Positions 1 through 64,000 of a DNA stretch of 64,000 nt are shown here, in pieces. This stretch comes from Moniliophthora roreri (taxonomy: Eukaryota; Basidiomycota; Agaricomycetes; Agaricales; Marasmiaceae): positions 744,001 through 808,000 of the forward strand of contig LATX02000144.1 of the NCBI GenBank assembly GCA_001466705.2. Reading direction: 5' to 3'. The position numbers and the translations under genes were made by a program. The notes beneath the pieces are model-generated. The model was not told the origin of the DNA, did no database searches, and was given only the letters and a program-made list of their open reading frames with translations. Numbering within the stretch: position 1 is the stretch's first letter; every line of letters starts with the position of its first letter.

Positions 1-95
1 AAGAACTATTATACCGTATACGAAAACAAATGTGATGCGAGTGTTCTAAATCATTTCAGAGGGGCATATTCGGTCATGAAATTCGTAAAAAAAAA

Positions 96-3000
96 TCAGC
101 TCTTCCGCTTTTTCTCCTTCTTCTCCTTCTTTTTACCCTTAGTTTCAGAATCATCTGCGACACTTGGTGAGGGACTATCGTTGGACCCCTCAGCACGACC
201 GTCGTCAGTAGATACTCGAGGGGAATCCCGCTTGAGGCCAGGAATGATGGATGACACGGAGCCTTGTCGACGTGTCGAAATCGAGATTCGTTTGGCTAGC
301 CTCTGGAAGTTCTGTGAAGAAATACGCTTTCGCTTCGGTTCCGATTCAGGGTCAGGTGTACCACTTCGTGGGGGAGTCGCTGTCTCTTCAAACGTTACGC
401 CGGGAGTGGGTGGGGATGCCGGGAAGGAGACATCAGCAGTCGGGAAAGCCACAGGTGATGATGTAGGGGAAGTAGGGGCTTCGAACACTTCAGTTTGCGG
501 GTCCACTGGTTTAACTGCAGTACCCCGAGGTTCCTCCTGCGATTCGGAGGACGGGAACGCAATAGGGGCAGGTTCGGAAGCAGTGGCCTCGTGCGATTTG
601 ACAGTGACCTTGTCCGCAGGTGGTGCAACCTCTTCACTCATGGAGGAGGCGGCAGCGTCACCTGGAGGGCCGACGACGGATTCCACACCAGACGCTTCGG
701 TAGGCGCTGTTGGAACCGTCGTAGTATCGTCCGAAACGACATTGTAGCCCGAAACCTCAGGCTTTGCAGAATGAATAGAGGCGGCTTGATCTTCAGTCGC
801 GGAGACTTGATCTGCCCACATTGAAGCGAAGAGACCATCTTGGGCAAGGAGTTCCTTGTGGTTTCCTTGTTCCACTATTTGGCCATCCTTGAGCACGAGA
901 ATGCTGTGGGAATTACGGTCAAACACTGAATTGAATTTCGAACGTAACACGTACATATCTGCGTTAGCAATAGTCTGTTGATGAGGATACTGTCAGAAAT
1001 GATTCGAAAAAACATAAATTTTACTTACCGACAGACGGTGGGCAATTGACAAGGAAGACCTGCCCATCATGAGATTCTGGAGGGCCTTCTGAATATCCTT
1101 CTCGGTTGAAGTATCAAGCGCACTAGTAGCTTCATCGAGAAGCAGGATGGGAGGATTTTTCAACAACGTCCGTGCAATCGATACCCTCTGTTTCTCTCCT
1201 CCGCTCAGTCGGACACCTCGTTCGCCAACTACAGTCTCATAACCTGACAGGTGATTCAATAATACATCAGGCGAAGCATGCCTGGCTCACGCACCGTCGG
1301 GGAAACTCATGATCCGGTCATGCATTTGTGCAGACTTTGCGGCAATCTCAACCTCTTCTTGAGATGCTCCGAATTTCCCATAACTGTGGGAGTTGAGCAA
1401 AACGGACCGTTAGCCGAGGAGGCACAAACTTACCCAATATTGTATGCGATCGTGGTGTTGAAGAGGACGGAATCCTGAGGGACAACACCAATTGCCTGTC
1501 TCAGACTCTTCTGCGTCACCTCCCTGCAATAACATCAGGATCTAGACTTGGGATATTGACTATGACCCACCGAATGTCCTTTCCGTCAATTAGAATGCGT
1601 CCTTGGCCTTCCGCAAGGTCATAGAAACGGAAAAGGAGACGAAGGATGGTAGACTTTCCAGATCCAGATTCTCCAACCAAAGCAACCGAACTGCCCTTGG
1701 GTACTTTGAACGACACACCGTTAAGGGCAGTAGTGCGACCGTCATAAGAAAAGCTGACATTGTCTGACAAGAACAATTGAATGAAAGCACGAGTTGTCTT
1801 GCGAAGTACTCACCGAATTCAATTTCTCCATCTTGCACAATCAAGTCAGGAGCATTGGGCAGGTCATTAATGTCCGTAGGTTCATTAAGCAACCTAAGCA
1901 ATTTTTCGGTATCGACCAGGGACTGGTTAACCGAGCGGTAGAGGTATCCGAGTTGATTCAACGGGGTGTACAACTGACCAGAGACTTGAGAATCGGACGG
2001 GACAGCGTAACGGCAATCGTACCTGAGCGAGATAGGTGATGAAAATGACAAAGTCACTGGGGTCAGACTGCTTAGACGTGACGCGGCGTGCTACGATGAT
2101 GGATCCGACCAGTAATCCAGCAGTCTACGGATGCTCTTGTCAGTATGGCTGTCTGGATGAGTGTGAGGAAGAAAACTGACAATAATGAAATTTTGGATCA
2201 AGTTCAAGATATTGAGGGAAACTAATTTGCAAACGTCAGATTGGGTTAAATGGCCGCAAACAGAGGCAACGTACTGATGACCCGGTATTCTAGAGTCTGA
2301 TACTGCTGGATAGCGTCTCTGTACCTGGCAGCTTCATGCTCTTCACCTCCAAAGTACTTGACCGTCTCATAGTTGAGAAGACAGTCGGTATGAATACCAC
2401 GAGTGATCTGGATGAAAATGAAGGCAAGGAACCTTTAGAACAATGCGATACGCACCACATCCCGCTCATTCATCTGACGCCTTATTCTTGTTCTCCACTG
2501 TGTAAGAACCACACTAGCAGACACTAAGCAACCCAGGTCAGCCGACTCATTGTAATAATCATAAATAATAACACTCACCGTATGCGAACATGACTACAAA
2601 GATGATCAAGGCGAGAGTCCATTCAAACTTGATGCAAAAAACAACCAAGGCGATAGCTATATCAATGAAGGTAGGTACAATGCTGAAGAGTATCAACTGC
2701 CGTCCTTTTTGCATCAATGGGATGAAGACAATCATTATTCAGACGACGCACCTCCAAGGTACGGTTAATGGCGGCACCGCGGTCCAAAACACGAAGGATT
2801 TCGCCAGTTTTCCGTCGGGTATGAAAAGAGAAAGAAAGATTGAGTAAATGATTAAAAGACAGCTCGGACATCTCTGATGCAAATAATGAATTCCTGCTGC
2901 AAAAGATCACGACTTTGCTCACCTCGGTCCGAGTACTGCATAACTGGGGCCCACAGAGCCTGTAAACGGAGGTGAACATGAGTATACAGCAACATTCATG

Positions 3001-4232
3001 TGACATTGCTTACATCTCGAAGGGCGGCTAGCCCACCACTGCCTTGAAGGAAACGCAACGCGACATAGATACCAAGCACTGGCCATACCGAGTAAGAAGA
3101 CCGGCCTTCGAATATTTTGACGAGCTCTCCAAGTGCAAAAGGCTGCGCAGCGTTCACAAGTCGCCCAATCAACAGAAGAAAAATACATATCAACTTCACA
3201 TGACATCAGCCTAGCTGAAATGAGAACGAAGGCGAACAGATGACTCACAGCCACCAGTTGTAACGGACGGCTCTTCTTGGGCCAGAGATAGGGTGAAAGC
3301 CTCTTAATCCTTCGCCAAATTTCACCCCAAGTAGGTTCAAGGGTTATCTCAGGTTTCTCCTCGGCCTAATTGAGAGACGATTAGAGTCAACCATTGTGAA
3401 GCTGATGCGCAGGACGAACCTTGTGCGATGGAGTAGGCGTCGGAGCTCGAGTCGATGGTACGGTCTGCGAGTAGGTTGATCGAGTGGACCGGAAGGTGCC
3501 ATACTTGTTGTGTTCGGATGTTGGCACGGCAAGTAAGCCGGTGGATGGTTGTGCGGGCTGTGGGTGTACTAATGATGGCGCAACAGCTTCTTCATCGACG
3601 TCCGACTCAACCGGGGAATAAATGACGCGAGGATTCGAGAGAACGAGTAATAAAGGCAAAAGTAAAACAAGGCGCAAGGCCGGGAATACTAAATGAAGTA
3701 AAGTTTGAATGGGAAGGGTAGAGAGTGACCCGGCTGTGAAATTACGGTCAAGACTGCATGAAACATAAGAAAATTGAGACCGACCTTGCCGAGCATCGAG
3801 AGCCAATAAAACAACCAGTGCGATATCTACAGCCGCTGACAGAGCTACAGCAAATTTAACCCTGCGGAGGCTCCAGATGTCATGGCCACGAATTTCCTTC
3901 CAAGATCCCAATGCAGCAAGTCCAGAGAATGCAATGAGACCCAACACCGCATTGATTTCGATGCCACTATGCGAAGGCCACTCTTTGCGTATGACGGCAA
4001 AAATAACAAAGGTCAAACCATCAAAGAAGTAGATGAAAGATGCCAACGATAAGAAGAGTAGGATGAAAGCTCTGCGGGGGACATGCTGAGCTACGACGAT
4101 CGGTGTAATGGGAGAAGGGGCTGGTGGTGGTGGTGGACGGAGAAGAAAAAGCGAGATAGCGATGCAGAGCACCGGCGCTGGCGATAGAAGTCTTAGGAGG
4201 AAAATAGGAAGGTTAAAGGTTGAGAAAACCAT
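96..4232 (-). CDS. HMT1: HMT1-like vacuolar heavy-metal ABC half-transporter (multi-exon)
   Basis: Predicted ATP-driven exporter of the ATM1/HMT1 half-transporter type, which in fungi moves phytochelatin- or glutathione-bound metals into the vacuole. The first exon (from 4232) encodes an N-terminal extra membrane domain with about five hydrophobic segments and a Ser/Thr/Pro linker ending near 3420. The six-helix ABC membrane domain is spread over short exons between about 3360 and 1800. The nucleotide-binding domain follows: Walker [10 protein letters not shown] (about 1650-1680), signature LSGGEKQR (about 1190-1215), Walker [13 protein letters not shown] (about 1110-1150) and the H-loop SIAHRLS. 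An intron near 904-951 joins NAD to IILVLKDGQ. The protein ends in a roughly 220-residue low-complexity tail rich in Pro, Ser, Thr and Glu, closing in a Lys-rich stretch, with stop TGA at 96-98. The domain order is seen directly; the substrate is inferred from the family. Exon borders are only partly resolved. Confidence 0.93.
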
Positions 4233-4479
4233 CCTCCTCGCTCTGCACCGTGCACGGTCCTCAACCTTGTGAAATCAAGAGAACCAAAAGGCAAAGTGCG
4301 TAGCCGACTTTTTCATTGTCTCTGTTGTTTCAAGTTATTTGGTTCTCTCGCTACGCCGATCCGGTCATCCATCAAATTCCTCATTTCCTCGTGGATTTCG
4401 CGTGTATCAAACCTCTTATCATGCATGTACTAGTACGTACAGAAAGCGAAAGGGTCCACCGTCTCTGTCAACCCGGTAT
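4233..4479. other. Short intergenic spacer upstream of the HMT1-like gene
   Basis: This 247-base gap separates the start of the ABC transporter from the stop of the next minus-strand gene. It must hold the ABC transporter promoter and the 3' end of its neighbour. I see no clear TATA box or metal-response element. Confidence 0.5.
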
Positions 4480-6100
4480 TCACCCCCTTTTCCACTTCAA
4501 TTCTCTCAACTCGTACATCCACTCGTTCGAATTCGAAGTCGCAGGGTCTACATAAACTATCTTTGCTCTCGGCGCATCCTCTCTATTATGGCCAACTTGA
4601 AGGTAATATGCTTCCCGAAGGTGTAACAAGAGATTACTCGCGTTGGTGATGGATAGAGATAGCGCCAGTACGACCGGGATTTGAGCCAACGCGAACTGGG
4701 TAGCAAGGTCATTAGAATCATGGATGAACCACAGACGGGAAGCACCCACATCTGCGGACAGCCAGAATACACAACACAAAAGGTAAACTGAAAACATTCT
4801 AAAAAGCCTGTCAGCTGACATACTGTTGGAGTTCGCTAGGGCACATACGCCACAAAGTTTGTCGTCGATTTTAGATAGACATCGATGAGCACTGCATTGC
4901 TTACCCTGGTACGGGGCGAAGCCAGGATCTCCACGCCTTTCGCAGCAATAAGCAAGAAGACCGCAACATTGTATACCAATATCGGAATCCAGTAATGCAA
5001 CATAAACTCGGGAGCACGTTGCATGGCACAGAACGGTACATCAGGGATGAATTCCGAACGGGCTACGGAAATGCCGTCAGCACTGTTAGTACATCCGCTA
5101 TGGCGGGACTCGGGAGGCATGCTCCATACCATGAATATCTCCGAAAGATTTCCCCAACATGACGTACACGGAAACAGCTTCCCCCAAGAACAGGAGTCCC
5201 AGGAAGCCTGTAACACGCTTGCTCCCATTATACATAACGAATATCCATAAAAGTAGCACCACTGTATACCGGTGAGAAGCAGCCACACGACCGACGGTAT
5301 ATGAACTGACTAACGTTCAGATGTCAAAACTGCTGTGCTGAATCCCATCGTTTCGAAACGAAACCAAAAATCGCCTGTATAATCTAAGTCACCAACGACG
5401 AGGGGGGAACGGGTGCACGCACAGCTTCACCTAGTACTGAGAATGATTTCTCAGCGCAAGGATTCAATAACGCACAACTGATAAAGCCATAAGCTTCTGT
5501 TCCAACAAAAGGAATTTAACGTACTGTATTGTTAATACCACGGCCGAAGAATGCAATAGCCTCAATACTGCGAGAAACCCTTAGTTGGCGCCATGGGAAT
5601 AGAAGCAACGCGACTAACACAACACAAATGAATCCAAAATAGCGATGCTGCGGCTGTTGGTAAGTGTATGTCAGAGATAGTACTCCGGAGACATACCACT
5701 AGGAAGAGCGCTTTGATGAAAGACCAGCTTTTCGTCTAAGAGTAGGCCTTAGCATTTCCATGCCTATGCGTTCAAAAACTATTACCCAGATTAGATCGAC
5801 CTGAGAAAAAGCTGGGTGAATCGCGAAACGGGACCACAGGATAGGTCGCGCACCTCTGCCCCGAAAGTGACAACTAGTTGTTCAATGCGGTGAGTTTCCT
5901 GGTTCTCAAGCGCCGACCCAAAGACGCACTATGGTCATAAAGAAGGATGGTGATAGCAGCCACTGAAACGTAGAAATCAGTCCCTTGATCCACAGAATAC
6001 GACCAAAAGATACCTTCGACTTACCTCCAGCGTATCTCGTCGAAAAGAAGGTCCCCACATAGTACTCAATTTTATTGACCAAGTCGAGCCAATCCGACAT
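4480..6100 (-). CDS. DUF6533 multi-pass membrane protein (multi-exon)
   Basis: A basidiomycete integral membrane protein of unknown function, recognised by the DUF6533 region at the N-terminus. From the start at 6100, splicing short introns with normal GT-AG ends brings together VAAITILLYDH, TFGAEVDLIW and KSWSFIKALFLV, the hallmark order of DUF6533 (a helix, a conserved Asp/Glu-Val-x-x-x-Trp segment, a second helix). Later exons carry more hydrophobic segments (about 5290-4836 and 4821-4600) and the usual C-terminal Leu-Leu-Leu-x-x-Arg-Glu-Ala-Tyr-Tyr-like motif. It ends with a short hydrophilic tail. The gene follows the small 6488-6778 gene on the same strand. No transport or enzymatic role can be assigned. 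Exon borders in the middle (about 5290-5700) are uncertain. Confidence 0.8.
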
Positions 6101-6487
6101 TTTCGACGATTTAAGAGAGCCTCTTGACTGGGGGCATCAGGGAAATAAGGAGATTCTTGCCAGTGTTATATATGGGAAACTCGAAAACCCGCCAGTCTGG
6201 GACTTGATGCACTGTCCACATGGTGCGAATGGGAGTCAGCCACAGAAGTGTATTAACTTTGAAAGATGCCGAAATAATTCCTTTGACTTGCGCGAGAAGA
6301 TGCTGAAGAAACGGCAATAACGATCTGACAGTCTGTTGTCAAGGAGGCACGAAGGCTCGAAAAGAATAACCATTCCATTCTCGTGCATGACGTCGAGAAA
6401 AATACTCTGTACAAGGCAAGACTACTGGAATTGGTATGGCAGGTCGTTTAGGAGGAAGAAATCGACGTACATGACAGACGACATTAT
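6101..6487. other. Spacer between two minus-strand genes
   Basis: About 390 bases with only short reading frames that show no recognisable protein. It probably holds the 3' untranslated region of the 6488-6778 gene and the promoter of the DUF6533 gene. Confidence 0.4.
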
Positions 6488-6778
6488 CTACGAATGCCCC
6501 TCCAGCCCTTTCAGAAATTCATCCAGAGCCGCTCGACATTCTTCCAGCGGTTCTGATACATCAACTTCCACAATTCCCCGGTCTTTTAGTCGAATGGCAG
6601 CACGGGCTTCGCGGGCAAACTCGTAGGATTTCTGCAAAGAGACCTCGTGCGGGTTGTTGGGATCGGCGTGTTCGCTTGTCGCGGGAAGCAATTCTGAGAA
6701 GTCTGTGGAGGAGACTCGCAATATAGCAAGATCCCTCAACACATTTTTGAGAGCAAATGGCTGAGTTTCTTTGGGCAT
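6488..6778 (-). CDS. Small conserved-looking protein of unknown function (96 aa)
   Basis: An uninterrupted 96-codon reading frame starting MPKETQPF and ending LEGHS. It is soluble and mostly helical in character, with a charged central part (REARAAIRLKDRG) and no signal peptide or membrane segment. The length, the coding-like composition and its position upstream of the DUF6533 gene support a real single-exon gene. I do not recognise the family and assign no function. The first Met is preceded by no in-frame extension that looks coding. Confidence 0.6.
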   Translation of the reverse strand: MPKETQPFALKNVLRDLAILRVSSTDFSELLPATSEHADPNNPHEVSLQKSYEFAREARAAIRLKDRGIVEVDVSEPLEECRAALDEFLKGLEGHS

Positions 6779-8538
6779 GATGGCAGAATAGAACGCAGTG
6801 CGCTACGTACGTGGCGACGCGAGTTGTCCAGGCGCCGGCATCAGTGATCAATTTACAATAATCACTGCCACTGACAGTCCGTTCTTGCATGATTCTGTAT
6901 CTTTCTGATCGGCTCAGCCTGGAAACTGTGTTTGGATGCCCGTTGGCCTTTGGATTGTGTCTCAAAGAACGGGTTCGAGATCACACATCTATCTTGATAG
7001 TTAACGTCGTAAGTTCTACACCCTCTCTAAACCTAAGCCAGATTCGAACTTCAATAGTTATCATCATACTCCCCAAAAGCGCCCAACGACCTACAAGTGT
7101 GCCCCGAGAAATCTATTCTGAAGTGAAGGGGTCTTACGACCTGAATAGAATCTATACGTATATTCACCTGGTGTCAGAATCCCGCCGATGACACTACCTC
7201 GCCCTATTTCTAGTGTTATGCCGAGTATACAGCATCACTGTGGACACAGCGCAACTCTCATAAAGAGAGACAAGATAATTGAGGCATCCAATTTCCCTGC
7301 GCGCAGTTTGGTGCGCCTAATGCCCCATTATAAAGAAATTCTGGTCTGGTCATCATGATTACTTCTGCTGCTCATTCTCTAAAGAGCTGATCCTGGATAC
7401 ATCTTCTCGATCTCCCGCAAATTCTCAATTAGCGGTGGGCAACTCATGAATTATATTTTCGAACAATCTCCCGGTCGTACGTCTAGCCCGCTTGCATCTT
7501 GCGTAACCAAAAAACTGCGGTAAGGTCGAATACGAGTTATACGTTCCTCTTTCATCGATTTCCCCTGACCTCCCCTGGCGCATGGACGTCTTCGCATTAC
7601 AGCACAGGCCTTGGATTTATAGCGTGGTGCTGTATCTGTGTTTCAAATACATGCTATTCAGAAACTGCCCTCAATCTCTTGTAACCAATCTTAGCCGTCA
7701 CCGAGATTTTACTGTTGCGCTGATTCAAGGTTTGGGGCCAAAGTTGACCAAAGTGACAAAACGCTTCTTAAACGTTAAGCTAGCTTTGCAATGTCTAAAC
7801 GACCATCCATAACGACTCTGCAGCTTGATGACATTTCAATGGTGCTAGCCATCGAATCTCGTTGTACCTTTATTGATAACAACTATACTAGAAATCGTAG
7901 GGCGGATTTTTTCATGCCGCCCTCAGAATTTTTATTTAGTCCACTTAGCGCTTATAGCCGCCCGATCGGTGGTGTCCTCAGCGCATTCTCAAACATCGGC
8001 TGGAAAATGAGCACTTTTTTTCGAGCCATCACCCTGCCACTCAGTCCTTGTCGTCTAACACTAGAATTAACCAACCTGGAACTTCAATGAGGTTGTGGGA
8101 AGAATAACATCACATTGTTTGCACCTAAATACAAATTCTGAGGGCGGCATGAAAAAATCCGCCCTACGATAATAGCTGGATGTTTTGCGATGTGGGCTCG
8201 GGACGGCTTTTGGATCTCTGCGGTAAGGCGGATACAGTAGGAGGTTTGCTACCTTTGCTTCGGAGTCAAATCGATTATCATAGATGCATACTAGATCCAT
8301 CATTCTGTCGCTTCCTTCCGCGCATGCGTCACAACATCGTTTACAAACAACACAACAAACAGCGGCTCGGGCAGCGGATTATATCAACTTTCGGTAACAT
8401 TGTTATATGCAGCATGATCCAATCCCAATAGCTGTTGTATATATATATTCTCTACTTTAAAATAAATGGTATGTCATGAGCAGTTTGTAAGTTTCTAAAT
8501 CGATGCACAAATCACCATTGATGGTCGTCCCTCGGGCG
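6779..8538. other. Intergenic region holding a MITE
   Basis: About 1.76 kb between the small protein gene and the 3' end of NAD kinase. Apart from the inverted-repeat element at 7900-8164, it has only short, unconvincing reading frames on both strands. Two of these contain the same peptide because they both read through the MITE ends. Confidence 0.5.
7900..8164. mobile_element. 265-bp MITE-like element with long perfect terminal inverted repeats
   Basis: The ends start GGGCGGATTTTTTCATGCCG and are perfect inverted copies for over 30 bp, then match for about 9 more after one mismatch. TA dinucleotides flank both ends (7898-7899 and 8165-8166), as for Tc1/mariner-type insertions. The palindrome extends outward to 7894 and 8170, so the exact boundary is ambiguous. 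The interior has no coding capacity, so it would depend on a transposase made elsewhere. Confidence 0.75.
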
Positions 8539-11340
8539 TCACTGATCGCTGTCACTTTCCGCATTACTATCTGACTCATCTTGTCCCCAGACTGCGAATG
8601 CCCTATGACCTCCACGGTCCACCGACCGTGTTCGCATATGGTTTCCTCCCCTAACTCCCCCGTATGATGCTGTCGGTGTCTTCACGTTGTCTAAGTCCTC
8701 TCTTTCCCTTGGAATTTTGCTCCGCCCACTCGTCCTGCCCTTCGCCGTATGCAAGTCATCTCTGGTACCGTGCTGCCCAAGACTTGTTGGTCCTATAGAA
8801 TCAGTCTCCGAGGAATTGCTCGAAGGCACCTCGAATTCCACTTTACGTGGGGACACGATCGGCGGAGGATGCGGCTGCGGACCTGCAAACCTATTTGGCG
8901 AGTCTATACCAGACCTCACGCCGGATCTTGACCTCGAACGTTTGTCGCGTCGGTGCATTGGGCTGGACAATGCCTTATGTATCCTGTCTTCCATGATCAA
9001 CTCCTGGGCCTTTTCCGCACCAACACTCTCATCTCGAGATGTTGGCGCGTTCTTCACTTGCACAGTTGTACCAACCTCTGGTGATGAGTCATCAATGTCG
9101 AACTTGTCATCCTCCTCGTCAGTGACCTCGTCCTCCTCTTCGTCTTCCAGGGTCAACTCGCCCACGGGAGTTTTAGCTTGTGAAGTAGACCGTTTCCTCC
9201 GCTTCTTCATATTCTTCTCCGGATCTTCCTCGACGACTACGAATGACTTTTGCCTTTCACGTTCATTCCATTTGAGTGTCCGTGAAATGGCGTGGAACCA
9301 GTCCGTCGACTGTTTATCGGCACAGACAGTTGGGAAGGGGTATTTCGACGCGGTGACTTTGATATGGTCACCCTCTGAGGAAAATGGATAAATGATAATC
9401 CTAGAGAACTAGAATTAGATACTCACGCTTGAGCTCGACGCGACCACGACCGTCGAAAGATGCCCATGCAGTACTTCTTGAATTGTAAGGGACGCAAATG
9501 CGCAGTTCCATGGAGTCAGGTAATAGCATCGGCCGGAAGGACAATGTATGAGGACATATTGGCGTTATCAAAATTGCTGGTATTTCGGGATGAACAAGGG
9601 AGCCTCCAGCTGAGAGCTAGAGGGTATTGAGGATCATCTACAGCACAGAAAAAATGTGATACGTACAGAGTACGCCGTGGAACCCGTGGGCGTTGACACC
9701 GTTAGTCCATCGGCCTGGACGGTTGTCATATGATGTTCATCACCTTATCAAATCACATAAACCAATCTCCACCAATATCACCAGGGAAAGCACTTACCGA
9801 AAAGCTCCAAAAGACTAACGTAGGGACTTGGTCCTCTGTCGACTACCAAATCGTTCAAAACTTCAAAAGTTTCCACTGGCCGCGTTGTGAAGCACATAAT
9901 TTCTTTGTCCTTGCACACCTTACCACCTTCGGTGGGTAGGGCACCTCCAGATCCTGCCCAGCCTCCTTCAAGTGCTTCCCAGCCACCTTTCTCCACATTT
10001 CTCATAAGAATCTCCCCAGTCTCTCCCTTTTTGACTGCCTTTCTCTGGTTATTCGGATGTGTCACCGCCCGATAGACGGTACACGTAAACCTCATACGAA
10101 GATTGATGCGTATCCCCGAGTCAAGAGCCGAGTCCATTACGGCTTGATGGTCAGCGAAGTCGAAATTGGTGAGGAAACCGAGAGAACCAAGTGCGAATGG
10201 TAACACGGGGGGAACTACGCGCTGGAAGAGCCACGAAGTGAAGAGAACGGTTCCGTCGCCTCCAAGCTGAGGAATACGTGTAAGAGCAGGTCTCAACAAA
10301 AGGAAAGGGCAAATACTCACAGTCACGACAAAATCGAATAAATGGGGACTCTGGCTACACATCGAACTAGTCCAATACCGGAGCTGGCCCTCGTCATTCA
10401 AACTGAAGTCTTCCTTGGAACCTGACGCCATAGATGTGAGTGAGTTGCTACTCGAAGTTCGTCGACGGGGGAACGGCAGGAAAAGCTCGGGATGATCGCG
10501 TTCAATACCTGCTGCATCAAATCTTCGGGAGTTACGAAGTTGGTGGTCCACATATCTGGGCTCCAGGGTGAGACAACTACGAGAACTGCATAGTGACCAG
10601 CACATACACAACAAGCCCTCGTTCCTGTCCATGTCGGGGTTTCAGCATCAGATAGAGGGCCAGCTCTTTCGTCAGCTTGATGAGTCTGTTGTCGCGAGCC
10701 TTTGTGATGATAAGAATGTTTTGGACGTTGGAAAGGATTCTCGCTCGACCTGTAAAAGAACGTTTCAGGACATACGGTACTTGAAAAGACATGAGAGCAT
10801 ACCGAGTTGCTTGCTCATTTCCCTGACCCCGACGGCAGTCTCTGCCAGCTGCCTCGTGAGATTGCTCCCAAAATCTGAGTCGTCCTCTACGCTGAATTCC
10901 GTCCCACTTATTGAGCTCGGTGAGCTTTGATTCGTCTCATTGCTCAACTCGGAGTTCGAGCCAGAAAGGATCCCATTTTGTTTATTCCTCAGCCAGTCCG
11001 TCAAAGAAGCACCCTTATCCAACTGACTATGCACAAAGCATGGTGAGTCCATAGGTCGGTGAGGCCGTTGAGCTGTATCAGGTGTTATCGTGGAGTCTCT
11101 TGTCATTGAGTGTGCTTGGGAGTGGCCGTTCGCCTTCCTGGTTTGAACGGGAGATGACTCTTCTACGATGACATCGGGATTCCAATCTGTCTGAGATTCG
11201 GACAGCTGAAGTGAAGATGGCCTGCTACCACGTCGGTAGATTGATGGACGAAGATTATCGGACATGACACCAGGAGTTGTTGGAGGAGTAGAGAAATTGT
11301 CGGTATCAGGAGATGTTGTACCCGAAGGTCTCAAGAGCAT
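8539..11340 (-). CDS. UTR1: NAD(+) kinase, Utr1-type (multi-exon)
   Basis: Phosphorylates NAD (or NADH) to NADP(H) with ATP, supplying cytosolic NADP. The start at 11340 opens a roughly 170-residue Ser/Pro-rich, probably disordered region. The catalytic part then begins with [19 protein letters not shown] (about 10740-10660). After an intron, the sequence FDFVVT joins LGGDGTVLF, giving the family's GGDGT motif (about 10255-10340). Next come [10 protein letters not shown] and the [12 protein letters not shown] motif (about 9800-9840), and then [15 protein letters not shown] (about 9675-9712), the substrate-binding loop. The last large exon (8539-9210 plus upstream) is a long acidic and Ser/Arg-rich tail that basidiomycete homologues often carry. 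All key motifs are intact, so this should be a working enzyme. Confidence 0.95.
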
Positions 11341-12370
11341 AACGAAGGAAATGAATGGGAAGGAAAATGGCGGAAAGTAGAGGTCGGTCGAGTTTCTAAG
11401 ATTATAAACTTTTCAGACGTGACTACTCTGTTTTTATCAACTATCACGGGGATCAGTAAAATAATTGGAACCGGGGTGTTGCGGCGCCGCTACGGCAAGT
11501 CGTCTGGACAACACAGGCTTGCGAACGTGCATCCATGCATCAAAACAGGTACCTTCATTATCACCATTTACGTGGCACTGATACACTGCGTAGTGAGAAG
11601 AGCCAATCCCACAAGGGCTGGAAATACAAGAACCAACGGGGAAGATCTGGCAGTTGCAACTCGTAACCATCCCACAAACCAATCATCTCCAGTTTCTCTA
11701 GGTCTAGAACCCATTTTTGCCGAATATCTAAAGCGAGCAAATAAGAGTGGTTCCCTGGTGGTAACGTCTAGACGGCCGTGAACCACTGAGAGCTGACGCG
11801 GCCTTCGGTTAACAACCGGCGAGAAATGAGGAAGGCTATGACAATGTGCTGCCATCTGGAGAGACAGGACTTTGCTTCGCATTTTCGGGAGGTGAATGGC
11901 TCGTCCCTAGAAATAGGCCAGATAGGGTGACACTGGGCAGTGAATCAAATCAGTGAATGTTCCTCATCAGCACCATCATCCAGCGCTCAGTGGACAGCAT
12001 GCGAAAAGATGGCAAAGATGAGATGCTGTGCTACTGATACTGATAGATCCATAACCCTCAATTACTCCGCTTACACTAAAAATCAAGATTTGGCGATCTC
12101 TTGCGATTCCTTTCCGCACTGGAGAGCGTGTAGAAAGAGGTGCAGTCGCCTCTTCTGACACGTTACCCCAAGTTCTGATGACACGTAATGTGTGGGTGGC
12201 TAGTTCACAGTAGAGTGCGAGCACTACGCTGGGGACCTCCAGCGCATGTAAAGTGAGTTGTTCTTTTAATGTATGGATCGTTTCCTCTGATGAATGAGCA
12301 ACAGTTAGCGACCTATCGATACTAGTACTGACTCTCCTTCCGATAAATCTAGAATGCTTCTTTTCGATTG
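11341..12370. other. Region upstream of NAD kinase, no recognised gene
   Basis: The NAD kinase promoter must lie in the first few hundred bases. A 132-codon minus-strand frame at 11976-12374 and a 104-codon one at 11568-11882 are uninterrupted, but neither resembles a family I know and their composition is not clearly coding. I see nothing else. Confidence 0.35.
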
Positions 12371-12379
12371 TCAATTCAG

Positions 12380-13545
12380 CTGCTTAAGGAGAACGACTGC
12401 AAGATCAGAAAGCTTGGGTCCATTTTTGAGGACTTACGCGTCATCGAACGTGGCGCTTCAGCACGTCGACCTACGGTTGGCACTTTGTTCAAGCTTTCGA
12501 TGAGCAAATACAACGCTAGCCTACCATCACGGAATATCATCACCGACTTTGGAGTCGTCAAGCTAGGAGAAATGTTCCGTAAGCTCACTCAATTCTCAAA
12601 TATTTTATTCCAGGCTTACATTGTGGTAGTGGTTCTCGGGAGACCTGATGCAGCCTTACCGAATGAATAGCATCCCATCAAACGGAACGCTTGTATGGCG
12701 TGTTTTCTCTGGGCGAGATAGAGACTCGTCTGCGTGGAAATGTGTCGAATTGAAGGTAGGCTTCCTTTCGATCATGACTTTCAGACTTTGAAGATTAGTT
12801 ATCCTTTACTCCCTGATGCTCACCTTATAGCAGATAATACAGTTTGCGGCCAGACTCCGAGAAGTGAAAAGAACTGTCTCATAGTGAGTTTATCGATACT
12901 CAAGGTGACGAAGACCCTTAGGAATTATAGAAGGTGATAGATTCGTGGATGGACAAGCTTTGCCGTCGGGATTCCAAGCTCAAACGTGAGTTTCTTAGCG
13001 AAGTCAGCCTCAGAAACCTTTAGGGGATACTGTCAGCAGACATTCATTCATGTACCAACGGTGTCCGTATCGCGAGGCTTTCTGCTTTTTTGTCTGCTGG
13101 GGTCCATTTAGTTCGCGAAGAAGGAAATATACTGAGTTGATTTCATGTTTTGTCTGGCATGTATTTGGCTAATATCAGTCCAATAGCGTCTAGAGCTGCT
13201 CAAGTTATGTGGTCGTGATGTGAGAGCATCTGTCAACTGTGGGAATCTCAAGAGGGCAGTAGTCACAGTTAAGCTTGCCACGCCGAACGCAAGTCCACTT
13301 CCAGCAGTTGTTCTGAACAGTTCGGGGACACAAGCTCCTCCTTTCCTTTAGTGAACCCGCCAAGGCCTTACAGCGAGTGGGCGAATTAACGTATGCTATA
13401 TGACATCACAATTGCAGGTTGTTCGCGTCCCTTCTATAGAGACACTTGGACTGATCATGTTCAAGGCGCAGGTACTATCTTGGCCCCTTCAAATATTTGA
13501 AGATCTTTTAGTCAAGGCACTAGCCGCTGGCATTCACTATGACTG
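12380..13545 (+). CDS. Possible unrecognised multi-exon gene or gene relic
   Basis: Several short stretches in this plus-strand region read like exons bounded by GT-AG signals. Examples are SNGTLVWRVFSGRDRDSSAW (about 12675-12740), QFAARLREVKRT (about 12840-12880), VIDSWMDKLCRRDSKLK (about 12935-12988) and SIETLGLIMFK (about 13436-13470), then PLQIFEDLLVKALAAGIHY ending at a TGA near 13543. They do not join into one clean frame: some junctions would need non-standard donors, and a TAG lies near 13021. It may be a small-exon gene I cannot resolve or a decaying one. No function is proposed. Confidence 0.3.
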
Positions 13546-14079
13546 ATACACCACCGAAACGGCCGCTGGACGCGAAAGTATGACTTGCTGCGACATTGAG
13601 CTGGTCAACGTCACGCCATTTTCTGGACAGACATGCAGTCGGTTGCGGTCTATACATGCAAACATGGGTATGGAGCCGACACGGAGCAGGAGAACGCGTC
13701 TTCAGCTTCAGTTTCTTGGCTCTTACATCTGCATGGAAACCCGTCTTACACGACATGACAAAAGCTAGTCGCGCCTTTTGCCTCCTCATATAGATTCCGT
13801 ATCCGTACATGCAGTGCTCGGGGAGCGGTCATTCGGGAAGCGACCGTAGTTCAGAGTTAGACTTACGAGGAGTATCGACATGGAGCATCTGGCTAATAAT
13901 GAATTCATGTACAATGTTCTTTTCCATATCTGGTGACATAGAATGTAAACTGTGATACCGGGTCAGGGAACGGTACCCACCAACGCACGAAACAGCTACA
14001 TTCGCGCAGGACATAATACAGAAAACGATAGTAGAAAATCAACTATAAACACGCCATACGACATGACGTTACTGGTATA
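13546..14079. other. Spacer downstream of pyroglutamyl-peptidase
   Basis: About 530 bases with only short frames on both strands and nothing recognisable. Probably untranslated sequence of the flanking genes. Confidence 0.4.
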
Positions 14080-15306
14080 TCATCTCGAGTGCTGCAAATC
14101 ATGCAGCTCTGCCAGTTCTCCACAAACCCACTGTATGATCCGCCGAATAGCCTCTGTACACTGCTCTGTAGTGAGAGGTAAGCCGACAGGTGGGACGTGG
14201 ACGAATAATACTTGAGTGTTCCGATCCTTCTCATAAGGTTTACCGTTTCGTTTCGATTCGGCGAGTGAGCAATAGTACATAAAGTCACAAAGGTAATGGC
14301 CGGCATCCATGGAAGAGTATATTTGCTTTGAAGACACGTCAGTGGCGGGAAGAAACGTAAGAAAGTCATGCTCACTTCAATTCCAGATTCCCGCAGATCA
14401 TGGACGAGACGACCAACGTCGATATCTGTGAATAAGTCTAGTAACCGTTAGTATTGGTCCCGAACTCTTATGAGTATACATACCGTCGGTAAACTTCTCA
14501 TAACCTACACCAAAGCCTCGATTCGGCCGTGTAGCACTTTCAATCATCTCCAAGCTCGAAAGTCTGTCCCTGTCGGTGCCATTCAAGCCAGAACCGACAA
14601 TATTTCCGAAACCAGCGTTGCTGACTCCTGAACCACTGGATACCACAGCACCGACGGATACATCTACAACCTCGTCGTCACCTCTTCTACCTGATGCAGC
14701 AGGAAAATCTCCCGGGTGTCTAGTAACGACAGGCGCAAGCTTGCCTGTGGCATCCTTCATCTGATAGCCCAGTTTGTGGGCGACCTGTTCCATCCGTAAC
14801 GCACCTTGACCGGCAACGCCAAGGTGGAATATGAAGTCATAGCCTTTGCCCTCGGGAAGAGAGAAGAAATCCTCCTTGTTGACTGTACCAGGGAGTTGTG
14901 GGGGTCGGAGGTGGAGTCCTGGTACGATGCGCATGACAGCTTCGTACTCCATTGGAATTTCGAGAGCGGAAACTTTGACTATGCGCTGTCTCCCGCCAGA
15001 GTCTTCTGAATTCCGGTTAACGACTTGTCCATCGATGACGACTGGATATGGGTCCAGGGGAATGGTTGTATTGTGTAATGGCCTGTATCACGGAATTTCG
15101 TTAGAACCTTGGGCTGGGTTAGGCTGATAGGTGATTATACTTGACTGCAAGCCAGGATGGGTTGACTTTGTAGTTTCGGAAAGGCTGGCTTCCCATGCAT
15201 TGATCAGTTTCAGCATGTATATTGATTCGTGGATGAAAATGCTTACTCCAAAACCGGTTAGGAGGACATGGAAAACATCCTCTTCACTTCTAGCATTTGG
15301 GGCCAT
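14080..15306 (-). CDS. Pyroglutamyl-peptidase I (peptidase family C15)
   Basis: Cytosolic cysteine peptidase that removes an N-terminal pyroglutamate from peptides. The first exon starts MAPNARSEED and ends in LLTGFG. Splicing gives TGFGPFRNYKVNPSWLAVK, the standard N-terminus of the family, and a second intron leads to the exon with LHNTTIPLDPYP. The main exon (about 14952-14480) carries FIFHLGVAGQG and a Gly/Ser-rich insertion of about 55 residues. The last exon has SSMDAGHYLCDFMYY, with the catalytic Cys, and LFVHVP, with the catalytic His, before the stop at 14080. The catalytic Glu is expected in the main exon. The insertion makes it longer than bacterial homologues (about 215 aa). It shares an upstream region with the divergent gene at 16042. 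Confidence 0.9.
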
Positions 15307-16041
15307 GGTGCGAGCGACAAACGAACGCGAAAGGTAGCCAGAGTCGAAGCAGGGATCTCAGTGTAGTCTGAACGGAGATGATGGCAGGAAAGAGCTTCGT
15401 TGGCCAGGGTCTAGGCCGAACACACGTTCTACAACCGATTCCGAGCTTCGGTGTCAATGGACGGGGATCAGGCGTCGGTCTTTGGAGTCTTGGACCATTT
15501 TCTCACTTTGCACAAGTACTCAACCAGATCGAGGGTTTGTTCTTGACTTTACCAAGAGCTCTCATCTCTCATCTCTTCTTCTCAATGTTCACATCTCCTT
15601 TTTTGCCCTTGTGAGTAAGGAAAATCTGATGTTTTGATATTCTTTCTCATGGTTGTCATCCGAAAGGGCTGCGTCCTCCATTTGGCTTTGGGTATGCGCT
15701 GGTTCGGGAGCATAGGCTGAGCTCGTGTGCATCGCAAGTGCTAGGATATTTCTCTGAAGCCGGGGTGTTCTGGGGTATCGTGAACCTTGGTACCTTAGGA
15801 AGATTCACTCACTACCGTACGGGCAGCCTCGCCGAGGTTTTTTGGTCGCCATTTTAGTTCACTGCCTTCGGCGCCGGCTCTCAAAAATCCTTCACGATAC
15901 CCGTTTCTCGTGCCTGGAATTAAGCGCGACAATTTCTCCCATAAATGCCAGATTCATGGAAACGACTAGGCTTTACGTTCCTCTTTGATTCCGCAAGCAT
16001 CCCTTCAGCACCATACTCCTCTGAGCTCCCAGGTCGAGAAG
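15307..16041. promoter_or_regulatory. Divergent intergenic region between the peptidase and the membrane protein gene
   Basis: 735 bases separate the two divergent start codons, so both promoters must lie here. Pyrimidine-rich tracts (for example around 15560-15640 and 15955-15985) resemble fungal core promoters. No defined operator or TATA box could be assigned with confidence. Confidence 0.4.
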
Positions 16042-17564
16042 ATGCCGCGCCGATTCAATCTCTCATTTTTTGGCCTCGTTGGTGCTGTTATGGTTGCGCT
16101 CAAGTTGAAGGATCACATCGATGGGTGTGAGTAATCACTCGGTCTACGTGTCAAGAAATTGAAAGTTGACTCGTTCACAGATGACCGCGTGTCCTCCGAC
16201 GAGGAAGGACAGGGTCGAGTAGCATTGCAAGATACACCTGCACCTGCGTATCAAGACGAGCCTATGAGAGATGGAGAGGAAGCTGTAGCACTCCTTGATA
16301 CAGAAATACCTACACAGAGACCGAAGAGGAAACGGCAGAGTGGATGTTGTGTCTGTTGCGGTGTTGAGTGAGTTTCCGTTTATTACTGAAAGACTCCTGA
16401 CCTGAAGAACTTTCGTTCTAGCTTGGGTCTATTCTGCAAGGCCTTAGGAATTGTGACACTCCTCTTCATGCTTTACGGGGCCATTAAACTGATTATCTGG
16501 GCAGTCTCTGTATGTATCATCAAGTGCAAGATTACTTTGCAGTGATCTGACTGGTTGCTTAGCCCACACCGACAGGTTTGGAGACCATGCCTGCCTTCAG
16601 TACGTCCCTAGGCTGCCAGAGTGCATCCCATCTCTACAAAGGAGGTGAATTCACAATAAGCATCCCACCTGGTCCTGATGGCGAACATGCGCTCGACGTT
16701 CGTGGCACCTCGGTTGGCACCATTACACTTCTTGAAGCTGCTAGTGACGCTACCGAAATCTCCTACACTATGACCGTTCGTGCGAGCGACGAGTCTCTTG
16801 TGGATAAAGTTACTCTCCGCTATCCTGGGGCGGACCCCGATCAAGCAGACAGTCGAATGGTTATCTCTACGCCCGTGATTACGGACACCACTTCTTCTGC
16901 CTGCGTGCGATATGATATCGCCCTCCACATCCCCAAAAACCTGAAGAAGCTTTATGTTGCCCCCCATACGCTATCCCACGTCCAATTCCATCCGGACTCC
17001 CACCTCAACCTCGAGAACCTCATTGTCACCCTCTTCGCTATGAATGACAAGAACATGATCCTCACCTCACAGAACGCTATCGCTCGAAAAGTTAAATTGG
17101 AGGTATATCGTGGTTGGATCGTCGGCGACGTTTCTTTACTCTCAAGCGTCGCTATCACTACACAGCGCGGTGATGGTGTCGCTAACGTTCGCGTCCATCC
17201 GACCGCGCCAATGGATCCTCTCCATCCGGAATTGGAGGCAGCCGACCTGCAAACTACAACTGGAGCTGGTCGTACAGATATCACGTATATCAACGATCGG
17301 GCGCTCCCTCATCGCCCTATCAGGAGTTCGCATCTGTCTTCCAGAAATGGGGACGTGTATCTCACATATCGTGAATCCGAGTTCAACGGCCGCATTTCGA
17401 TGATGTCCAAGTCGTTCACTGCCACTGGAATCTCGGCATTCAATCGAAATACAACTACAGGTTCCAACGATGGTGATAGCAAGTGGACACACTGGGTTGG
17501 GGACGTCAATGGTGGTGATGAACTTACTGTCAATTCGAGAGGGTGGACAACGCTATATTTCTAA
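16042..17564 (+). CDS. Single-pass membrane protein of unknown function (multi-exon)
   Basis: Start chosen at 16042 because the donor after HIDG splices cleanly to the exon beginning DRVSSDEEG, giving a continuous reading frame. The short first exon (MPRRFNLSFF) is followed by an acidic, low-complexity cytosolic part with QRPKRKRQSGCCVCCGV, then after an intron a single hydrophobic segment (GIVTLLFMLYGAIKLIIWAV). After another intron comes a roughly 320-residue beta-rich domain (16578-17564) ending GWTTLYF. The CC-rich juxtamembrane stretch could be palmitoylated. The layout is that of a type II membrane protein with a large outer domain, common among Agaricomycete hypothetical proteins. I do not recognise a named family. 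Confidence 0.75.
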
Positions 17565-17985
17565 CTAGGTCTTTTTTAGTCATACAAAATTGAAGATGAG
17601 GACAGTTATTGCTACTGATATTATTAGTATCTGGAGCTTGTATATACTCCACAATTGTAATTATTGGATGGTTCTGCTAAGTTCAACGGAATAGAATTCA
17701 GCTGGCCAGCCGCCAGACGCGTTGATCGTCGCACCATCAGCCACGACGCTCGCGTTCACTACCATTGCCAAGTGCTTCACCCCCAGCAGTCATGCATACT
17801 TCACTTTCATCGGGGGAGGAAATGGGCTTCGTTTTTGAACACAGGGAATTGCATCTGATCCATAAACCGGGCTGTACCCAGATTCCTATCATTACGCCCT
17901 TAAGTTTGTAACTACTGGCCGAACCCCAGCTCGATAATCAGCGCAAAACAGAAGATTCCCCAACTCAAGCTAGCACGTAACTTTG
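17565..17985. other. Spacer, no gene seen
   Basis: The 3' untranslated region of the membrane protein gene, AT-rich at first, followed by sequence without recognisable coding content. Confidence 0.4.
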
Positions 17986-18777
17986 ATGAATCGAGTACCC
18001 ACAGAATTCTGGTTCCAGATATTTCTCGCGTGTCCTCACGAAGAAGCTACATTTCCACCTTTGGAGTCACCTTGGACATTTGATCGAGTCTGGAAGTACG
18101 TGTTCAGTGTTCCCAGCTCTTCTGCATACCCCTTATCTGCCTCTTTCTGTGCTTAGGTTATGGCGTTCAATAGTTCGGACCGCACCTTCTCTATGGACTA
18201 CCGTCTCCTTCCCATCCAACTCGAGATTACACCTCAATGCTTGACAGCTCGCTCAACCTTGTCGGCAAAAGTCAGCTAGACATATGTATACCAAGGTATA
18301 CGAGGGTCACACCGTTGCCTACTTTCCAACGCCTCTTTGATATCCTCCTTGACCGAGGAGAGATCTGGGTCTCATTGGAGCTCTTCTTATTGCATGGCGA
18401 CGATTATGATTCCAAATTCACTCCCCATTGGGATTTACCTGTTCTCTACACAGGAACTCTGAAGAGATATTTGGCTTCTTGCAAAGCATCGACATTGCAT
18501 GGGTCACATCGAAGATGGTGCCAATGCGATTGGATTAATGGTACAAATATAGAATTCACGAAGCCTGGGTCGTTTGTACTTCCAATACCCCTCGAGAGCA
18601 AAGCTATACAGAGACTGTGCCTATCTCTGTGTTTACCGTCCCCTGGCCCCCTGGAATTTGTCGGAGTCAAGACATCAACTCTCCTCCTTGACTGTGGACG
18701 AGATGTCCGTCATGGATGTTACTGTTGAGCGACTACTCCGTCTGATCCGAAATATAAAGGAGCTATCGCTAGGCTAG
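17986..18777 (+). pseudogene. F-box/leucine-rich protein relic with frameshifts
   Basis: The first exon starts MNRVPTEFWFQIFLACPHEE, an F-box-like opening of the agaric type. A GTACGT-TTAG intron of normal size leads to the conserved block LWRSIVRTAPSLWTTVSFP. The frame then stops at 18242, and the next conserved block (LDSSLNLVGKSQLDICI) lies in the +1 frame. A second shift is needed near 18650 to reach LTVDEMSVMDVTVERLLRLI, after which the gene is truncated. Intact relatives would run on through several leucine-rich repeats as substrate-binding parts of SCF ubiquitin ligases. Two separate frame changes and the missing C-terminus argue for a dead copy; it sits at the border of the transposon-rich region. 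Confidence 0.65.
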
Positions 18778-18949
18778 CTCTCTCCGGGGGATTGCTAGTC
18801 TAGTTTCAGCCCGGGCCCCAATACCGTAGCTCCTTTGATTACCATATTTAGTAGTGCAATCAAAATCACGTTCCTCGTGTCAGGCTATTCCCACACCCTT
18901 CAGGGTGACGCGTATATTTTCGCTCACGCGTTCACCTCTCATCAAACCA

Positions 18950-20988
18950 CAGATGGGCTCGAAAATGAGCACCACAAGCTCGTCGAGCCCATCTGGGGCT
19001 TCGAATACATCAAATAAACAATTTACATCCTCTTCACCCGACGGCCTTTCACTCTGCTCTCGCATTATTCAGAAATATGCTCCTTATGTTCCTCATGACT
19101 ACATTCTTGACGGTGTTGCTGCAGTGCTGGATGGGAAGGATTTGATTGCAATCACACCCACAGGGTCTGGGAAGACAGGCTATATGGCCTTCTTTTTGCT
19201 CATAGTGAAGGAGCTTGTTGAACATCCAACTAAGTATCCTGAGATACCAGATGTCGTCAGAAAGCAGTTTCCTGAACACCCGCTCATGCTCGTAATATGT
19301 CCTACAGACTATATGGAATACCAACTGGTCAGTTATTAGTATAATATGCTACATAAGTAGACCTCACTGAAAGAATGTCCCAATAGGAGGAGAATTTCAG
19401 CAAACTCAGCTTGAAGAGCCTTATCATTAACATGACTACTACATGTGCTGCATATGAAGCTGCATTGCCTGACCTCTGGAAATGCTCCCAGGATGATCTT
19501 GCAGTCTCAGCCGTTCTTATGAGCCCTGAACAGCTGACATCCAGTGAGTTTGGGCAAGCTCTCGAGAATAAGAATTTCCAGCACTGGATATTTGCACTAT
19601 CAGTTGATGAGGTGCACCTTTTACTGTCATGGGGGAAGAAGTTCTGCAAACTCTTCCAACAAATAGGACTTGCCCAATCTCGCCTTCCAGACTCAGTTGT
19701 TGTGCAAGGGTTGACAGCTACCATGCAAGGTGAGAAAGCTTTGAAGACCATCAGACTCTTTCTTGGTCTTTACCCACAGAACACACACATAATTTGATGT
19801 TCCAACCAATGACATGACATACAGCTACTCTTCTGAGAGATGTCATTGTCAATTCAAGGCCAAACCTTCTCTGAGTTGGATGTCATATTGGATAGTGGTC
19901 GCACATCAATTATTTTCTGTCGCACCATCAACCTCGGCAACAGAGTTCAAGAACACCTGTACTACTGGGACAGGGATCTCAAAGGCAATCCATGTACTGT
20001 AACAGATCACATGAGGGAGTATAATGCTCTTTTGGAGATATGAAACAAGGAGACACAAGGATTGATGAAGGATGGAAAGTGCCAAATTGTCTTTGCTATG
20101 AGCACTTTAGCTATTGGTGTCAATTTGGACAAGGTGCAGGATGTCTATATTTTCAGAGATCTGCAGGATGCAGATGAGGCATTGCAAATGCTTGGCCACA
20201 TTTGACCAAAGCGAGGACTTGAGGCACAGTGTTCTGATTCATGAGGAGTGATCTACCTGTACTCAAATTCCAAAGTCTGAGCTGAGCAAGCATTATCATC
20301 CAAGAGCACTGAGGCATCCACAGCAAGCACGAGAACTGCTGATGGTAGCAATGCCTCTATGGATCCAGGTGTCACTGCACTTGTACTTGCAAAATGCAAA
20401 GTTGACGCTATTGACAAGTTATATGAAAACTCCACATCAGATGTTCCCTGTTCCTGTCCAATATGTACATCATCTCTGCCACCATGCAGACAAACAATGT
20501 GTTGCTGCAGTAGATGCCTACCAAAAGTTATTCAAGCCTCGCATGCAAAGTCTTCACCCACAACTCAGAAGAAATCGGCAGACAATGCTCATGGTCATGG
20601 CCTTCAGCTTCCAAAGCAGCACAAGTGAATATCTCTTGCTATGCATGCTCATGGCACACAGGAACTTAAGGCATTCTGCATGAAGATCTTTCGCAAGGCT
20701 GATGAGTGAACCACAGCCTTCTTCTCTCTGGAATTCTTCTTTACTAACCAAGAAATCAAAATCATTCTTGACCACTTTGCCTCAATCACAAAGCCAGATG
20801 ACATTCATCACCTTATGAAAGATAACCCGAGATTCACTGGAAACAAAGAAGCATTATGGGAGTGTCTACATGAGTTAGAGAAGGAGTTCAGTTGGATCAA
20901 GGCAGACAAGAAAAAGAAGAAGGCTGAGGAGGCTGAGGAGGAGAAAGAGAAGAGGCAAAGAGGTACAGTAATTGATAACATATTCTAA
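18950..20988 (+). pseudogene. RecQ-like DNA helicase, decayed
   Basis: Superfamily 2 helicase of the RecQ-like type that is amplified in Agaricomycete genomes. Exon 1 (start near 18953) carries the Walker A motif TPTGSGKT. A 58-base intron (donor after EYQL, acceptor before EENFSK) leads to exon 2 with the DEVH box (ALSVDEVHLLL) and motif III (GLTAT). In the same frame follow IIFCRTINLG (motif IV), STLAIGVN (motif V) and a damaged motif VI where Arg codons became His and stop (LGH-I-stop-PKRG). A Cys-rich segment (PCSCPICTSSLPPC) and a helical, Lys/Glu-rich tail end near 20988. At least eight in-frame stops occur, several exactly where relatives have Arg (TGA from CGA), so it cannot make a full protein. 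Confidence 0.8.
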
Positions 20989-21083
20989 TCATATACAATA
21001 TATCCTATACAGTACAGTTGACATTCATTGTACATATCAGTCCTTGAAATAATTCATGTTAGCATCATTGCTCAGCCTATGAA

Positions 21084-24000
21084 TTAGTACTTTCGTACCT
21101 CTTCATTGTCAATTTGCTCATTGTCCCCCTTGTCTGTGCTCCATCCCTCTTCATCCAGCCTCTCCATGAGTGATTCAAAGGTAAATGTCTTGGCAACAAG
21201 TTGCCCGTTGATGAGTTGAATTGAGCCAAGTGATCTATGAAGGGTAGACAAGTCCTCTTCTTCCTCCAATTCTGACTCTTCATCCTCTGAAGCACTACCA
21301 ACCAATTCTCCATCCTCATTATTGTCAAGTGACCTATCCAGCATGTCCTGGTCAACATCCATTGCCTCAATGGGTTCTAAACCTGACAAGTGCTGATACA
21401 AAGCTGTCATTTGTTGTTCAATATCCTCCTTTACACAAGCTCAAGTAGTCTCCTCTGCATATTTCCTGACCTTACCACCTTGACCCTGCATCTGATTCCA
21501 GCCTGTCTGGAAGTTATCAATGTCCTGTTCCTCCAGATTGACAATTTGGCCAGCAATTCAGTAATGAAGCTGATGTAACTTGTATACCTCAAGCAGAATT
21601 TTGATCTCTGCATTGCAATAGGGTTTGCTGTGCTTTCCAGAGTGTTTCACAAGGTTGATTCCAAGTTACAGGTCAGTTTTGATATGGGTAAGGTGATGAA
21701 GGTTTCTTGCTATAACCTGGCAAATGAACTTGTGATTAAATTCTTTTCTCTTGTGCTCAATAATGAACTCTAAGAGACAGTTGAAGTATTCTTGAATCAA
21801 GTCACAAGGAGAGAAGGCACCAGGCCTGCCTGACAAATTAACAAGCATCATGTGAAGTGTTGGCTCATGGAGCTCATGGCTTGACTCAAGCTCCAAGGTA
21901 GCGATGAATTCGAGAGTGTACATGCCATACTTTGAATGCATTGAGCTGAAAAAAGTAAAAAGCATAACCTTTTCATGGATGTCAGTATGAGAACAAAAGT
22001 GGAAATGATAACACACCTTGAAGACCTCCCAAAAGCAACCAACATCTCCAGCTGCTGCCACATTTGCAGCCTCTCTTGAGAGCAGTGCATCTAGCATAAA
22101 GGCAATTGAGTTTGCAAGCACTCAATTACCATTCTTCTGGCTTTTGTCCCTCTCTCTATCCACCTCCTTCTCAGCCCATGTTTTCTTCTTTTCTTTAGTG
22201 GGTTTTTTCTTTGTCAGCTTCTTTCTTGGTGGCTGTTCAGCTTGTTCCTGGTGAGTTTCAGAGGCGATATCATCATCTGCTGTCATGTCTGTCTAAGACT
22301 CAGCAATTGGGACTGATGTAGCCTAGGGAGAGTCACTGTCCTCAGGTAAGGCAGCATCATGTAGGGCATAATGAATACTACGAGATGTACTGTAGCATCA
22401 GTAGAGTGTGCATGCAAGCTTCTCCAGTTCTTTGAAACTTGGAAGCTTTTTTTCAGCCTTGAGTTTCACAAAATGTTGAAATAAATCATCAACACTGAGA
22501 TGTGACCTAGCTCATGAATGAGAAAAGGCCAAGAAATGATAAAGTTTGCATTTACTCACTGGAGAGCATCAAGCATCTGCACATCAAGAATTAAGTGCAT
22601 CAGCTGAACACTGGGGTAATAGTCGACCTTTTTAAGGTTTGAAGGCTCTTTCCATCCAATTTTTCAGGCACTATGACCAAGAGTCAATGGATTTCAACTC
22701 AAGGAAGGTCCCCAATGTGTCTGGAATATCTGAGACACATTGGTTGCCTGTGTGTGCCACCACTTGAGTTGTGGTTCCACAATCACTAGTCCCTTGAGCT
22801 TGTTCTTGTGATATTGGAGATACCGCTTAAGCTCAAGCAGTTTCTGGTACATAAGACCATCACCACCAATTGGAAAAAGATGCCACTGATAGGCTCCCTT
22901 TCACTGACCAGCCTGTCCCATAAAGTCTAGAATGGCATCCTTCAATTCTGTTGTTACAGTTTCATTCTTTCCACTGGTGGCAAGTGGATGAAGGATGGAT
23001 GGTTGGGAATCAAGACAGATGACAGCAGCATGAGTTTTGTAGAGCAGGGAAACTTGATCTTGGTGATGGGCAAGCTCTGGTATGTAAGTGGTGAGAACTT
23101 GCATCTACTGCAAAGTACCAACTGTCTTGAGGTGTGCATGGTTGATCAAATTGAGGAAGTATTTGGCATCTAGACTTGCTCATTTATTCACTAAAACACA
23201 AGCTTTTCTATCCTTGAGGCTGGGTGCAGATGGGGGAAAGGAACCTGAAGGGAATTCCATGTAGCAGCCCGCCATACTGATTGTCATCTGGTCCACATGG
23301 CCAATCTGCATATCACACTGCCGAAGGTAACTCTGAACATTGTCCAGAAATATTTTCCCCCAGCGTGTGGGATCAGAACCAGCTTTGGCTATAGCTTGAC
23401 CTTCCTGTTCACCTAAATCACAGAGCATCAAGTTCATGGTACTGTAAGCTGGCATGGTACCAGTCCAACTCTCATATGCAAAAAGATCTATAGGTGTGGA
23501 GAATGTGAAATAGAGTAAACTCAAGCAACAGGAAGCCAGTTGGCTTGGCAATTGAGGCAGAAGTTAAGAGAAGAGATGGCATGTGTTATGACCTGGGTTT
23601 GAGCATTATTGAGTTTTTTCTTCTCACAAAGAAGTTGATTTGATAAACATTACCATTTCAATTGGCTGGGTTTTCCTGGGTCCATCCTCTGTCAAAGGAA
23701 ACTTGGAATTACCTCTGGCAACACATGAAAGAAGCTGGAATAGGAATGGTTCTGTGCACATGAGAATGTCCTTTACACAGGGCACAGTTGTTGCACCAAT
23801 GTCCATCCATTCCACCTTTACAGGGCTTTGCAGAGATCCCGAAGCTTGTTTGACTGAAATATGAACATGAAGTCCTGCATTAGGCTTTACTGCCTTCCAT
23901 GCTTGCTTGACTTCCCAATAATTTGTCTCTAGTCCCCACATTTGCTGTTCAGCCTCAGAATTATCCCTGATCACCCCATCTGGTGACTTGTACCACTTGT

Positions 24001-24490
24001 AAATAATCTCTCCAGGATGGTGAACACATTGTCCACTAAGGAACTTTTCCATTGCAATAGCATGGACTAAATCTCAATCATCCCATACTGAAACCCAGTA
24101 TAAAAAGTCACTAAGACCTCAGCCACATTTTTGAATAAACTTGATAATGCTGACTACAGTCTCTTTGGGCCTAGGAGGAAGATCCTTGTGTTGCTTCTTT
24201 TTGGGTGGTCTTTTGGATGTGTAATTGATAAAAGAAGAGTCATTCTGGTCAGGATGACATTGCTTTCAAGATGGGGTCTGTATGGGAGTGCTGGGTACTT
24301 GAGCAGGTAAAGCCAGAACTGTTGAGGAAGAAGTGGCTGCAGATGTTGAGAGGGAAGGTTGTACATTGTGTTGGCCAGTGGGTGTACTATAAAATTTTTC
24401 TACAGGAATAGGTGCAATTGGCAAAGAGGCTTGAGCCTTTTTGCTAGCATTTGGAAGTTTGAACAAATAGAGACTCATGGAACTTGGAAG
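21084..24490 (-). pseudogene. DUF6589 protein gene, decayed
   Basis: A large Agaricomycete family of unknown function, often found among transposons. Reading right to left, blocks match the family order: a Ser/Thr-rich N-terminus, a region with a Pro/Lys-rich stretch (about 24220-24150), MEKFLSGQ (24052), LDNVQSYLRQCDMQIG (about 23340-23290), ELKDAILDFMGQAGQ (about 22950), GGDGLMYQKLLELKRYLQ (about 22870-22815), KELEKLACTLY (about 22440-22400), LVNLSGRPGAFSPCDLIQEY (about 21845-21790) and a final acidic tail to 21084. The blocks are separated by stops and small shifts. It lies tail to tail with the helicase. The family may encode a transposon protein, but no catalytic motif is evident to me. 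Confidence 0.75.
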
Positions 24491-24615
24491 TAAGATGACA
24501 CAATGCATGACTTGGAATATGTGACAAGTAAACAAAAATTATGACATTTCTGAGTAGCCTAACCTATCTATATAAGGAAGCCAAACGAGCTACAGGTAGA
24601 GGGGCATGTTTCAAA

Positions 24616-24688
24616 TCAGACTCCAGATGGATTGCCGCTACCCATCCCGATGTAAAAGCTCTTAGTAAGCAATCCATCTGGAGTCTGA
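24616..24688. repeat. Perfect 19-bp inverted repeat with 35-base loop
   Basis: The arms at 24616-24634 and 24670-24688 are exact reverse complements (arm begins TCAGACTCCAGATGGATT). It lies just upstream of the pogo-like element and downstream (in genome coordinates) of the DUF6589 relic. It could fold as a hairpin RNA or be the end of an element. Its function is unknown. Confidence 0.6.
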
Positions 24689-25410
24689 CTTGGGAGACTA
24701 GGGGATTGCAGTATCTCAGGTCCCTTAACCATCAGAGGAACACAGAACTCTGGATAGCCTGACAGGGCGCTTTTGAAAATAGACTACTTCACAACCCATT
24801 ATAATCTGGCTACCATTTGCTACCTTGTAAGAGATATACAGTCTAACCTCTTATAACCCATAGTGGTCAGTTCATGCCCAAAACTATGGGTGGATAGAGA
24901 TTCATTGTAAACACATCTGAAACCAATTATTTTACTATTTTTATGCATCTAGATGCTTTGGACAATATATTCTACATGTTATAAGCAAAAAAGTTGGTGA
25001 TTTAAGTGTTGGACATTGAACGGACAGCCTCAAAGTATGTTTGATAGCCAAAAGAACCTAAAAGTCCCTCCAGGGTTCTTGCAAAATGCTTGTTTATCAT
25101 CTCAAGGTATTTTGTGATTGTCTCCACAGTGGCCAGAGCCTCTCAATGACTTGGATGAGGGGCTGTGCTATTGTCATCATTGTCATGTTCCTGGACATGC
25201 CAGATGCTCCTGCAGGCTCTTCTTCCAAGCTTCTACTTGCTTCTGAAGCTTTTCATAACTTTTTTTTGCAAAGTCAATTGGTTTCGGAGCCATCCTGAGG
25301 GAAGAAAATCAAAAAATGTAATTACATTTTGCTTGTATCAACAGTAGCTACAATAAAGCATGCTGAAGGAAAGTCTGAGACAAGCTTATGCCAAGATAAA
25401 TCAGAGTAGT

Positions 25411-26066
25411 CAGTGTGGCCACTTCTTAGTCAGCCATCAGCTGCACCCACTTTCTCTTTTTGGTGACACTTCCCACCAGCCTGATCAGGAAGTGAGTATG
25501 ATCTGGACACCTTCTACATCTTGGACAGCATCATGGCATAGTGGATATGCTTATAAGCATAGAGAGGCTTTGTCATAGCTACAGCTCAATCCTTTTAGGA
25601 GCCAGTTTTTTTTTTAGACCACATAGTGGTCTGTGGTGCATAGTGCTGGCATGAAGCACCCTTTACTTAGAGGTTTGGGTTTGGAGTTAGAGATAGATAG
25701 TGTGCTCAAGGGCTTGAACCTAGGCTGAGATAGTTAGGGTTAGAAATTAGGGGTTCAGGTTAGGGGTTTGTGGTTAGAGGGAGGGTGCAAGGGAGGGAAC
25801 ACTCTGCAAGAGAGTTAGAAATTAGAGGATATTTCAAGAGGGAGTGGGGGGGGGGAACACCCCACAGTTTAGGGTTCAGAGTTCAGGGTTAGGTTTAGCT
25901 TTTTATACACTCAAATTTAATTATAGAAACATTCTTTTTATCTATAAAACATAGAGTTGAGCTCAGAATCACTCAGAAAAGTGTTAGAGCAGGTCATGTT
26001 GCCTTATTAGAGTGTTGATAGGGCACATGAAAAGTACTGATGGCTGACTAAGAAGTGGCCACACTG
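25411..26066. mobile_element. 656-bp inverted-repeat element nested in the pogo-like element
   Basis: Perfect 30-bp terminal inverted repeats begin CAGTGTGGCCACTTCTTAGT (25411-25440 and 26037-26066). No clear target-site duplication is visible. The interior is non-coding, G-rich on the plus strand and contains telomere-like TTAGGG motifs. Confidence 0.7.
25725..25912 (+). repeat. Degenerate telomere-like (TTAGGG-type) repeats
   Basis: Plus-strand motifs such as TTAGGGTTAG, TTAGGGGTTCAGGTTAGGGG and TTTAGGGTTCAG recur with variation, together with a run of ten G at about 25848-25857. Fungal telomeres are TTAGGG, so this looks like an interstitial, mutated relative or a coincidentally similar G-rich repeat. 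It lies wholly inside the 25411-26066 element. Confidence 0.55.
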
Positions 26067-26274
26067 AGCACTCAGTAAATCAACACTAAAATAATCTTTC
26101 CTAATGAGTGTGGCTCAAACAACATGGAAAATTGTGGGTTTTGGCTGCCATATCCTGACCCAAACCCTATGGGTTATAGGTTTTCCCCACATAACCAAGT
26201 CTGTTGGACTGAAATTCTATGGGAAAAGAGAAGTTATGAGGTTTGAGACATATGAGTTATAAGAGGTTGGACTG

Positions 26275-26525
26275 TATTTATATTCCAGTATGGAGATTTT
26301 AATGCATGGGGAACTAGATTTCAGGTCAGGCAGCTACTGGCAGCTGAGCAGATTGGTACCTTCTTGGTATTCAGATTGTCATATGACTAGCAGAACGGTA
26401 AGGTATCTGTAAATTACTATCAAGTGTCTATCATTCAGATTACAGAATTTCAGCTAGCCTTGACAGTCTGCAGCATCCAGATATTCTCATGAGCTCTGCC
26501 CTTTGTCTATGTCATCATGAACAAC
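26275..26525. other. Unique spacer, possible LINE-endonuclease trace
   Basis: About 250 bases between the pogo-like end and the LTR of element A. One frame gives YGDFNAWGTRFQ, reminiscent of the GDFNA motif of non-LTR retrotransposon endonucleases. It is too short to be sure. Confidence 0.25.
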
Positions 26526-27087
26526 TGTTATGTTACTTGCGCAGCAACGACAACAATTCAACACCACTTGACACAGTGATGCGGAGTTTAACTTCGACAA
26601 GAAAGGGTGATTCCCTTCCTGAAGGAGTAAGGTTCAAGTTTGAGAGCTAGCTTAAGAAAAGCTAGAGTTCAGAAGTTCGTTCGTTGGCTAAACACAAGTT
26701 TTGATTAAACTAGGTCAAGCTGAAGAGCTTAGACCCAGAAAACTACCTACTTATACATCCCTTGTAGTTACTCGTTTGGATACAAACTTGAGATCGACAT
26801 TGTTGTTTGTTAAACAAGTAGAAGGCAATGGAATATGGTAGAATGTCGAAGAAGTTATAAATAAGTAATTTGACATCGTAAGCGATGTCATCGGAAGGGG
26901 ATAGAAACTAATGGAATAAAGTGAAGTCATGATGATGTCATAAGTATCAAAGAGGGAAGGGGTACTAGGAATGTGGATGAGTCCAGATGTCAAGAAGAAA
27001 CATAATGTCGGGTGCTAACTTGCCCAGAATAGTAGTACAAAGAAAAGAATAGCGAAGAAAAAGTGTCTGACAGGAAAAATTGTAACA
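26526..27087 (-). repeat. 3' LTR of element A (562 bp)
   Basis: In the plus orientation it runs TGTTATGTTACTTGCG to AAATTGTAACA, so in the element's own sense it starts TGTTAC and ends AACA. The matching 5' LTR is at 34144-34468 (truncated). Immediately inside it lies the element's G-rich polypurine tract (plus-strand TTACCCCCTCA, 27088-27098). Confidence 0.9.
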
Positions 27088-27252
27088 TTACCCCCTCACT
27101 ATGATCGGGCGTCCACGCTCGATATCGGCTGTCCCATATGCAACCATTCTCCTTGGAAAACGGGTGAGTTCACCCTATAGAAATATCTTGGACCTTCCTC
27201 TTCTCCTATATCCACTACGAAGGCTGGTCTCGATGACGGTGGTTCTGGTGGT

Positions 27253-28437
27253 TCAGGATTCTCCGTCTCCGTAGATCTCATCATCCCAGGCGATATCGTC
27301 TGTAAGATTGTCGTAAGCAGTTGGATCGCTGAGGGAATAGTTACGCTTCGTAGTTCTTTGAGACCTTCGTCTGTCGTGGCAGTCACGAGATACATGTCCA
27401 GGTGCATGTTCGGTGCAGATCAGGCAACTATACTTCCTGCAGTCAGTGGCGCAGTGTTTCTCCACTCTGCACACAGGGCACACAGTCACTCGAACACCTC
27501 TTCCGTCCGTTCCATTATACGCGGCGTAAGATTCCTCGATCTGTTTCCGGGTAGCAGTTCTTCCAGTTCTTCGTCGATGTCTTCGTCGTCCCATACCGAT
27601 CTGCGTTCCGGAGTCAACCGGTTCATCGGCAGTGTGGAATTGGTTGTTCTGGCTGAATCGTTGTTGATGCTGAGAAGTGGGGGGGGAAGGGGATCATTCA
27701 GTTCCTGGTTGGAGCATTGGGGGAGGTGTTGTGCAAGGGGAGATGGAGGGGAATAATCGTGCTCGTTCAGTTGCGTTGGAGATTCTTCCCGAGCTATCAG
27801 AGGTTCACACATCCGATGACTCAGGGGGGTAGATGAGTTCGTTCTGGGGGTCGGCGATGATGCTTGTAGTGTTAGGGGGATTGGAATGACTGGAAGTGGA
27901 TGCAAGACGTAATCTCTGTCTTGTCTGGAGAAGACATTGGCCGTGAGCGACGACAATTGCTCTTCGGAGTTTTCTCTTGGTTTGTTGGAGCTCGTGGAAG
28001 AAGGCGGGCTCATTGGGGTTGATATCCTCGCTATCGGGGAAGGGTTCGTTGTCGTCTTTTGGAATCTCTACGTGAACTGGTAAATTCTCGACGTCTAGGA
28101 CTGGTACCGGTACCATAATAGGACCCATCAGCTGGATCGCGTCTTCGTCGTTCGTCATTGCTTCGGTGAACATCCCTGCTTGTCGATCTAATTGTGCTAA
28201 AGCTTCGTTCAGCCTTCGACGATGTCCTCTGAGAAACAGTAAACTGCCCCAGAAGGCTCGGAGTCTGTCGTTGTCATGAACAGCAGCAGTGATTTGATCG
28301 TCGTAGTCTTCGGAGTTAATGAGGAAGAGGAGTTCAAAGGCGCTAGGGTGATACGATCCAGTGTATGTTGTTTCATGGGAGAAGATTTGTTGAGAAGAGT
28401 AGGGGAATTGAGAAGACATGTCATTGGATTGGGGCAT
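27253..28437 (-). CDS. Element A ORF3: extra 3' gene with two zinc knuckles (395 codons, two in-frame stops)
   Basis: Starts [11 protein letters not shown] at the Pol stop (TAATG overlap at 28439-28435). The N-terminal part (about 140 residues, with LFLINSEDYDDQITAAV) is conserved in elements B and C. A Pro/Ser-rich middle follows, then an Arg-rich stretch and a tandem zinc-knuckle: CPVCRVEKHCATDC (CX2CX4HX4C) and CLICTEHAPGHVSRDC (CX2CX6HX4C). It ends DDEIYGDGES at 27253. Stops occur after SSDV (27805) and again before 27594 in the same frame. No signal peptide or membrane segment is present, so it is not envelope-like. The role is unknown; a nucleic-acid-binding or chaperone role is inferred from the knuckles. 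Gene-length agreement with element C supports a real gene. Confidence 0.75.
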
Positions 28438-31400
28438 TAGCGAAGATTGTGTGCGATTTTATAATCCAGGTATAACTCCATCGAATGTTTTAATCCAGCT
28501 GGTTTCAGCCATTGATTATGTGAGGAGTCGTATCCTTTCCAGGAGACAAGGTACTCTTTTGGGGGTTGGTTCTTCTTCTTCGGTCGATGTCCTATAATGG
28601 CTTCAACTTCATACTCTTCTTGTCCTTCTACTATGTCTGGGGGTGGTTCCAGAAAATTGGGTCCGTGGACGTCGGTTTCCTTATATGGTGACAAAAGGCT
28701 GGCGTGGAAAACAGGGTGAATTCTCCATTGGAATGGGAGTTTCAACCTGTATGTCACAGGTCCTAGGACTTCCATGATTTCGAAAGGTCCTTCGTGTTTT
28801 GGGGAAAGTTTGGGAGATGGATATCCCAAGGACAGGTTCTTTCCTTCTAACCAGACCTTCTGACCCTTCTCGAATTTGTCCAATTCTTTTCCACTTCTCT
28901 CTTTCATCCTTCTTGCTGCAATGTCCAACAGGGCGGATGTTTCTTCTCTCAACTTCTTCAATTCAGCCATTCTTTTCTCTACGGAAGGGACCATCGTTTT
29001 CTCGAAGATAGTGGGGAGAGGTCGGGGATGGTATCCCATTGTGAGATAGAAAGGGGAGTTCTTTGTGACTGAATGCGTTCGAGTGTTGTGTGCAAATTCG
29101 GCGAAATGAAGAAGTTCCTTCCATTTTGTCTGTTCTTTGGCGCAAAAGAATCGAAGAAAGATCTCGACTTCCTGATTGACTCTTTCAGTCTCTCCGTCTG
29201 TTTGAGGATGATAGGCAGTACTTAGCATTTGTTTTATTCCTAATAGCTTTCCCATTTCTTTGAAGACTTCGGCAGCAAATCGTGGATCTCGATCCGAAAT
29301 AATCTTGTCGGGTAATCCGAAATGTCTGTAGACATGTTGAAAAAGCAGTTCCGCCGTGTCTGTGGCGTCGATCTTCTTGTGACATGGGATGAAAATCACC
29401 CCTTTCGTAGCCGCATGGTCGACCACGACCAATATCAAATCGTAATCAGCTGTTTTCGGTAAATCTGTGATTAAATCCATCGATATGATTTGGAAAGGCA
29501 GCGCATCTTTATGGCCACCTATTGGTTGTATAGGTGTCCTTGTCGGGTGTGTGTTCACTTTCATTTGTTGGCATGCAGTGCACCCATCAACAAATGATTT
29601 GATGAATTTCGTCATCCCAGGCCACCAATAATCTCTTTGTACCTGATCCACGGTATTCCATTGTCCTGGGTGTCTATGTGGGAGCGCCTCATGAATGGTT
29701 CTGACAATGAGCCTCCGAAGTGTGTGGTTGTTCGGTATGTATATTCTGTCTTTGTAAAACAATAAGTTGCCTTCTGTTCTCCAGTCTTGTAAGGAAGACT
29801 TGATCGGTGGCGTTCCCTTTTCGATGAGACTTTCTATTGTCATTTGGAGGAATTCATTGCTTGGTAAGGCTTCTTCCAACATGGTTTTCAGTTCCGTATC
29901 GATCACGTTAACAAATAACTTATCTGGTAACATGACGATATCGTTGTTGTTGTTTTCTTCTTCATTTACCAGGTCAGGTCGACGTGAAAGAGCATCAGAT
30001 TGAACCATTTTTGTTCCCGGGATGTGCACTAGTCGAAGGTCGAATTGAGTCAAGTATAGACTCAATCTGGCTTGTCTTTGGTTCAACTTCTGTGCAGTTC
30101 GGAAGTAAGTGAGGTTTTTGTGATCTGATAGAACGGTCACCGGGTGTGCTCCTCCCAGGAGGTAATGTTCCCAAGCTTTCAAGGCATTGGTGATTGCTAG
30201 GAGCTCCCGATTGTAGATCTCGTAGTTTCGTTCAGTTGCCGTGAACGCGTGTGAGATGTATCCACAGGGATGGAGTTCTCCATCGGATCCTTGTTGCTTC
30301 AATACTGCTCCTGTGGCCCATTTCGATGCGTCCGCTTCAATGATAAATGGTTTCTCGTCATCCGGCATTTGTAGAATCAGTCGTTGTAGAAATTTTGCTT
30401 TCAAAACATTGAATGTGACATCTCGTGTTTTTGTCCATTCAAATTTTGTATCTTTCTTCGTCAACTCGTGTAAAGGTCGTGCCAATTCCGCGTATTTTCC
30501 TATAAACTTGCGATAAAAGTTCGCAAATCCAAGGAACGATCGCACACCTTTGAGTGTTTTCGGTGGTTCCCAATCTTTAATTCCGGCCAATTTCGTTTCG
30601 TCCATCGATATATGTCCCAGTGTGATTACCATGCCCAGGAATAGCGTCTTTGTAACTTCAAACTCGCATTTTTCTGGTTTGAGGTAAAGGTCGTTCTCCT
30701 GCAATCGTTCTAGGACGTGTCTTGTGCGAAGTCGATGGATATGGATCTCGTCGGAGAATATCAAGATATTGTCCATGTATACCACGCACCAACCCTCATC
30801 GATAAAATCTTTGAGGATGTCATTCATGAATGCTTGAAACGTTGCTGGGGAATTTGTTAAACCAAAGAACATAACAGTGGGTTCGAAAAGGCCCCGAGAT
30901 GTCTTGAACACCGCTTTCCATTGGTCTCCGTCTTTGATCCATATGTTATTATATCCGTTTCATAGATCTAACTTTGTGAAGTGTTTGGCTGTTTTCAGTT
31001 TGTCTATGAGATCGGTGACCAGTGGTAAGGGGTATCGGTTTTTTATCGTTCTGTTATTCAGATCTCGGTAATCTTGACAGGGTCGCAGTGCTTCCGCTTC
31101 TTTCTTGGCTACAAAGAAGAAAGGGGACGCCATCAGGGATTTCGAAGGTCGAATGTATCCTTTTCGTAAGTTCTCGTCCAGAAACTTGTCTTGTTCGATC
31201 CGCTCTTTTGGTGATAAAGAGTAGATCTTACAGTCTCGTGGTTTGAAGTCTGCTTTCAGGTCGATAGCGTGATCGTAGGGTCGAGAGGGCAGGAATCGTT
31301 CAGCTTTCTTCTTTTCGAATCTATCCAAATAATCAAAAAGATACGAGGGAAGAAGTTCTTCTAAGGGTTTTGCCTTGACCTCGTGAGCCTGTGCCAGTAT

Positions 31401-32018
31401 CTGAGAAGTGGACAACTTAGCGTTGATTCGGATTTCATCGCTGTCTTCTTCTCTCCTAATGAAAGATCGAATTAAGACTTCGTCGTCTTCGATCTTGTCC
31501 AATATTCCAGTATCCAGTTCTTTAGTTTCATCGAGGATCCCAATAAATGGTTTTATCGGCCGTTTCACCATGATCTTTCGCCTAGGTCAGAAATGGACTA
31601 CTCCGGTGACCCAATCAATGTTCAGATTGTGATCTTGGAGCCACGGTAGTCCTAAGATAATTTGCTCGGGTCCAAGTTCTGGGATCAACAAGGTTTCCTT
31701 TATTGATTTATCTCTGATAGTGATATCGATGGTAACAGAATGTGTGATCCAGCCGATTTTGTTCTGGGTTCCATCAACATTGAAAACTTTGATGGGTTTT
31801 TCCAATCTTGTCCAGGGTTTCTTTAATTTTCGTGCTTCTTCTTCGCATATGAAGCGGCCTCCAGTGCCTGAATCGATCAGGGCTTTTGTTTCGACGATTT
31901 CTGTTCCAACGTTGTATTGAATGGGAATTCGCATAGAGTTTCGATTCAACTTAGCTAATACAACGTTCAAGATTGTAATTGCAGGTGGAAAGAGCGTCGG
32001 CCTCTCCCACCTCTTCAA
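28437..32018 (-). CDS. pol: Element A pol: protease, RT, RNase H, integrase, chromodomain
   Basis: Read in the -1 frame after gag (from TTG at 32018), 1194 codons with stops at about 31584 and 30959. Protease: ALIDSGTGG (about 31890), flap and [21 protein letters not shown], the catalytic box reads YMDN (30768-30779) where Ty3 elements normally have YxDD. RNase [15 protein letters not shown] and DHKNLTYF. Integrase: the HHCC finger (HRHPGQWN...CTACQQ), then Asp-Asp-Glu residues in [15 protein letters not shown] and [12 protein letters not shown]-like module, then a chromodomain (YEVEAIIGH...[16 protein letters not shown]) at the C-terminus. The stretch 28437-30911 is open for 824 codons. A chromodomain normally steers integration to methylated histone tails. 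Confidence 0.93.
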
Positions 32019-33483
32019 AAACCCTCTTTTCCCATGAGATCAAAGATCTCCTCTTGTTCTCCTTCTCCTTGTTCGGCAATAAGCATGCAAATCTTGGTGA
32101 AAGCTTCTCGCGGTGAGAGCTTCTTCGGTTCATATTTTGGTGGTGGGGTTTGTTGTGCTTGTCCCTTGGTGGGGCAATCTCATGAGATGTGACCGGTCTT
32201 TGCACAACAGAAACACTTCCCTGCAACCATATAGTCTTTCCTGTCTGATTCGGACAACATTCGTCCGACCGTTACTTCTTTCTCCTTTCGAGTGATTTTT
32301 GGTTTAATCGGCTCTCTTTTCTTCCTATTGGCCATGACCAACTTGTACTGGTTATCATACTTGATTGCCAGTTTGTACCATTCTTCCAAGGTTTCGGGTT
32401 CTCCTTCCGTTCGGAGCATGATCTTGGTCTGTAAAGACTCCGGGAGTCCTTCTCTAAAGAATCTCATGAGAGCTTCATCGTCATATTTGGTATCCATCGC
32501 GATAAGGCGAAATCGGTTAACGTATTCATCTGCCCTATCTGTCATTCTGATCTGTTCAATCTTGGCTTGTGCTTCTCTGACAACATTGACGGGTTGCCAT
32601 TCGTTTTGGAATCTCTGCTTGAAACTACTCCAAGTTTCTTCGGCAGCNCAGGGTTTCTTTAATTTTCGTGCTTCTTCTTCGCATATGAAGCGGCCTCCAG
32701 TGCCTGAATCGATCAGGGCTTTTGTTTCGACGATTTCTGTTCCAACGTTGTATTGAATGGGAATTCGCATAGAGTTTCGATTCAACTTAGCTAATACAAC
32801 GTTCAAGATTGTAATTGCAGGTGGAAAGAGCGTCGGCCTCTCCCACCTCTTCAAAAACCCTCTTTTCCCATGAGATCAAAGATCTCCTCTTGTTCTCCTT
32901 CTCCTTGTTCGGCAATAAGCATGCAAATCTTGGTGAAAGCTTCTCGCGGTGAGAGCTTCTTCGGTTCATATTTTGGTGGTGGGGTTTGTTGTGCTTGTCC
33001 CTTGGTGGGGCAATCTCATGAGATGTGACCGGTCTTTGCACAACAGAAACACTTCCCTGCAACCATATAGTCTTTCCTGTCTGATTCGGACAACATTCGT
33101 CCGACCGTTACTTCTTTCTCCTTTCGAGTGATTTTTGGTTTAATCGGCTCTCTTTTCTTCCTATTGGCCATGACCAACTTGTACTGGTTATCATACTTGA
33201 TTGCCAGTTTGTACCATTCTTCCAAGGTTTCGGGTTCTCCTTCCGTTCGGAGCATGATCTTGGTCTGTAAAGACTCCGGGAGTCCTTCTCTAAAGAATCT
33301 CATGAGAGCTTCATCGTCATATTTGGTATCCATCGCGATAAGGCGAAATCGGTTAACGTATTCATCTGCCCTATCTGTCATTCTGATCTGTTCAATCTTG
33401 GCTTGTGCTTCTCTGACAACATTGACGGGTTGCCATTCGTTTTGGAATCTCTGCTTGAAACTACTCCAAGTTTCTTCGGCAGC
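31813..33483. repeat. 835-bp direct duplication around a single N (probable assembly overlap)
   Basis: 31813-32647 and 32649-33483 appear identical, separated by N at 32648. The copy break falls inside gag and protease. Removing one copy restores the element to the length of its sister C, so this is most simply an unmerged contig overlap rather than biology. Confidence 0.85.
32018..32024 (-). promoter_or_regulatory. -1 ribosomal frameshift heptamer, element A
   Basis: The minus strand reads GGGTTTT followed directly by the gag stop TGA (32017-32015). It matches the X-XXY-YYZ slippery pattern in the correct phase, and pol continues in the -1 frame. A duplicate sits at 32854-32860 because of the repeated segment. 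Confidence 0.75.
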
Positions 33484-33843
33484 TTTCTTCTTTTCCTCGG
33501 GGTCATCGTCTTCGGGAAAGAGCTTCATCGTCTCTCTTTGCTTCCATTTACTGGTGTTTCCTTTAACCAGCGACAAAAGAAGCATCTTCTTCTTTTCATT
33601 GGTGTTTGCTTTAACCGGGTTCATCGCGAAGTAGAGTTCGAGATCTAGGAGGAAGCGGCGGGTGTCCGATTGTTTTCCCAGGAAAGGATCCAGTGTCGGT
33701 CCTTTGCTAGCTTCATCCTTCTTGTCGTCGATTGTCTGTAATATGGCCATGGAAATAGTTCGGGCCCATTGTTCATCGGTGTCATCATGTTCTACTTTCA
33801 GTTTGACGTCCGAAGCAGCAGCGCTTCCGCTCGGGGTTGTCAT
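32851..33843 (-). CDS. gag: Element A gag (331 codons, one in-frame stop)
   Basis: Structural capsid/nucleocapsid precursor. It starts MTTPSGSAAASDV; the conserved frame extends upstream without a Met, so the original start may be lost or lie elsewhere. A Ty3-type capsid domain with SFKQRFQNEWQPVNV and NRFRLIAMDTKYDD is followed by LMRFFREGLPESL. A CCHC zinc knuckle CFCCAKTGHIS-stop-DC has TGA (33013-33015) where element C has Arg. The gene ends GKEGF-stop at the frameshift heptamer. A partial second copy at 32180-32647 is the assembly duplicate. Length equals gag of element C. Confidence 0.85.
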
Positions 33844-34129
33844 TTCTGGGGTCGGGGTATGGAATAAATTCCGGTATTTGTTGAAAGGTTCGGGTTCAGA
33901 AGACTTAGCTTCGGGTTCTGTTCTTTCTTGTTGAAGACTTTCAATTGCTTCTCTCCGCTGACTATGCGTGATTCGGCGCGGAGTTCGTTCAGGGTCGGGG
34001 TTCAGCAGCTGTTCGGCTACTTCCAGTTGATCGTCGAGATCAGCTTCTTCGGCTGCCGTAAAGGGAGCCCTCGGGGGAGTTGTGTTTTCGATAAGCGGTG
34101 GTGCCTAAACCTGGGTAGGTCGGCAACGT

Positions 34130-34141
34130 TCAGCTTGACCT
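34130..34141 (-). promoter_or_regulatory. Self-complementary primer-binding site, element A
   Basis: On the minus strand the sequence AGGTCAAGCTGA lies three bases inside the 5' LTR. Its exact reverse complement occurs in the LTR at 34330-34341, the pattern of Tf1-type self-priming rather than a tRNA primer. Confidence 0.65.
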
Positions 34142-34143
34142 TT

Positions 34144-34468
34144 TGTTACGTTACTTGCACAGCAACGACAACAACTCAACACCACTTGACACAGTGATGC
34201 GGAGTTTAACTTCAACAAGAAAGGGTGATTCCCTTCCTGAAGGAGTAAGGTTCAAGTTTGAGAGCTAGCTTAAGAAAAGCTAGAGTTCAGAAGTTCATTC
34301 GTTGGCTAAACACAAGTTTTGATTAAACTAGGTCAAGCTGAAGAGCTTAGACCCAGAAAACTACCTACTTATACATCCCTTGTAGTTACTCGTTTGGATA
34401 CAAACTTGAGATCGACATTGTTGTTTGTTAAACAAGTAGAAGGCAATGGAATATGGTAGAATGTCGAA
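34144..34468 (-). repeat. 5' LTR of element A, cut by an assembly gap
   Basis: Starts (plus sense) TGTTACGTTACTTGCACAGC and ends at N 34469, so about 237 of 562 bp are missing. It differs from the 3' LTR mainly at CG/TG/CA positions. Confidence 0.88.
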
Positions 34469-34469
34469 N

Positions 34470-34909
34470 CTAAAATAATCTTTCCTAATGAGTGTGGCTC
34501 AAACAACATGGAAAATTGTGGGTTTTGGCTGCCATATCCTGACCCAAACCCTATGGGTTATAGGTTTTCCCCACATAACCAAGTCTGTTGGACTGAAATT
34601 CTATGGGAAAAGAGAAGTTATGAGGTTTGAGACATATGAGTTATAAGAGGTTGGACTGTATTTATATTCCAGTATGGAGATTTTAATGCATGGGGAACTA
34701 GATTTCAGGTCAGGCAGCTACTGGCAGCTGAGCAGATTGGTACCTTCTTGGTATTCAGATTGTCATATGACTAGCAGAACGGTAAGGTATCTGTAAATTA
34801 CTATCAAGTGTCTATCATTCAGATTACAGAATTTCAGCTAGCCTTGACAGTCTGCAGCATCCAGATATTCTCATGAGCTCTGCCCTTTGTCTATGTCATC
34901 ATGAACAAC
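34470..34909. repeat. Second copy of the left flank of element A
   Basis: Matches 26086-26525 with a constant offset of 8384, including the right end of the pogo-like element. It follows the N at 34469, so it belongs to a separate contig, probably the other haplotype of the same locus. Confidence 0.8.
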
Positions 34910-35471
34910 TGTTATGTTACTTGCGCAGCAACGACAACAATTCAACACCACTTGACACAGTGATGCGGAGTTTAACTTCGACAAGAAAGGGTGATTCCCT
35001 TCCTGAAGGAGTAAGGTTCAAGTTTGAGAGCTAGCTTAAGAAAAGCTAGAGTTCAGAAGTTCATTCGTTGGCTAAACACAAGTTTTGATTAAACTAGGTC
35101 AAGCTGAAGAGCTTAGACCCAGAAAACTACCTACTTATACATCCCTTGTAGTTACTCGTTTGGATACAAACTTGAGATCGACATTGTTGTTTGTTAAACA
35201 AGTAGAAGGCAATGGAATATGGTAGAATGTCGAAGAAGTTATAAATAAGTAATTTGATATCGTAAGCGATGTCATCGGAAGGGGATAGAAACTAATGGAA
35301 TAAAGTGAAGTCATGATGATGTCATAAGTATCAAAGAGGGAAGGGGTACTAGGAATGTGGATGAGTCCAGATGTCAAGAAGAAACATAATGTCGGGCACT
35401 AACTTGCCCAGAATAGTAGTACAAAGAAAAGAATAGCGAAGAAAAAGTGTCTGACAGGAAAAATTGTAACA
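34910..35471 (-). repeat. Solo LTR (562 bp) at the element A insertion site
   Basis: A complete LTR with the left flank of element A on one side and new unique sequence (from 35472) on the other, with no internal region. Left-hand diagnostic bases match the 3' LTR of A, whereas a site near 35062 matches the 5' LTR. This fits recombination between the two LTRs. The flanking five bases are ACAAC on the left and ACCAC on the right, one mismatch. Confidence 0.82.
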
Positions 35472-35598
35472 ACCACCACCTTGTCTCTTCAGATGACAGA
35501 TCCCATTTACAAGACAACTCATTGGCCACCTCACTTCCTCAGCATTACCTGGTTTATTGGAATGTCCACCCAAATGTCATACCAACACTGTCACTTTC

Positions 35599-36038
35599 TG
35601 TTATGTTTTTCTGACCCTGTTACATATGCTTCCCTTTCTGATCAGACCCATACACCTTCCCAGCCCCCTTTTTCCTTCTTGTCTATGCTTCTTATCCTCT
35701 CGGACTTAGTACACCTTCCCCACACCTCTTTTTCTTATCTTGTATAATGACTCATATCCCAACAGTGTCAGATATTTATTACTAGATCATCGTAACTATC
35801 AGACATACACGTAACATAGTTTACATGAACAGTTGTAACGTATTTAAGCACTCAAGCTAAGACTCTAAGTCTTCAGCTTGACCTGGTTAATCTTAACTTG
35901 CATCACTGCCCATTGATTGAAAGGATCTCTGAACTTCAGCATCCACTGAACAAACTCTAACTTGAACTTGAAGCTGCTTGCAAAGGGTTCTACCTTTTAT
36001 AAGTGGTTAGTTGATGTTGCTGTGCAAGTAACGTAACA
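35599..36038 (+). repeat. 5' LTR of element B (440 bp)
   Basis: Runs TGTTATGTTTTTCTGACC to GTAACGTAACA. TATTTAAG at 35841-35848 is a likely TATA box; 32 bases downstream begins TCAGCTTGACCT (35873-35884), complementary to the primer site, so transcription probably starts about here. Confidence 0.9.
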
Positions 36039-36040
36039 CA

Positions 36041-36052
36041 AGGTCAAGCTGA
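36041..36052 (+). promoter_or_regulatory. Self-complementary primer-binding site, element B
   Basis: AGGTCAAGCTGA lies two bases inside the 5' LTR and is the reverse complement of LTR positions 35873-35884, as in Tf1-type self-priming. Confidence 0.65.
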
Positions 36053-36098
36053 TTGATTGCCGACCTATCCAGGTTTAGGCATCACCTAGGAGGACAAA

Positions 36099-37475
36099 AT
36101 GCCACCATGGACAGAATCCCAAGTAGAGAAGGACATTGCAGAAGAAGAGGAGTGCCAGCATGGATTACAAACCCAATCCATATCAAATCCTGGTGGACAA
36201 GCAATCCCACCATTAACCCAGGCATCCCACAGGGAACTGTTGACTGCCTCACTGTTGCCATCGCCAACGAGCCAGCCACTAACAGAGACACTAGAAGAGC
36301 ACCTCAAAACAAGGAAAACCTCGACCCCATCATCCATCACAACTGGCTTAGAGGAGATCAGATTTGAAGAAGAAATGCTGCCTACTACACCGAAGAAGCT
36401 CAAACCCGATACATTGAATACCTCTTTGACCTCAGCAGAGGAATTGGACCCCTTTCAACATCTTCTTCATGCACTCAAGAACAGCCCCTGATCGACGAAG
36501 CAACCCCAACTTGAAGAAATGGTGGAAGACAAGAAACCTTCAGGAAGCAGACTCAAGGACGTACCAGTAGCCGAAGAAGCCATAATAGGTGCCATGGTAC
36601 CTGTACAAGTAGTAGCAGCAGAAAAAGAAGTAAAGGCAGCATTGCTGAGGGCCTTCATGGGACATAGGAAGGATGTGAAGAAGTTCCTTTGAGAAGTACT
36701 GTTGTATATTGCTCTCAACGCCAAAACGTTCACCATGGATCGAACAAAGAAGCTCTTTCTTCTTTCATACATGACTGATGGACTAGGAGAGTTCTAGAAG
36801 AATGAGAAAACGGACCTCCTGCTTGCATTTGATCCAGATGCAGAAAAGGTCTCATGGGGAGACTTCATGGAAGACTTCAAGACATCATTCGAACCTCTTG
36901 ACATGGCCCTGGAGGCCCAGCTGAAGCTCTGGGACTTGAAAATGAAAGAGAGAGCCAACGAATACACATACCAGTTCTCGTATTTGGCTAAACAAATGGG
37001 ATATAACGATGCAGCGCAGATTGTAGCCTTCAAACGAGGATTGCCGAAGAGTTTAGTGCTAAAAATCATGACCCAACCTGAAGGAGCCCCCTCCAACATC
37101 AAGGATTGGATGAATGCTGCCATACTTTTCAATGAGAGCTTCAAGCAGGCCCAGGAATATGGAAAGACATGGGACAAAGATAATGGAAGGAAGCTGCATC
37201 AAAACTTCCGAAAGAAGGAAGATTTTGCCATCAAACAGATCTCGGATGGGGATTAGAAGGAATATATGGTGAAAGGATTATGCTTCCGGTGTGGAAGGGG
37301 AGGACACTGAATTAGAGACTGTCCAGATGCTCCAAAGAAGGAGGAGAAGAAGAAGGAGGAACCGAAGAAGCTTTCAAGAGAAGAAAGATTTGCCAAGATC
37401 AGGGCATTGGTGAACAACCAGACAGAAGAAGAAAAAAACATTCTGATTGATCTTATGGAACAAGAGGGTTTTTGA
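36099..37475 (+). pseudogene. gag: Element B gag, several stops
   Basis: Starts MPPWTESQVEKD in a good context (AAAATGCC). The capsid part includes ERANEYTYQFSYLAKQMGYN and AFKRGLPKSLVLKI; the knuckle is CFRCGRGGH-stop-IRDC. It ends DLMEQEGF-stop at 37473-37475, right after the slippery heptamer. About five in-frame stops interrupt it, including TGA in place of Arg in the zinc knuckle. The protein would assemble virus-like particles. Confidence 0.82.
37466..37472 (+). promoter_or_regulatory. -1 ribosomal frameshift heptamer, element B
   Basis: GGGTTTT in phase, immediately followed by the gag TGA. Pol continues in the -1 frame from 37472. The same arrangement is found in elements A and C. 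Confidence 0.75.
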
Positions 37476-39329
37476 AATGGCAGAAGAGGACGATGTCTCC
37501 ACCACCTGTAACTATTTCACACTTTGTACCAGCCAAAATGGATCAAAATTCTATGCACATTCCTCTCCAGTACAAAGTGGGAACTCAAATCATCGAAACA
37601 CAGGCTCTGTTAGATTCAGGAGCAGGAGGATGGTTCATTAGCACAACCCTAGCAAGGAAGTTAGGGAAACGATGGATCCAGCTCCTGGAAAAGATCAAAG
37701 TATTCAACGTGGATGGTACGGCGAACAAAACTGCATGGATCTCCCATGTGGTAGAACTCGAGTTCAGGATAGGAGATAAAGAGTTCAGAGAGAATTTCAT
37801 GATATCAGGCATCAGAGACAAAAACATGATCCTAGGGCTCCCCTGGCTTCATTATCACAACCCTTGAATTGACTGGGAGACTGGAGAAATAAAGTTCCTG
37901 CCGAGATGAAAACTCCAAATCAAGAAATTCACAGGTATACTTGACAATACCCCCAAAGAAGTCCTGATTGGGGCCAAGATTATGGCCTCACAAGAATTGG
38001 CACATCAACAACAGGAAGTAAGGAAGGAGATAGACGAACTGATTCCCTCCTATCTTCAGGGATATCGAGATTGTTTTGAAAAGGGGAAAGCAGAACGATT
38101 CCCCCCTTCTAGGTCTTATGATCACACCATAGAGTTACAGCTGGACTTTGTACCTCAAAATTGCAAACTCTATTCTCTAAGCCCAGTGGAACAGAAGGAA
38201 CAGGACAAGTTCTTGGACAAGAATTTACACAAAGGATACATTTAAAAATCAAAATCACCAGTGGCTTCCCCTTTTTTCTTCATTGCAAAAAAGGAGAAGG
38301 GAGCATTAAGACCTATGCAAGACTACAGGGAGCTAAACAAAGGGATGATAAAGAACACATATCCATTGCTCTTAATATCGGAGCTCCTCGACAAGCTAAA
38401 AGGAGCAAACGTCTTTACAAAGTTGGACCTTAGGAACGGGTACAATAATGTAAGAATCAAGGACGGAGACCAATGGAAAGCTGCCTTTAAGATGAACTGT
38501 GGATTATTCGAACCAACCATTATGTTCTTTGGATTAAGCAACTCACCAGTGATGTTTCAAGTGTTCATGAATGACGTTCTCTCTGACTTCATTGACGAAG
38601 GATGGTGCATCGTCTATATAGACAATATCCTCCTGTTCTCGAAGAACCGAGCTGAACATTGGGAATGGACCAAGAGGTTAATGCGTCGAATCAGGAAACA
38701 TAATCTCTATTTTAAACCCAAGAAATGTGAATTTGATGTCACAGAAGTTATATTCCTAGGAATGGTGATTCGACCAGGCTACATAGCTATGGATCCCATA
38801 AAGCTAGCAGGAATAGCTGAGTGGGAACTGCCAAAAACAGTGAAAGGAGTGTGTGCCTTTTTAGGTTTTGGAAACTTCTATCGGAAATTCATTGGGAAAT
38901 ATGTGCAGCTGGCCTGACCACTTAATGACTTTACAAAAAAATTGCAGAAGTTCGAATGGACCATGGCTTGTCAGATTGCCTTCGATCTTCTCAAAAAGAA
39001 ATTCCTTTCGGAACTGGTATTGCTTATGCCAGACACAGATAAACCTTTTGTGATTGAAGTGGACACCTCAAAATGGGCCACAGGAGTGGTACTTCATCAA
39101 CAAGGAACAGATGGAGAATGGCACCTATATGGATATCTTTCAAAGTCGTTGTCACCAATGGAATGAAATTATGAAATCTATGACTGAGAATTATTGGCTA
39201 TAGTACGAGCACTGACAGAATGGTGACACTATCTGATGGGAGGAAAATACAGGGTAGTAATCTTGTCAGACCACAAGAACCTCACATATTTCCGAACAGC
39301 TCAGAAGCTTAATCAAAGACAAGCCAGAT
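37472..39329 (+). pseudogene. pol: Element B pol, 5' part: protease, RT, start of RNase H
   Basis: Protease ALLDSGAGG (about 37605-37632) and LGLPWLHYHN. RT with [22 protein letters not shown], and the catalytic box YIDN (38615-38626). RNase H with IEVDTSKWATGVVL and [20 protein letters not shown], where element C interrupts it. Stops at about 37865, 37907, 38243, 38915, 39164 and 39185; several are TGA in Arg positions. The frame resumes at 46674. Confidence 0.88.
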
Positions 39330-39892
39330 TGTTACAGTTTTTCGTTTTTATCAGACATCTTTTCCGTTTTCTTTTTCCTATACTATCATTTTGGGTAACC
39401 TAGCGCCCAACACTATGTTTCTTTTTGACATCTGGACTTATCCACATTCCCAGCACCCCTTTCCTTCTTCGATATTTATGACATCATCATGACTCCATTT
39501 TATTCTATTAGTTTCTATCCCCTTCCGATGACATCGCTTATGATGTCAAGTTCCTTATTTATGATTTCATCAACATTCTACCATATTCTATTACCTTCTA
39601 CTTGTTTAACAAACAACGATGTCGATCCTGCAGTTTGTATCCAAACGAGTAGCTACAAAAGGTGTATAAGTAGGTAGTTTTCTAGGTCTAAGCTCTTCAG
39701 CTTGACCTGGTTTAATCAAACTTGTGTTTAGCCAACGAACGAACTTCTGAACTCTAGCTTTTCTTAAGCTAACTCTCTAACTTGAACCTTACTCCTTCAG
39801 GAAGGGAATCTTCCTTTCTTGTCGAAGTTAACTCTGCATCACTACATCAAGTGGTGTTGAGTTGTTGTCGTTGCTGCACAAGTAACATAACA
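39330..39892 (+). repeat. 5' LTR of element C (563 bp)
   Basis: Runs TGTTACAGTTTTTCG to AAGTAACATAACA. TATAAG at 39665-39670 is a likely TATA box; TCAGCTTGACCT (39697-39708), 32 bases downstream, is complementary to the primer site. Confidence 0.92.
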
Positions 39893-39894
39893 AA

Positions 39895-39906
39895 AGGTCA
39901 AGCTGA
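39895..39906 (+). promoter_or_regulatory. Self-complementary primer-binding site, element C
   Basis: AGGTCAAGCTGA two bases inside the 5' LTR, the exact reverse complement of 39697-39708. Same 12 bases as in elements A and B. Confidence 0.68.
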
Positions 39907-40191
39907 TCGTTGCCGACCTACCCAGGTTTAGGCACTACCGCTTATTGAAACACAACTCCTCTGAGAGCTCCCTTTACGGCAGCCGAAGAATCTGATCTCA
40001 ACGATCAACTCGAAGTAGCTGAACAGCTGCTGAACCCTGACCCCAAACGAACCCTGTGCCGAATTACTCGTAGCCAGTGGAGAGGAGCAGTTGAAAGTCT
40101 CCAACAAGAAAAGACAGAACCCGAAGCTAAGTCTTCTGAACCAGACCCATTTGACAAATATTGAAATATTTTCCATACCCCAACCCCAGAA

Positions 40192-41184
40192 ATGATGACT
40201 CCTAGTGGAAGCGCTGCTGCTTCGGATGTCAAGCCAAAAGTAGAACTTGACGACACCGACGAACAATGGGCCCAAACTATTTCCATGGCCGTACTCCAGA
40301 CAATCGACGACAAGAAGGACGAAGCTAGTAAAGGGCCGACTCCGGACCCCTTTTTGGGAAAACAATCGGACACCCGTCGCTTTCTTCTTGATCTTGAACT
40401 CTATTTTGCAATGAACCCGGTTAAGGCAAACACTGATGAAAAGAAGAAGATGCTTCTTCTCTCTCTGGTAAAGGGAAACACCAGCGAGTGGAAGCAGAGG
40501 GAGACGATGAAATTGTTCCCTGAAGATGACGATCCTGTAGAGAAGAAGAAGGCTGCCGAAGAAGCATGGAGCAGTTTCAAACAGAGATTCTGAAACGAGT
40601 GGCAACCCATCAACGTTGTCAGGGAAGCACAGACAAAGATCGAACAAGTCAAAATGACGGATAGAGCCGATGAATACGTCAATCGATTCCGCCTCATAGC
40701 AATGGATACCAAATACGATGACAAAGCCCTTATGAAATTCTTTAGGGAAGGACTTCCAGAATCCCTTCAGAACAAGATTATGCTCCGAACGGACGGAGAA
40801 CCCGAAACCCTGGATGAATGGTATAAGCTGGCGATCAGGTATGATAACCAATACAAATTGGTCATGGCCAATAGGAAAAAGAAGGAGCCGATCAAGCCGA
40901 AGATCGCTCAGAAAGAGAAGGAAGTAACAATCGGACAGATGTTGTCTGAATCAGACAGGAAGGATTACATGGTTGCAGGGAAGTGTTTCCATTGTGCAAA
41001 GATCGGTCACATCTCACGAGATTGTCCCACCAAAGGACAAGCACAACAATCCCCACCACCCAAATATGAACCCAAGAAACTCTCACTGCGCGAGGCTTTC
41101 ACAAAGATCCAAGCGCTCATTGCTGAACAAGGAGAAGGAGAACAAGAAGAGATCTTTGATCTCATGGGGAAGGAGGGTTTTTGA
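40192..41184 (+). pseudogene. gag: Element C gag (331 codons, one stop)
   Basis: Starts MMTPSGSAAASDV, same length as gag of A. TGA at 40591-40593 replaces the Arg/Gln position after QRF (A reads QRFQNEW). The zinc knuckle CFHCAKIGHISRDC is intact here. Ends GKEGF-stop at the slippery heptamer. The coding frame also extends upstream to about 39940 without a Met. Confidence 0.88.
41175..41181 (+). promoter_or_regulatory. -1 ribosomal frameshift heptamer, element C
   Basis: GGGTTTT in the correct phase, directly before the gag stop TGA at 41182-41184; pol begins in the -1 frame at TTG 41181. Confidence 0.78.
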
Positions 41185-44100
41185 AGAGGTGGAAGAGACC
41201 GACGCTCTTTCCACCTGCAATTATGATCTCGAACGTTGTATTAGCTAAGTTAAATTGAAACTCTATGCAAATCCCTATTCAATACAACGTCAGGACAGAA
41301 ATCGTCGAAACAAAAGCCCTGATCGATTCAGGTGCTAGAGGACGCTCCATCTGCGAAGAAGAAGCACAAAAACTGAAGAAACCCTGGACAAAATTAGAAA
41401 AACCCATCAAAGTCTTTAATGTTGATGGAACCCGGAACAAAATCGGTTGGATTACACACTCAATTACAATCGATATCACAATCGGAGATAGATCAATGAG
41501 GGAAACTTTGTTGATCTTGGGATTAGGACCAGAACAGATCATTTTGGGACTACTCTGGCTCCAGGATCATAATCCCGATATTGATTGGGTCACCGGAGTA
41601 GTTCGTTTCTGACCAAGACGAAAGGTTATAATCAAGCAACCGATGAAACCATTTATCGGAATCTTCGAAGAGACCAAAGAACTCGACTCAGGAATATTGG
41701 ACAAGATTGAAGACGATGAAGTGCTGATTCGATCTTTCATTCGAGGAGAGGAAGATAGCGACGAAGTTTGAATCAACGCTAAGTTGTCCACTTCTCAAGT
41801 ACTAGCACAAGCTCACGAAGTCAAGGCGAAACCCTTAGAAGAACTTCTTCCCACATATCTTTCCGACTATTCGGATCGATTCGAAAAGAAGAAAGCTGAG
41901 CGATTTCCACCTTCCCACCCATATGACCACACGATCGACCTAAAACTGGATTTCAAACCACGAGACTGCAAGATTTATTCCTTGTCACCAAAGGAGCGAA
42001 TCGAACAAGACAAATTCTTAGATGAGAACTTACGGAAAGGATACATTCGACCCTCAAAATCCCCAATGGCATCCCCTTTTTTCTTTGTAGCCAAGAAAGA
42101 AGTGGGAGCACTCCAACCCTGTCAGGATTACCGAGATTTGAACAATGGAACAATCAAGAACTGCTATCCTTTACCATTGGTCACAGATCTTGTAGACAAA
42201 CTAAAGACAGCAAGAGTCTTTACGAAATTAGATCTATGGAATGGATACAACAACATACAGATCAAGGACGGTGACCAATGGAAAGCAGCGTTCAAAACAC
42301 CTCGAGGCCTTTTTGAACCCATGGTTATGTTCTTCGGTTTAATGAACTCCCCAGCAACGTTCCAAGCATTCATGAATGATATCCTCAAAGACTTCATCGA
42401 CGAGGGTTGGTGTGTGGTCTACATGGACAACATTTTGATTTTCTCTGATGAGATCAATATCCATCGACTCCGCATGAGACATGTTCTGGAACGATTACGG
42501 GAAAACGATCTGTACCTTAAACTGGAAAAGTGCGAATTCGAAGTCGCGAAAACACTATTTTTGGGAATGGTCATCACACCAGGACATATATTGATGGACG
42601 AAACGAAACTGGCCGGGATCAAAGACTGGGAAGCTCCCAAAACGGTCAAAGGTGTGCAATCGTTCCTAGGGTTTGCAAATTTCTACTGAAAATTCATAGG
42701 GAAATATGCGGAATTGGCATGTCCTTTACATGAACTGACAAAGAAGGACACGAAATTTGAATGGACGAAAATTCGAGACATTGCGTTCAATATTCTCAAA
42801 ATGAAATTCCTACAACGACTGATTTTACAAATGCCGAATGACGAAAAGCCATTTGTTATTGAAGCAGACACATCAAAATGGGCCACAGGAGCAGTGTTAA
42901 AACAACAGGGATCCAATGGAGAACTTCACCCATGCGGATACATTTCGCACGCTTTTACCTTGACCGAGCGGAATTACAAAATCTATGATCGAGAACTCCT
43001 AGCAATTGTGAACGCCCTCAAAGCTTGGGAACATTACCTCCTTGGAGGAGCACATCCAGTGACAGTTCTATCAGATCACAAGAACCTTACTTACTTCTGG
43101 ACGGCACAGAAGTTGAACAGACGACAAGCCAGATTAAGTCTGTACCTGACTCAATTTGACCTTCGACTGGTGCATGTCCCAGGAACGAAGATGGTTCAAT
43201 CCGACGCTCTCTCACGACGACCGGACCTAGTAGACAAAGAAGAGAACGATAACGAAGATATCGTCATGTTACCAGATAAGTTATTTGTTAACGTGATCGA
43301 TACAGAGCTGAAAACGATGTTGGAGGAAGCCTTACCAAGCGACAAATTCCTTCAAATGACAATAGAAAGCCTGATCGAGAAGGGAACGCCACCAATCAAG
43401 TCTTCCTTACAAGACTGGTGAACAGAAGGCAACCTATTGTTCTACAAAGACAGAATCTATGTACCGAACGACCCAACACTGCGGAAACTTATTGTCAAGA
43501 CCATTCACAAAGCGTTACCTCATGGACACTCCGGACAATGGAACACGGTGGATCAGGTGCAACGAGACTATTGGTGGCCAGGGATGACGAAGTTCATCAA
43601 ATCATTTGTTGATGGGTGCATGGCATGCCAACAAATGAAAGTGAATACACATCCCACGTGAACACCTATACAACCCATTGGAGGCCATAAAGATGCATTA
43701 CCCTTCCAAATCATATCAATGGATTTAATCACAGATCTACCCAAAACTGAAGATTGCGATTCCATATTGGTCATGGTCAACCATGCGGCTACGAAGGGGG
43801 TGATTTTCATCCCATGCCACAAGAAGATCGACGCCACGGATACAGCGGAATTACTTTTTCAACATGTCTACAAACATTTTGGACTACCTGACAAGATTAT
43901 CTCAGATCAAGACCCACGATTTGCAGCCAAAGTCTTCAAAGAGATGGGAAAACTATTGGGGATAAAGCAAATGCTAAGTACTGCCTATCATCCTCAAACG
44001 GACGGAGAGACTGAAAGAGTCAATCAGGAAGTAGAGATCTTTCTTCGATTCTTCTGCGCCAAGGAACAGACAAAGTGGAAAGATCTCCTTCACTTTGCCG

Positions 44101-44762
44101 AATTCGCACACAACACCCGAACGCATTCAGTCACAAAGAACTCCCCTTTCTATCTCACAATGGGATATCATCCCTGACCTCTTCCCACTGTCTTCGAGAA
44201 AACAACGGTTCCCTCCATGGAGAAAAGAATAGCTGAATTAAAGAAGTTGAGAGAAGAGACATCAGCCTTACTAGACATTGCAGCAAGAAGGGTGAAAGAG
44301 AGAAGTGGGAAAGATTTGGACAAGTTCGAGAAGGGTCAGAAAGTCTGGTTAGAAGGGAAGAACCTATCCTTGGGATACCCATCTCCAAAATTATCCTCAA
44401 AGTGTGAAGGACCTTTCGAAATTACAGAGGTCTTAGGGCCCGTGATGTACAAGTTGAAACTCCTGTTTCAATGGAGAATTCACCCTGTTTTCCACGCTGG
44501 TCTGTTATCGCGATACAAGGAAACTGATGTCCATGGGCCCAACTTTCTGGAACCACCCCCGGACATAGTTGAAGGACAAGAAGAATATGAAGTCAAAGCC
44601 ATCATTGGACATCGACCGAAAAGAAAGAATCAACCTCTAAAAGAATACCTTGTCTCCTGGAAAGGATATGACTCTTCACATAATCAATGGCTGAAACCAG
44701 CAGGCCTAAAACACTCAATGGAGTTGTATCTGGATTATAAAATCATGCACAACCTATGTTGA
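41181..44762 (+). pseudogene. pol: Element C pol: protease, RT, RNase H, integrase, chromodomain (seven stops)
   Basis: One frame of 1194 codons, exactly as long as in A. Protease [20 protein letters not shown] and YMDN (42420-42431) in place of YxDD; RNase [15 protein letters not shown]; integrase HHCC finger and catalytic Asp, Asp, Glu in [15 protein letters not shown] and ETERVNQE; chromodomain [16 protein letters not shown] near the end. Stops near 41252, 41610, 41769, 42687, 43419, 43659 and 44175 are all TGA; six fall where element A has an Arg codon, and the one near 41610 is TGA in A as well. A at LDLRNGY has TGA whereas C has Trp, another CG to TG change. Confidence 0.93.
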
Positions 44763-45943
44763 TCCCCATTCCAATGAACATGTCGTCCGCACTCCCTTAC
44801 TCCTCTCACCAGGTCTTTTCTCATGAAATCACCCATACCGGACCGTTCCGTCCTAGTGCGTTCGAGCTCTTCCTCATCAATTCCGAAGATTACGACGACC
44901 AAATTACTGCCACCGTTCAAGATAACAACAGACTCTGGGCCTTCTGGGGTAGTATGCTCTTTCTAAGAGGGCATTGCCACAGAATGAATGAGGCCTTAGC
45001 TCAACTCAATCGACAAGCTGGGACGTTCACCGAAGCCATGACAAACGACGAAGACATGATCCAATTGATGGGTCCCATCACAGTACCAGTGCCCGTATTA
45101 GACATCGAGAACTTACCGGTTCACGTAGAAATCCCGAAAGACGCCGATGAACCCTTCCCTGACAGTGAGGACATCAACCCCAATGAACCCACCTTCTTCC
45201 ATGAGCTCCAACAAACTCACTGAAGACTCCGAAGAGCAATTGTCGTCGCTCGCAGCCAATGCCGTCTCCAGACAAGGCAGAGACTACGTAATGCATCCCC
45301 TGCCAGTTATTCCCATCCAGCACAGAACAACAACGCTGTCACTGACCCCCAGAACGAACTCGTCTACCCCCCTGAGTCATCAAATGTGTGAACCTCTGAT
45401 GACTCGGGAACAATCTCCAATGCAACTGAACAAGCACGATTATTCCCCACCACCTCCTCATGTACAACACCTCCTCCTATGTCCAGACCAGGAGCCAAAC
45501 AATTTGATTCCCCCATTATTTCCTATCATGAACAACGATTCGAGCCCACCAACCAATTCAACACCGCTGATGAACCGTCTAACTCCAGAGCACAGATCGG
45601 TGTGGGACGACGAAGACATCAACGAGGAACCGGAAGAGCTGCTACCCAGCAACGGATCGAGGAGTCCCATGCAGCATACAATGGAACGGATGGAAGAGGT
45701 GTTCGAGCGACTCTGTGCCCTGTGTGCAGATTGGAGAAACACTGCGCCACTGACTGCAGGGAGTATAGTTGCCTGATCTGCACTGAACGTGCACCTGGAC
45801 ATGTATCTCATGACTGTCACGACAGATGAAGGTCTCGAAGAACTTCGAAGCATAACCATTCCCTCCGCAATCCAACTACTTACGACAATCTTACAGACGA
45901 TCTCGCCTGGGATGATGAGATCTATGGAGACAGAGAATCCTGA
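44756..45943 (+). pseudogene. Element C ORF3 with two zinc knuckles (395 codons, three stops)
   Basis: Starts MLIPIPMNMSSALPYSS, overlapping the Pol stop (44760-44762) by a few bases. The N-terminal domain includes ELFLINSEDYDDQITATV; then a Pro-rich middle, GRRRHQRGTGRAA and the knuckles CPVCRLEKHCATDC and CLICTERAPGHVSHDC. It ends DDEIYGDRES at 45941-45943. In-frame stops at 45221, after SSNV (about 45388) and at 45827 are all TGA. Same frame length as in A and the same domain order as in B. Unknown role in the retroelement cycle. Confidence 0.78.
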
Positions 45944-46105
45944 ACGACGGGAACTACCGCCGAGACCAGTGTTCGTAGTCGATATCAGAGAAGAGGAAGG
46001 TCCGAGATATTTTTATAGGGTGAATTCACCTCAATTTCAAGGAGAATGGCTACACATGGGACAGCCGATTATGAGTGTGGACGCTCAAGCATAATGAGGG
46101 GGTAA

Positions 46106-46668
46106 TGTTACAGTTTTTCATTTTTATCAGACATTTTTTCCATTTTCTTTTTCCTGTACTATCATTTTGGGTAACCTAGCGCCCAACACTATGTTTCTTT
46201 TTGACATCTGGACTTATCCACATTCCCAGCACCCCTTTCCTTCTTCGATATTTATGACATCATCATGACTCCATTTTATTCTATTAGTTTCTATCCCCTT
46301 CCGATGACATCGCTTATGATGTCAAGTTCCTTATTTATGATTTCATCAACATTCTACCATATTCTATTACCTTCTACTTGTTTAACAAACAACGATGTCG
46401 ATCCTGCAGTTTGTATCCAAACGAGTAGCTACAAAAGGTGTATAAGTAGGTAGTTTTCTAGGTCTAAGCTCTTCAGCTTGACCTGGTTTAATCAAACTTG
46501 TGTTTAGCCAACGAACGAACTTCTGAACTCTAGCTTTTCTTAAGCTAACTCTCTAACTTGAACCTTACTCCTTCAGGAAGGGAATCTTCCTTTCTTGTTG
46601 AAGTTAACTCCGCATCACTATGTCAAGTGGTGTTGAGTTGTTGTCGTTGCTGCGCAAGTAACATAACA
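46106..46668 (+). repeat. 3' LTR of element C (563 bp)
   Basis: Preceded by a polypurine tract GAGGGGGTAA. Same length as the 5' LTR; differences such as TTCG/TTCA, CCG/CCA, GTCG/GTTG and ACA/ATG are CpG-type transitions. Confidence 0.92.
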
Positions 46669-46673
46669 CAGAT

Positions 46674-48394
46674 GGAGCTTATTCCTGTCAGAATTTGATC
46701 TCAGCCTTATTCATGTCCTAGGGAAATCACTCACACAAGCAGATGCGCTCTCATGACGAAGCAATGAATGGGAAGACGAAGACAACGATAACAAAAACGT
46801 TGTCATGTTACCGGAATAACTCTTTGTGAAAGGAATCAACTTGGAAATGAAAACCGAGATTATGGAACGATTGGGCCCAGACAACTTTCATAAGTTGGCC
46901 TTGGAGCAGTTACTCCACCAAGGCATGCCACCAATCAAGTCCGCCTTATTGGACTGGAAAATTGACGATGGCCTACTCTTCTTTAAGGAACGGGTTTATG
47001 TACCGAATAATACAGAACTCCGATGAAATGTCATGCAAGCAGTGCATGAAACCCCAGGAGTAGGACACCTGGGACAGTGGAACATGTTAGAACAAGTTCA
47101 ACGTGATTTCTGGTGGCCAGGAATGGCGAAGTTCATTAAGAGCTTTGTAGACGGTTGCGTACCATGCCAACAATCAAAGATTAACACACACCCAACAAAG
47201 ACCCCGCTCCAACCAATATGCCCAACTCTGAACTCCTTCCCCTTCCAAGTTTGTATGATGGATCTCATCACTGATCTACCAGAATGTGATGGGATGGATT
47301 CTATTCTTGTCATGGTGGACCACTCCTCTACAAAGAGGGTAGTTTTTACACCATGCATGAAGAAATTGGATGCCATGGAAATAGCAGAACTATTAATTCA
47401 GCATCTATACAGACGTTTCAGACTCCCAGACCATATTATATCTGATCAAGACCCCAGATTCACAGTGGAAGTATTCCAAGAAATGGGGAAACAACTGTCT
47501 ATCAAACATTCGATGAGCACTGCCTTTCATCCGCGGGTGGATGGAGAAACTGAATGAGTCAACCAAGAAATTGAAGTTTATCTTTGCATTTTCTGTTCAA
47601 AGGAACAAACGAAATGGAAAGAATACCTCTCTCTGGCTGAATTCATGCACAATAATCAAACTCATTCAGTACTCAAGAACTCCCCCTTTTTCATAATGAT
47701 AGGATACCACCCAAGAGCCTTCCCAACAGTGTTCGAATGAACTGACATCCTGTCAGTCAAAGAATGGCTTCGAGAACTAAAGAGAGTCAGAGAAGAAACA
47801 ACTAGCCTACTGGAGTTAGCACAACAAAAGATGTTATGAAGGGAAAAGCGGAAGTTAGAAACCTTTAATGTAGGACAGAAGGTGTGGTTAGAAGGGAAGA
47901 ACTTGGCCATAGGATACCCAACTAGGAAACTAGCCCCAAAAAGAGAAGGACTGTTCAAGATTCTTGAAACCCTGGGACCTGTCACATATCGATTGGATCT
48001 ACCGCATCAATGGAAAATTCACCCTGTTTTCCACGCAGCTCTTCTCACACTGTTTAAGGAAACAGAGGCCCACAGACCCAGTTTCATGGAACCACCCCTG
48101 GACTTAATAGAAGGATTTGAGGAGTACGAGATAGAAGTGATTGTGGGACATAGACTCAAGAAGTGACCCCGAGAATTCCTCATGTCATACACAGATTACG
48201 ACTCGTCTCATAATCAGTGGATCAAGACTGAAGGGATGGTCAATTGTCTAGACCTCTACAAAGACTACATAAAGAAACACAGACTGAAGCCAAAAGACCC
48301 CATTCCCACCATTGTCCAGTCATGCAAATGTCAAATGCAACTGCCTCCTCCTCTTCCTCTGCTGCTTCTGGCAGCCAGTTGTCTGGAATCCTGA
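46674..48394 (+). pseudogene. pol: Element B pol, 3' part: end of RNase H, integrase, chromodomain
   Basis: Resumes the frame of 37472-39329 after element C. RNase H tail (SEFDLSLIHVLG), integrase finger HLGQWN...CVPCQQ, catalytic Asp/Asp/Glu in [15 protein letters not shown] and VDGETE, then WLEGKNLAIGYPTRKLAPK and a chromodomain (YEIEVIVGH...[13 protein letters not shown]). Stops at about 46753, 46816, 47024, 47555, 47738, 47837 and 48164. The frame runs on past the expected end and overlaps ORF3 by about 60 bases. Confidence 0.88.
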
Positions 48395-49479
48395 GCCCAG
48401 TTCCTACTGTGTCTGGAGAAGGGCATTACAGCAAAAACATCACCTACCCACATGGTCTCCAGCCCAACCCTTACCAACTTCTCCACATCTTTAATTCTGA
48501 GCAGTACAACGACCAGATCTGAGCAGCTGCTAATAGCGACAACCAACTGGAACCCTGCGTCAAAAGCTTCCTTTTCCTCCAGTCCCAACAAAAGTTATTC
48601 GAAAAAATTGCTGAGAGCTGCAGCCTTGAAATCGCAAATCAGGTCATGTATGCCTGTAACTACCACATTGGGCTAGCAGGGCCTGTTACAGTACTGTCCT
48701 CATTTCCCTATCACCCACATTTGTCCATGCTGCCCCCCACAGATCCCAGAGCGTTGTCAGAGTACTCTGATCCCCTCTCCTTCAGTCTCCTCGACCATCT
48801 TGGATGACGAACAGATGGAAACAGATACCCCCACTCAACATCAACGACTCCAGAAGTCTTATCTCCCGCCTTACCTCTGAACCTCAAACTCTCAAGGGAC
48901 GACTTGCCACTGCTCCCCATGAGGCCACCAAGCCCACCGCCAATGACACTCTCATTTATCCTGACCCCACTCCCAATCCCAACATCAAACCTAAGATTGA
49001 ACAGACCGATAACACCCCCTCCTGAGGACCCACACCTCCAAGCACCACCGACCCCAGAAGTCTTCAGACACCTGAAGCCTCTGTTCCACCCTGAAGTCGA
49101 GGTCATGCCTGCAGTGGGCGGGGAGGTGTCGGTAGATGAGGACGAGGACGAAGAGAATCGAACCCCCTCAAACGACGACGTCCTACTGACAATGAACTTG
49201 AGGCCTCCAACTCTGCTCCCGACCCCAATGACCTTGCTCATCAACTGCGTCTCTGCCCTGTGTGCAGACTGGAACACCATTTCACCCAAAATTGCCCACA
49301 GTACATGTGTCACAGATGCTTCATGACTCAGCCTGGGCATATGTCTGGACACTGCCCTAACTAACAAAGGTCTCACCGCATTGCACGTAGAGGGTCTGGT
49401 TTGAGTCCAGACTCTATGTTGGATGATCACAATTATGATGATGAACCTTATGACAATCTCAGAGGAGAATGCTGAGGAA
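48328..49479 (+). pseudogene. Element B ORF3 relic with two zinc knuckles
   Basis: N-terminal part MSNATASSSSSAASG and LLHIFNSEQYNDQI align in layout with ORF3 of A and C (INSEDYDDQI). A Pro-rich middle crosses frames, showing small shifts and stops. The C-terminal part has CPVCRLEHHFTQNC (49254 onward) and CHRCFMTQPGHMSGHC, the same CX2CX4HX4C plus CX2CX6HX4C pair as in the other family. Decayed, but the conserved knuckles across two families indicate past selection. Confidence 0.7.
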
Positions 49480-49739
49480 TCGATTCATAACAGCGGTGGA
49501 GATGTGGATCTCCTGTTTGTAGGAGCAGATCCATGGAAGGTAGAGAGGTTCGAGAGACTGCTTTCAGTCAACGAACAGCAGGCCACTGGATGGCAACCCA
49601 CACAGGATGTACCAGCTACACCTATTCTTCAAGACGCCAATGAAATGCCTGACACCTCATACGATTACAATATGGAACTTTATGGAGATGGAGAGTCCTA
49701 GAATGGCAATACAGAGTTTTGCCCTTGACAGGGGGTTAA

Positions 49740-50179
49740 TGTTACATTTTTCTGACCCTGTTACATATGCTTCTCCTTCTGATCAGACCCATACACCTTT
49801 CCAGCCCCCTTTTTCCTTCTCATCTATGCTTCTTATCCCCTCGGACTTAGTACACCTTCCCTGCACCTCTTTTTCTTATCTTGTATAATGACTCATATCC
49901 TGACAGCGTCAGATATTTATTACTAGATCATCGTAACTATCGGACATACACGTAATGTAGTTTACATGAACAGTTGTAATGTATTTAAGTGCTCAAGCTA
50001 AGACTCTAAGTCTTCAGCTTGACCTGGTTAATCTTAACTTGTGTCACTGCCCATTGATTGAAAGGATCTCTGAACTTCAGCATCCACTGAACAAAATCTA
50101 ACTTGAACTTGAAGCTGCTTGCAAAGGGTTCTACCTTTTATAAGTGGTTAGTTGACATTGCTGTGCAAGTAACGTAACA
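49740..50179 (+). repeat. 3' LTR of element B (440 bp)
   Basis: Preceded by polypurine GGGGGTTAA and followed by the target repeat CTTTC. It differs from the 5' LTR at about 25 sites, many of them CA in one copy and TG in the other. Confidence 0.9.
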
Positions 50180-50272
50180 CTTTCAGTCATATCAATACAA
50201 TACAGGGTGGAATTCAACAAATCTACATATAGCCTTGTTGGACTTGTTTGAAGAAAGTCTGAGTTTCTGGAA

Positions 50273-52180
50273 CACCTGCAAAAAGTACATAGCATCCTAA
50301 TAGCATTGCAACAGAATTACATAGGTTACAATATACCATGATAATTTTAGGCAAATTTCAACCTCCTTGTAATATTTCAAAATATTTTAACCCCCTTACA
50401 ACCCTCTTACAACCACATTGTAACCACCCAGAAGGATAATTTGGCATCATAACCATATTACAACTGTATTACAACCCATCTGCAATCATTACAGCAAGTG
50501 ACAACTACATTAAAATCAATCCTACTAGTTATTACCAAATTACAAGTGCAAATCTGTGTAGAAAATCAAACAACAGCCCCAGTAGTTGCCAAGTGCTAAC
50601 CAAGCACTGGTCAAGGCATGAGACTTTGGTGACATCACATGCAGGGCAAAACTCAGGCTCAGTGATGCATTGGATGCCATTGAAGGGAATTGCAGTGACT
50701 TTAGGCTCCAATTCATGTAAGTTGTAAAGCTTGAATAGGAATCATATTGGACAGAGGAAAAATTAAGCAAAACAACCACAAAATGAGCTGGATGCAGCTC
50801 AGGTAATTTGGATGATGTTTGGAGCTGGGGCTGTGCAACCCAGAAAGTCTGACCAGAGCCAAAGCCATGTCATCATCAATTTCACTGGTCTAGCATCATC
50901 TTTAATGCTGTTGCCCACTGTCTCACCAACATCCTTGAATGACCAGCCCATGCTGGCCTGTGCACTTTCACATAAACTCTGACTACATTTCAAACTCAGC
51001 CCAATGCTCCTTTCTTCCCTTCCACCATCATCTCCACCTTTTCCCTCTGCATCCCTTCCCCTTTGCCAGCTCTCCCTCTCTTGTATGACTCTCTAGATGG
51101 ATCAATAGTGCCTTGCATAACTATCAGTGAGTCCTTTAAGGTTTTTCTTGTGTGTTCAGTGACCTGAATTGTATATTACAGCTCAACTCAATGATGTCAG
51201 TGCAAATCCATAGTACTATGTGTCAGACAAGTGGAATAGATAAAGAATAATGAAGGAGTTGTAAGGAAAGGGCTGGGAGAGTTAGAGCTGAGACAGACCT
51301 GTTGTAAGGTGCATATTATCCTCTCCCAGAGTCTTCTCAATACTTACTCCCCCTTCCAGTACCCTCCTCTGCATATTGAGAACCTTTCCTCACCCACAAG
51401 GCCTTCTCCCCCTATGAGGTATATACCACCTCTCACCTCCCACAACTCATAGTGGAACTGATCTCCAACACCCCCATGGTCGAGATAGCATCCAACATGA
51501 AGACAGGAACCCACCACGCATGTCTAGAGTTGACCTCAATCTTGACAGGTCTCACACCCCCCACCCCAAGAATATTGAGTCACTAAGTTGTAAGTTTGTT
51601 CTTGTCTAATATTTTATGCTGAATATTCACTTTGCACAGGTAGTTTGCTCTTAACAACTTTGTCACTCACTGGGTTTATATGCAGTGATCAATACTACCC
51701 AGTAAGTTCTCTACCCAGTCTTCATCTACAGAACCTGATCCCATTCAATATTGGCAGGCTTGAGAAGTGCACAGAAGCTGGGTTAGAGGGAGTGGGAGGT
51801 GGGTGGCATGGGCCATATGGTGCTTGTAGGGTACCTATGTAATATTCAATGTATTATAGTCATTTACTCAGAAATATAGTCTTTTGCATTCATTTTCCTG
51901 TTCAGAGTGATTGCTGAGTGGTTTTCTAGCCTACATGGATGGACCACTAGAGTTATAATGTGGTTGTAATGTCATCTTTAGGTTGTAATAGTGCTGCAAC
52001 CAATCACAATTATTATGAGGTCTGTAATTATTATGGTACATTATAACTACATTATAACTAGATTACAATTAAGTTATCATATTTGACTTGGCATATAACA
52101 GGGTTACTAATAATTATAGGACTTGTAATGCATTATGAGGGTTATAACCCTATTACAATGCTATGTACTTTTTGCAGGTG
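50273..52180. mobile_element. 1.9-kb inverted-repeat DNA element with subterminal TTACAAC repeats
   Basis: Perfect 23-bp inverted ends starting CACCTGCAAAAAGTACATAG, flanked by AA on both sides. Both subterminal regions (about 50340-50540 and 51950-52160) are filled with copies of TTACAAC or its complement, probably transposase-binding sites. The interior has short frames on both strands (for example minus-strand 50799-50993) but no recognisable transposase, so it is degraded or non-autonomous. The superfamily is unclear. Confidence 0.7.
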
Positions 52181-53058
52181 AACCTTTCTTTCACATTGCT
52201 TTCACAAATTGCTCACAATTGGAATTGCCAAAATACATTACCTGTTGCAGGACAGGGACCCAAGTGGAACACAGCCACTGGCACATTCCAGGATCCATTG
52301 TGCTGATTGTTCATTTACTTGGGTTTCTAGGAATAAAATGTGGAACTTTTGAGATGGGTACTTCAAACCTGAACCACCATCCCTCTTTCCTCTATTCTAG
52401 TCCTTGTTTCCCAGGCATTTCCCTCTACTTGACTAGGCACTACTCTCCAATGCAACTGCTACTCTGAGGTATGTTAATATGTTCACACAAGTTGTATGGA
52501 ACTGACAAATAATATCTATAGATGGCACCATTTGTTACTGTTGCTACCATCATTGAGAAAGTTTGTTGCAACCTTTAGTCTTTGGAGCCTCCCAGTATGT
52601 ACATATTTTCTTTATACCAGGTCATCTAGCTAATAATGTTTTCCAGAACGGTAGTGTTAAACCTCTCATATCATGCTCAGCAGATGTAGTATGTGTGGTA
52701 CATGTGCAAAATCCCTGCCCTTCACCTAATTCTAACAATTGTCTCTTCCCTAGCTACCATATAGCCTGGCACCTCTGAGCTTCAAGATGCAAGACTGAAT
52801 GGCACAAGTCACTGCCTAGATGTAGGATGGGTAGGATGGGCATAGCTCACTGTAATACTCATGTATATCATTGGTCATAGCTGGTAGTCTGTATTTTGTG
52901 TACTACTAATATAGTTTTTAATGCATCTATCACTACTACTGGTGTAGGATACATATCAGGGATGTACCTAACTGCATGGTTATCTGACAACATTGCACTA
53001 CCTCAATGACAACACTGTATAACACTGTATCATTCTGATATGAAATGGTCATCATATA
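52181..53058. other. AT-rich sequence without a recognised gene
   Basis: One plus-strand frame (52135-52467) gives AFTNCSQLELPKYITCC and further coding-like sequence, but it crosses the end of the neighbouring inverted-repeat element and matches nothing I know. The rest is unassigned. Confidence 0.35.
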
Positions 53059-56000
53059 GTGGTGACTGGCAATTGGCAGGGACCAAAGTGTGGGAACAAT
53101 AGCACTGCCACTCCCACATAGAGAGATGTGATGGTCTCCCCTTGTAGAGCTTCAACCACAGGTACTTTTCCCCTTGAATAGTGTCAAATCAAATGGAAAT
53201 ATAGCTGTATTTGTATTCTTGAGGGCAAAATTTTGACATGAAGTCACACTGAAGAACCGCATGAAAGATCTCTGGATTGCATCCTGGAATTTATACCTTT
53301 TAGGTCAAGAATACGTGTAAAATCACCTAAATTCATGATTCCATACAAAAAACTGCACAAAGAGGGAATGTGTCGCTCCAAATATGGTGCAAAATGAATC
53401 AGCGCATTTTTGTTACATAAGGCAGTCACATTGTGTGCGTCTTCCTCTGCCTCAACAAAAAATGGGTCGTACAGCAAAAAGTCTATGCTACAAAGGCACT
53501 TGAAAACGTTCTCCATGTCAGAAGACTCAAACAAAAAAATTAACTCAGCCAAAGGACACGTCAAACATGTCAAAAACTTCTAAAAACTCTAAAACACCTA
53601 TACCTCCCAATTCACCCACATCACACCTCTGGAAATCATATGACTCAATGGTCAAGTATAAGAATGACCTGCTAGCAAAAGGGAAGAATCTTAGAAGAGT
53701 TATAAAGTGGAGAAATAAGAAAATAGGTGAACTAGAGGTGAAGGTTGAGAAGGCAGAAGCATGGAGAGAGGAGGCGAACGGGGAGGCAGCAAAGGCCCAG
53801 TTTGCATTGGATTGTATTCGAGAGCAGATGTCAACTGTTCTGGATGAAAAGACACAATGGTTAGAGGAGAAGGGCAGGTTGAAGAAGGAGAAACATGCAC
53901 TTAACATGCGAGTTGCACATTTTGACATGCAGAAGGAGAAGGCAATTCAATTAGCGCTAGAAAAGGCGAAAGTCAATACCTGGGCTGTCAAAGAAAAGGA
54001 AGAAATCACTGAGTCATGTCGTATGTTGATACGGGACCTTGTCAGTGCTGAAGTTGGTGTTGAACACATACAAGAAGTCATTCAGATGGTTGCTAATGCA
54101 TTTGGTGTGGAGGTTGATGGGAGTTTCTGTGTTCGGTCTGTTGGAAGAATTGTCCTTGAGGGTGGAGTAGCAGGACAGGCTCAGATGGCAGAGAACATCA
54201 ATGACTGCACAGGTACATACCTACTATCTCATGTTGAGCAAAACCTAACCAAGAAACCAGGTCTTACGGTCAGTGGCGATGGTACAACTATCAAAAACAT
54301 TAATTTTGAGTCACATCACATGAACTTCAAGACGTCCGATGGCTCAGTGAAGCACTGTTTTGTCAGTATAACACCTGCTGTCAACCATACGGCTCAAACG
54401 CAGCTAGATGGCTGAAAAGAAGTTAGTGAAAACTTCGCCAAGGTGCATCGGGAGGTCTTTGAAGACCGAAAACCCACCTATAACAGTCGCAGTCTCTTCG
54501 CCAAGATGACAGGTGGCAATTCAGACCATTCTGAGGATCAAAAGAAGCTGTTTAAGCTTCTGAAGGCCTACAAGGAGAAAGTTGGGTACGAGCAGCAGGG
54601 GGAGAGTACATTACTCAATATGACACCAGAAGAAGCACTCCCACTCTTGATGGAGATTTACTGGGATGTGGTTGACAAGGCAGGAGGGTTTACGGCATGG
54701 CTGGGTCTCACCCACAATGAGCAGAAACTACAAAATGACAACATATACTTAGAGTTCTGTGAAAGGCTTGGAAAGGAAAGGTTTAATTTACTTTCTGAAA
54801 AGGAAAGGGCAGCTTCAAAGCTGTTCCTATGGGTTGGGTGTGGAATGCACAAGGAAATGAATGCATTCAAAGGAGCAGTTCAATCCATGGAGGAGTGGTG
54901 GAAGGAGAATGAGAGGGAGAAACCACCATGCAAGTTGATGAATCGGGACAATAGGGCAGCTGCAGAGTCAGGGTCATCTGAAGCCGCCACTCAGGCTGTG
55001 GCTGTATCGAAGGGTGGCGCTATAAAGCTGACAGAGTTAGCTGGTGCTGTATTCCATCACAAGGACAAGAAGAAGGGTCAGCAGGACACTGTGAAATACT
55101 TTGCACAACACGTACTTGGGATGCCTATTGTCTTCCCTGATACCAGCAATATCCAGTACCACTGTCACGGTGATGCCAGTTCAGAGCTCCTGGTGAACTA
55201 TGACTTCTACTTCATGCTGTTAGAAATGGTTCGGGACAAAAAAGGAGCAGGAACATTCACAAACCTCGAGCTAAACATGTATACTGGTCTTCAGGATACT
55301 CCAACTATCGAAGAATTGTGTGCTATATCTCTGTATTCACAATCAGTCACCCACCCTTATCTCCGCACAATTCAAGGACCTGAAGGGAACAAAACAAACG
55401 CACCAGATTTGGGTCCTTTGCACAACAGACTCATTTGATTCATTCAAAAAATCATAAATAATCCCAACATCCTTCTCTCCCCCACAGCATCCTTCGAGAC
55501 AGCTACATTTGATGGCAAGAATTGGCAGCGTCCTGAGGTCATTTATGCCATTCAAACACGACTGCCCAACTTACCTCATGTTCGACCATTGACCATCGCC
55601 TGTTTTCATGGTGCATTGACAACCTGGAAGAGATTCCTGGTAGAATTTGCCCCCGGAGGTGAAATTGACAAAGCCACAGCCAATGAACATGCCCATGCAC
55701 CTATACAGGCAACAAATGATGCAAATGAGGGCAGGCTAGGAGGAAAACATTGGGGGACTCACATTAGACCCAATATGACCCATCATCAGCACAATGCGCA
55801 AGCAACCTACAAGACAAATAGTGTTCATGAGTAGATTTCGAAAATGGACTACAAATCAAGGACTAACCTCAAGAAAGTTGCCTGTAAACAGGACTCATTG
55901 CAGTTGATGAAAAGGTTCTGTGAAAAACAGGCAGCGCACAATGCAAGGGTTGCTGGCAAAAATAAGGTTAGGTTGGCACTCTGCAAGGAAAGAGCTGAGA

Positions 56001-56525
56001 AGAGGGCTGCTGTAATTGCTTCCACAGTTGCCATTTCTGATGTCAACATTGTGGAATGCCTCAGAGTCAAGGAACTTGACATACAATTGAGGTGGCACCA
56101 TGCTCAGGGTAGTAAATTACCTGTTGGTATTGAGAAGAAGAACAGGCAGGAAAAGCAGACTGTATTGAAAGAATTGGTTCAGACATACCTAGCACATTCA
56201 CAGCCATCCCAGTCACAAGCAGATGTGGATATGGACAGTGTGGGAGAGTCTGAAAGTGAGGATTCCAGAGTAGAAGGGAGTAATGTGGAGATGTCAAGAG
56301 AAGATGAGTACTCGGAGACTTCTGATGAAGAATAAAGCATACAATCATATTCTATTGGCCTTACACTACCACTTACACAACCTAGAGCAACAGTATAGTA
56401 GAGGAAATACAGATAATCAAAGGGTATAGTTGAGATCAAGACGTGGACCATCGATTTGCACCGTCGTCACGGGTGATGGCTTAGTAAGCCTTCACATTCC
56501 CACCCAGCGAATTGCCAGTCACCAC
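53059..56525 (+). mobile_element. 3.47-kb DNA transposon candidate of an undescribed type
   Basis: 23-bp terminal inverted repeats (53059-53081 and 56503-56525) match at 21 of 23 positions, starting GTGGTGACTGGCAATT. A direct repeat ATATA lies just outside each end (53054-53058, 56526-56530). Between them is one long plus-strand reading frame (53567-56335) of a widespread Agaricomycete family. The ends do not match the CAGTG, CACTA or TA-flanked patterns of hAT, CMC or Tc1-type elements. Confidence 0.7.
53567..56335 (+). pseudogene. Transposase-like protein of uncharacterised Agaricomycete family (922 codons, three stops)
   Basis: A single intronless frame starting MSKTSKNSKTPIPPNS. A coiled-coil, Lys/Glu-rich N-terminal third (about residues 25-160) precedes the conserved core: TVSGDGTTIKNINFESHH, LFLWVGCGMHKEMNAFKG, LMNRDNRAA, FPDTSNIQYHCHGD, DLGPLHNRLI, FHGALTTWKRF, FAPGGEIDKAT and TNDANEGRLGG. 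It ends in an acidic Ser-rich tail. The invariant Asp in SGDGT, Asp in NRDN or PDTSN and Glu in DANEG could form a DDE-type catalytic triad; that is inference. Stops at 54413, 55436 and 55832 interrupt it (the first from Trp, the second probably from Arg). I recognise the family as a common hypothetical protein but know no function for it. Confidence 0.75.
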
Positions 56526-57672
56526 ATATAGAATCTAGAGAAGGTATTGTGACATGTGATCAGAAAGGTGTAGAGTTATCGTTTGCTCGCCTTACATGCC
56601 ATGAATCCTGATGCTTGACCCCCCATGCCATTCAACTGCCTTTTGCCTTACCATATGGCACAGAAAAGGTATGAAAGGTATGGGATTATAACAGAAGGCA
56701 GGACATTACACTGCCATGATGACAGTGAGTAGTAAGCATTTGGGTCTCGGCTTTGTTGATGTCTTTCATGGCAGTCCATTTACCGGGGTCCAATGTAGTC
56801 TTATTGCTGAATATGAAGGTTCAGCTGTATATGCTCACTTCTGATCGAGGCAATTTGTCAATAGATGTAAATACCCTTTTTTGGCTGAATTCATGTGCAT
56901 CTTTCCCACACAGAAGTCTTAGGGCTTTTTACAATAATATTCACTTCCTGTGTGGAACTCTTGGTTGTTGCTCTTTGTTCACCACCTTTTAGTGTTGATC
57001 CTCATTGTTCCTTCTCTAAGGTGATAAGCCATTTCATTGCTTCCCTCCCTGCACTGATGGCTACTTCACCAAATGCTCAGCTTCCTTTGACTGTCACATT
57101 GGTGACCATTCAGTTTGTAAACTTGCCTCTTGTGCACTCCAATCGGGATGTTGTATTCAGGGTGGACTTTATAGCCTTTGTTTGTGAGAATGGGGGTGAC
57201 AGCATTCTTTGGGGTTTATGTTCAATTGATGGTGTGTCAATAATTTTACATTTCATGCTGCTTTTTTAATGGGTTTAGGTGTGAATTTGATTGGCTTTTC
57301 ATGTTTGTTTGACACCAGATACTCTCAAACTTTTCTTTTCCAAGCCTCTAACAAATTCTGATAGAAAGCTTCAAAGAACAAATGCTCATGCTATCATCCT
57401 TCGAAATTGACTGAAACCAGCAGCATTACAAGCTGCAGAATAGCTCAAAACTGTCCTTGAGCCATTCTAGCCTTTCAACAACCTAAGTTTGAATATCCAC
57501 TCTCACCCAGGATCTTGATGAATCAACAGCACATGAGCAAGCAAAGAAAGCTGTCCATGCCTTTTACATGTTGGAGCCAGTCACTATGTTAATTTGTCTA
57601 AGATAAAACTAATGGAAAACTACCCAAAAGATAACCTCCAAAAGTCTAACTCAGGTTGTTGTGCAAGTGTGG
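56526..57672. other. AT-rich sequence, no gene recognised
   Basis: Only short frames. One of 124 codons (56895-57269) has hydrophobic stretches but no recognisable family. Confidence 0.35.
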
Positions 57673-58991
57673 ATCAATGTGATCAGAGTTACTGCACTTA
57701 GAATGCCAACAAAACTCTTAGCTATGTTAATTCTCTCTTATTGAAGGGTTCTACTTCAAAGTGTTCACCTCCAGAGGAGTATATATGGGTNAGTGAGGAA
57801 GCAAAACTGGAACAGCACACAAATCTATACACTAAACAAACTTGTCATGTATTCACAATCAGAGGAGGCAGAGTTACTTTAGTATATACAAATATCTAGC
57901 TGTCCTTATATACAGTCCATGTAATATATCTACAGAAAAATATAAATAATGTCCGATAATCCAGGAAATAATAAATGAGTGACTGAGATGCTAAAAGAGG
58001 GAATATTCAGATGTCACAGAGTCTGGCCACTAGGGTATCCAAACATATCTGCATGGGTATCTACGTCTCCAGGCGTTCAGGACTCTATAATTTGTATTTT
58101 TCTCTTTTCTAAGTCAGGTATCTATGAGCAGATGGTTGTATCTGTCCTGTTTCTTACAGCATTTCTCTTTTTCTAGCATCTGTACATTGACAGAGGTCTA
58201 GATGCCAAAGTTTCCAAGGTCAGAACTTGCTGTTACTGCTTCTATTTCCTTTTGTTACAATTTCTACTCTTAGATGCTCACATCCATCTTGATGCTCATA
58301 CTTGTACTTCTATTCCTTCTATTCACTGCCCATTTTATGCTTCTTNAAATAAGTGACTGAGATACTAAAAGAGGGAATATTCAGATGTCACAGAGTCTGG
58401 CCATTAGGGTATCTGACCATATCTGCATAGGTATCTGCTTTCCAGTGTTCTAAACTCTTAGATATTTGATTTTTCTCTTTTCTAGATGGGTCTGGATGGA
58501 TGGATGAGTCCATCTGTTCTGCATTCTCTTTTCCAGCATCTGCACAGCTGCCAATGTCTGGGTTTCAAAGCTTCCAAGGCTGGAACATACTGTTCCTGTT
58601 CCTGTCTCCTTTGATAATTTGTTCTTGATCTTATCTAGGACTTTGCATTCCTTGAATATCAATTATATGTCTTGTTGTATCTGTAGTCATATAGCTCTGA
58701 GGTTGTGTTGCCTCTTGTTAAGTAATTTCATCTATTTGTGCCACATTAGAACTCTTTATTAAGAGATCATTGGCTTTGATTCTGATCTGCAAATTGAATT
58801 CCAATGTCTGATCATTCTGATTGTTCCTTTCCAAGTCGTCCCTCTGTTCTGATGTCTTCTCTGAGTACCTCTNATCGATGTGATCAGAGTTACTGCACTT
58901 AGAATGCCAACAAAACTCTTAGCTAGGTTGATTCTCTCTTATTGAAGCAATCTACTTCAAAGTGTTCACCTCCAGAGGAGTATATATGGGT
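57673..58991. repeat. Diverged repeat fragments joined at single Ns
   Basis: 57673-57790 matches 58874-58991; 57792-58345 resembles 59390 onward; 58347-58872 resembles about 59563-60092. Ns at 57791, 58346 and 58873 mark the joins. The pieces are partial, diverged copies of the same unclassified repeat. No coding content was recognised. Confidence 0.7.
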
Positions 58992-60100
58992 TTTAAAAGA
59001 GTTTATATCCAAACACACAAACACACACACACACACAAGAGCTACAGTCCCACCAAAAGACTCAGTAGCCGATATAGTCTGACTCTACAGAGTTCAAGAC
59101 TTCTTTAAGACAACTACAGTACACAGTGTACTGGAAAAGGTTCTAGACCAGTTTCTACAAAGAGCTTAATTGAAGGCCCAATTCCTTTGTTAAGACTCTA
59201 AGTGTGTCACAACCTGATACCCAATACACGCCACACTCCAAAAGCCACCAGAACTTTTGGTGTAAAGTTATCTCTTAGAAAAGTGCCAAGTGCACTAAAG
59301 ATGTTATTCTTTGTCTCTTATGATGCAAGTTCGTTATCAGATTTCTATCTCTCTGGAGTTACTCAGGACCAATCTCCAGGGCCTGAAGTGAGGAAGCAAA
59401 ACTGGAATGGCACACAAAATTATACACCAAACAAACTCATCATGTATTCACAATCAGAGGGGGCAGAGTTACTTGAGTATATATGAATATCTAGCTGTCC
59501 TTATATATGGTCTATGGAATATATCTACAGAAAAATATAAATAATGTCTGATAATTCAGGAAATAATAAATGAGTGACTGAAATGCTAAAAAAGGGAATA
59601 TTCAGATGTCACAGAGTCTGGCCATTAGGGTATCCAACCATATCTGCACAGGTATCCACTTTCTGGTGTTCTGGACTCTTAGATATTTGATTTTTCTCTT
59701 TTCTAGGTGAGTCTAGATGGATGGATGAGTCCATCTGTTCCGCATTCTCTTTTCCAGCATCTGCACAGCTGCCAATGTCCAGGTTTCAAAGCTTCTGAGG
59801 CTGGAACATACTGTTCCTGTTCCTGTCTCCTTTAATAATTCATTCTTAATCTTATCTAGGACTTCACATTCAATTATATGTCTCATTGTATCTGTAGTTA
59901 TGTAGCTACACTTGTTCTGGGGCTGCATTGCCTCTTGTTAAGTAATTTCATCTATTTGCACCATTTTAGAACTCTTTATTAAGAGATTATCTGCTTTGAT
60001 TCTGATCTGCATATTGAATTCCATTGTCTGATCATTCTGATTGTTCCTTTCCAAGTTGTCTCTCTGTTCTGATGTCTTCTCTAAGTACCTCTGTACTGTA
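58874..60100. repeat. Longest copy of an unclassified repeat, with CA microsatellite
   Basis: This stretch contains, in order, the segments found scattered in 57673-58872. A CA-rich microsatellite lies at about 59011-59037. Neither LTR ends nor coding domains could be recognised. Confidence 0.55.
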
Positions 60101-60213
60101 TGACTGCATGTTGCACTTTGCAGATGTCATAGAAAAGTGAATAAATTAAAAAATCCCACTGATAGCACTTTGAGAGAGCTCAGTTAACTAGCCAACATGT
60201 TTGTATGGTCATA

Positions 60214-60658
60214 GTTAGGTTCCCTACAGGTTTCAGAAGTGATCTGCTTCAGATCTGATATATAGATAAGTCAGAATGTACAGCTTAGACACCTCTGTAT
60301 AGTGTATCATATAGCTCTTTGTACTTTCTAACACACTGTAGCTTCTCTAAGGCAATGACTAGCAGACTGGGCTTACTCTAGTCCTTATTACCCATTATCT
60401 TGTGTCATATTAAAGTGTTCCAATTCAAAAGTAATNGTTAGGTTCCCTACAGGTTTTGGGAGTGATCTGCTTTGGATCTGATACTTAGATAGGTTAGAAA
60501 GTACAGCTTAGACACCTCTGTATAGTGTATCATATAGCTCTTTGTACTTTCCAACACACTGTAGCTTCTCTAAGGCAATGACTAGCAGACTGGGATCACT
60601 CTAGTCCTTATTACCCATTATCTTGTGTCATATTAAAGTGTTCTGATTCAAAAGTAAT
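60214..60658. repeat. 222-bp direct duplication around a single N
   Basis: 60214-60435 and 60437-60658 are near-identical copies separated by N 60436. Most differences are transitions. Possibly two alleles or repeat copies placed in tandem by the assembler. Confidence 0.8.
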
Positions 60659-61460
60659 GTAAAATGAATAAAATTGGTTCTTTTCTAGGTTTGCCATATT
60701 ACCGTCATCAATTCCATTGACCATGTCACAAAGTTTCTGTCAGAAACCTTTTTGGGACATCCTGTACTCTTCTTAGAACATTTGTATGGGTCTCCAGTAT
60801 GCTTCATGTCATGATAATTGCAGCAAATGGAGCTGGGGTCAAGGTTAAGTTTGTCTGTGATTTCTAAGTATTTCATTTCTTGTTCTTCATGTAAAAATGT
60901 GATGAGACATCATTTGATGGGGGTACACTTTGTATTAGACTTCTGAGGGCTATTTCAGGCTCCTCTGGGAGGCCCATAGGTGAAGCAGCACATGTGCAAC
61001 AATGGTTGAAGAGCTCAAGACCCATGGGAATAAATTTCTCATAATGGTATTGCAAAACTTTTCGTGCCAACTGTAGGTGCTCACTGTCATTTGGCCCTCC
61101 ATGACCACATGACTGAAATCCTTCCCTATCAGCAACCACCATGTCCAGCTCTGATGGACTGTTCAACAAAAGTTCCTTTGATATGCCAAAGTGCCTCTCC
61201 AAACTATCTGGTGCACCAATCTCACTGCCAATTGATATCACTGATACTACAAAAAAAGAAAAAGCATATCAAGCCAGGTGGGTATCAAAGTTGTGTTCCA
61301 TCTTGGACCATATATAAAAATTGACTGTCAACACATAGCCATACATGAAGATGCAAGTGCTTATTATACCATATGCATATATAGCATGAAGTTTTGTGAC
61401 AGATGTCTTAGGAGCCTTTTTCAAGAAAACAGGAAGCAAGAAACCAGAGTCCACCTCATT
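60659..61460. other. Unassigned sequence
   Basis: A 122-codon minus-strand frame (60873-61241) with DSLERHFGISKELLLNSPSE reads plausibly as protein but matches nothing I know. It could be an exon of a host or transposon gene. Confidence 0.3.
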
Positions 61461-61474
61461 GGCACCTGAATCTG

Positions 61475-61909
61475 TTGACAAACACAAAAAGGCTCAATAA
61501 TCATACTGTTGCACAAAGTGATCTGGAAAGGCAGCTGGTAGATCATGATAACCATATAGCAAAAGTTGCATCAGACAACATAAAACTCATGAAGGAGAAT
61601 GAAGAATTGCAAAAAAGCCAGTTATTGAATGAAACAACAATTGCTCAGCTTGCCTTCAATAATCAAAAGGCTGTGGAGGCTAATAATGATCTGTCAGAGC
61701 AGTTGCAGAATGCTAAGGGAGATCTCAACACCAAGGTGGCCCTGCAGGGTGATCTGATGAAAAACATACTAGAGGAGAAGAATCATATTGAGGAGCTTTC
61801 ATCAGAAAACACAAAGCTCATGCAAGATAACAAAGCTTTATGGAAAGCGTGTGAAGACCTACAACAGATCAAGGAAACATTTCAGCATAGACCATCAGAA
61901 GACTCTTGA
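61475..61909 (+). CDS. Coiled-coil reading frame of unknown function (144 codons)
   Basis: An uninterrupted frame with strong heptad character throughout, for example LVDHDNHIAKVASDNIKLMK and IEELSSENTKLMQDNKALWK, and Gln/Asn/Glu/Lys-rich composition. A similar coiled-coil continues in another frame to about 61988, and a Lys-rich possible exon (FFKKTGSKKPEST) lies just upstream at about 61418. It could be one exon of a larger gene or the N-terminal coiled-coil of a transposon protein. No catalytic domain is present. Confidence 0.45.
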   Translation: MTNTKRLNNHTVAQSDLERQLVDHDNHIAKVASDNIKLMKENEELQKSQLLNETTIAQLAFNNQKAVEANNDLSEQLQNAKGDLNTKVALQGDLMKNILEEKNHIEELSSENTKLMQDNKALWKACEDLQQIKETFQHRPSEDS

Positions 61910-61989
61910 GGCTAATCACAATCTGACAAATCAGCTGCAGCACATGAGGCAAGAGCTCAAGTCTAGAAGTGTCAGGTTCAGGAGGTAGA

Positions 61990-64000
61990 GAGAGCCAGAT
62001 ACATCACTATTACTCTTGGTAGTAGTCCAGGTGAGTGTTAAGAGGCAAAGGCTTGAGCTCAAAATTTATGTTTTTTTGGTTAACTCTAGACCTCCTAGAA
62101 CTAAATGGTGTTTCCTCAGCTGCAACACATCCTCCCACTTCCCCTTCTAAACCTCCCTCATCTATCCCACTTGCTCGCTATGTTTCACAAACCCTGCAAG
62201 CCACACATCCTCCCAATCATCCTGCATCAGCACCTTCTGTGAAGCACCTGCTTTCTATGACTGAGGTGCCGTTCCAGACTCAGACACAAATCCAGCTACT
62301 AAACATATCTTCAGCACACCTTTGGTTCCCATCAATCTGAACTGATTAGATGCCACAATCAGGTCAAACGTGGTGTCTGATAAGATGGTTATCACTGGAA
62401 ATTTGGCCACACCCCACTGCACCCTTCTCCTGCTCCTCTCCGCTCCTCTCCCAGTGCCTTCACTCTCCCTCAAGATTCTTCAAGACCCGTCTGCCAGTGT
62501 CACATGACTCATCTCTGGCACCTCAACATATCACCGCTGCTCAAAATTCTTTTGCCTGCCGCCTTATTGCCATGTCAACGTCGCTCCCACAACCTCTGTC
62601 ATCATCCCAACTCCCTTGTCGTTGCCGTCATTGTCATTAGAAAAAAAAATTAGGTGCATCCCATTTTTTTTCAGGTCATACTCTTCATCACTAAAACTAT
62701 GCATCTAGCTTCTAATATTCATTCATTATTGCTCCATTGTACCCTATGATGACCAATGTAAATCAGAGGTTTTTTTCATTACCATCATCTTGCACTGAGA
62801 CCATCTACAACCCAATCAAAACCCTCTCCCTGGATTCCTTGAATATTGTGGTCAAGTTTGACTCTGTTCAACTTTGTGGCAACATCGTCATCATTCCCTT
62901 TTTGTTCCACCAGATTGGCTCATGTCGGATCCACTTCCCTGACCATCAACTGCACAAACACTCATCGATAGCCACCTCTTGACATCAAACCACCATCATC
63001 TCAGCGCCTCAGCCAGTCAGCCCAGTCCCAAACTCTCTTCCCTTTCTGGATTTATCACCGAGACGAAGAGTGTTGTCTCTGTTTGCCATCTTCTGAGTTT
63101 GGTGAGTCATTTTCAACTATATGATGTCCTATCAGCTGACTTATTTCAAATGACAGCCCTTCTCACCCAGTCTCAGGCCATCCCCATGAAGGAACTCATG
63201 TTTTGGGCTCAGAATTGAAATTCGTCAGTCAAGAAATTGTGAGGTAGCTGTTGTTATATGTGACGTGCAATCATATTTTGGCAAGATTTCATGCAAGGCG
63301 TCAGAAGTGAGCTAATGCTTATTAAGTTGTCAAAGAAGGTTTTGCGCTCAAATCAAGATCTACCAGTGAGCAAGTACCATGCTATACCATTATATTGGCT
63401 ACATAATTTCTTGCGTGCTATGACAAGGCATGTGCACAATGCTCAAGGCCTAATCAGTGGCAGCATTTCATAATCGCTTAGGTAGAACAACATTTCAGAT
63501 GGCTAGATAGATGCTGAACATGTGTATGCTACAATGACCAATACTTCACATTTACGTGCTCCACCATGTGTATGAACATGAATATTGCTACTGAAGTTGA
63601 AAGGATTAAATATATAGTATCACCATATTCACTACTGGTAGATTGAACTTGCCTGATTGATCATGCGCTGTTAACAGCTTATTGAAGTGTAGCATGTGAA
63701 CTATCTAATTGTGGGGCAACTGTAATTCATGCAAGAAAACATGGGGCACAGTTTCATGCATATTGAAGATTTGATCACCACATATCACCACGCATTATCA
63801 CACATCACCACGCACCTCCCCACCACACTCTCTGCATTGCTCAGTGGATACTCAGACTGTGTCAGAACACTTTCTTGAATGTAAGGTGATTAATGATATT
63901 TCTGTTCAACAGTGAGTTGGATTGTTTTGATTGGTATTTACTAACATCCCTATGACTGCCCAACTATGGGACCAAAAATTCTTACCTTTTCAATTGACAA
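61990..64000. other. Terminal stretch without recognised genes
   Basis: Frames at 62035-62340 and 62350-62640 are Pro/Ser-rich (for example TSPSKPPSSIPLARY) and may be fragments of a low-complexity protein. Beyond 63480 the sequence is AT-rich with no features I can support. Confidence 0.35.

What the first reader, a model, noticed from the sequence alone, without database searches (positions are those of the whole stretch)
53059..56525. Possible new DNA transposon: orphan Agaricomycete protein bounded by inverted repeats and a target duplication
A 922-codon frame belonging to a common mushroom-fungus hypothetical family sits between 23-bp inverted ends (21 of 23 match, start GTGGTGACTGGCAATT) with ATATA directly repeated outside. 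Conserved SGDGT, NRDN/PDTSN and NDANEG motifs could supply a DDE triad. If the ends are real, the family is a transposase of a type I cannot place by its ends or its 5-bp duplication. The AT-rich duplication is short, so chance is not excluded.
Basis: partly seen in the sequence, partly recalled or inferred. Interest (0 to 1): 0.86.

Follow-up and report, generated by a model that had tools for sequence, protein, structure and literature searches.

The report
hAT-like mushroom jumping gene, newly recognised
A broken copy of a cut-and-paste jumping gene sits here; its enzyme belongs to a protein family common in mushroom-forming fungi but labelled only 'hypothetical', and its DNA ends, target copies and predicted fold mark it as a hAT-like DNA transposon.

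The parts
53053..53059 (.). left target site duplication CATATAG
   Evidence: same length as CTGATAA at C125 and CAGAAAG at C80
53060..53081 (+). left terminal inverted repeat TGGTGACTGGCAATTGGCAGGG
   Evidence: 20 of 22 match with the right end; same end at the C125 copy
53060..56524 (+). whole element, 3465 bp, degenerate copy
   Evidence: the C125 copy starts and stops at the same edges
53197..53907 (+). 711-bp stretch present here and missing from the C125 copy; holds the start codon and the first part of the frame
53567..56335 (+). transposase frame (922 codons), interrupted by three in-frame stops
54278..54280 (+). codon of proposed catalytic D1 (SGDGT)
   Evidence: placed by the motif; aligned D in 57 of 59 relatives, in strand 1 of the model
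54413..54415 (+). in-frame stop TGA
54524..54526 (+). codon of proposed catalytic D2 (SDHSEDQ)
   Evidence: placed by the motif; aligned D in 57 of 59 relatives, directly after strand 4
54839..54850 (+). CxxH motif (CGMH)
   Evidence: C in 58 of 59 and H in 59 of 59 relatives, directly after strand 5
55436..55438 (+). in-frame stop TGA
55727..55729 (+). codon of proposed catalytic E (NDANEG)
   Evidence: placed by the motif; aligned E in 58 of 59 relatives, at the start of the helix after the insertion
55832..55834 (+). in-frame stop TAG
56503..56524 (-). right terminal inverted repeat (read on the minus strand TGGTGACTGGCAATTCGCTGGG)
56525..56531 (.). right target site duplication CATATAG

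Best explanation
53060-56524 is a dead copy of a cut-and-paste DNA transposon. Its single gene encoded a DDE transposase with an RNase H core carrying D (SGDGT), D (SDHSEDQ), CxxH and E (NDANEG), a helical insertion between strand 5 and the E helix as in hAT, and an extra helical stretch between strand 4 and strand 5. By analogy with hAT (inferred, not shown) the enzyme binds the 22-bp ends, cuts both strands beside them, probably through hairpins on the flanking DNA, and joins the free ends to target DNA at positions 7 bp apart, which makes the 7-bp duplication. Shown: the ends, the 7-bp duplications at three loci, the paralogous empty sites, divergent relatives, the conserved residues and the predicted fold. 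Inferred: that this protein moves the element, the hairpin chemistry, and that the frame was intact when the element moved.
Confidence: 0.87

Rival explanations
1. It is a deep branch inside the hAT superfamily rather than a lineage beside it. The missing hATC and BED matches are only sequence drift past Pfam's reach, and the 7-bp duplication is like that of the rust hAT7 elements.
For: Hermes is the best solved match by a wide margin for two models. Kojima 2025 describes hAT5, hAT6 and hAT7 with 5, 6 and 7 bp (PMC12730594, section read). The ends T(G/A)GNR are one or two letters from hAT's YARNG (YARNG recalled).
Against: 0 of 36 members match the hAT dimerisation or BED models, while PF05699 rings at 19 other places in this genome. 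D2 to CxxH is 91-108 residues (38 of 42 rows) against 21 in ISCth4.
Confidence: 0.42
2. The inverted ends belong to a non-autonomous element moved by some other transposase, and the conserved protein is a captured fungal gene.
For: KDZ (67 places) and hAT (19 places) matches abound in this genome and could supply activity.
Against: The C80 relative carries a 36% identical protein between similar ends with the same duplication length. The protein family has a transposase-like fold and a conserved DDE.
Confidence: 0.05
3. The target duplication is 5 bp as first read, with element ends GTGGTGAC.
For: The window copy and the C80 copy allow both readings, because their targets begin with C and end with G.
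Against: At C125 the 5-bp reading needs an end mismatch (ATGG against GTGG), while the 7-bp reading has perfect tips; the repeat extends to 7 bp at 3 of 3 loci.
Confidence: 0.06
4. Chance inverted repeat around an ordinary gene.
For: AT-rich short repeats are common.
Against: 60 simulated sequences reach at most 14/18 against 17/18. There is a second copy with the same edges and paralogous empty sites.
Confidence: 0.01

Closest known systems
hAT superfamily (Hermes, hobo/Ac/Tam3; hAT7 of rust fungi)
   Same: RNase H core with D, D, CxxH and E, a helical insertion before the E helix; duplication of similar length, rust hAT7 having 7 bp (PMC12730594)
   Different: no Pfam match to hATC or BED in 36 members; about 105 residues between D2 and CxxH; ends start TGG/TAG; long N-terminal helix of low confidence in a longer member; the usual hAT duplication is 8 bp
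Kyakuja (KDZ), Agaricomycetes
   Same: same host class, 7-bp duplication in the two Laccaria families described (PMC12730594)
   Different: those families have CA..TG termini and no inverted repeats; none of 36 members matches the KDZ model, which rings at 67 other places here
Dada
   Same: 6-7 bp duplication; D/CxxH group with hAT, MuDR, P, Kolobok and IS256; Dada of Laccaria and Ectocarpus also carries an extra domain (an exonuclease) between the second D and DxxH (PMC3706591 passages)
   Different: Dada-U6 and Dada-U1 lack terminal inverted repeats and Dada targets small RNA genes; none of the three sites here lies in a tRNA or Rfam match, the nearest being a tRNA about 3 kb from the C125 site
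IS256 family (ISCth4)
   Same: D, D, CxxH, E with a helical insertion (PMC7780238 passages); next solved transposase after Hermes in the fold searches
Plavaka/EnSpm/Transib (CMCT)
   Same: DDE transposases; Plavaka occurs in mushrooms (PMC12730594)
   Different: no conserved C(2)C plus H(3-4)H here; duplications 2-5 bp there against 7 bp here; no Pfam match

Membership tests
hAT superfamily | RNase H-like DDE core with helical insertion between strand 5 and the E helix | tested here: met
   (predicted models)
hAT superfamily | CxxH motif after strand 5 | tested here: met
   C 58/59, H 59/59; 42/42 and 42/42 in A3; position after strand 5
hAT superfamily | C-terminal hAT dimerisation region (PF05699) | tested here: not met
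   0 of 36 members at E<=0.1; the same model rings at 19 other places in this genome
hAT superfamily | N-terminal BED zinc finger | tested here: not met
   0 of 36 members at E<=0.1
hAT superfamily | 8-bp target duplication | tested here: not met
   7 bp at the window and C125; 7 bp at C80, where 8 is also possible; hAT5, hAT6 and hAT7 exceptions exist
hAT superfamily | ends starting YARNG (recalled) | tested here: inconclusive
   TGGTG (4 of 5), TAGGA (4 of 5), TGGGA (3 of 5)
KDZ / Kyakuja | KDZ transposase model PF18758 | tested here: not met
   0 of 36 members; 67 KDZ places in the genome, none at this family's places
KDZ / Kyakuja | CA..TG termini without inverted repeats | tested here: not met
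   TGG..CCA with 20/22 inverted repeats; Kyakuja feature from PMC12730594, two families
KDZ / Kyakuja | 7-bp target duplication | tested here: met
CMCT (EnSpm, Plavaka, Transib) | C(2)C and H(3-4)H between D2 and E | tested here: not met
   between D2 and E the only C columns at >=80% are C300 and C301; H columns H303, H372, H490 are not spaced 3-4 apart
CMCT (EnSpm, Plavaka, Transib) | 2-5 bp duplication | tested here: not met
   7 bp
P element | solved P-element fold as best match | tested here: inconclusive
   not among the 50 listed rows; a family not listed is not excluded
P element | THAP domain | tested here: not met
   0 of 36 members
Dada | insertion in small RNA genes, no terminal inverted repeats | tested here: not met
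   feature from PMC3706591 passages

The most novel reading that the evidence does not exclude
This is a separate superfamily of eukaryotic DDE transposons, spread through mushroom-forming fungi and hidden among 'hypothetical proteins'. It has TGG..CCA ends, 7-bp duplications and a two-insertion transposase (a helical block before CxxH as well as the hAT-type insertion after it).
Probability: 0.48. Interest if true: 0.78.

Novelty: new variant of a known kind. Interest (0 to 1): 0.64.

Why it matters
Many mushroom genomes carry predicted genes of this family with no domain hit. Recognising them as a transposase would remove them from gene counts, let repeat annotators mask them, and add a hAT-like lineage with an unusual architecture. 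It also gives a set of ends and a duplication length to look for in other genomes, which makes 'is this a superfamily of its own?' directly testable.

Tried and rejected
5-bp duplication: rejected for 7 bp. Contig C55 as further independent copies: rejected; 16.9 kb, it joins a C125-type copy across an N to the window's left flank and a second C125-type copy, so it looks like a misassembly. Allelic empty site of the window copy: none seen, the left flank occurs only at C73 and C55, both occupied. Ends of the C8, C151, C133 and C68 relatives: nothing above noise. Two further protein matches on C133 at E 0.297 were dropped. GTGGACAGTGGCAATT repeat family (10 places): its flank outside the motif looks shared and no partner end was found in the 1,001 bases read at C45, so it was not counted. 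The degenerate end pattern GTGGNNNSTGGCAATT with one mismatch gave 142 places against 71 for the reversed control; I drew nothing from it. C80-type ends: only the two ends of the C80 copy match exactly, four more places with one mismatch were not read. Of 12 loci other than C125 matched by the right flank, nine show the uninterrupted site, one (C1) lacks the host repeat, and two (C72:684243, C34:313122) were not read. Viral contigs: none of 89 pattern matches encodes a relative. No PDB sequence relative: three matches at E 0.59-1.1 for the single protein, none for the profile. P element and Transib structures are not among the listed rows of the fold searches; RAG1 appears at E 0.28 and 0.036.

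In print: ten counted searches of PubMed Central open-licence papers (two returned no paper; where many papers matched, only the top 10 to 20 were listed) showed me no description of this family. That is a reading of listings and passages, not of all papers; Repbase itself was not searchable. Papers: PMC12730594 (abstract and two sections read); PMC3706591, PMC7780238, PMC4763223, PMC9674265, PMC10799480 and PMC8290104 (passages only). Iyer et al. 2014 and Hickman et al. 2018 are not held. Placement of the relatives as Agaricomycetes is from the species names and recall. Of 194 and 224 relatives found only the best 120 of each were listed, so non-fungal members in the tails are not excluded.

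Full report
Place and host. The window lies at C73:744001-808000 of an unnamed 59.4-Mb assembly. The nearest known protein is 90% identical over 78% of the query region, from Moniliophthora roreri, so the host is probably a Moniliophthora or a close relative.

The ends. Read with the relatives, the element is 53060-56524: 22-bp ends, 20 matching, tips TGG..CCA, flanked by CATATAG on both sides. Chance is unlikely: in a 7.5-kb stretch the best end pair with an exact 5-bp repeat scored 17/18, and the best of 60 first-order Markov simulations scored 14/18.

A second copy and the empty site. The genome holds a 96% identical copy at C125:217223-219966 with the same edges, lacking 711 bp plus 10 bp. 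Its flanks are ...GCAGGAT CTGATAA | TGGTGAC ... GTCACCA | CTGATAA CTCTCTG. It interrupts a roughly 360-bp near-palindromic small repeat. Nine other loci of that repeat (C119, C108, C34, C78, C82 twice, C110, C72 twice) run through the site with one copy of the 7 bases; one arm of the C108 copy reads CTAATAA. Of the 12 non-C125 loci matched by the right flank, two more were not read and one (C1) lacks the repeat. These are paralogous, not orthologous, empty sites. This copy fixes the duplication at 7 bp: read as 5 bp, its left tip would not match its right tip.

A third insertion. Of five divergent relatives in the genome (31-42% identity over the matched part) one, C80:103224-106881, has inverted ends next to a 7-bp repeat: CAGAAAG | TAGGAGTGGGCAATT ... 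(right end read inward TGGGAGTGGGCATTG), 13/16 in this reading and 15/18 in the 5-bp reading. There an 8-bp repeat, CAGAAAGT, is also possible. The ends resemble the window's TGGTGACTGGCAATT. A short, decayed, internally deleted derivative of that element lies at C112:7545-7893; no inverted ends with a flanking repeat were found there. For the other four relatives no ends stood above noise.

The gene. One frame, 53567-56335, crosses most of the element but is stopped at 54413, 55436 and 55832. The C125 copy has lost its start region and is also broken. The two copies differ at 106 aligned positions, 102 of them transitions, the pattern expected of cytosine deamination or RIP-like silencing.

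The protein family. 194 proteins match at E<=1e-3; of the 120 listed none has a precomputed Pfam domain, every named one is from a species that I place in Agaricomycetes, and several species appear many times. A profile search found 224 at E<=0.01, 120 listed, with the same picture. Scanning 36 chosen members against Pfam at E<=0.1 gave no transposase, hAT, BED, THAP, KDZ or Plavaka match, only 20 scattered weak hits (coiled coils and others) in one or two members each. As a control, the KDZ model rings at 67 places and the hAT dimerisation model at 19 places in this genome, none at this family's places. No solved structure matches by sequence.

What differs from hAT. D2 to CxxH is 91-108 residues, median 105, in the 38 of 42 aligned rows that keep all motif residues; in ISCth4 it is 21 (D241, C262; PMC7780238 passage). 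The extra residues form helices between strand 4 and strand 5. An insert at this place has a parallel: Dada of Laccaria and Ectocarpus carries an exonuclease between the second D and DxxH (PMC3706591 passage). No hATC or BED match. Duplication 7 bp instead of 8, though hAT5 to hAT7 exist (PMC12730594).

How it works (inferred). In Hermes the CxxH histidine is part of the active site, and in Kat1 the motif is needed for hairpin formation (PMC4763223 passages). The same residue set in the same places here suggests cut-and-paste with hairpins on the flanking DNA and a 7-bp staggered insertion. Nothing here shows activity.

Verdict. The duplication length, the open state of the frame and the second catalytic residue needed correction, and the fold places it next to hAT. 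I saw no description of it in the papers searched; whether Repbase already holds it could not be tested. I rate it a new hAT-like lineage, with roughly even odds that it deserves superfamily rank.

Noticed in passing
L011:3702-6820 around the C125 copy (C125:217201-220319): Host repeat of the second copy: a roughly 360-bp near-palindromic MITE, CACTGGGTGC...GCACCCAGTG, with 3-bp duplication TTA (read by eye); an unoccupied site for the MITE itself lies at C1:85376-85515. At least nine further copies.
   Followed up: partly
C55:1-16937 of the own genome (L012): Short contig that looks chimeric: C125-type copy, an N, then the window's left flank and a second C125-type copy running off the end.
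   Followed up: partly
C112:7545-7893 (L074): Decayed, internally deleted short derivative of the C80 element.
   Followed up: partly
C129:18394, C124:304644, C55:7173, C45:932342, C94:421432, C122, C69, C68 twice, C105: Repeat family at ten places, several with GTGGACAGTGGCAATT or near it, three of them 100% identical over 174 bp; nature unknown.
   Followed up: partly
own genome, 67 places: KDZ transposase matches are abundant in this genome.
   Followed up: no
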